Origin: Acidobacteriota bacterium
GTDB lineage: Bacteria; Acidobacteriota; Terriglobia; Bryobacterales; Bryobacteraceae
Reading direction: 5' to 3'
DNA: 32,349 nt
Assembly: GCA_016213775.1 (NCBI GenBank)
Contig: JACQZR010000192.1
Location: 1 to 32,349 of the forward strand
The notes under the pieces were generated by a model. The model had not been told where the DNA came from and searched no databases. It saw only the letters and a program-made list of their open reading frames with translations. This document shows, piece by piece, positions 1 through 32,349 of this stretch. The position numbers and the translations under genes are program-made. Each line of letters begins with the position of its first letter. Position 1 is the stretch's first letter.

Positions 1-72
1 AGTGAGGCCGCGCAGGATATCGCGTTTGCCCAGCCTCACGGAGAGTTGATCGAGTTCTATAACCGGAGTCAT
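1..72 (-). CDS. ABC transporter ATP-binding protein, N-terminus only (cut by window edge)
   Basis: Only the first 24 codons lie in the window; the gene runs off the left edge. The translation starts MTPVIELDQLSVRLGKR and continues DILRGLT, the usual first beta-strands of an ABC ATPase before the Walker A loop. The Walker A motif itself is outside the window, so the family call rests on this short N-terminal pattern. The ATG overlaps the stop codon of the upstream FecR-type gene as ATGA (69-72). That implies translational coupling and one operon with the sigma factor and anti-sigma-like protein. The substrate cannot be told. Confidence 0.72.
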   Translation of the reverse strand, partial: MTPVIELDQLSVRLGKRDILRGLT

Positions 73-2585
73 TGTGTCTTCATTGGGGCTCTCTGGCCTG
101 ATTTCTGATTCATGGGTAACCCGCTCAGTATCGAACCAAGCGGCAACCCAAATAGGTTACCTGTTGTTGACGCCACGATGCGATCCGGTTCCGCCGAGAC
201 CGCAATCAGACTAGCTTGCATTTCCTTCACGGTTTGCAGAGACTGCTTCTGCTCGGGCGACAGGTTAATGAAGTTTTGCAAAGTATCCGCCAGCGGGGAA
301 ACCACGCCGGCCAGATTCTGGTAGAAGAGGCCGGAGAAGTTGGGGTTGGAGCCGGTAGGCAGCAGCGAGCGGAATTTCTCCGAACGTACCAGCGAGAGGC
401 CCATCTGCCGCTTCTGCATCGCGTCGGTCAACAACGCGCGGCTGGCGCCCATCAGCAGGTAGCTGTCTACGTAGGTCCAGTGCGCTTCCCATGGCAGATT
501 GCCGCCCGAGAGCTTGTAGAAGGTCCGCCCGTTGACGTCTTCCTTCACCATCGCAAGGCGCGGCATGTTGGCCGGCGCTTCCTGATTGGCCACCTCAATC
601 AGCTTCTCGAGGGTGGTCTGCAATCGCTGCGGCGAGTTCACTTCGAGCGCCAGCTTCCAGTTGGGGACCGGGATCAAAGCCCCGTCGAGGGCGATGGTGA
701 TCTCTGAGCCGATCGGTCCGGCAAGATCATCCAGCAGCCGCAGTCCTGTCGTGGATTCGAACTTAGCCACGGCGCTGTGACCGTTTGAAGAGTTCCGGCT
801 GGCCAGATTCATGAGCTCTTCCACCAGAGCCCTCGGCTGCTTCACGACAAGAGAGGCCACCGCCCCCGCTTCCGGAGTGATAAAGTCGAGCGTGCTGATA
901 GGTCCGGCGTTGCCTAGCATTGCGGCAATTCCCTTGCGTTCGCCCTTGAACTGGAGCGTCGCGCGATTTTCCGTGCGTCCGGCGATCTCGCGCCGTTCGA
1001 CGATTACCGACTGCGCGCTGTCGAATCCCAAGTCCATCATTGCGTGCCTGCTCTTGTTAGGAACGAATTTGCCGGTGATTTGTTCCAAGTTTGACGCGAA
1101 AAGCCAGCTCGCGCCGTTCCTGTAGGTTTGCTCGATACGTGCACGCATCGGGCCGGCGGCCGCGCCCCCACGTGCGACCATCATTTCTCCTGCCTGCAGA
1201 TGCGCGGGTTTGTCGGAGAGAATCAGGATGTTGTTGCGGATGGCGTAGGGCACCGCCCCCTTCACATTGGCGGCCGTAAGTTCACGATCGAGGAAGGTGC
1301 GGAGGCCGGCTTCCGACTTCACTTCCGCGAAGATCACCGGATAATCGGGCTCGCCCTGCAACGTGAGAATGATTTCCTCGCCGAGGTAGGCGCTGAGTTC
1401 CTTCAGCTTGTCGAGCATCATCTCCACGCCGGCACGCATGTCCTTGTTCTGCGCAGAGCCCCACCACGAGCGCAGCACTTCGCTCGAATTGAGGCGCTCG
1501 TCGAGCACCTGGCGCGCCTGAGCGAGCATGAGGCCGACGTTCGGCATGGCGGCGAACATCCGTGCGTCCTCGGGCACATAGACCAACAGTCTCGAGTTGT
1601 AGCGCAGCCCGGGCGCGGGAATTGCTTCGAGCTTCTTCCCGAGGATGGCGAGTTCGCCCAACAGTGCGGCGTAACGCGCGGAATCCTTGCTCCAGGCGAA
1701 CTCCTCCGCCACCGGGGCGGATTCGAGCACCTGACTCGTGCGAGCCTGCTCACCGGGCTTCAGAGCTTCACTGCGGCCGTTGTGGGACACCTGAACTTCG
1801 CCTTCCACCACGGAGACGCGCGATCCGAGTGTCCCTTTGTTCACCGAAAAGATAGTCCCCTTCACGGAGACTTCGCTATCGCCGGTGGCCACGTACAAGC
1901 GGCCCTGCTTCTGTTTGGCGGCTTGGACGATGATGTGCCCGCGATCGAGGCGGATTGTGGTTCCGCGCCAGCCGCGCGCAACCGACAACTCGGCGCGCTC
2001 GTTCATCTCCACACGCGAGCCGTCCCAAAGAGTGAGCGTAGCGCGAGACCCGGACGCCGTGCGGACTTCCTGCCCGTCAGTGATCGCGAACCCTTCGGTC
2101 GCGGCCAACGGACCCGAGTTGTTCAACCGGTAGAGCATGCCGTCGACAGCGGCGACGGTTGCGCGAGGGCTCGAATCGAGAACGGCCATCAGCGAATAAC
2201 GCATCGCGTAGACAGCGCCGCCGGCACACACCGCCAGGGCCGCGGCAATGGCCCATCGCGGAACGAGGGCAGCGCGCTTCGGACGCATGCCGGCAATCGG
2301 GATCACCGAGGGTTTGGATACGCCACGTTCGTGATCGAGCGCCTTGCGGCAGGCTACGCATTCCTTAACGTGATCTTCCAACAGCATCCGCCGCGCATCG
2401 GACAACGTACGCTGCAGGTAGGCGGGCATCAGCGTGCGGAAATCTTCGCAACCGCGAATTGCGGTGACTCCGGATGCTCCAGCGCCAAACAGCGTGCGCC
2501 GCACGCGCTCGCCGGCTTCCGCGACAGTGGCGTCGTCCGGTTGGCTCTGCTGAACCTGATTGAGGATCTCATCGAATTTGCTCAT
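69..2585 (-). CDS. Membrane anti-sigma-like protein: zinc finger, TM helix, FecR domain, long exported C-terminal region
   Basis: This is an 838-residue protein. A cytoplasmic zinc-finger anti-sigma motif is visible (C46, then H72-x3-C76-x2-C79). One membrane helix follows at about 108-130, then a FecR-type domain at about 160-290 (FSVNKGTLGSRVSVVEGEV, KPGEQA). The remaining 540 or so residues resemble DUF3352-like exported proteins that repeat a two-subunit fold; that family call is weak. Zinc-finger proteins of this kind bind their cognate ECF sigma factor at the membrane and release it on a signal. Here the sensing part would be periplasmic. It overlaps the sigma gene upstream (ATGA, 2582-2585) and the ABC gene downstream (ATGA, 69-72). 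The fusion of zinc finger, FecR and a very large C-terminal part is much longer than classic FecR proteins (about 300 residues). Anti-sigma function is inferred from the motif and neighbours. Confidence 0.85.
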   Translation of the reverse strand: MSKFDEILNQVQQSQPDDATVAEAGERVRRTLFGAGASGVTAIRGCEDFRTLMPAYLQRTLSDARRMLLEDHVKECVACRKALDHERGVSKPSVIPIAGMRPKRAALVPRWAIAAALAVCAGGAVYAMRYSLMAVLDSSPRATVAAVDGMLYRLNNSGPLAATEGFAITDGQEVRTASGSRATLTLWDGSRVEMNERAELSVARGWRGTTIRLDRGHIIVQAAKQKQGRLYVATGDSEVSVKGTIFSVNKGTLGSRVSVVEGEVQVSHNGRSEALKPGEQARTSQVLESAPVAEEFAWSKDSARYAALLGELAILGKKLEAIPAPGLRYNSRLLVYVPEDARMFAAMPNVGLMLAQARQVLDERLNSSEVLRSWWGSAQNKDMRAGVEMMLDKLKELSAYLGEEIILTLQGEPDYPVIFAEVKSEAGLRTFLDRELTAANVKGAVPYAIRNNILILSDKPAHLQAGEMMVARGGAAAGPMRARIEQTYRNGASWLFASNLEQITGKFVPNKSRHAMMDLGFDSAQSVIVERREIAGRTENRATLQFKGERKGIAAMLGNAGPISTLDFITPEAGAVASLVVKQPRALVEELMNLASRNSSNGHSAVAKFESTTGLRLLDDLAGPIGSEITIALDGALIPVPNWKLALEVNSPQRLQTTLEKLIEVANQEAPANMPRLAMVKEDVNGRTFYKLSGGNLPWEAHWTYVDSYLLMGASRALLTDAMQKRQMGLSLVRSEKFRSLLPTGSNPNFSGLFYQNLAGVVSPLADTLQNFINLSPEQKQSLQTVKEMQASLIAVSAEPDRIVASTTGNLFGLPLGSILSGLPMNQKSGQRAPMKTQ

Positions 2586-3094
2586 TGCGAACCTCCCAAA
2601 AACTCTTTCTGCAATCGCTGCCGGACACGAAACAACGTTACCGCCACGCCTATTTTGGAGATTCCCATCATTGCCGCGATGTCGCCGTTGTCATGCCCTT
2701 CAAAGAAGCGCAGCACAAACATCTCGGCATGCCTGGCGTCCAACCGTCCCAGAGCCTGGCGCAGCGCATGCTGCAACTCGGGGTCGGACGACGCTTCTCC
2801 CGGTGGACTCGCCTCGGCTTTGTCCTTCTGCGACTGGCGTTGGCGGAGGAGATCGAGCGAGGCGTGAACCGCGGCGCGGCGCAGGTAGCTCTCCGGCTGG
2901 GCGATGGGAGCAGCGCCGGCGTCACGGCCCATCACCCGCAGGAAGACGGTCTGCATGACGTCTTCCGCATCGGCGGGATTGCCCGTGATCCGGTACGCTG
3001 TCCGGAACACCATCCCGTGGTGATCGGAATAGATCTGTTCGAGCGGGTTGGTTGGCACCGGTTCTCCCTGCTTCCGCCACGCCACTTGTAACAT
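2582..3094 (-). CDS. ECF-type RNA polymerase sigma factor
   Basis: The 170-residue product has the two conserved blocks of a group 4 sigma factor. Region 2 spans about 18-60 (YSDHHGMVFRTAYRITG, then EDVMQTVFLRV), and region 4 spans about 108-165 with its helix-turn-helix (NGDIAAMMGISKIGVAVTL). It would direct core RNA polymerase to a small regulon, held inactive by the zinc-finger protein encoded just downstream. The start at 3094 has an AGGAA ribosome site about nine bases upstream, and region 2 begins close to it. The stop overlaps the anti-sigma start as ATGA. The gene diverges from the VWA protein gene across 97 bases, so the promoter, possibly autoregulated, must lie there. Confidence 0.93.
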   Translation of the reverse strand: MLQVAWRKQGEPVPTNPLEQIYSDHHGMVFRTAYRITGNPADAEDVMQTVFLRVMGRDAGAAPIAQPESYLRRAAVHASLDLLRQRQSQKDKAEASPPGEASSDPELQHALRQALGRLDARHAEMFVLRFFEGHDNGDIAAMMGISKIGVAVTLFRVRQRLQKEFLGGSQ

Positions 3095-3191
3095 TCGGGT
3101 TCGTTCCTGCCTTTCACCCCTAAAGACAGCACCTGCACCCGGTTTATTACGAGGCCTCTCAAAAAAAGATTACAGTAAAGACAGCTCCTTC
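3095..3191. promoter_or_regulatory. Divergent promoter region between sigma factor and VWA genes
   Basis: These 97 bases separate two divergent starts and must hold both promoters. A TACAGT box near 3172-3177 could serve as a -10 for the plus-strand gene, but no convincing -35 box is seen. Nothing more specific can be supported. Confidence 0.3.
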
Positions 3192-4763
3192 ATGTTGTTT
3201 CCGAGGTTCCTGTCGCTTCTGATTCTCTTCGCCCCATTCGCCTTGGGGGAGCGTGTCTTCTTATCCAATACTACCGGTTCCATTGAGGTGAGAATCGTCA
3301 AAGGGGACCGGCTTGCCATAACCAAGAATGCCATGGGGAGGGCCGTGCTGCCCACCGATGTGGTGGTGCAGCGCCGGGAAAACGACATCGACATCGCTTG
3401 CGACCCCAAGGATGGAACTGTCGTAGACATGGTGATTACCCTGCCGCTGGGTTTACCGTTTCGCGCGGAAACGGTGAAGGGGCGGATCAGCGTGGAAGGG
3501 CTCGCCGGGCCGATGGACCTGTTTACCGACAGCGGCGATATCCGCATCGCAGTGCCGTGGAGCGCGACAAAGCTGTCTGCGCAGAGCTCCCCCGGCGTGC
3601 CCAGGGAATTCAATGCCCCGGAAGGCTATAAATTCGATGTGAAGACTTCGGGGAAAAAAGAGATTCGAGCCTGGTGGGTTACGGATCGGCTCCCGGCGCG
3701 CCGCATCACCTATGGCTACGCGCGCATACAGGCGAAGAACCCCGGCAAGATCGATCTGGTGGACATTCCGTATCCCGCTGACGCGGCGATCAAGATGCCA
3801 TGGCACGCCGTGAGATTGGTGGATGAGATGCTGCGCACGCCGGACCGTGCGCAAAAGAAGGCGGTCCCGGCCGCCCCGGCTGTGCCTGAGTCGACGGCCA
3901 ATCCCGACGGCACCGTCACCTTCCGTTCGGATGTTCGAGTGGTGGCGTTGAGTGCGTCCGTGATGCACGACGGCAGGCCGATTCCGGGACTGAAGCCCGA
4001 GCAGTTTGAAGTATTGGAGGACGGCGTTCCGCAGGATGTGCGCATCGCCGGGAATGAAGAAGCGCCATTCAATCTGGCCCTGCTGCTCGATTTGAGCGGC
4101 AGTACGCAACAGGAACGTAACTCCATGCAGGAAGCAGCCAAACGGTTTTACGGGATCGCGCGGCCGGAAGATCGTGTGGCAGTGTACGCGCTCGCGGAGA
4201 GTCTGTTCATGGTGCTCTCGCCCCTTACCGCCAACCGCGATCAGTTGGTGCGGGCGCTGCGTGCGGTGCCGGCCATGTCGGGCGGTTCGCCGGTGTACGA
4301 CACGATCGTGCTCGCTTACACGGAGGAGTTGAACCAGCGGCCGAACGAGCGCAATGCACTGATCGTGATCAGCGACGGCATGGACAATCAGATTGAGGGA
4401 AAGGTGACGCCGAGCGAGGTCTCGTTCCCCAAGCTACTGCGGGCCGCGGAGAGTTGGAACGCCCTGGTCTATCCGATTTACCTCGACCCGTTCTCGAAGC
4501 TTCCCCCGCCCAGTTGGGCCGTGAAGGCGAAGAAGCAAATGAGCAGCCTGGCGGATGCGACCGGCGGGAAGCTGTTCACCGCGAGCGGCCTTCGTGACCT
4601 GGAGCCCGTGTATTCGCAGGTGGCCGAGGAACTGCGGAGCGTCTACAGCATCACCTACACGCCCAAGAATCAGAATTTCGATGGAGCGTGGCGCAGGGTG
4701 CAGGTGCGGGTGAAGGAGCGCGGGGCGATCGTTCGCACCCGCGCCGGCTACTTCGCGCGCTGA
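3192..4763 (+). CDS. Exported VWA-domain protein of the acidobacterial VWFA-related type
   Basis: The chosen ATG gives 523 residues opening with a clear signal peptide (MLFPRFLSLLILFAPFALG). The upstream open frame lacks such a start and would run into the divergent promoter. Residues about 20-160 resemble an adhesin-like DUF4097 beta region (repeated strands, GRISVEGLAGPMDL, DSGDIRI). Residues about 245-520 form a VWA domain with an intact MIDAS start, D300-x-S302-x-S304, preceded by the block FEVLEDGVPQDV that is typical of the acidobacterial VWFA-related family (TIGR03436). A later conserved Asp lies in VISDGMDN. These proteins are exported and likely bind partners through a divalent metal ion; no specific role is established. 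The gene is followed by a small exported NTF2-like gene after 29 bases. Confidence 0.88.
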   Translation: MLFPRFLSLLILFAPFALGERVFLSNTTGSIEVRIVKGDRLAITKNAMGRAVLPTDVVVQRRENDIDIACDPKDGTVVDMVITLPLGLPFRAETVKGRISVEGLAGPMDLFTDSGDIRIAVPWSATKLSAQSSPGVPREFNAPEGYKFDVKTSGKKEIRAWWVTDRLPARRITYGYARIQAKNPGKIDLVDIPYPADAAIKMPWHAVRLVDEMLRTPDRAQKKAVPAAPAVPESTANPDGTVTFRSDVRVVALSASVMHDGRPIPGLKPEQFEVLEDGVPQDVRIAGNEEAPFNLALLLDLSGSTQQERNSMQEAAKRFYGIARPEDRVAVYALAESLFMVLSPLTANRDQLVRALRAVPAMSGGSPVYDTIVLAYTEELNQRPNERNALIVISDGMDNQIEGKVTPSEVSFPKLLRAAESWNALVYPIYLDPFSKLPPPSWAVKAKKQMSSLADATGGKLFTASGLRDLEPVYSQVAEELRSVYSITYTPKNQNFDGAWRRVQVRVKERGAIVRTRAGYFAR

Positions 4764-4770
4764 GCGGCGC

Positions 4771-4779
4771 GGAGGTGAT
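4771..4779 (+). promoter_or_regulatory. Extended Shine-Dalgarno for the NTF2-like gene
   Basis: GGAGGTGAT is a nine-base match to the anti-Shine-Dalgarno tail. It sits 13 bases before the GTG at 4793, somewhat farther than usual. The only nearer in-frame triplets are GTG 4775, which lies inside the motif, and CTG 4787, so 4793 remains the best start, with some doubt. Confidence 0.45.
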
Positions 4780-4792
4780 AAGCTATCTGGCT

Positions 4793-5218
4793 GTGAAGAC
4801 ATTCATTCTCTTTGTCGCCACTTGCTTTGCCACCACCATGCTTACTGCTGCCTCCGCTGATGAACAGGCCGTCCGCGCGGCCATGGAAAAATTCAATGAA
4901 GCCTCGCGCAAGGGCGATGGGGCGACTCTGGAGAAGCTCATCCACCCGGATATTGTGTACAGCCACTCCAACGCCAAAGAGGAAACCAAGGCGGAAGCGA
5001 TCGCCGCGCTCGTAAAGAGCAAGAACAACTTCGAATTCCAACCCGGCTGGACTGTGAAGGTCTACGGCAACACGGCCATCCTGCGCGTCAAGGCCGTTGC
5101 CAAGAGCATGAACAACGGACAGCCAACAACGACGCCGTTGTCGATGCTCCTGGTGTGGATCAAAGTTGGAAATGGCTGGCAAATGGTGGGACGCCAGACT
5201 ACACGCCTGCCGCAGTAG
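4793..5218 (+). CDS. Exported NTF2-like (SnoaL/DUF4440-type) small protein
   Basis: The GTG start gives 141 residues with a signal peptide (VKTFILFVATCFATTMLTAASA). The rest is a single NTF2-like domain: an initial helix (EQAVRAAMEKFNEASRKGD), the typical HPDIVYSHSN strand, then the strands WTVKVYGNTAILRVKAVA and LLVWIKVGNGWQMVGRQTT. The cone-shaped NTF2 fold binds small hydrophobic ligands or acts as an enzyme scaffold; this DUF4440-like branch has no assigned reaction. The gene sits 29 bases after the VWA gene and probably shares its transcript. Its stop is only nine bases from the stop of the convergent TonB receptor gene. Confidence 0.8.
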   Translation: MKTFILFVATCFATTMLTAASADEQAVRAAMEKFNEASRKGDGATLEKLIHPDIVYSHSNAKEETKAEAIAALVKSKNNFEFQPGWTVKVYGNTAILRVKAVAKSMNNGQPTTTPLSMLLVWIKVGNGWQMVGRQTTRLPQ

Positions 5219-5227
5219 GGATTTCGC

Positions 5228-7882
5228 TCAAAAACGGTGTCTGAGCCGGATCTGCAGGCTCCGCCCTGGGCCGTCCAGACCCCAGCCGATGCCCCTGTAG
5301 TTTTTGTCCGTGAAGTTGGACACGTCCGCCATCAGATCCGTTCGCTCGCCCACCCGGAGCCCGCCTCGCAATCCAAGAATCACGAAACCCGGGATAGCCG
5401 TGAACTGTGGCGCTGAATCGAGCGATCCCAAGACCCGTTGTTGCACCCGCGCAAGTGATTCTCCGGTCGTCAGCAAAATCCCATTGGCCACCAAGCCGCG
5501 TGTGCGCGCGCCATTGTTGAAGAACGATTGGATGTCTGCTCGTGACCGCGGACCGCCAATGCGCCTGTCCGACAACGCCAGCGACGACAGCCTGTCTTGC
5601 CGCCCTGCCAGGGTTCCGTAGGCTTCCACCCAGAAACGGGCGTGTGGACGCCAACCGAGTACGGGGTTGAAGGTGAACGGCGGTACCCCTGGTTCGATAT
5701 CGGGAGGAAGTCCTGTTACCGAATCCCTTGCCTCTACAAAGGTGAGATTCTCGCTGAACGTCCACGCGCTGGACAGACGAAGGCGCGCGGAGTGTTCGAT
5801 GCCGCGCAACTTCGCGCCGGAATAATTCGATCGCACCAGTACGGGAGAGGTGGAAAGCGGAACAAACACCGCGCCGCCCGGAAGCTGCCTCGTGATGGTC
5901 TGCTCCCCGAGCGGTTGTCCCACCGCACCGGGTGGGAGGATTAGCGCCTGCGAGATGATGGAATTGCCAAGATTCAGCCAGAAACCGGTCAACTCGGCTT
6001 GCCAACGGGGACGGCGGAACCGGATGCCGGCATCAATGTTATCGCTGAACTCCGGGCGCAACCGCTCCACCGGCAGACCTGTCGACCTGGCCTGATCATC
6101 GGCGCGGTCGCCAATCAGCGCGCCCCGTCCCGCCAGGTCCGCTACGGCGGCTTCATACTGCCCGTTTCCCTGCAACCCGAGCGTTCCCAGATCGGTGACG
6201 TTCGGCGCGCGAAATCCCCGGCTGTAGTTGAGGTGCAGTCCCGCCCAATCGCGGAACCAGGTTGCCGCTCCGATCCTCCCGGTGAGTGCGCTGGCGGATA
6301 ACGAATCATCGGGCCATAGACGCTTGCCGCCCACGAGTGGGCTGTTGGACGCGCGCGATTCATACGCCGAACCGCCATAGCGAATCGCGCCGCTGAGGCG
6401 AAGCCACTTGGATTGCCAGGGATGCCAACCGAGCTGTTGATATACCCCGTAGAGTGAGTACGTGGCGCCGTCGGGAATGCGAGGCCGCTCCTGGGTTACC
6501 GCATTGTTGACCGGGTCCACCGCGAACGAGGGTGCGACTATCCGTTCGAAGTAAGCCTCGCCACCACCCAGCCATTCCATCCCGCGCGTGCGTTTCTCAT
6601 ACACCCCCTGGACTCCGTGCACCTTCGTCTTTTCGTACTGGTGCGTGATCGCGGCGTTCGGATTCCCCTGCCCGCCCTGATTGACTCGCTCCTCGCGCTG
6701 GGCGTTGTACGATCCCGTGACGGACACCTGGTCCAGGGGACCCGCCTGGAACTGCTGATAGCGCAGATAGCCGAAATCGAGCATCAGATTGCGAAGGTCG
6801 GCGATCCAGTTGCCATCCCCACCGAGTAGCTGATCGTAACGCTTTCCGCCGTCCTGCTGGCTGCGTTCGTAGTGGCCGATGAGCAATGCTGTCGGGCGAA
6901 GGCGCATCTGCGAATGGAACGAGCCGCCATAGGCCGTAAAGGCGGTATCCGGCAATCGCGGCCCGAGAACCGTCGAGGGCAACCCGAGAAACCGCGTCAC
7001 CGCGGCGTGGCTGTCGATGCCCTGGCCCGTCACCAATGTGCTGGATCGCAGCAGACTGAGTTGGGATTGGAGGCTGAACCTTGTGCCGCTGCGGCCGATT
7101 GTCGCGGACGGCCCGAAGGCGTGCGCCACCGATTGATAGAGTGACGACACTCCTCCGTGCCAGCTTCCTGGCTTCGACTCCATGAACCTCGACAGCAGGG
7201 ACACCGTGCCGCCAAGCGAATCGGATCCATATTGTGCGCTGTTGGGTCCTCGCACTACCTCCACCGAATCGAGAGATTCCGGCTGGACCAAGTTCAGGAA
7301 GGTGCTGATTCCACCGCGCTGCGCGGAACTCGTGTAGCGCACGCCATCGCGAAACACTGCGACGTTCTTCCCGGTCAAACCCCGTGCAAAGACGCTTCCC
7401 AGCGTGGGACTGGTGCGAAGCTGGTGAACTCCGGGCTCTGCTTCCGCAATCTCGCTCAGGAGGACGACTCGCGTCTCCAGATTCTTGCGCGGAATCACCG
7501 TCACCGGCTGCGGCGACAGATTGGCGTCAAGTATTTGATTGTCCGCCGTCACCGTGAGCCGGGTTTCCCGAACGTCCAGTTCCAGGCGCAACGTGATCGC
7601 AAGCGGCTGATCCCCTACGTCAATTCGCTGCTGTAGCGAGGCAAACCCCGTCTTAGTTGCTGTAAGGACATAAACGCCGCGTGCCGGCAGCATGAAGTGA
7701 AACTTGCCGTCGGGACCGGTAGTGGTCGCGCCCGCCGATGCCTGGCCCTGCATTGCGAAGCGGATCTCGGTGTTCGCCGCCGCGGCACCAGAGGGGTCGA
7801 GGACTAATCCATGCACCTCCGCCCCCGTAGCGCAGCAGGCGGTGATAGCGAATAGGGCGGCGGCAATCAGGACCTGCATCAT
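5228..7882 (-). CDS. TonB-dependent outer-membrane receptor
   Basis: Starting at the first of two adjacent ATGs gives 884 residues with a signal peptide (MMQVLIAAALFAITACCATG). A longer open frame upstream runs through the hairpin cluster and is not protein-like. Residues about 22-105 are a carboxypeptidase-regulatory (CarboxypepD_reg) fold. A plug domain follows at about 115-240 with the hallmark VEVVRGPNSAQYGSDSLGG. The remainder is a 22-strand-type barrel ending in RGIGWGLDGPGRSLQIRLRHRF-like strands with a terminal Phe, as needed for outer-membrane insertion. The family imports siderophores, vitamin B12, metal complexes or sugars using TonB energy; the ligand is unknown. No strong ribosome site is seen before the ATG pair. 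Confidence 0.92.
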   Translation of the reverse strand: MMQVLIAAALFAITACCATGAEVHGLVLDPSGAAAANTEIRFAMQGQASAGATTTGPDGKFHFMLPARGVYVLTATKTGFASLQQRIDVGDQPLAITLRLELDVRETRLTVTADNQILDANLSPQPVTVIPRKNLETRVVLLSEIAEAEPGVHQLRTSPTLGSVFARGLTGKNVAVFRDGVRYTSSAQRGGISTFLNLVQPESLDSVEVVRGPNSAQYGSDSLGGTVSLLSRFMESKPGSWHGGVSSLYQSVAHAFGPSATIGRSGTRFSLQSQLSLLRSSTLVTGQGIDSHAAVTRFLGLPSTVLGPRLPDTAFTAYGGSFHSQMRLRPTALLIGHYERSQQDGGKRYDQLLGGDGNWIADLRNLMLDFGYLRYQQFQAGPLDQVSVTGSYNAQREERVNQGGQGNPNAAITHQYEKTKVHGVQGVYEKRTRGMEWLGGGEAYFERIVAPSFAVDPVNNAVTQERPRIPDGATYSLYGVYQQLGWHPWQSKWLRLSGAIRYGGSAYESRASNSPLVGGKRLWPDDSLSASALTGRIGAATWFRDWAGLHLNYSRGFRAPNVTDLGTLGLQGNGQYEAAVADLAGRGALIGDRADDQARSTGLPVERLRPEFSDNIDAGIRFRRPRWQAELTGFWLNLGNSIISQALILPPGAVGQPLGEQTITRQLPGGAVFVPLSTSPVLVRSNYSGAKLRGIEHSARLRLSSAWTFSENLTFVEARDSVTGLPPDIEPGVPPFTFNPVLGWRPHARFWVEAYGTLAGRQDRLSSLALSDRRIGGPRSRADIQSFFNNGARTRGLVANGILLTTGESLARVQQRVLGSLDSAPQFTAIPGFVILGLRGGLRVGERTDLMADVSNFTDKNYRGIGWGLDGPGRSLQIRLRHRF

Positions 7883-7940
7883 TACAGTTTGGCATAGGCC
7901 TGTTTTCGACCAAGGTTGTACCGAGAATTGGACACTTTGG

Positions 7941-7999
7941 GGGGCTTCAGTCCCGCCAAGGCTGGCCTGGAAAGGCCAGCCGCGGCCAGGATTGGCCGC
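7941..7999. repeat. Cluster of three adjacent hairpins (REP-like or transcript-end element)
   Basis: In the 163-base gap upstream of the TonB receptor there are two perfect stem-loops side by side. The first is 7960-7968 paired with 7973-7981 (nine pairs, loop GGAA). The second is 7982-7988 paired with 7993-7999 (seven pairs, loop GGAT). A weaker third stem lies at 7941-7945 with 7950-7954 (loop TTCA). There is no U-run after them, so a standard intrinsic terminator is unlikely. The position, between the aldo/keto reductase stop and the receptor start, fits a REP-type repeat or an RNA-processing or attenuation element in the minus transcript. Confidence 0.6.
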
Positions 8000-8045
8000 C
8001 CCACACGACGGCGGAATGTACAAACTCCGCCCTATGAGGGTTTGC

Positions 8046-8978
8046 TCAGGAGCGGAGGTAGCCCGGGTGTTTCCAGGGTTCGAGGGCTGCGTAGTCGACA
8101 CGGGCGATCCGTCGCCTGAGCGTGTCCATCTCCATGGCTGTCATGGGGCGGGCAGTGCGGGCCGCGGCCACATTGGTGTCCACCTGCGAAGGCTGGTCCA
8201 TGCCGAGGATTGCCGTGGCGATCGGGAGCGACCAGACGTAGCGAAGACACTCTTCCACTGTTGCGGTCTTGCGGTTGAGGACCTGGCCGGCGCTCAGGGC
8301 TTTCATGGCGATGATGCCGAGGCCTTTCTTTTGCGCCAGAGGGAGCGTGACCCGCTCGAAGCTCTTCTGCGCGTTGGTACCATCCACGGCGCTCAAAGGC
8401 AGCAACACGGTGGACCAGTTGTAGCGCGCCATGATCTTGTTGTGGATGGCGGGGTCGGTGTGCCCGGTGAAGCCGACGTGGCGGATCTTACCGGCTTTGC
8501 GGGCGCGCTCGATCATCTCCATGACGCCCTTGGGGCCGAAGATGAATTCGATGTCCTCGTCGTTGATGACGTTGTGGACCTGGTACAGGTCGATGTAGTC
8601 GGTTTTGAGATTGCCGAGGGATTGGTCGAGATCGAGTTGGGCCTGGGTAGCGGAACGGTGGCGTGTTTTCGTCCCGTAGACGACTTTGTCGCGCTTGCCC
8701 TTGAGGGCGAGTCCATAGCGCATCTGGCTAAGTCCGTAGGCGCCGGCAGAAGCGGCATCGAAGTAGTTGACGCCCATGTCGAAGCAACGGCGGACGACGT
8801 CCTGGGCCTGTTTGCCGTCGTCAAGCATGCCGATGCGCGCGCCGCCGAGGCCGAGGATGGAGACGTGCAGTCCGGTCGCGCCGAGGGGGCGTTTGGGAAT
8901 CTCGGGAGCAGCTTGGGCGGAGGCCGCGAGACCGAGTGCGGCGAGCGATCGAACGGCTTGACGGCGGCTGGTTGGCAT
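8046..8978 (-). CDS. Aldo/keto reductase with Tat-type leader
   Basis: The ATG at 8978 gives 310 residues; it has an AGGA site about nine bases upstream, and the longer open frame is not protein-like before it. The leader MPTSRRQAVRSLAALGLAASAQA has a twin-arginine motif, so the folded enzyme is probably exported. All four residues of the aldo/keto reductase active site can be placed: D74, Y81, K104 and H135 (in YFDAASAGAYG, GTKT, and DLYQVHNV). The family reduces aldehydes and ketones with NADPH. A cofactor-dependent enzyme in the periplasm is unusual, so a bound cofactor or a lipoprotein-like fate is possible. It lies 25 bases after the exported coiled-coil gene. Confidence 0.9.
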   Translation of the reverse strand: MPTSRRQAVRSLAALGLAASAQAAPEIPKRPLGATGLHVSILGLGGARIGMLDDGKQAQDVVRRCFDMGVNYFDAASAGAYGLSQMRYGLALKGKRDKVVYGTKTRHRSATQAQLDLDQSLGNLKTDYIDLYQVHNVINDEDIEFIFGPKGVMEMIERARKAGKIRHVGFTGHTDPAIHNKIMARYNWSTVLLPLSAVDGTNAQKSFERVTLPLAQKKGLGIIAMKALSAGQVLNRKTATVEECLRYVWSLPIATAILGMDQPSQVDTNVAAARTARPMTAMEMDTLRRRIARVDYAALEPWKHPGYLRS

Positions 8979-9003
8979 GCTGGAAATCCTATCACAGCCG
9001 GAG

Positions 9004-9999
9004 TCAGTCGTCGTTTTTGCGTTCGGCTTTCGGGATAAGCATCTCGACATCATCGGCGGTCTGGAACAAAACGTACTGTTGAAAACCGGTTCGGGACAGC
9101 TCCTGTATCTGCCGGCGCTGATTCTCGATCTGCGCCTTGAGTGCCTTGATGTCCGGATGGTCGACGCGGTAGGTCTGAAGAAGCTGGTCGAGGCGGCGTT
9201 GCAATAATACGAGACGCTCCATGGTGCGGTACCCGCTCTTGGGGCTCGATGGGTCCTTGTAGACCCAGATGGTGCGGTAGTCGGATTTTTGCAGAACGTT
9301 GCTCCTGCAGGTGACCTCGACGAGGTCGGTACCAGCGTGGAAGCGGAGGACGTTGCGGTCGACCCAGCCAGAGGCTTCAAAGGGGTATTTGGGCGCAGGG
9401 TCAAGAGCGAAGTAGAAAACGCCGCGTCCCGGGAGAGTGATGCTGGCCGCGGCTCCGATGAGCCAGGAGCGCTCCGATTCGTCTATGGTGCGTCCGGCAA
9501 TCGCCACGCGGCATGACTGGAATGAGAACTGGATCTGCCTGGAGGCGGGAGGCTTCGACACCGGTTCGGGCCGGTTGGCGACCCGGATGACGTCGAAGAT
9601 CTTTTCGTTCGTGCCGGGGTTACGAAGGATATCCACCTGGACTTCGTCTCCGGCTTGGAGCGGCGAGAATTCGCGAGAGGCGGAGAGAGTAGCCACCAGT
9701 TCCTGCATTGGATCGATGGGTTGGATTCGCAGGCGGAAGGTGGCGGAGGATATCTTTTGGGCCTCAATCCTGTAGGCGAAAAGCAGCACTCCCTCCCTGC
9801 CGAGGACGATGCGTTTGACGGAGTTGTCAGGGCCGACGATGACGGACCCGCTGGTGGACAGCGGGGCTTTGTCGGAGGTGGATTCGGTCCGAATCTCGAG
9901 CGCGGTGCCGTCGGGGAAATGCGTTTGCAAGGTCTTCGGCGAACGAGTCTGCGCGAAGAGAGAGAAGGCTGCAAAGAGAGACAGGAGACAGCGGGTCAT
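9004..9999 (-). CDS. Exported protein of unknown function with C-terminal coiled coil
   Basis: The product has 331 residues with a signal peptide (MTRCLLSLFAAFSLFAQ). The middle (about 20-245) is predicted mostly beta strands and is not a family I recognise. Residues about 265-310 form a likely coiled coil (RLVLLQRRLDQLLQTYR, then LKAQIENQRRQIQEL). It overlaps the preceding small membrane-protein gene by ATGA (9996-9999), so it is the third gene of a sigma, membrane protein, exported protein set. That suggests it is a periplasmic partner or signal-responsive element of the putative anti-sigma protein; this is inference from order only. Confidence 0.75.
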   Translation of the reverse strand: MTRCLLSLFAAFSLFAQTRSPKTLQTHFPDGTALEIRTESTSDKAPLSTSGSVIVGPDNSVKRIVLGREGVLLFAYRIEAQKISSATFRLRIQPIDPMQELVATLSASREFSPLQAGDEVQVDILRNPGTNEKIFDVIRVANRPEPVSKPPASRQIQFSFQSCRVAIAGRTIDESERSWLIGAAASITLPGRGVFYFALDPAPKYPFEASGWVDRNVLRFHAGTDLVEVTCRSNVLQKSDYRTIWVYKDPSSPKSGYRTMERLVLLQRRLDQLLQTYRVDHPDIKALKAQIENQRRQIQELSRTGFQQYVLFQTADDVEMLIPKAERKNDD

Positions 10000-10358
10000 G
10001 GGCGTTGGGCTCCTTTCCGGTCAGTGGCGCGGATGATGCGGATGGCGCCATCGGGCAGTGGTTGAAATCCGGCGGCTTCTACCTTGGTAAAGTAGCCGGC
10101 CTCATTGTTGTGCGCGGGAACTGGTGTTACGGGGTTGCGCGTGCGCCACCAGAAAGCGGCAGCGAGGATGAGCACCAGTGCGGCCATGGCCGGCGCAGGG
10201 ATGGAGATGCGGGAACTCCAGAAGCGATGCCAAAGCGAGGGGCGGCGGCGTGCGCGGAGAGCGGCTTCGATGCGAGTGTCGAGCGCGGGTGGAGGTTCGG
10301 GCGCGGACCATTCGTTGAGCAGGTGATCGAGGGGATCGTGGGATTCCGGATCTTTCAT
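9996..10358 (-). CDS. Small single-pass membrane protein, putative anti-sigma factor
   Basis: The product has 120 residues: a charged, Pro-rich N-terminal part of about 50 residues (including IEAALRARRR), one membrane helix at about 51-71, and about 50 residues outside. It lacks the Cys/His zinc-finger motif of the other anti-sigma protein in this window. The ATGA overlap with the sigma gene (10355-10358) and with the exported protein downstream (9996-9999) argues for a tightly coupled set. Function as an anti-sigma factor is inferred from position and topology, not from a recognised domain. Confidence 0.7.
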   Translation of the reverse strand: MKDPESHDPLDHLLNEWSAPEPPPALDTRIEAALRARRRPSLWHRFWSSRISIPAPAMAALVLILAAAFWWRTRNPVTPVPAHNNEAGYFTKVEAAGFQPLPDGAIRIIRATDRKGAQRP

Positions 10359-10861
10359 AGCGGTTTCCTTTCCGGGCGCAAGAGCGGCTCCAACTGGTGC
10401 CGCAGGGTTTCGCGAGCGCGGTGGAGGCGGGCTTTGACAGCTCCGGCTTCACAATCGGCAATGACGGAGATCTCTTCGAGGCTGAGGTTTTCCCATTGGA
10501 AGAGAATGAGTGCTTCGCGCTGGAGCGCGGGAAGCGCCCCGACGGCTTGCGCGATGAGTCCGGAGCGTTCGGAGGAGAGCACTTCAGAGAGTGGGTCGAG
10601 CAAATTAGAAGTGGATTCCTGTTCGGCGAGTTCGCGCTGGGAGAGTCGCATGCGGCGAAAGGCGAGATTGCGCGCAATGCCGAAAAGGTAGGTGCGCCAG
10701 GAGCCTCGAGTGGAGTTGAAGCGTGCGCCATCGAGGATAGTCAGGAACGATTCCTGAACCACCTCCTCGGCGGTGTGCGGGGAGCCGGTGAGCCTCCAGA
10801 CGAATTGATAGAGCGGGGTCCGGTGGGCCTTATAGATGACCAGGAAGTCGGACTCGCTCAT
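10355..10861 (-). CDS. ECF-type RNA polymerase sigma factor (second)
   Basis: The ATG at 10861 has a GGGGAA site nine bases upstream and gives 168 residues; an earlier in-frame start (10903) would add 14 poorly conserved residues. Region 2 is seen at about 4-65 (FLVIYKAHRTPLYQFVWRLTG, AEEVVQESFLTIL, GSWRTYLFGIARNLAFRRMR). Region 4 spans about 100-155 (ALPALQREALILFQWENLS, then LEEISVIADCEAGAVKARLHRARETLRH). It would be held by the small membrane protein encoded next (ATGA overlap). The gene ends the stretch that begins with SMP-30 and the acyl-CoA ligase, with a 57-base gap after the ligase that may hold its own promoter. Confidence 0.93.
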   Translation of the reverse strand: MSESDFLVIYKAHRTPLYQFVWRLTGSPHTAEEVVQESFLTILDGARFNSTRGSWRTYLFGIARNLAFRRMRLSQRELAEQESTSNLLDPLSEVLSSERSGLIAQAVGALPALQREALILFQWENLSLEEISVIADCEAGAVKARLHRARETLRHQLEPLLRPERKPL

Positions 10862-10918
10862 GCGATGATTCCCCACAACTAATACTTGCAGGAGCGCGGG
10901 CAAAAGATACGGTGGATG

Positions 10919-12499
10919 TTAAGAATCTAAAATCGCCGCTGCGGATCTGGCGCGCTCCTGATCACGAAGGACGCGGCGGAGGATTTTACCGCTGGGCGAC
11001 TTTGGGATAGCCTCGATGAACTCGAGAAGGCGAATCTTCTTGTAAGGCGCGACTTGGGAAGCGACGTAGGCCATCACTTCCTCGGCCGTGATTTCGTCCT
11101 TCTTCACCACGAAGGCTTTGGGGAGTTCGCCAGCCTCCTCATCGGGAACGCCAATGACGGCGGCGTCGGCGATAGCGGGGTGAGTGAGGAGAACGGCTTC
11201 GAGTTCCGCGGGCGCCACCTGGAGGCCTTTGAACTTGATGAGTTCCTTGGCGCGATCGACGATGGTGATCCAGTTGTCTTCGTCAAGGACGGCGATGTCG
11301 CCGGTGCGCAGCCAGCCGCCGTCGACGATCGTGATGGCGGTGGAGTCGGGCTTGTTGTAGTAGCCCTTCATCACCTGCGGGCCGCGAATCCAGAGCTCCC
11401 CGGGCTGGCCAGGGGCGGCCTCATCGCCAGTGGAGAGATCGACGAGTTTGGCTTCGGTATTGGAGACGAGCGGACCGACAGATCCGTGGCGGACTTTGTC
11501 GCCTTCCGCAGGATGGCCGCACACAGGAGGCGAGGTTTCGGTGAGGCCGTAGCCCTGGCGGACCTTGCAGCCGATGCGCTTTTCGCAGGCGGCAGCGAGT
11601 TCGGCGTCCAGTGGGGCGGCGCCGGAGAAGATGAGCCTGAGGCTGGAGAGATCGTATTTGTCGACGAGGGGACTCTTTACGAGTCCGAGGATGATGGGTG
11701 GGACGAGGCAGACGCGTTCGATGTTGTAGTTCTGGATGTGGCCGAGGAATTGTTCCATATCAAAGCGCGGCATCATGACCACCGTCCCGCCTTGGGAGAG
11801 GTCGTAGTTGGTGATGGCGTGGAAGCCGAAGATGTGGAATACAGGGAGAACGAGGAGGCTTCGGTTCATGCCTTCGCCGAGGAGGTTGTTGGTTTGGGTG
11901 AGCGCGGCGACGAGGTTGCGGTGGGTGAGCATGACGCCTTTGGGAAGGCCGGTAGTGCCGCTGGAGTAGAGCATGGCGGCGACATCTTCCGCGGGGTTGA
12001 TGGGAACATCGGGCGCGACGCCCGTGTCGGAGGTGAGCGCCTCGAAAGGTGTCGCACCTTCGATTTGGCCGATGGTGAAGATTTCCTGGACATGGGTGCC
12101 GGCGGCGGCCGATTTGGCTTTAGCGAGGAGGTCAGGGGTCGTGACGAAGAAGCGTGCGTCGGAGTCTTCGAGTTGGTGATGAACCTCGGCCTCGGTGTAG
12201 AGCGGGTTCATCGTGGTGATGGTGCCGCCGGCGCGGATAGTGCCGTGAACCGTGAGCACGTATTCGGGGAGGTTGGGACTGATGATTGCCACCTTCTCAC
12301 CCTTGCCGAGTCCTCGGCGAGCGAGCGCGGCGGCGACAGCGAGAGATTTTGATTTGACATCGTTGTATGTCAAAGACCGGCCTGAAGGGGCATCGACGAG
12401 CGCAGTGTCATTGGCGCGGGAGGCGATGTCGCCGAACATGAAATCGAAGAGTGGGACGTCAGGAATGGCGCCGGCCGGATAGGGAGATCGGAATGGCAT
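10919..12499 (-). CDS. Acyl-CoA/4-coumarate-CoA-type ligase (AMP-forming)
   Basis: The ATG at 12499 has AGGAG five bases upstream and gives 526 residues, the usual family length. All main motifs of the adenylate-forming family are present: the P-loop YSSGTTGLPKG (178-188), GYGLTETSP (316-324), GWLRTGD (395-401), the Arg in IVDRAKELIKFKG (R416), and the catalytic Lys in SPSGKILRR (K505). The enzyme activates a carboxylic acid as an acyl-AMP and then forms the CoA thioester. The sequence is closest in pattern to fatty acyl or 4-coumarate ligases; the acid used cannot be fixed from motifs. It follows the SMP-30 gene after 25 bases in the same direction. Confidence 0.93.
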   Translation of the reverse strand: MPFRSPYPAGAIPDVPLFDFMFGDIASRANDTALVDAPSGRSLTYNDVKSKSLAVAAALARRGLGKGEKVAIISPNLPEYVLTVHGTIRAGGTITTMNPLYTEAEVHHQLEDSDARFFVTTPDLLAKAKSAAAGTHVQEIFTIGQIEGATPFEALTSDTGVAPDVPINPAEDVAAMLYSSGTTGLPKGVMLTHRNLVAALTQTNNLLGEGMNRSLLVLPVFHIFGFHAITNYDLSQGGTVVMMPRFDMEQFLGHIQNYNIERVCLVPPIILGLVKSPLVDKYDLSSLRLIFSGAAPLDAELAAACEKRIGCKVRQGYGLTETSPPVCGHPAEGDKVRHGSVGPLVSNTEAKLVDLSTGDEAAPGQPGELWIRGPQVMKGYYNKPDSTAITIVDGGWLRTGDIAVLDEDNWITIVDRAKELIKFKGLQVAPAELEAVLLTHPAIADAAVIGVPDEEAGELPKAFVVKKDEITAEEVMAYVASQVAPYKKIRLLEFIEAIPKSPSGKILRRVLRDQERARSAAAILDS

Positions 12500-12524
12500 A
12501 TTAACTCCTACGCGTCGCCGCGGC

Positions 12525-13565
12525 CTAACAGATGTGTGCGCCGATAGCCTCGGTGTATACGGCGTAGAGGCTTTGGCTGCCGCACATGAAGAGACGGTTG
12601 CGTTTGGTGCCGCCGAAGCAGATGTTGGCGCAGATCTCAGGCAGCAGGATCTGACCGATTCGGACGCCGTCCGCGGCGAAAATGTGGACGCCATCGTAGC
12701 CGGCCCCTACCCAGCCGGCGCCTACCCAGATATTGCCGTCGGTGTCGGCACGGATGCCATCAGCGAGGCCCGCACCTTTGCCGGGGAGATCCATCGAGCA
12801 GAAATGCTTGCCATTGCGGAGGGTCTTGCCATCGGCAATGTCCCAGACCTTAATGTTCTTGGGTGCCTTTGGGTAATGGGTGGCGCCTGTGTCGGCAACA
12901 TACACCTTCTTGTAATCGGGAGAGAAGCAGAGGCCGTTGGGTTTGTAGATTTCGTCGGTGAGTTTGGTGATCTTGCCGTCTTTGTCGACGCGGTAGACGG
13001 CCTCCTTCAGTTCCAGTGCGCCCTTGTTGCCTTCGTACGTCATGAGAGCGCCGTAGCCCGGATCGGTGAACCAGATGCTGCCGTCGGGGTGGACTGCGCC
13101 GTCGTTTGGCGCGTTGAGGCGCTTGCCTTCGAACTTGTCGGCGATGATGGTGACTTTGCCGTTGTACTCGTAGCGCGCAACGCGGCGGGTGCCGTGTTCA
13201 AACGAGATCTGGCGCCCTTCATAGTCGAAGGTGTTGCCGTTGCTGTTGTGGGACGATTCGTGGCGAATGACGCTGACGTGGCCGTCGTCCTCGATCCAAC
13301 GGAGCTGGCGGTTGTTGGGAATGTCACTCCAGACGAGGTATTTGCCGGACCCGTTCCAGGCTGGGCCTTCGGCCCAGAGGCAATCTGTGTAGAGCCGCTG
13401 GATGGGTGTGTTGCCGATTTTGTACTTGTTGAAGCGCGGGTCGATGGCGATGATGTCAGGATCGGGGTAACCCACTGGGTTCTTCCAATCGCGCTTTGTT
13501 TGCGCGAGGGCGGCGGAGACGGAGCCTGCTGCGGCGGCGAGGAAATTTCGGCGATGGAGTGACAT
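12525..13565 (-). CDS. SMP-30/gluconolactonase family protein, Tat-exported
   Basis: The 346-residue protein opens with MSLHRRNFLAAAAGSVSAALAQ, a twin-arginine leader with a possible cleavage site after AALA. The body is a six-bladed beta-propeller of the SMP-30/gluconolactonase/LRE family. Visible blocks are LYTDCLWAEGPAWNG, NAPNDGAVHPDGSIWFTDPGYG, KPNGLCFSPD and ADGIRADTDGNIWVG, which carry the Glu, Asn and Asp metal ligands of the family. These enzymes hydrolyse sugar lactones with a bound metal. Upstream there is only a weak ribosome site, and a TATATA box lies five to ten bases before the ATG (13570-13575), so the transcript may be short-leadered. It diverges from the antitoxin gene. Confidence 0.9.
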   Translation of the reverse strand: MSLHRRNFLAAAAGSVSAALAQTKRDWKNPVGYPDPDIIAIDPRFNKYKIGNTPIQRLYTDCLWAEGPAWNGSGKYLVWSDIPNNRQLRWIEDDGHVSVIRHESSHNSNGNTFDYEGRQISFEHGTRRVARYEYNGKVTIIADKFEGKRLNAPNDGAVHPDGSIWFTDPGYGALMTYEGNKGALELKEAVYRVDKDGKITKLTDEIYKPNGLCFSPDYKKVYVADTGATHYPKAPKNIKVWDIADGKTLRNGKHFCSMDLPGKGAGLADGIRADTDGNIWVGAGWVGAGYDGVHIFAADGVRIGQILLPEICANICFGGTKRNRLFMCGSQSLYAVYTEAIGAHIC

Positions 13566-13626
13566 GGCCTATATAGCTTACAGCCATCAGCGGTGCGCTT
13601 TCAGCCATGGTGTACGAATTGCTATA

Positions 13627-13643
13627 GTAGTGAATGTCACTAC
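13627..13643 (+). promoter_or_regulatory. Perfect palindrome, likely autoregulatory operator of the toxin-antitoxin operon
   Basis: A 7-base arm, GTAGTGA, is followed by three bases and its exact complement TCACTAC. The left arm overlaps a TATAGT box (13623-13628) that could be the -10; a TTTCAG box at 13599-13604 is 18 bases upstream. The palindrome ends three bases before the AGGAGG ribosome site of the antitoxin. This is where Phd-type antitoxins, often with their toxin, bind to repress their own operon. Confidence 0.55.
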
Positions 13644-13655
13644 ATAGGAGGGACG

Positions 13656-13898
13656 ATGGAGAGGTCCATTTCCGCCGCGGAGGCAAATCGGCGGTTCTCG
13701 GAACTGCTTCGAACGGTAAAAAGTGGAGAGAGTGTCATCGTTACGAGTCACGGAAGGCCAGTGGCGAAGCTGGTGCCTTTTGCGGAGGACGATCGTGTGG
13801 CGGAGAATGCTCGTTCCATCCTGTTCGCGCGGCTGCGAAAGCAACGCGTCGTGAAGGTGGGACCTTGGACGCGTGACGAGCTCTACGATCAGCCATGA
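13656..13898 (+). CDS. Phd/YefM-type antitoxin
   Basis: The ATG at 13656 has AGGAGG five bases upstream and gives 80 residues. The N-terminal half (about 1-42) is a Phd/YefM DNA-binding fold: SISAAEANRRFSELLRTV, then GESVIVTSHGRPVAKLVPF, with the typical SHGRPVA strand. The C-terminal part (about 45-80) would wrap around and block the toxin. The stop overlaps the toxin start as ATGA (13895-13898). It is expected to bind the palindrome just upstream and repress the pair. The divergent neighbour is a gluconolactonase gene, so the pair looks like an insertion between unrelated genes. Confidence 0.9.
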   Translation: MERSISAAEANRRFSELLRTVKSGESVIVTSHGRPVAKLVPFAEDDRVAENARSILFARLRKQRVVKVGPWTRDELYDQP

Positions 13899-14347
13899 GA
13901 ATCAGCCTGGATACTAACGTGCTGGCGTACGCGGAAGGCACGAACGGAGAGGCGATGCGAGACCGGGCGATGGAGATGGTCCGGCGATTGCCTCAAGGCA
14001 ATATCTGCATTCCGGTCCAGGTTCTGGGTGAGCTGTTCAACGTTCTTGTTCTCAAAGCCAAGCGAAAGCGAGCGCGGGCGCGGGCAGCAGTTTTGAACTG
14101 GAGCGCCGCCTACTCACGGATCGAGACGTCACCGGTAGTGATGGCGAACGCGATTGACCTTGCGGCCGATCATGGACTCTCGATTTGGGACTCCGTGGTG
14201 TTGTCCGCCTCGGCGGAGGCGGAATGCCGGCTTCTACTGTCTGAAGATATGCAGACAGGATTGAACTGGAATGGCGTGACAGTGGTGAACCCGTTTGCCG
14301 CGAATTTGCACCCCATGCTGGTTGCGCTGCTGAAAGCGAGCAGTTAA
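13895..14347 (+). CDS. PIN-domain toxin (VapC-type ribonuclease)
   Basis: The 150-residue protein is a single PIN domain. The four acidic residues that hold the catalytic metal ions can be placed: D6 (SLDTNVLAY), E46 (VLGELFN), D99 (IWDSVVL) and D118 (LLSEDMQ). VapC-type PIN toxins cut specific RNAs, commonly tRNA or rRNA, when the antitoxin is lost. It is encoded after, and overlaps by ATGA with, a Phd-type antitoxin. The set is complete with no frameshift. The RNA target cannot be predicted. Confidence 0.92.
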   Translation: MRISLDTNVLAYAEGTNGEAMRDRAMEMVRRLPQGNICIPVQVLGELFNVLVLKAKRKRARARAAVLNWSAAYSRIETSPVVMANAIDLAADHGLSIWDSVVLSASAEAECRLLLSEDMQTGLNWNGVTVVNPFAANLHPMLVALLKASS

Positions 14348-14523
14348 ACCTCACGACGGCCGATGCCACGTTTTCGTGTCGCCGCAGGCACGGTCGCGAT
14401 CAGTGCGGGTTAGTCTCAAGTGTTAAAACTTCGAGTTGTTCACTTTTGAATTGTCCAGAATCACCCCAAATCTCGCGTGTAAACGACAAGGGAGTCTCCA
14501 ATGGTGAGATCAGTTCGAGTTTC
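14348..14523 (+). promoter_or_regulatory. Leader region of the two-component/porin operon
   Basis: These 176 bases lie between the PIN toxin stop and the response-regulator start. They are more AT-rich near 14420-14455 than the flanks, which fits a promoter, but no convincing -35/-10 pair was found. A possible 13-codon leader frame is described separately. No clear terminator follows the toxin gene. Confidence 0.3.
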
Positions 14524-14542
14524 ATGCAAACCATCCTATTGA
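14501..14542 (+). other. Possible 13-codon leader ORF overlapping the regulator start
   Basis: An AAGGGAG ribosome site (14488-14494) sits six bases before an ATG at 14501 that opens the short frame MVRSVRVSCKPSY, ending TGA at 14540-14542. The frame overlaps the regulator ATG at 14524, which itself lacks a good ribosome site. Translation of the leader could therefore deliver ribosomes to the regulator start. It may equally be chance. Confidence 0.3.
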
Positions 14543-15198
14543 TCGATGATGATGAGAGCCTACGTGATACCATCGCCCTACTTCTGGAACGGGAAGGGTA
14601 TAGCGTCGTTCATGCTGCCAACGGCGTAGCCGGTTTCGATCGGGCCCTGACGCTGAAACCTGCCTTGTTGCTGGTGGATCTACGTCTTCCGGGTATGAGC
14701 GGCATGCAGATCTGCCAGCAGTTGCGTGCGGCGAACATTCGGACGCCGATTATCGTTCTCAGCGCAATCGGCGAGGAAGTCGACAAAGTGCTGTTGCTCG
14801 AAATCGGCGCGGATGACTATCTTGTCAAACCGTTTGGCGTGCGGGAACTGTTGGCTCGTATCCGAGCCGTACTCCGCCGCTCCGCCGCCGACGATCGAAG
14901 GACGCTGAGCTTTGGTCAAGTGGAGGTCGATATCGAGCGCCGCATGATCACCTGTCGCGGGCAGGAGTTGAAGTTTACGCCCGCCGAGTACAACCTGCTG
15001 ACTTATTTCCTGCAGAACCCGGATAGGGCTCTGACACGCGACATGATACTTAATTCGGTTTGGGGATACGAATACTTTTCCAGCACACGAACAGTGGACG
15101 CCCACGTGGTGAAGCTGCGGCAGAAGCTGGAGCCGGAGCCAAATGTACCTCGGCATTTCCTCACTGTGCACGGTGTCGGATATCGTTTCATGCCATGA
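14524..15198 (+). CDS. OmpR/PhoB-family response regulator
   Basis: The ATG at 14524 is chosen because the receiver domain begins right after it (MQTILLIDDDESLRD), giving 224 residues. A TTG start at 14446 in the same frame would add 26 residues of unlikely sequence. The receiver domain holds the acidic pocket D8-D10, the phosphorylation site D52 (LLVDLRLPGMSG), S80 and K102 (YLVKPFG). The winged-helix output domain spans about 125-224 (KFTPAEYNLLTYFLQNP, STRTVDAHVVKLRQKL, VHGVGYRF). It would bind DNA when phosphorylated, most likely by the kinase encoded at the end of this operon. Its stop overlaps the start of a lone receiver gene (ATGA, 15195-15198). Confidence 0.93.
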   Translation: MQTILLIDDDESLRDTIALLLEREGYSVVHAANGVAGFDRALTLKPALLLVDLRLPGMSGMQICQQLRAANIRTPIIVLSAIGEEVDKVLLLEIGADDYLVKPFGVRELLARIRAVLRRSAADDRRTLSFGQVEVDIERRMITCRGQELKFTPAEYNLLTYFLQNPDRALTRDMILNSVWGYEYFSSTRTVDAHVVKLRQKLEPEPNVPRHFLTVHGVGYRFMP

Positions 15199-15596
15199 GT
15201 AATCGGGAAACGGTGACACTGTTGCTCGTTGACGACACGGAATGGTTCGGAGCTACGCTCGAGGTCGCGTTGATGACCATGCCAGATGTAAAGGTCGTCC
15301 GTGCGGAGAGCGGTGTGCAGGCATGGAGCTTACTGGAGCAACACGCGGTCGCTGCGATTGTAACGGATTTGCACATGGCAGACATGGACGGGTTCGAATT
15401 GATTGAGCGGGTGCGGGGGACTGCGGCGACGGTGGCAATTCCGATCATCGTTGTGAGCGCGGACTCCTCAGCGGACGCCCAGTGGCGGGCGCGGCGACTG
15501 GGCGCGAACTCGTTTTTCGTGAAACCCTGCTCACCGGCGGCTGTGCGGTGGAAGTTGGAGGAACTGCTCGATGCGTCTCATTTACGCGACTCGTAA
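15195..15596 (+). CDS. Single-domain response regulator (receiver only)
   Basis: The ATG at 15195 gives 133 residues and overlaps the preceding regulator's stop (ATGA). The protein is one receiver domain: acidic pocket D13-D14 (LLLVDDTEWFG), phosphorylation site D58 (IVTDLHMADMDGF), a Ser in IIVVSADSS, and the conserved Lys in FFVKPCS. There is no output domain, so it may act as a phosphate relay or sink, or by protein contact. It is coupled to the OmpR-type regulator and overlaps the porin gene by 26 bases (the porin ATG is at 15571). Two regulators facing one kinase is unusual for such a compact operon. Confidence 0.9.
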   Translation: MSNRETVTLLLVDDTEWFGATLEVALMTMPDVKVVRAESGVQAWSLLEQHAVAAIVTDLHMADMDGFELIERVRGTAATVAIPIIVVSADSSADAQWRARRLGANSFFVKPCSPAAVRWKLEELLDASHLRDS

Positions 15597-16923
15597 CAGT
15601 TTCGCGGGTATTGTCTTTAGCCTGATTCTAATCGCTATGCCGGAGTTGCCGGCATCAGCACAGGACCAGCCGGATTGGAAGGCGATCGTGCAACGGCTCG
15701 AACGGCTCGAGCGGGAGAATGAGGCGCTGCGCCAGGAGGTTCGTGGCTTGCGCGAGGAACTGCATCCTGTTGGGAACCCGGATACCCTGGAGCGGCTCGC
15801 GGTGCAGGAGAGCCGCACTGCTGAGCAGGCTCAGACCAAAGTCGAGTCGTCGCAGCGATTCCCCATCACTCTTACAGGGATGGCTCTGTTCAACGCATTT
15901 CTCAACTCCAAAGAGAATGGTGGGATTGACTATCCCACAATTGCGTCCCTGGGTCGCGGTAGCGCTACCGGAGGCGCGACTTTGCGTCAGACTGTGATCG
16001 GGTTGGAGTACAGCGGTCCCCAAACATTCCTAGGCGGCGCCGTCCGTGGCTCCTTATATATGGACTTCCTAGGTGGCACGGGCTTCCCCAACAACCAGTT
16101 GTTTCGTTTGCGAACGGCGGCGATCGCCATCGACTGGGGATCTCGCACGGTGATGCTCGGCCAGGACAAGCCCATCTTTTCGCCGCGCAGTCCCGATTCA
16201 CTGGCACAAGCGGTGGCGCCTTTGTCCGGCTCAGGCAACTTGTGGTTCTGGGAACCGCAGGCCAGATTCGAGCAGCGGATGAAACTGGGCGAGGAGTGGA
16301 CACTTCGCGCGCAGGCGGGCGTGGTACAAACGAGCGAGTTCCTTGCCAACGTGCCCGCCTCGGCCGCAGGGACGTTGGAACGGTACCGTCCCGGCGCCGA
16401 GGGCCGTTTCGAAGTCGCGTATCATTCGCAATCGGGCCGGCGGATAGAAATCGCTCCAGGCTTTCACTACAGTGCCAGCCACGTCGCGGGCGTTTCGGTT
16501 CCGTCGAATATTCTGTCTGTTGACTGGCTGCTTGTCCCAAAGCGTTGGCTTGAGTTCAAGGGTGCAGCTTACTCAGGAGAGAATCTGGCTCACTTCGGGT
16601 TGGGTGGGGCCCGCCAGGGGTTCACGGTGACTGGCCCGCGCAATGCCCTGCCTGTCAGGGGTAGAGGAGGATGGAGCCAACTCGGACTTCGCGCTAACTC
16701 CCGGTTGACCTTCCATTTCATGGCGGGACTCCACACCAGCGTTGCCAGAGACTTGGTGGCAGGTGACATCGGCGCCAACCGATCCTACGGAGGCAATCTC
16801 TACTATCGTCTCGCCCCCAACGTCATCGTTAGCTTCGAAGGGATGCAAACGAGAACCACCTACTCAGGAGTTGGACTGCGTTGGAACAACCACTATGATC
16901 TGGCACTCGCATACCTTTTCTAG
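15571..16923 (+). CDS. Porin-like outer-membrane beta-barrel protein with N-terminal coiled coil
   Basis: The product has 450 residues, with a hydrophobic leader in the first 30 (FAGIVFSLILIAMPELPASAQ). A short coiled coil follows at about 36-70 (IVQRLERLERENEALRQEV), typical of trimeric porins with a peptidoglycan- or periplasm-facing stalk. From about 100 on, the sequence has alternating amphipathic strands ending YDLALAYLF, with the terminal Phe signature of outer-membrane barrels. The pattern resembles DcaP-like porins. The gene starts inside the receiver gene and its end overlaps the cupredoxin gene, so it is part of the same transcript. The solute is unknown. Confidence 0.82.
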   Translation: MRLIYATRNSFAGIVFSLILIAMPELPASAQDQPDWKAIVQRLERLERENEALRQEVRGLREELHPVGNPDTLERLAVQESRTAEQAQTKVESSQRFPITLTGMALFNAFLNSKENGGIDYPTIASLGRGSATGGATLRQTVIGLEYSGPQTFLGGAVRGSLYMDFLGGTGFPNNQLFRLRTAAIAIDWGSRTVMLGQDKPIFSPRSPDSLAQAVAPLSGSGNLWFWEPQARFEQRMKLGEEWTLRAQAGVVQTSEFLANVPASAAGTLERYRPGAEGRFEVAYHSQSGRRIEIAPGFHYSASHVAGVSVPSNILSVDWLLVPKRWLEFKGAAYSGENLAHFGLGGARQGFTVTGPRNALPVRGRGGWSQLGLRANSRLTFHFMAGLHTSVARDLVAGDIGANRSYGGNLYYRLAPNVIVSFEGMQTRTTYSGVGLRWNNHYDLALAYLF

Positions 16924-17635
16924 ATCCTTAGCGGTGGGTCTGCTGTTCGGGTTTCTTCCGATCCCGATTCTCGCTGCCACTGTTCGCGGAACGGTGCAGC
17001 CGATCGACTCGCGGGCGCCCGCCGCGCGCAGGAACAAAGACTACTCGGGCGTTGTCGTCTGGCTTGAGCGCCGCGATGGCACAACGCCGGCGTTACAGCC
17101 CAAAACCGCGCGAATCGTCCAGAAGAACAAGCGCTTTGTGCCACCGGTGCTGGCCGTTCCGGTGGGTAGCACGGTAACATTTCCCAACTTCGATCCCATC
17201 TTTCACAACGCCTTTTCGAACTTCTCCGGGCAGATGTTCGACGTGGGGCTGCATCCTCCGGGAACCGCCCCGGCGGTGCGCTTTCAACGGGCGGGCTTTG
17301 TCCGTGTCTTCTGTAATATCCATGCGACGATGAGTGCCGTCATCGCCGTTCTGGCTACGCCGTACATGACGATCTCCAATTCGGACGGAGCCTTCGCGTT
17401 GGACCATGTTGCGTCGGGAGAGTATCGTTTGCACGTATTCCATGAGCGCTCCACCCAGGAGTCACTGAACGGCCTGGAAGTGGACCTCACGGTCGGCGAG
17501 ATAAACATCACGCTTCCGCTGATGCTGGTGCCCGAGAGCGATTCCGTTCGGGTTCCGCATAAGAACAAATTCGGACGAGACTATCCGCCCTCAGCCGATG
17601 ACGGTGCGATGTATCCCGCGGGGAGAAAACGATGA
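16895..17635 (+). CDS. Exported cupredoxin (plastocyanin-like, MauL-type) with carboxypeptidase-regulatory-like tail
   Basis: The ATG at 16895 lies inside the porin gene's end and gives 246 residues with a signal peptide (about 1-28). A type 1 copper site is visible: H104 (PIFHNAFSNF), C140, H143 and M146 (VFCNIHATM). This resembles the family often annotated as methylamine utilization protein or plastocyanin. Residues about 155-220 form a carboxypeptidase-regulatory-like beta domain (NSDGAFALDHVASGEYRLHVF). The protein would carry electrons or copper in the periplasm. The stop overlaps the kinase start (ATGA, 17632-17635). The Cys-His-Met spacing is shorter than in plastocyanin, so copper binding is likely but not certain. 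Confidence 0.85.
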   Translation: MIWHSHTFSRSLAVGLLFGFLPIPILAATVRGTVQPIDSRAPAARRNKDYSGVVVWLERRDGTTPALQPKTARIVQKNKRFVPPVLAVPVGSTVTFPNFDPIFHNAFSNFSGQMFDVGLHPPGTAPAVRFQRAGFVRVFCNIHATMSAVIAVLATPYMTISNSDGAFALDHVASGEYRLHVFHERSTQESLNGLEVDLTVGEINITLPLMLVPESDSVRVPHKNKFGRDYPPSADDGAMYPAGRKR

Positions 17636-19389
17636 TGTTGGGCTTCGTGCGAATGTCGATTCTGTGGAAGATTCTGCTGTCCACGTCGGTGGCGCTGACA
17701 ACTTTGTTCGCGGTCACTCTTTTGATTGTGCAACGGCAGGTGGCGCGCACTACTTTTCGAACTTTGGATGAGGCGGTGAACATCAGCTTCCAGGCGTACG
17801 ACTCGCTGTGGAGAGCGCGAGCGGACAAGCTGGCCTCGGTAAGCAAGGTGTTGAGCAGAATGTCCGATGTACGCGGGGCGTTTAGCACCGGAGATCAGGC
17901 CACGATACGCGATACCGCGGAAGAGTTGTGGTCTGCGATTTCCAACCAGCAGGCCCTGTTTCTGGTGACGGATCCGGCGGGTGTGGTGATCGCCTCGTTG
18001 GGGGGCGCGGCAGATTCTTTCCTGAAAGGCAGTCTACCCGTAGCCCGGGCGGCGGCGAGCCAGTTTCCCGCGCAATCCTCCGGCTTCATGATTCAGGACG
18101 GACGAATGTACCAGGTCGTGATCACCCCTGTGTATATCGACACTCAGCGTGGGCAGGCGTTGGAGGCCATTCTGGTGGCGGCTTATGTCATCGATTCGGT
18201 GGAAGCGAACCGCTTCAAAGAGGCTGCGGGCGGCAGCGAGTTTGTTTTCCTGTCGGGCGGGCGCGTTGTCGCCTCCACCGTGTCAGGAGGTCTACCGGCA
18301 TCAGAATCTGATTACGCGCACATCAGCAAGCCGCTGCTGGACTTGAATGGGCGCAGGATCGGCGAGTTGCGCATCTATCGCTCCTTATTGGCCGCGCGTC
18401 AGAACATCGCAGAGTTGCTGCGGAACATATATGCCATTTGGCTGGCGGCGGTTGCGATCGGCATGGTGCTCACCTGGTGGCTGTCACGCAGAATCATCGA
18501 ACCGCTCAAGGAGATGAATCGGGCAGCCGCTGAGATCGCCGGGGAGAATTATGAGGTGCGCGTGAGCGAGGGCAGACATGACGAGCTTGGCCGGTTGGCG
18601 CGCACGCTCAACGGAATGTGCGCAGCCCTGCAGACCGCGCGGGCCAAACTGATCCATCAGGAGCGGATGGCCACCATCAGCCGTCTCTCCACATCGATCA
18701 TTCACGACCTGCGGAATCCCCTCGCCGCCATCTACGGAGGCTCGGAGATGCTGGTCGATTTCGAACTTCCTCCTGATCAAGTGAAGCGCCTGGCAGCGAA
18801 CATGTACCGCGCTTCCTTGCGAGTCCGCGAACTACTCGCCGACCTGGCGGGCGTTGCCCGCGGGAAGAGTCAAACGGCGGAAATCTGCAACCTGCGAGAG
18901 GTGATCGCCGCAGCAACGGAAGTCTCCGCTGTAGCAGCCGTGAATCAAGGCGTCGAGATCCTGCTGTCTGTATCCGGGAGCATCGAGTTGCCACTGGAGC
19001 GCGGCCGAATGGAGCGGGTATTTCTCAACCTAATTGTGAACGCCATGGAAGCAATTCCTGATCATGGGACGATTGACATCACAAGCGAGGAGGCACGCGA
19101 TGCAGTAATCGTAGTGGTGGAAGATACGGGTCCCGGTATTCCTCCCCAGATCCGCGAAGCTTTGTTTGAGCCGTTCGTGAGCGCCTGTAAGAAGGACGGG
19201 CTGGGGCTCGGGCTTGCGCTTTCGCGGCAAACGGTGCTGGATCACGGCGGCGACATGTGGATCGAGCCGGCCAGTGGCGCCCGGTTCGTCATCCGCTTGC
19301 CCTTGAAAAGGCTCCCCGAGGAAATGCAAGCCTCCATGGAAGGAACCGAAAAGTGCCCGTCCGGGGGCGTCACACGCCAGGAGCACTGA
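17632..19389 (+). CDS. Membrane sensor histidine kinase
   Basis: The product has 585 residues; a second ATG directly follows the first. There is a membrane helix at about 11-33, a periplasmic region at about 35-262 that looks like a Cache-type sensor, a second helix at about 265-285, HAMP at about 286-340, and a HisKA domain with phosphorylated H358 (STSIIHDLRNPLAAIYGG). An HATPase domain follows at about 435-565 with N box (NLIVNAMEAI), G1 (EDTGPGIP) and G2 (GLGLGLAL). It senses something in the periplasm and phosphorylates the regulators at the front of this operon. Being encoded last, after the porin and cupredoxin, suggests it senses their state or substrate. Confidence 0.93.
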   Translation: MMLGFVRMSILWKILLSTSVALTTLFAVTLLIVQRQVARTTFRTLDEAVNISFQAYDSLWRARADKLASVSKVLSRMSDVRGAFSTGDQATIRDTAEELWSAISNQQALFLVTDPAGVVIASLGGAADSFLKGSLPVARAAASQFPAQSSGFMIQDGRMYQVVITPVYIDTQRGQALEAILVAAYVIDSVEANRFKEAAGGSEFVFLSGGRVVASTVSGGLPASESDYAHISKPLLDLNGRRIGELRIYRSLLAARQNIAELLRNIYAIWLAAVAIGMVLTWWLSRRIIEPLKEMNRAAAEIAGENYEVRVSEGRHDELGRLARTLNGMCAALQTARAKLIHQERMATISRLSTSIIHDLRNPLAAIYGGSEMLVDFELPPDQVKRLAANMYRASLRVRELLADLAGVARGKSQTAEICNLREVIAAATEVSAVAAVNQGVEILLSVSGSIELPLERGRMERVFLNLIVNAMEAIPDHGTIDITSEEARDAVIVVVEDTGPGIPPQIREALFEPFVSACKKDGLGLGLALSRQTVLDHGGDMWIEPASGARFVIRLPLKRLPEEMQASMEGTEKCPSGGVTRQEH

Positions 19390-19445
19390 GATTGTGTCGC
19401 TTCGCGTGCGCGCAACCGGACGGGCTCGCAAGGAGAGCAGAGACC

Positions 19446-20129
19446 TTATTTGGCCCCGCGGAAGAACCAGTAGTCGGCAGTGTATGGCACTAACGTCTGC
19501 TTGCCCACGTCTGCTGCCGACGTGCAACCATCAGCCGGGGCAGTTCCCCCTTTGGTGTTCAGGCGTTGGATGAACGTGGTTTGGGTTAGGAGTTTCCCAC
19601 CTGCCGGGCCTTGTTCAGTACCGACGGTCTCCAGCAACAGACAGGCAATTGCACCGTCGTTGGGGCAACTCGGGTCGGATCCAGCGGGAATCGCATTCCC
19701 ATGCAGGACCTGCGCCCACACTTTGCTGCTATCGAAAGAACTCTGCCAGGTCGCGTTCCCGAAGGGCAGCGGCCTTGGGACAGAGTCTTTGGGGTTTGTG
19801 TTGGGGCTGAGGAAGTGGGTGATGATCTGCACATCCTTCCCGAAGAATGTTTGAAACAGGGTGGCCTCCGGGCGGGCGCTATTGACGGTCCACGAAGCGC
19901 CAGTACTCGCCGGCAGGCACACATAGCCCTGAGTACCGGTCGCGCGTCCCAGCAAAAATGCAGTGTTTCCCTCAGGTGGTGTAATAAGGATGGGAGTTTT
20001 CGGCGACGCCACGTGCTGCGCCTCCGCGTTCGTGGCCGTGCCGAACGCACATCCGAGCACCAGAAGCGCTGCGAAGAGTCTCCGCGCTCCTCCAGCCGTG
20101 TGGAATTGGCAATCAACATTGTATCTCAT
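19446..20129 (-). CDS. Exported DUF3455-family protein
   Basis: The 227-residue protein has a leader with hydrophobic core at about 16-36 (RRLFAALLVLGCAFGTATNAEAQ). The remainder matches the DUF3455 pattern: a GYVCLP strand, WQSSFDSSKVWAQVLHG, AIACLLLETVGTEQGPAGG, and a C-terminal block with TKGGTAPADGC and VPYTADYWFF. Members are secreted proteins of unknown function. The start at 20129 is the only good in-frame start; its ribosome site is weak. The gene is convergent with the kinase (57 bases between stops) and divergent from the haem-binding gene pair. Confidence 0.8.
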   Translation of the reverse strand: MRYNVDCQFHTAGGARRLFAALLVLGCAFGTATNAEAQHVASPKTPILITPPEGNTAFLLGRATGTQGYVCLPASTGASWTVNSARPEATLFQTFFGKDVQIITHFLSPNTNPKDSVPRPLPFGNATWQSSFDSSKVWAQVLHGNAIPAGSDPSCPNDGAIACLLLETVGTEQGPAGGKLLTQTTFIQRLNTKGGTAPADGCTSAADVGKQTLVPYTADYWFFRGAK

Positions 20130-20170
20130 TGGTTTCTAGTTTCCGTTTCTCTGTGTTATTCAAAGTGTCG

Positions 20171-20189
20171 CGAAGCAGTTGACGCTTCG
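20171..20189. promoter_or_regulatory. Inverted repeat over a possible -35 box in the divergent gap
   Basis: CGAAGC (20171-20176) and GCTTCG (20184-20189) are exact complements around seven bases. A TTGACG box (20179-20184) runs into the right arm, and TCTACT (20203-20208) lies 18 bases on, so this could be a plus-strand promoter with an operator. If used, it leaves a leader of about 175 bases before the haem-binding gene. Confidence 0.35.
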
Positions 20190-20256
20190 GACTACTTAGC
20201 ACTCTACTGCGATCAGCCAGGCAATGCGTGAACGAATTGCGAATTAAATGTAAAAG

Positions 20257-20268
20257 CGCCGGCCGGCG
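20257..20268. promoter_or_regulatory. Perfect 12-base palindrome followed by T-rich tract
   Basis: CGCCGGCCGGCG reads the same on both strands and is flanked by AAAAG on the left and TTTC on the right, with a run of six T at 20280-20285. It could be a protein-binding site or a short hairpin with a four-base loop. The 258-base gap (20130-20387) holds nothing else I can support. Confidence 0.3.
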
Positions 20269-20387
20269 TTTCTTACAAGTTTTTTACGATTCTCTAACGA
20301 CCTACAGTGGCCACGGGCCGTATTCTGTGGGTGCAGGTTCACGAAATTCCTGAAGCGAAAAGAAACCCAATAGACAAAAGAGGAGCT

Positions 20388-20882
20388 ATGAGACGGAGAA
20401 TCCCTATGGCCGTGGCAGTCTGCCTTTTGGCGGCGATATGCATGATGGCTGCGCGGCCGCGAAATAAGCCGCCGGCAAGAGTGGGAGTGCCTATCGAGAG
20501 GGCGATCTCGATGCCGGCGGAGGTCGCGCGGCTGTTGGACCGTGGCTGCCGCGATTGTCACTCGAAGGAGACGAAGTGGCCCTGGTACAGCCGTATTCCA
20601 CCGGCATCCTGGATGATGGCAAACGACGTTGAGAAGGGCCGGATGGCGATGAACCTCTCGGATTGGCCGGCGAGCCGTCCGTGGAAAGCTGCTGGAGCGC
20701 TGCTGGCTGCGTGCGCCGCTGTGCAATCGGGACGTATGCCCTTACGGGGGTACATGCTATTGCATCGCGAGAGCCGCTGGAGCGAGCCGGAGAAGAAAGC
20801 ATTCTGTGAGTGGGCCAACGGAGAATCCCGGCGCCTTCTCGTAAATAACCAATTAACAACTAACAAGGAGTCAGAGAAATAA
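20388..20882 (+). CDS. Exported haem-binding-domain (Haem_bd-type) protein with CxxCH motif
   Basis: The ATG at 20388 follows a GAGGAG site; a second ATG at 20406 with GGAG seven bases upstream is also plausible. The 164-residue product starts with a hydrophobic leader (MAVAVCLLAAICMMAA). It carries a c-type haem attachment motif C54-x2-C57-H58 in the context GCRDCHSKETKWPWYSRIPP. The downstream block WMMANDVEKGRMAMNLSDW matches the Haem_bd family. The protein probably binds one haem covalently and works in the periplasm. Its stop overlaps the next gene's ATG by one base (TAATG), so the two are co-translated. Confidence 0.88.
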   Translation: MRRRIPMAVAVCLLAAICMMAARPRNKPPARVGVPIERAISMPAEVARLLDRGCRDCHSKETKWPWYSRIPPASWMMANDVEKGRMAMNLSDWPASRPWKAAGALLAACAAVQSGRMPLRGYMLLHRESRWSEPEKKAFCEWANGESRRLLVNNQLTTNKESEK

Positions 20883-22210
20883 TGAAGCTCACAAACACAT
20901 TTTTACCCGCGGCGTGTTTATTCGTCGCGGCGCCTTTCCTCTACGCATTCACCAGCGGAGCGCCGGAGCGAGTGAGCGGCGCGCCTGGAGAGAGGAATTG
21001 CACTTCGTGCCATGCCGGATCGCCGAATAGTGGCCCAGGGAAGGTGCGGATCGAGATGGTAGGAGCGGATAACTACACGCCCGGCCAGACAACTCGAATG
21101 CGTGTCGTCATCGAAGACGACTCTGCGAGGAAATGGGGATTTGAATTGAGCGCCCGCCCGGAGAACAATCCGGATGGGAACGCCGGCAGCTTCAAAGAGC
21201 TGGATGGAACCACCCAGGTTTTGATGGAAGGCATCTCGCAGTGGATCACGCATACAAGCGCGGGCGCGCGGCTGAATACCCGGGGGCCCATTGCATTTGA
21301 ATTCAACTATACTGCTCCGGCAAGCGATGTTGGACCGATCGTGTTCTATGCCTCAGCCAACGCGGCGAACGGCAACAGCAGCCCGTCTGGAGACAGTATC
21401 TACACGGCAGCGCTGACGGTGAGCCCCGCGGCTGTGGGTGTGCCGAGACCGTCGTTCCGTCCGGATGGAGTTAGTGATCTGTACACGGGACTGCCAGGGA
21501 TGGCGCCGGGAGCATGGGTGACCTTAACGGGGACGGATCTGGCATCGGGTAGGGCATATTGGGCGCCAGCGGCAGGCAAGCCGCTCGATACGGTTCTCGG
21601 GAAAGTGACCGTTAAGATCAATGACGTTCCCGCACCACTGTTGTACGTGGGACCGGACCGGATTCAACTTCTCGTGCCCGCGGCGACGCCTGAGGGAGAT
21701 GTCCCGGTAGTAGTGGAAAGCGACGGCCGAGTAAGCGAAACGGTGTTTGTTCAAAACCGGGCAGTGCTGCCGGCATTCGTGACAGTGCCGGCGATTAACT
21801 CGGATGCGCCACGGCTGTATGCAACAGCAACAACTGCAGGCGCAGGGACGGCGTTGGCCCTCATCAGCAACAAAGGTCTGATTCTGGGAAGGCCAGACGT
21901 GGATCCACGAGCTGTTCGCGGTGCACTTCCAGGCGAAGAGATCGACCTTTATGCGATCGGTCTGGGAAAGACGGATGAGGGGTTTGCGACAGATAGCATC
22001 AGTGTCGGAAGTAGCCCGCTCTCGAATACGCCGTCAGTACTGCTGGGCGAGGTGACGCTGACACCCACCTACACCGCGCTGGTTGCGCCCGGACTTTATG
22101 TGGTTCGGGTCAAGGTGCCCGACTCCGCGCCCGGCGGCGACACGCCCATCGTGCTTCAAGTGAACGGAATCAGCAGCCAGGCTAATGTGCTGGTTTATGT
22201 ACAGCAATAA
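20882..22210 (+). CDS. Exported CxxCH protein with a Reeler/choice-anchor-type domain and Solibacter-type C-terminal domain
   Basis: The 442-residue product has a signal peptide (about 1-22), then C40-x2-C43-H44 (NCTSCHAGSPNSG), another possible haem site. Residues about 50-180 resemble the Reeler-like choice-anchor V domain (WGFELSARPENNPDG, FEFNYTAPASDVGPIVFYASAN). Residues about 195-440 match the Solibacter C-terminal domain TIGR03437 (VTLTGTDLASG, GKVTVKINDVPAPLLYVGPDRIQLLVPAATPEGD, EIDLYAIGLGKT). This domain is common in exported acidobacterial proteins and its role is unknown. An AAGGAG site lies 12 bases before the ATG. It forms a pair with the haem-binding gene upstream. Confidence 0.88.
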   Translation: MKLTNTFLPAACLFVAAPFLYAFTSGAPERVSGAPGERNCTSCHAGSPNSGPGKVRIEMVGADNYTPGQTTRMRVVIEDDSARKWGFELSARPENNPDGNAGSFKELDGTTQVLMEGISQWITHTSAGARLNTRGPIAFEFNYTAPASDVGPIVFYASANAANGNSSPSGDSIYTAALTVSPAAVGVPRPSFRPDGVSDLYTGLPGMAPGAWVTLTGTDLASGRAYWAPAAGKPLDTVLGKVTVKINDVPAPLLYVGPDRIQLLVPAATPEGDVPVVVESDGRVSETVFVQNRAVLPAFVTVPAINSDAPRLYATATTAGAGTALALISNKGLILGRPDVDPRAVRGALPGEEIDLYAIGLGKTDEGFATDSISVGSSPLSNTPSVLLGEVTLTPTYTALVAPGLYVVRVKVPDSAPGGDTPIVLQVNGISSQANVLVYVQQ

Positions 22211-22258
22211 GGCCCAGTCCTCGTGGTTAACGCCGCAAAATGTACCGGAAGCTCTCGA

Positions 22259-25200
22259 TCAGAAGACCAGCCGCAATCCCAACTGGATGCGGCGTCCAAG
22301 GCCGGCGGAATTGACGACACCGAATCCGGCGGCGCCGAAAACACGGCCCGGGACGCCGAAGTTGGGGTGGTTGCCGATGTTGAAAAACTCTCCGCGGAAC
22401 TGCACGCGGCGGTCTTCGCCTTTGAGCGGGAAATTTCGGAGGACGGAGAGGTCTGCGCTGATGACGCCGTCCGAGCGCAGGATGCCAACCCCGGAGTTGC
22501 CGAATGTGGCGGCGGCGGGCTGGCTGAACGCGGACGTGTCGAACCAGCGGAGCAGAGTCTTCTCATCGTCGGGCAGATTGGGGTTTCGAGATACGTTGGC
22601 GCGGGACGCGCCGGCCGCGGAGAATACGGGATTCACTTGCGTAGTGACGGTGAAGGGCGGCCCGCTCTGCATGGTGAGAATGCCGCCGAGGCCCCAACCG
22701 CCTACGATCCATGAGGCAGGTCCTGTGGTGATGTGTTTGCGGCCTTTGCCGAAGGGGATCTCGTAGACTGAGCTGAATGACAACCGGCGGTTGATGTCGT
22801 TCTCGCTCGGGCCGTAGTCGGGGCGGCGGTTATAGAAGTTGGAGTACACTCCGCCCTCGGCGCCGAGCACGCTGCCGCCTTCATTGGTGTTGTTGAGCGC
22901 TTTAGACCACGTGAAGGTGGCGAGCAGGTTGAAGCCTTTTGAGAATCGGCGCTCAGAGCGAAGTACCATTCCGTAGTAGTTCACCATGCCGTGCGAAGGC
23001 AGTTGAATGCTGACGTTGGAGAACTGCGGGAACGGGCGGTCGCGCTGGGTGGACGTGGCGGTGAGCCGATCGGGCGTCACCTGATTGAGCGACATGTTGG
23101 CGCTGGCCAGTTTGCGCGAGAGATTGCCAAGCAGGCTGGCGTCGAAAATGACGTTCCCGGGGAGCTCGCGCTGGATGGAGAAGTTGAACTGTTGCGAATA
23201 ACCGGCGCGGCGGCTCTCTTCGAAGAAAGAGACAGCAGTGTTGGCGGCCTGGCCGACGCGAACCGAGCCGAAGGCATCGGAGAGTTCGGCGGGCTTAAGC
23301 GAGACGTTGACGCCGTTGCGAAGGAAGAATGCCGGAGTGATTCCGTTGTCGGGAGAAGTGAGGTCGGCGGAGTTGGAATAGCCAAGGTTGGCGGCGGTGG
23401 GCGCGCCGGCGTCGAACGGGTGTGCGTAGAAGATTCCAAAACCACCGCGGATAACCGTCTTCGTGGAGCCGAGCGGCTTCCATGCGAAGCCGAAGCGCGG
23501 CCCAAAGTTCATGATGTCGGTGTCGTAGGGGGAGGTGCGGAAGCCGTCCTTGCCCATAAAGCGAACGACACCTGGCGTGCCGGAGACAGGGTTGATGCGC
23601 GTGAGATCGAAGCCGTTCATGCGGTTATTTCGATCGACGATGGGAGTGTCGGTTTCCCAGCGCATGCCGATGTTGAGGACGAGGTCGCGATGGACATTCC
23701 ATTCATCCTGCACAAAGCCGGCGAGGTACCAGGTGCGGCGATCCAGCTCCTGGGTGGTTGTTGACGCAAACGATTGCACGAAGCCGGTGAACAGCGAAGC
23801 GAGACCGAAACCCGAGGCGGCGTTGCCGGGAAGTCCGGTGCCAAGCGGTGTGAAGCCGAACGCGCCGGAGACCGTGGGGCGGTTGATCTCGTAGTTGAAG
23901 GACGGGCGGATTTCGAGCCCCGCTTTGTAAGAGTGGCGTCCGCGCACGTAGGAGATCACGTCAATGACTTGGAACTGTTGGATCGGGAACTGGCGCCGCT
24001 CTTGTGCCGCTGAGCTCATGTTTCGGAAACCGGCGACGGTGATTTGCGGAAACGCATCATCTGGTACGCCTTTGATGCCGAGCTTGGACGGCCACCCTTG
24101 ATCGAGGCCTTGCGATGTAGCGTGATTGACGCGGTTGCCGTAGGTGAAGCGGAACTCGTTGATCAACGCGGGCGAGAAAATACGCGTCCAGGTGGAGTAG
24201 TAGAAGTGCTGGTGGCGAATGGCCGCGTTGCGCGTGTCAGCGGCGGCGACGGGGACGACGCTGGTGAAGTCGAGGTCGTCGGAGTTGTACATGTAGCGCC
24301 AGGAGAAGCGGTCCTTGTTGCCCTGGTTGTGATCCACTTTGGCGAGGAAGGCATTCCGGGTGAGGATCTGGACGTAGTTGGCGCGGTAGTTATTTGCGCC
24401 GGTGATGGTGGAGGGCGCGGTGTTGCCGGCGGGGTAGATGTCGGCGATGGCTTTGCCTACCGGGTCGATGCGGCTGGCGGGGATGACGTTGCCGGGAAAG
24501 AGGTCGCGCGCGGTGGTGTTGCCGCTGGCGCGATTGGTGGCAGGATCGTAGATAGGAATTACGTTGCCGTTGGCGGCGAAAGTCCTGGAGAAGTCGCCAT
24601 TCTTCTGCTCGGGGAGGGGAACTGTAAAGGAGTCCGTGAGACCGTCCCGGCGGCGCGAGCCTTCGTATGAGAAGAAGAAGAAGGTGCGATCCTTGCCTTT
24701 GTACTTGGGGAGCATGACGGGACCGCCGACGGTTACACCGAAGACGTTATATCGAAGTGGAGGGCGCTGCTTCTCCCCGTTCACCACGGGGGCGAAGAAG
24801 TTCGCAGCGTCGAGTTTCTGGTTGCGGAAGTATTCATAGGCGGAGCCTTTCAGGCGGTTGGTGCCGCTCTTTGTGCTGGCGACGATGACACCGCCGGCGG
24901 AACCGCCGTATTCGGCGGCGTAGCTGTTAGTGAGGACTTTGACTTCTGCGACAGTTTCGACGGGTGGGTCGGTGTCCACCTGGCCAATGCCCAGTCGCAT
25001 GTTCTGGATAGTCCCGCCGTCCATGTAGAAATTCTGGCTCTGCGTGCGTCCGCCGGCGAGTGAAAAGTTGGGCTTGCCGCCGGAGTCGTAGTTAATGAAG
25101 ACGGCTGCGCCGGTGAGTTGCACGATGTTCATGGTGCGGCGGTCTCCGAGGGGCATGTCTTCGACGCTCTTGGATTCTACGAGCTGGTTGACGTCGGAGG

Positions 25201-25579
25201 TGCGGGTCTCGAGTTGCGAAGCGTTTGCCTCGACGACGACGGATTCGGTGACAGCGCCGACGTCGAGAGTGATGTCGAGCTCCAGGTTTTGGCCGGTGGT
25301 GAGGATGAGATTCTGCCGGACGTACTTCTTGAAACCGGGGTGTTCGACGGAGATGGTATAAGTGCCGATGCGCAGACCGCGGAGAGAGTAGATCCCGGCG
25401 TCGTTGGTGCGGGCTTTGGTGGTTTGTCCGGTGCTGGCGTTGGAGGCTGAGATTTCGACGTTAGTGATGACCGCGGCTTGCGGATCGCGAACCTGACCGC
25501 TAACGGTGGCCTCGTTGGACTGTGCCTGGAGCGCGGTGGCGAAGAGCGCCAATGCCGCTACGGAGCGTGCGAAGAACAT
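22259..25579 (-). CDS. Large Oar-like TonB-dependent receptor with carboxypeptidase-regulatory domain
   Basis: The 1106-residue protein starts with a signal peptide (MFFARSVAALALFATALQAQ). A carboxypeptidase-regulatory-like domain follows at about 24-115 (SGQVRDPQAAVITNVEI, NDAGIYSLRGLRIGTYTISV). A plug domain spans about 120-245 (DMPLGDRRTMNIVQLTGA, VETVAEVKVLTNSYAAEYGG). A very long barrel follows, ending GRRIQLGLRLVF with the terminal aromatic residue. AGGAG lies eight bases before the ATG, and a TATGAT box (25612-25617, minus) could be the -10. Acidobacteria carry many such receptors, which probably import large substrates such as polysaccharide fragments. The substrate is unknown. It is convergent with the CxxCH gene. 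Confidence 0.93.
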   Translation of the reverse strand: MFFARSVAALALFATALQAQSNEATVSGQVRDPQAAVITNVEISASNASTGQTTKARTNDAGIYSLRGLRIGTYTISVEHPGFKKYVRQNLILTTGQNLELDITLDVGAVTESVVVEANASQLETRTSDVNQLVESKSVEDMPLGDRRTMNIVQLTGAAVFINYDSGGKPNFSLAGGRTQSQNFYMDGGTIQNMRLGIGQVDTDPPVETVAEVKVLTNSYAAEYGGSAGGVIVASTKSGTNRLKGSAYEYFRNQKLDAANFFAPVVNGEKQRPPLRYNVFGVTVGGPVMLPKYKGKDRTFFFFSYEGSRRRDGLTDSFTVPLPEQKNGDFSRTFAANGNVIPIYDPATNRASGNTTARDLFPGNVIPASRIDPVGKAIADIYPAGNTAPSTITGANNYRANYVQILTRNAFLAKVDHNQGNKDRFSWRYMYNSDDLDFTSVVPVAAADTRNAAIRHQHFYYSTWTRIFSPALINEFRFTYGNRVNHATSQGLDQGWPSKLGIKGVPDDAFPQITVAGFRNMSSAAQERRQFPIQQFQVIDVISYVRGRHSYKAGLEIRPSFNYEINRPTVSGAFGFTPLGTGLPGNAASGFGLASLFTGFVQSFASTTTQELDRRTWYLAGFVQDEWNVHRDLVLNIGMRWETDTPIVDRNNRMNGFDLTRINPVSGTPGVVRFMGKDGFRTSPYDTDIMNFGPRFGFAWKPLGSTKTVIRGGFGIFYAHPFDAGAPTAANLGYSNSADLTSPDNGITPAFFLRNGVNVSLKPAELSDAFGSVRVGQAANTAVSFFEESRRAGYSQQFNFSIQRELPGNVIFDASLLGNLSRKLASANMSLNQVTPDRLTATSTQRDRPFPQFSNVSIQLPSHGMVNYYGMVLRSERRFSKGFNLLATFTWSKALNNTNEGGSVLGAEGGVYSNFYNRRPDYGPSENDINRRLSFSSVYEIPFGKGRKHITTGPASWIVGGWGLGGILTMQSGPPFTVTTQVNPVFSAAGASRANVSRNPNLPDDEKTLLRWFDTSAFSQPAAATFGNSGVGILRSDGVISADLSVLRNFPLKGEDRRVQFRGEFFNIGNHPNFGVPGRVFGAAGFGVVNSAGLGRRIQLGLRLVF

Positions 25580-25642
25580 GGCTGAACTCCTGAAGGAAAC
25601 TTGCTGGGAACATCATACCGGATTGGCAATTAAGATAGAGGA
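25580..25642. promoter_or_regulatory. Divergent promoter region, Oar-like receptor and membrane-TPR gene
   Basis: These 63 bases separate two divergent starts. The minus side has TATGAT (25612-25617), a 5/6 match to a -10 box, and the receptor's AGGAG site. The plus side has GAGGA (25638-25642) directly against a TTG, too close for a normal start, so the start of the membrane gene is uncertain. Confidence 0.4.
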
Positions 25643-27847
25643 TTGGCTCTCCTCTTCTTTGCGTTGGAACTGATGTTGGCCGGCTGGGTGGGCGATGTTG
25701 TGCTGCGCGCGGCCGGGTATCGGAGCGTGTTGCGGCGCGTACCGGAGTTTTGCGCCCTGGTTGGTTTGGCGGCGTGCGGGCTTGTGGGATACGCGCTGTT
25801 GTTGTTCAGCAATTCGGCGGTAGTGGTGCTGCCGGGTGTTGTGGCGGCAGGGTTTGCTGCCGAGCTGTGGTTGCGCGGGCGCGCGGCGGGCCGCGAGTTG
25901 GATGGGCCAGTGGAGGTGTACCGGCAGTTTCGTTCGACCTGGATGGGCGCGGTTTGTTGGGTGATCCTGTGCGTGGGTGCGGCAGTGGTGCTGATGTCGC
26001 GGTTTGGGTGGTTGACCGGGCAGACTTCTGACGGCGTGGTGTCGATTGGCACTCGCGTCTACGATGACATGCGGACGATCGGGTTTCCGATATCGCTGGC
26101 CGCGTTCGGGGTGCCTCTGCGGAACCCGCTGGCGGCGGAGACGATGCTGATGTATCCGCTTGGTGCGTTCGTGCTCCCCGCGGGCATGGTGGCGCTGGCG
26201 CCTTCGTTTGCGTTGCAGGCGATGATCGCCGACACCGTGTTTGTGGCGTTGGTATTCGCATTTGTGCTGATGCTCTTCGCGGCGCACCTGGCGCGGAAGG
26301 ATGGAGGGTGGCATGCGGGGCTGGCGTTGGTGTTTGCTCTGTCGTGCGTGTTTTCGGTCGCCGTGCATTGGGGCGTATTCGCGAAAGCTGCGTGGTTCCC
26401 GGCGCTGTTTGGGTACTTCAAAGAGGGTGTGAATACAACGGTCGGCAACACGACGTTGATCGGGTTGGTGATGCTGGGCAATCACGTGCTGGCGTTCGCG
26501 ATGTATGCGGCAGCCGGGTTGTTGTTTGCTACCACGCGTGGTGGCGTAGTGGCGATGCTGGTAGCCTTCGCGGCGGCGTGCAGCATGGACATGACGATTT
26601 TCGCGCTGGTGGCCGCGGGTATGTGGGTGGGGTGGAAGCTGATGATTTCGCGCGAATGGCCGTGGCGGTTTGTGGCGATGTGCACTGTGGCAGCGGTGAT
26701 CATCGGCCTCATCATGGTGCCGGGTTTGACGGGCCGGATGGATGGGGTGCAGCCTCGCGGGCCTTCGTTCCTGCGCGAGAACCTATATCCGCTGGGCGCT
26801 GTGTTGAGCACGGAGGGTCCGTACTTCCTGATCCTTGCTGTGGCGCTTGTGTTCGCTTCGCAAAGGGCGCGGCTGGTTCCGTTTATTGCCGCGTGCGCGG
26901 CGCCGATGATGTTTTTGCTGGCGTATCACTACGGATCGTTTTGGTTCTGGCGCGGGCATTTCGCGATGCACTCGCTGATGTCGATGTTGTGCGCGGCCGC
27001 GGTTGGGTCCATTCGGTCTGCCGGTCTGCGGACGGCGGTGTTGGCCTTGTGGGCAGCCGCATTGGTGCCGGGGGTGTGGCATAGCTGGCAGGATATTCGC
27101 TGGTTCCGCAATGCTTCCGGGAGCGCGGCGGCGCCACAGGCGGAGGCGATTCGCTGGGTCTACGCGAATACGCGCCTGTCCGATCTTGTTGTGGCGTGGA
27201 AGGGCGCGGAACAGAGCCTGGTGCCGAGTGAGAACTACTTGCGCGCGGGGAATCGAGCGGGGAAGACGGTGTATGACCGGACTCATGTGGTGATCGGATA
27301 TCAACGGAACTTGGAGTTGATGAGCGATCTGAAGCGCGGTCTGGCTGCCAACGATTACATCATCTATCAACTGGACGATCCAGTGTTCGAGCGGATCCTG
27401 CTTGGGTGCGGTGCGCCCGTGGCGTTTCAGAATGCTGCGGCGGTGATCTATCACGTGGAGAAAAAGTGCCGCGCGAGGTTGGGGTCGCGGCCGGCTGAGA
27501 GCGGTGCGGACGTACGGAAACGTGCGGAGATGTTGTGGGCGGAAAAAAAGTACGCCGATGCCTTGGCCATGTTGACGATAGCGGTGGAGGACATGCCAAC
27601 GGTGGCTGAGGTGCAGTATTCGCTAGGGTTCAGCTATCAACAACTCGGCAAGCATGCGGAAGCGGTGAAGGCGTTCACGCGTGCGTTGGAGTTGGGTTAC
27701 CTGGAGTTTTGGGCGCGGTATGCGCGGGGGGCGAGTTATCTGGCGCTAGGAGATAAGGCGCGTGCGAAGGACGATTTGCAGAGAGCAGTGCAACTGGACC
27801 CGTCGCATCCGGGTGCGAAGACGTTGTTAGAAGCGGCGCGGAAATGA
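25643..27847 (+). CDS. Polytopic membrane protein with C-terminal TPR repeats
   Basis: The frame opens at TTG 25643, four codons after a stop. The ribosome site GAGGA abuts it, so the true start may be ATG 25673 (residue 11). The 734-residue product has roughly a dozen hydrophobic helices through about residue 480. A soluble part follows at about 490-620 (WVYANTRLSDLVVAWKGAE, LAANDYIIYQLDDPVFERIL), and then about three TPR-like repeats at about 625-730 (AEMLWAEKKYADALAMLTIAVE, VQYSLGFSYQQLGKHAEAVKAFTRALELG). The layout is like membrane glycosyltransferases with TPR tails, but I see no catalytic motif and claim no function. Its stop is four bases from the beta-propeller gene's stop. Confidence 0.75.
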   Translation: MALLFFALELMLAGWVGDVVLRAAGYRSVLRRVPEFCALVGLAACGLVGYALLLFSNSAVVVLPGVVAAGFAAELWLRGRAAGRELDGPVEVYRQFRSTWMGAVCWVILCVGAAVVLMSRFGWLTGQTSDGVVSIGTRVYDDMRTIGFPISLAAFGVPLRNPLAAETMLMYPLGAFVLPAGMVALAPSFALQAMIADTVFVALVFAFVLMLFAAHLARKDGGWHAGLALVFALSCVFSVAVHWGVFAKAAWFPALFGYFKEGVNTTVGNTTLIGLVMLGNHVLAFAMYAAAGLLFATTRGGVVAMLVAFAAACSMDMTIFALVAAGMWVGWKLMISREWPWRFVAMCTVAAVIIGLIMVPGLTGRMDGVQPRGPSFLRENLYPLGAVLSTEGPYFLILAVALVFASQRARLVPFIAACAAPMMFLLAYHYGSFWFWRGHFAMHSLMSMLCAAAVGSIRSAGLRTAVLALWAAALVPGVWHSWQDIRWFRNASGSAAAPQAEAIRWVYANTRLSDLVVAWKGAEQSLVPSENYLRAGNRAGKTVYDRTHVVIGYQRNLELMSDLKRGLAANDYIIYQLDDPVFERILLGCGAPVAFQNAAAVIYHVEKKCRARLGSRPAESGADVRKRAEMLWAEKKYADALAMLTIAVEDMPTVAEVQYSLGFSYQQLGKHAEAVKAFTRALELGYLEFWARYARGASYLALGDKARAKDDLQRAVQLDPSHPGAKTLLEAARK

Positions 27848-27851
27848 CCGT

Positions 27852-29177
27852 CTACTTTTTGCCGATGGCGTATAGGTGGCGCTGGCCGCGGATGTAGAGC
27901 ACGTCGCCGGCGATGGCGGGAGAAGCCATGACGGTTTCGCCGAGTTCGTTGCGCGAGAGTTCCTTGTATTCCTTGCCGAGCGCCAGAACGTGCGTGAGGC
28001 CGTCTTCATTGGTGATGTAGAGCTTGCCTCCAGCCGCGACGGCGGAACTGGAATAGCCGGACGTGCCCGCGCCGAGACGTTGCTGATAGAGGCGCTCACC
28101 GGTGGCGAGTTGGAAAACGCTGAGGACTCCGTTGTCGAAACAGAAGTAGCCGATGCCATCAAGGGCGACGGGTGTCTGCATGTAGTTGCCGGTGCGCTCG
28201 GCCTTCCAGGCGATGTGTTGTTTGTTGCCGGTGATGTCGCCGGCGGCATCGGGCCGGATGGCGTAAATGGGGCGATCGGACCCGTGGGCGCTGGTGAGTA
28301 GGACCAGGTCGCTGGAGAAGATGGGCGTGGGGACCGGGATGTCGCCGCCGCCGTTGAGCCGCCAGAGCTCCTTGCCGCTGTCGAGCGCGTAGCCTCCTGT
28401 GTGCTTCCAGCCGTTGATGACTACTTGCCAGGATTTCTTTCCCCCCGCGGTGTAGGGGAGCACTGCCGGGCTGCCGAACGTGGGGACGTCCTCACGCCTG
28501 GTTCGCCAGACTTCCTTGCCGGTCTTGACGTCGAAGGCGGCGACGAAGGAGTCTTTTTGCACGTCCGCCAGCACGAGCACCTTGCCTTCAAACAGGACCG
28601 GTGAACTGGCGAAGCCCCACTGCGCGGAGGGCACACGGAAGAAGCCCGCGTCGAGTGGGCCGAGGTCCTTCTTCCAAAGAAGCTTGCCGTTGAGGTCGTA
28701 GCAGAAGAGTCCTTCGGAACCGAAGAAGGCGACGAGGTGTTTGCCATCGGTGGCTGGCGTCGGGTTAGCATGCGTTGACTTGGGATGCCGGAGGAATTTG
28801 GGGACGCCATCGAATGCGGTCTGCTGCCAGACGACCTTGCCTGTCTTGCGATCGAGCGCCATGACAGTGAGTTTTTGGGCGCCTTCATTTTTGACGGGTG
28901 TGATGTCGCCGTAGAGGCCTACTTTCAGTGGCGCCGCGCCTTCCGCTGGAATCGCCGTAGTGAGAAACATGCGATCGCCCCAGATGACGGGGCTGGAATG
29001 GCCGAGACCGGGGACGGGCGTTTTCCAAAGGATATTTGTACCTTTTTCTCCGTTCCATTCACTGGGCGGCGCGCCCGCGCCGACGCCTGAGGCCGCGGGG
29101 CCGTGGAATTGGGGCCAGTTGTGGTCAGCGGCCGTGCAAAGGGATGCCGCGAGCAAGAGCAGGAGAAACCCAGACAT
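27852..29177 (-). CDS. Exported PQQ-type beta-propeller protein (BamB-like repeats)
   Basis: The 441-residue protein has a signal peptide (MSGFLLLLLAASLCTAAD) followed by WPQFHGPAASG, an opening common in planctomycete and acidobacterial PQQ-like proteins. At least six propeller repeats can be seen, for example LDRKTGKVVWQQ, YDLNGKLLWKKDLG, FDVKTGKEVWRTRRED, LDSGKELWRLNGG and ATGERLYQQRLG, with the Trp-docking GK-VW pattern. No PQQ-dehydrogenase catalytic site is seen, so it may be a scaffold or binding protein. The start at 29177 has no strong ribosome site. It is divergent from the aminotransferase gene across only 45 bases. Confidence 0.88.
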   Translation of the reverse strand: MSGFLLLLLAASLCTAADHNWPQFHGPAASGVGAGAPPSEWNGEKGTNILWKTPVPGLGHSSPVIWGDRMFLTTAIPAEGAAPLKVGLYGDITPVKNEGAQKLTVMALDRKTGKVVWQQTAFDGVPKFLRHPKSTHANPTPATDGKHLVAFFGSEGLFCYDLNGKLLWKKDLGPLDAGFFRVPSAQWGFASSPVLFEGKVLVLADVQKDSFVAAFDVKTGKEVWRTRREDVPTFGSPAVLPYTAGGKKSWQVVINGWKHTGGYALDSGKELWRLNGGGDIPVPTPIFSSDLVLLTSAHGSDRPIYAIRPDAAGDITGNKQHIAWKAERTGNYMQTPVALDGIGYFCFDNGVLSVFQLATGERLYQQRLGAGTSGYSSSAVAAGGKLYITNEDGLTHVLALGKEYKELSRNELGETVMASPAIAGDVLYIRGQRHLYAIGKK

Positions 29178-29222
29178 AGGGCCAGCGTAGCAGAGTGCGC
29201 ATCATGCGAAAATGGTTGGCTC

Positions 29223-30620
29223 ATGGCAAGAGAGTTCTCCATCACCCCGAAATCCGTCCCCTCTGTTGAGACGAAGTACCGTAAGATCCACACCGCGCTG
29301 CCGGCGCCGGTAACCGTACCCACTCTGGAAACGCTGCATCGCACGGAGTTGCGCGCGATGCAGGGGCAGCCGCCAGTAGTGTGGCATCGCGCCGAGGGCT
29401 TTCAGATTTGGGATGCAGCGGGCAATTGCTGGATCGACTGGTCATCCGGCGTCCTGATCACGAACGCCGGCCACAGCCACCCCGATGTGGTGAAGGCGAT
29501 TCAGGAACAGACGCAAACGCATATGCTCGCGAGCTACATGTTTCCCAACGACGCGCGCGCCCGTTTTGCGGAGCGGTTCGCTTCGCTGCTGCCGGAGGGG
29601 CATCGCAAAGTGTTTTTGCTGTCGACGGGATCAGAAGCTGTGGAATGCGCGATCAAGCTGGCGCGGACTAACGGCATGCGTGTGGGTGGGCGGCGGAAGA
29701 ATATCATCGTCAGTTTCGACAAAGCGTTTCACGGGCGCACACTGGGCTCGCAGCAGGCGGGCGGCATTCCGTCGCTCAAGGAATGGATCATCAATCTCGA
29801 TCCCGGTTTTGTTCAGGTGCCGTTTCCGGATGGGTTCCGCACGCCGGACACCTCGTTCGATTTCTTTTTGAAGTGCCTTGTGGAACAGGGGATCGAAGCG
29901 CCGAATGTGTGCGGCGTGATTTTGGAGACCTATCAAGGCGGCAGCGCGGCGTTCGCTCCGGTGGAGTACATGAAGAAGCTGCGGCAGTGGTGCGATGCGC
30001 ACAAAGCGCTGTTGATCTGCGACGAAGTGCAGGCCGGGTTTGGGCGCACGGGGACGATGTGGGGGTTTGAGCATTACGGCATCGTGCCGGACTTGAGCAC
30101 GTGGGGCAAGGGGATTTCGAGCTCCCTGCCGCTGGCGGCGGTGGCTGGTCGCCCGGATGTGATGGATCAATATGCGCCTGGCAGTATGAGTTCGACCCAT
30201 AGCGGGAGTCCGCTGCCGTGCGCGGCTGCGCTGGCGTCCGTCGAGGCGATCCTGCGCGAGGGCATGGTGGAGAACTCGCGCAAGCAGGGTGAGGTATTGC
30301 ATGCGCGACTGCACGGCATGGCGAAGGAGTACCCGGAGATTGGCGCGGTGGCGGGGAAGGGCCTGGTTGCGGGGATTGCGTGTGTGCGGCCGGGTACAAA
30401 GGATCCCGATGCCGATCTGGCCTGGGATGTTGTGGAGCGCTGCTGGCACCGCGGGCTTCTCATGTTCATGCCAGTGGGGCTTGGTGGGGGAACCATCAAG
30501 ATCTGCCCGCCGCTGATGATTACCGATGAAGCGATGGCGGAGAGCCTTGCTGTGTTTGAGGAATCGTTCGCGGAGATTGTCGCGGAGCGCAGGGCTGCTC
30601 CGGTGGAGGCTGCCCGGTGA
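29223..30620 (+). CDS. Class III PLP-dependent aminotransferase
   Basis: The ATG at 29223 gives 465 residues; the longer open frame would run back into the divergent gene. The family features are present: NAGHSHPDVV, LLSTGSEAVECAIKLAR (phosphate-binding region), SFDKAFHGRTLGS, ICDEVQAGFGRTG with D267 and Q270 contacting PLP, and the Schiff-base Lys K296 in STWGKGISSSLP. It moves an amino group from an amine or omega-amino acid to a keto acid, with a pattern near the 4-aminobutyrate group. The amine cannot be named. The stop overlaps the GTG start of the next gene (GTGA, 30617-30620), so the aminotransferase and oxidoreductase probably act on one pathway, perhaps an amino-sugar or amine. Confidence 0.93.
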   Translation: MAREFSITPKSVPSVETKYRKIHTALPAPVTVPTLETLHRTELRAMQGQPPVVWHRAEGFQIWDAAGNCWIDWSSGVLITNAGHSHPDVVKAIQEQTQTHMLASYMFPNDARARFAERFASLLPEGHRKVFLLSTGSEAVECAIKLARTNGMRVGGRRKNIIVSFDKAFHGRTLGSQQAGGIPSLKEWIINLDPGFVQVPFPDGFRTPDTSFDFFLKCLVEQGIEAPNVCGVILETYQGGSAAFAPVEYMKKLRQWCDAHKALLICDEVQAGFGRTGTMWGFEHYGIVPDLSTWGKGISSSLPLAAVAGRPDVMDQYAPGSMSSTHSGSPLPCAAALASVEAILREGMVENSRKQGEVLHARLHGMAKEYPEIGAVAGKGLVAGIACVRPGTKDPDADLAWDVVERCWHRGLLMFMPVGLGGGTIKICPPLMITDEAMAESLAVFEESFAEIVAERRAAPVEAAR

Positions 30621-31864
30621 GCGCACCGCGAGTTTTGTTGGTGGGTTCGGGCATGATTGCCCAGGATCAGATTCTGCCTTCGTTGTTTCAACTGCAGCGG
30701 AATGGAGTGGTGGGAGAGATCACAGTTGTTTCGGCGAGCGGGGCGAGCATCACGGCTCTGGCGAATACTCCGAAAATCAGACGGGCGTTTCCGGAGAGGA
30801 GTTTCGCGCGGCTGCCGCTGGATGATTCGGGGCCGCACAACGATTTGTTTCGTGAGGTGATTGCCTCGCTTCCCCCGCGCCAGCTTGTGGTGGCGGCGGT
30901 GCCCGATCAACTGCACTACGACGTAGTGATGACGGCGCTGCGGCACGATCAGCATGTGTGTTGCGTCAAGCCGCTGGTGTTGAACGCGGCGCAGTCAGTG
31001 GAGATTGAGAACGAGGCGCGGGCGCGCGGATTGTGCGTCGGCGTCGAGTATCACAAGCGGCTTGACGACCGGAGTTTGATGGCGAGGCAACGGTATCGCG
31101 AAGGGCTGTTCGGAACGTTTCAGTTGGGTACGGCGTGTTTGATGGAGAAGTGGTATTACCGCCATTCGAATTTTCAGAACTGGTGTACCGTGGAGAACTC
31201 GGATGCGTTCACCTATATCGGATGTCACTACGTGGATCTGGTGCATTTCATCACCGGACTGCTGCCGCGGTCAGTAAGCGTGTATGGGATTCGCGACAAG
31301 TACCCGAATGACAACGAGGGGTTCCTTTGGACGGACGCGCGGGTGATCTGGGAGAACGGCGCGTGTTTGAATGTGCAGAACACGCTCAGTTTTCCGGATT
31401 CAGCGCCCGGGCCGAATACGCAGGGGATCACAATGTACTTTGCGGGCAGCGGGACGGGCGCGTGGCTGGAGCATTCGGATCAGTATCGCGGATTGCGATA
31501 TAGCTACGTGCGCAATCCGGGTGGCGATGGCGCCACGCAGTTCGCCGAGCCGAGCCCGGATTATTTTCAATATGTCGATCTGGGCGGCAAGGGAATGACG
31601 GTGGTGGGGTACGGCTACCGGTCAGTCGAGTTCATTGTGAAGCAGTGTCTGCGGGTGGATTCCGCGGGAGACCTGGCTGCGCGGCAGGCGGTGCTTGCCC
31701 AGTTGGACCGGGAGGGTGTGCTGGCAACGCCGGCCAATTCGCGTTATAACGAATTGGTCATGGAGGCGGGGCGGATGTCCATCCTCAATGAAGGAAGAGA
31801 GGTCGTCATCGAATATGGAGACGCCGCGAAGGCGATCCCGCCTGGTGTTCAATTCCGGTATTAG
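30617..31864 (+). CDS. Gfo/Idh/MocA-family NAD(P)-dependent oxidoreductase
   Basis: The GTG start overlaps the aminotransferase stop. The 415-residue protein has an N-terminal Rossmann fold (VLLVGSGMIAQD, with Ala for the third Gly of the usual motif), AVPDQLHYD, and a C-terminal alpha/beta domain with GCHYVDLVHFITG carrying the family's Asp and His. The motif that is usually EKP is VKP here (K118), keeping the catalytic Lys but not the Glu. The YHKR block that follows is also typical. Members oxidise or reduce sugars and cyclitols. It is followed by the toxin-like gene, which starts inside its 3' end. Confidence 0.9.
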   Translation: MSAPRVLLVGSGMIAQDQILPSLFQLQRNGVVGEITVVSASGASITALANTPKIRRAFPERSFARLPLDDSGPHNDLFREVIASLPPRQLVVAAVPDQLHYDVVMTALRHDQHVCCVKPLVLNAAQSVEIENEARARGLCVGVEYHKRLDDRSLMARQRYREGLFGTFQLGTACLMEKWYYRHSNFQNWCTVENSDAFTYIGCHYVDLVHFITGLLPRSVSVYGIRDKYPNDNEGFLWTDARVIWENGACLNVQNTLSFPDSAPGPNTQGITMYFAGSGTGAWLEHSDQYRGLRYSYVRNPGGDGATQFAEPSPDYFQYVDLGGKGMTVVGYGYRSVEFIVKQCLRVDSAGDLAARQAVLAQLDREGVLATPANSRYNELVMEAGRMSILNEGREVVIEYGDAAKAIPPGVQFRY

Positions 31865-32213
31865 AAAGCTGACTGCGTTTTTCGCGCTGCTGTTACTGGC
31901 GTCGATCGCGGGATGGGCCAGCGGCGGGCCGGGGTTCCGTAGCCAGCGGCAGTACGATGAGCACTACACCAAACACGGCTCAGAGTTCGGCAAGATCAGC
32001 AAGGCGCAGTATCTGCAGTTGGCCCAGGATTTTCGTGACATGCCGAAAGGCGGGGACGTGTTGGAGTCTGTGCGCAAGGATGGCGTGATCACGCGGTTTC
32101 ATCGAAAGAAGGGCTGGTTTATTGCGGTGAACAAGGACCGGACGATACGGACGTTCTTCGTCCCCAATGACGGGGAGCGGTATTTCCGGCGGCAGGCGGC
32201 GAGGCCCGATTAA
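31815..32213 (+). CDS. Small exported protein resembling polymorphic-toxin RNase domains (BECR-like)
   Basis: The ATG at 31815 lies within the oxidoreductase gene and gives 132 residues; GTG 31845 (122 residues) is also possible. A signal peptide or anchor lies at about 15-36 (LTAFFALLLLASIAGWASG). The mature part of about 95 residues has the pattern YDEHYTKHGSEFG (His50, His54), AQYLQLAQDF, GVITRFHRKKGWFIAVNKD and TIRTFFVP. I recognise this order as that of C-terminal nuclease domains of polymorphic toxins (the barnase/EndoU/colicin group), which are normally fused to large delivery proteins. A free-standing exported form is unusual. The assignment rests on memory of the pattern. A possible immunity gene follows after 11 bases. 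Confidence 0.6.
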   Translation: METPRRRSRLVFNSGIRKLTAFFALLLLASIAGWASGGPGFRSQRQYDEHYTKHGSEFGKISKAQYLQLAQDFRDMPKGGDVLESVRKDGVITRFHRKKGWFIAVNKDRTIRTFFVPNDGERYFRRQAARPD

Positions 32214-32224
32214 GGAGCGAACGC

Positions 32225-32349
32225 ATGAGCGACGCGGAGTTGAAGAAGTTTCTCAAGGACAACGGTTATCCGGATCATCTGGTGAAGGGTGGCAAGAAGG
32301 GGCTCGTTGCGTCGTACGAGAAGTTCGTCGATGCGGTGGAGGATGGGTA
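32225..32349 (+). CDS. Start of a small protein, possible immunity protein (cut by window edge)
   Basis: The first 41 codons are present (MSDAELKKFLKDNGYPDHL, then VKGGKKGLVASYEKFVDAVEDG). An AAGGAG site lies seven bases before the ATG and overlaps the stop of the toxin-like gene, so the two are coupled. There is no leader, so the protein stays in the cytoplasm, as expected for an immunity protein to an RNase. I do not recognise a family; the role is inferred from position only. Confidence 0.6.
   Translation, partial: MSDAELKKFLKDNGYPDHLVKGGKKGLVASYEKFVDAVEDG

Follow-up and report, generated by a model that had tools for sequence, protein, structure and literature searches.

A conserved five-gene operon in Acidobacteriota combines a porin and a cupredoxin with a possible envelope-sensing two-component system

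Five overlapping genes, encoding two response regulators, an outer-membrane porin, an exported cupredoxin, and a membrane histidine kinase (Table 1), occur in the window analyzed here (the whole 32,349-nucleotide stretch of contig JACQZR010000192.1, from an Acidobacteriota bacterium of the family Bryobacteraceae), and their order is kept well beyond close relatives, far above chance. In our judgment, the chances are about even that the operon is a self-contained envelope-sensing two-component system in which the cupredoxin acts on the sensor from the periplasm, as its partner for signal input, and this is the reading that we prefer. Among the papers surveyed, judged by titles and abstract openings, none describes the five-gene unit.

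Table 1. Positions of the operon's genes and upstream region in the window
Feature	Position	Strand	Basis
OmpR/PhoB-type response regulator RR1: receiver and winged helix	14524..15198	+	Response_reg 1.3e-27, Trans_reg_C 1.2e-26
Single-domain receiver RR2, without output domain	15195..15596	+	Response_reg 9.4e-19
Outer-membrane porin, coiled coil and C-terminal barrel	15571..16923	+	AlphaFold2 model and Foldseek
Exported type 1 cupredoxin (predicted)	16895..17635	+	Copper ligands, fold match, tail
Membrane histidine kinase: periplasmic CHASE4/dCache_3-like sensor, HAMP, HisKA, HATPase_c	17632..19389	+	Domain search
Region upstream of operon, without clear TGTAAA-N5-TGTAAA repeat	14304..14523	+	Best score 8/12

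In the window, all five frames are open and overlap at every junction. The RR1/RR2 and cupredoxin/kinase junctions are both ATGA (at 15195 and 17632, respectively), and the overlaps are 26 nt between RR2 and the porin and 29 nt between the porin and the cupredoxin. The sequence-only reading had described just such an operon of regulator, receiver, porin, cupredoxin, and kinase, and both the junctions and the family assignments hold. Given this packing, the five genes probably share one transcript.

That reading had also proposed a dedicated sensing and uptake module, a role that is supported in part: the loci bear out a sensing module whose gene order is kept beyond close relatives, and the papers surveyed gave no account of the operon with a different role. 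All five genes stand in order in 67 of the 71 named Acidobacteriota loci that are not cut off upstream, and in all 18 loci fetched from the host's family (16 of which also belong to the 80 named loci). The 29-nt porin/cupredoxin overlap is exact, with an in-frame start codon in place, in 76/78. Other Acidobacteriota families have the same parts arranged in other orders: porin and cupredoxin are adjacent in 11 of the 16 loci fetched from outside the host's family, with a kinase nearby in 10 of these and a dCache_3-HAMP protein nearby in the remaining one. Within the family, a close-class cupredoxin occurs in 86 of 150 genomes (rows counted by hand), and 34 of the 150 have no cupredoxin match; in the host's own genus, three of the four other genomes are without a close-class cupredoxin.

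Judging from their domains, the HisKA/HATPase_c kinase and the receiver/winged-helix regulator would form a two-component system with an OmpR-type regulator, and the predicted phospho-sites are kept in the kinase (motif HDLRNPLA, invariant in 17 aligned kinases) and in RR2 (D58, S88, and K110, invariant in 17 aligned sequences). RR1 is ∼61%–79% identical across relatives. The window's kinase has HAMP, HisKA, and HATPase_c domains, and its CHASE4 score of 22.2 bits lies below the cut-off of 26.2. The dCache_3 model was found in 16 of 17 kinases scanned (at E 0.01), the window's own kinase being the one without a listed match.

The porin begins with what looks, by eye, like a signal peptide, followed by helices at residues 34–63 and 70–93 that may form a coiled coil, and its barrel ends in Phe. 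Its AlphaFold2 model (from 18 sequences; pLDDT 75.2) finds DcaP (6eus) as the best PDB fold match in Foldseek (E 1.3e-14, TMt 0.78), and thus predicts a DcaP-type barrel fold with an N-terminal coiled coil; DcaP likewise has an N-terminal coiled coil. The likeness is one of fold, whereas the two proteins are 15% identical in the structural alignment and the porin profile matched DcaP at E 0.064 when PDB sequences were searched, short of membership in its sequence family. No Pfam or NCBIfam porin family matched the porin, only coiled-coil models, and these weakly. Porin relatives without a cupredoxin lie near NirBD (L178), near a NarK-like transporter (L184; under the model cut-off), and ∼5 kb from a DMSO-reductase-II/NarH-like Fe-S subunit (L179; also under cut-off).

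We call the cupredoxin type 1 because the ligands His104, Cys140, His143, and Met146 are kept (in 19/19 and 10/10 aligned sequences) and because its fold matches are to cupredoxins, namely purple cupredoxin, amicyanin, and plastocyanin (Foldseek E about 1e-5). The His/Cys/His/Met set is intact in 79 of the 80 named loci, the sole exception being L109, where Arg replaces His143, and copper binding is predicted. Pfam cupredoxin models match weakly (7/19 members each, best 0.0052). The protein shares with its structural matches both the fold and the Cys-x2-His-x2-Met ligand loop, which is the spacing of amicyanin, but differs from them in its C terminus, where a carboxypeptidase-regulatory-like domain (the CarboxypepD_reg match of the window's protein falls under the model cut-off) is followed by the tail PHKNKFGRDYP. 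In its strict form, PHKNKxGxDY, the tail occurs in 86 of 94 porin-linked cupredoxins and in none of 35 others, and so marks the porin-linked class only. The signal peptide was judged by eye. We considered whether the cupredoxin is ever fused to another domain; the check by eye covered L187 among the long cupredoxin frames, and this frame resembles an upstream extension, so the idea was dropped. Related cupredoxins are publicly annotated as “methylamine utilization protein.”

Part of the case for a sensing role comes from the relatives of the cupredoxin. At 20 paralogue loci (picked by hand, five of them domain-scanned), a sensor directly follows the cupredoxin in 16, comprising eight kinases and eight HD-GYP proteins, and the host's own genome has a paralogue with an HD-GYP sensor (L056). 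On proteobacterial plasmids, a GGDEF-EAL or EAL sensor follows the cupredoxin in 6 of 13 loci, and all four of the plasmid sensors scanned have dCache_3 (one slightly under the Pfam cut-off). Cupredoxin-sensor pairs elsewhere usually have a further protein of outer-membrane type with them. What recurs is thus the cupredoxin with a sensor, rather than one transcription circuit, and a sensing role is made likelier because some of the neighboring sensors act through c-di-GMP turnover and not through transcription. It should be noted that the fold is not specific to sensors, because some relatives occupy respiratory-type settings: in the own genome, one adjoins CyoE- and SCO-like frames (L004; by eye) and one lies near heme proteins (L057), and 5 of the 13 plasmid loci are settings of this respiratory type.

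Covariation also makes the sensing role likelier. The cupredoxin domain covaries moderately more with the sensor part of the kinase (r=0.56) than with the kinase core (r=0.37), a difference that is positive in 97.4% of 500 bootstraps. The values for the sensor part against RR1 (0.63) and the porin (0.73) equal or exceed that of the cupredoxin, and for the porin the excess of sensor over core is unclear (7.8% of bootstraps not positive).

In the preferred reading, the porin would admit an outside solute (or an electron acceptor or donor) to the periplasm, or would hold the assembly to the outer membrane. The cupredoxin, a soluble protein, would be the Cache sensor's partner for periplasmic input, in an interaction that depends on copper or redox state. 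RR1 and/or RR2 would then be phosphorylated by the kinase, and RR1 would adjust envelope and electron-transfer genes. Sensors with a periplasmic partner protein are known from LuxP-LuxQ, ChvE-VirA, and TorT-TorS. The likeness here is in gene arrangement only, in that the gene of an exported protein adjoins that of a membrane sensor with a periplasmic part; unlike in those systems, the partner is of blue-copper type, a porin belongs to the unit, and the outputs vary (kinase, HD-GYP, GGDEF-EAL). A broader proposal, possible but somewhat doubtful in our view, is a general and so far undescribed class of envelope sensors whose input element would be a blue copper protein. Solutes or electron flow at the outer membrane (through a porin or barrel partner) would set the redox or copper state of this protein, and a Cache-type sensor would read that state and pass it to interchangeable kinase, HD-GYP, or GGDEF-EAL outputs. 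The sensor-linked “methylamine utilization” proteins would then be redox receptors, and the class would govern extracellular electron transfer in some Acidobacteriota.

Of the 68 operons examined, 21 are preceded by a direct repeat with a period of 11 bp, TGTAAA-N5-TGTAAA; the motif was picked after the sequences had been viewed. With at least 10/12 matches required, 21 sequences have it at period 11, compared with 11 at 13, five at 9, three at 10, and none at 12. A scan for exact sites covered 20 of the 21 strong-site genomes and gave 42, against six for the reversed pattern; among these 42, nine are the very operon promoters that had prompted the choice of motif, and two others precede a further RR1-like gene. 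Other sites are near decaheme genes (L219, L244, and, from the family scan, L283), second-class cupredoxin-sensor operons (L220/L264 and L240/L265, with L263 behind a sigma-factor-like frame), a Rieske-like/cytochrome b6-like pair (L255; under model cut-offs), and TIGR03118-like and sigma-factor-like frames, and many have no clear link. Family-wide, a stricter pattern gave 41 sites, spread over 37 of the 150 genomes, and its reversed control none in those 37. The repeat recalls the CpxR box, GTAAA-(N)-GTAAA, but it differs in being absent as a clear repeat upstream of the window's operon and as an exact site from the whole of its genome, and in adjoining an orphan winged-helix gene at no fewer than 16 of the 30 family-scan sites read. 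Because of this last association, the box is not attributable to RR1 alone, and we rejected it as a mark of the RR1 regulon.

The neighborhood of the operon bears on the alternatives. The census took in 80 loci, of which 32 had complete 10-kb flanks, and families were read by eye; the commonest clearly separate families were TIGR03118 (14 loci) and TonB-receptor-like (13), with ABC-ATPase-like in four. Some relatives have the operon close to a decaheme gene of the DmsE/MtrA type; a ten-heme gene (DmsE-type where scanned) lies within the flanks of 9/80 loci. The ∼690-aa protein beside the decaheme gene was considered as MtrB, and Pfam recognized none of the five scanned. The ten-heme genes fit a local regulator, in which the kinase senses a ligand or stress alone and RR1 controls the porin and a cupredoxin that is an ordinary carrier for respiration or extracellular electron transfer. 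The retained type 1 site, the relatives adjoining oxidase and cytochrome genes, and the upstream repeat, which points to autoregulation, argue the same way. We nevertheless find this rather doubtful, since HD-GYP and GGDEF-EAL sensors, not transcription factors, take the same place beside the cupredoxin, and since the covariation favors the sensor part over the kinase core.

Control of DcaP-like uptake is unlikely. Here the porin would import an organic acid or anion that the Cache sensor also binds, and the cupredoxin would be an accessory (e.g., protecting or maturing an envelope enzyme). This gains from DcaP being the best fold match, from the settings of the cupredoxin-less porin relatives given above, and from the fact that Cache domains often bind small metabolites; yet no catabolic gene family is widely recurrent beside the operon across the 80 loci, and the cupredoxin is retained wherever the full unit is. 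A CusRS/CopRS-like role in sensing and detoxifying copper would likewise combine an OmpR-type regulator, a membrane kinase, and a copper-type protein, and 2 of 17 kinases have a weak CusS sensor match (best 0.00062). We set it aside as quite improbable, because the heavy-metal models TIGR01386 and TIGR01387 score far under cut-off (99.9 of 292.55 bits for the kinase and 154.4 of 279.2 bits for the regulator, respectively), and no copper pump, oxidase, or metal exporter was recognized by eye among neighbor families found in at least four loci. Methylamine utilization, as the public annotation of relatives implies, can draw on amicyanin being among the fold matches, but the recurrent partners are sensors, and PF02975 (methylamine dehydrogenase light chain) has no match in the own genome, although it has none in the control genomes either, so that the light chain may still be present; we consider methylamine utilization very improbable indeed.

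If the cupredoxin is the input, bacteria would possess a modular means of turning periplasmic redox or copper state into kinase or c-di-GMP signaling, found in Acidobacteriota and Proteobacteria at the least, and “methylamine utilization protein” would be a misleading label for the sensor-linked cupredoxins. Precise predictions that are open to test follow from the constant 29-nt overlap, from the tail confined to porin-linked cupredoxins, and from the exchange of outputs. Such an input role would also provide a handle on electron-acceptor sensing in soil Acidobacteria, which are mostly represented here by metagenome assemblies. Together, the five-gene unit and the related cupredoxins beside other sensors suggest a little-known way in which bacteria may read conditions at the cell surface.

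The five genes that the sequence-only reading took for one operon are borne out by their coordinates: ATGA motifs stand at 15195 and 17632, and the remaining junctions overlap by 26 and 29 nt. The porin matched no sequence family; AlphaFold2 modelling from 18 sequences (pLDDT 75.2) gives it helices at 34–63 and 70–93 and a barrel at the C-terminus, with DcaP of Acinetobacter as the top PDB match (E 1.3e-14, TMt 0.78). The cupredoxin has two domains and a start that resembles a signal peptide; by structure comparison, the first domain has a fold like those of purple cupredoxin, amicyanin, and plastocyanin.

Features of the window and of locus L185 (outside the family)
Feature	Position (strand)	Remarks
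Gene 1, OmpR/PhoB-type regulator (RR1)	14524-15198 (+)	Family models
Gene 2, lone receiver	15195-15596 (+)	Family models
Gene 3, porin	15571-16923 (+)	
Gene 4, cupredoxin	16895-17635 (+)	
Gene 5, membrane kinase	17632-19389 (+)	HAMP, HisKA, HATPase_c
Phd/YefM-type antitoxin and PIN-domain toxin pair	13593-14347 (+)	Immediately upstream of operon
DUF3455 protein	19446-20129 (-)	Convergent to operon
Haem_bd-domain protein abutting choice-of-anchor V protein	20307-22210 (+)	Latter with CxxCH motif and Solibacter C-terminal domain
L185 dCache_3-HAMP protein	8628-9953 (-)	Final stretch, by eye, like start of class III nucleotide cyclase

The window's genome is 10.96 Mb (completeness 98.5%, contamination 4.6%). 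Among 150 genomes of its family, Bryobacteraceae, 116 have a cupredoxin match and 34 have none; 86 (rows counted by hand) carry a cupredoxin of the class closest to the window's (E 4.7e-59 or better), which is absent from three of the four other genomes of its own genus. The gene order is complete in all 18 family loci fetched with flanks, the regulator frame being split in one of them. A scan of named relatives (Bryobacterales/Bryobacteraceae/Solibacter-type MAGs) confirmed 389 places, the best 80 of which were analyzed, including 16 of the 18 fetched loci. Nine of the 80 begin too late, the contig start cutting the first genes (L059, L066, L069, L072, L091, L100, L107, L108, L123). The gene order, whose conservation beyond close relatives the sequence-only reading had left to be checked, is complete in 67 of the 71 uncut loci (62 direct calls and five accepted on inspection). 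The operon observation was right, and stronger than the window alone could reveal. Loci counted as complete include L065 (regulator frame shortened), L087 and L099 (contig stops within the kinase), L089 (an artefact of frame naming), and L101 (~800 bases between porin and cupredoxin); L094 and L098 are without the lone receiver and L116 and L124 without the first regulator. In 76 of 78 loci a start codon of the cupredoxin frame falls precisely on the 29-nt overlap, and in 55 of 80 the cupredoxin terminates with ATGA or GTGA, from which kinase translation can begin. His104, Cys140, His143, and Met146, which would bind copper, are invariant in 19/19 and 10/10 aligned sequences, and the set is intact in 79 of the 80 named loci (in L109, Arg replaces His143). 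No published description of the five-gene unit was found among the titles and abstract openings searched.

At a threshold of 1e-10, a porin profile found matches in 51 of the 297 phylum genomes, and porin and cupredoxin are adjacent in 11 of 16 matching loci fetched from outside the family. Seven loci of one other family in the same class have the order regulator-kinase-porin-cupredoxin; the regulator-kinase pair is divergent in L182 and L183, and L180 has a hybrid kinase downstream on the opposite strand. The unit has thus stayed together despite rearrangement. The dCache_3-HAMP frame of L185, near porin and cupredoxin, stops before any Pfam-known output domain; its cyclase-like end, which had no Pfam hit, is perhaps a further output type. 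The cupredoxin is missing from five loci: L170, which keeps porin, kinase, and regulator, and L178, L179, L181, and L184, which have the porin alone. Its neighbors there (NirBD and uroporphyrinogen methyltransferase in L178, a NarK-like transporter in L184, and a DMSO-reductase-II/NarH-like Fe-S subunit ~5 kb away in L179) are of nitrite/nitrate type and suggest an anion-related use of the barrel family. The window's porin may admit a solute.

A direct repeat, TGTAAA-N5-TGTAAA (11-bp period), which we take to be CpxR-box-like, matches at 11 or 12 of 12 positions upstream of 21 of 68 operons (0.05 expected from shuffles), the motif having been picked after inspection of the sequences; at ≥10 matches, 11 sequences have period 13 versus 21 with period 11. 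The repeat does not precede the window's operon, and the whole of the window's genome contains no exact copy. Twenty genomes selected for the repeat have 42 sites versus six for the reversed pattern, some adjoining decaheme, second-class (paralogous, sensor-linked) cupredoxin, Rieske-like/cytochrome b-like, sigma-factor-like, or TIGR03118-like genes. Since at least 16 of 30 family-wide sites read (L276-L304) lie beside an orphan winged-helix gene, the regulon is a lead only. These proteins (about 115-160 aa, without receiver, the repeat just upstream) include one in the window's genus (L276); Pfam confirmed Trans_reg_C only for a similar gene, L262. In another genome, a frame with one CxxCH and a start similar to that of a protein at 20307-22210 in the window adjoins a repeat site (L253). 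A ten-haem gene lies in the flanks of nine of 80 named loci (full 10-kb flanks in 32); the one scanned is DmsE/MtrA-type (TIGR03508, 266.9 bits, cut-off 192.2), and Pfam did not recognize its large partner. On a different contig, a decaheme gene (64% identical) is present in the window's genome. That genome carries three ten-haem cytochrome genes (G000:C230, G000:C143, G000:C177; L266-L268), each adjoining a large 669-814-aa protein, possibly a barrel (no Pfam hit for one scanned).

A simple alternative is that regulatory genes here lie next to their targets, and the cupredoxin paralogues bear on this. In 20 family loci hand-picked from cupredoxin matches between ~3e-34 and 1e-16, a membrane sensor directly follows the cupredoxin in 16 (eight histidine kinases, eight HD-GYP proteins); L200, L206, L216, and L217 lack the arrangement. 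A 350-480-aa protein comes next in 15 of the 16, and by eye most of these proteins begin as if with a signal peptide; three scanned gave weak barrel matches (MtrB_PioB 0.0045, OMP_b-brl 0.0047) or nothing. The five sensors scanned all have Pfam-confirmed output domains, their sensor parts giving weak CHASE4 or nothing. The window's genome has one HD-GYP-linked copy (L056). Among 13 plasmid loci read, from 51 and 50 matching records, an EAL or GGDEF-EAL sensor directly follows the cupredoxin in six (Comamonas, Caballeronia ×3, Paraburkholderia, Novosphingobium), five are of respiratory type (two by annotation, three by similar neighboring frames), and L191 was assigned to no class. Four plasmid sensors scanned have HAMP and dCache_3, one at 24.3 bits, below the 25.7 cut-off; in L035 there is a fragment of a cache domain. 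At L035, L037, and L188-L190, annotation places DUF3034 and group 1 truncated haemoglobin genes next to the pair, hinting at O2 or NO as a signal in these proteobacteria; L195 has DUF3034. Because neither HD-GYP nor EAL proteins act as transcription factors, simple proximity to controlled genes does not account for these pairs; this provides the chief reason to think that the cupredoxin feeds the sensor.

Covariation (59 of the 80 named operons passing score limits, plus the window) is moderate. Cupredoxin-domain distances correlate at 0.56 with the kinase sensor part versus 0.37 with its core (difference >0 in 97.4% of 500 bootstraps), and at 0.55 with the porin and 0.37 with RR1. The sensor part is closer to the porin (0.73) and RR1 (0.63) than to the cupredoxin, which speaks against a simple reading. 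Porin-linked cupredoxins end in a PHKNKYGxDYPP-type tail: the strict pattern occurs in 74 of the 80 named loci and in 12 of 14 further porin-linked ones (near variants in the remaining eight), and in 0/18 second-class, 0/7 EAL/cache-linked, and 0/10 respiratory or other cupredoxins. Judged from this distribution, the tail may serve for docking to the porin or to the kinase that goes with it. The analysis establishes the operon's architecture and conservation, the ligand residues, the folds, the exchange of outputs, and a moderate covariation; copper binding, contact, the kind of signal, the solute, and the regulon are inferred. The most likely role of the operon, to which we give about an even chance, is to sense conditions at the envelope, the cupredoxin serving as the input partner.
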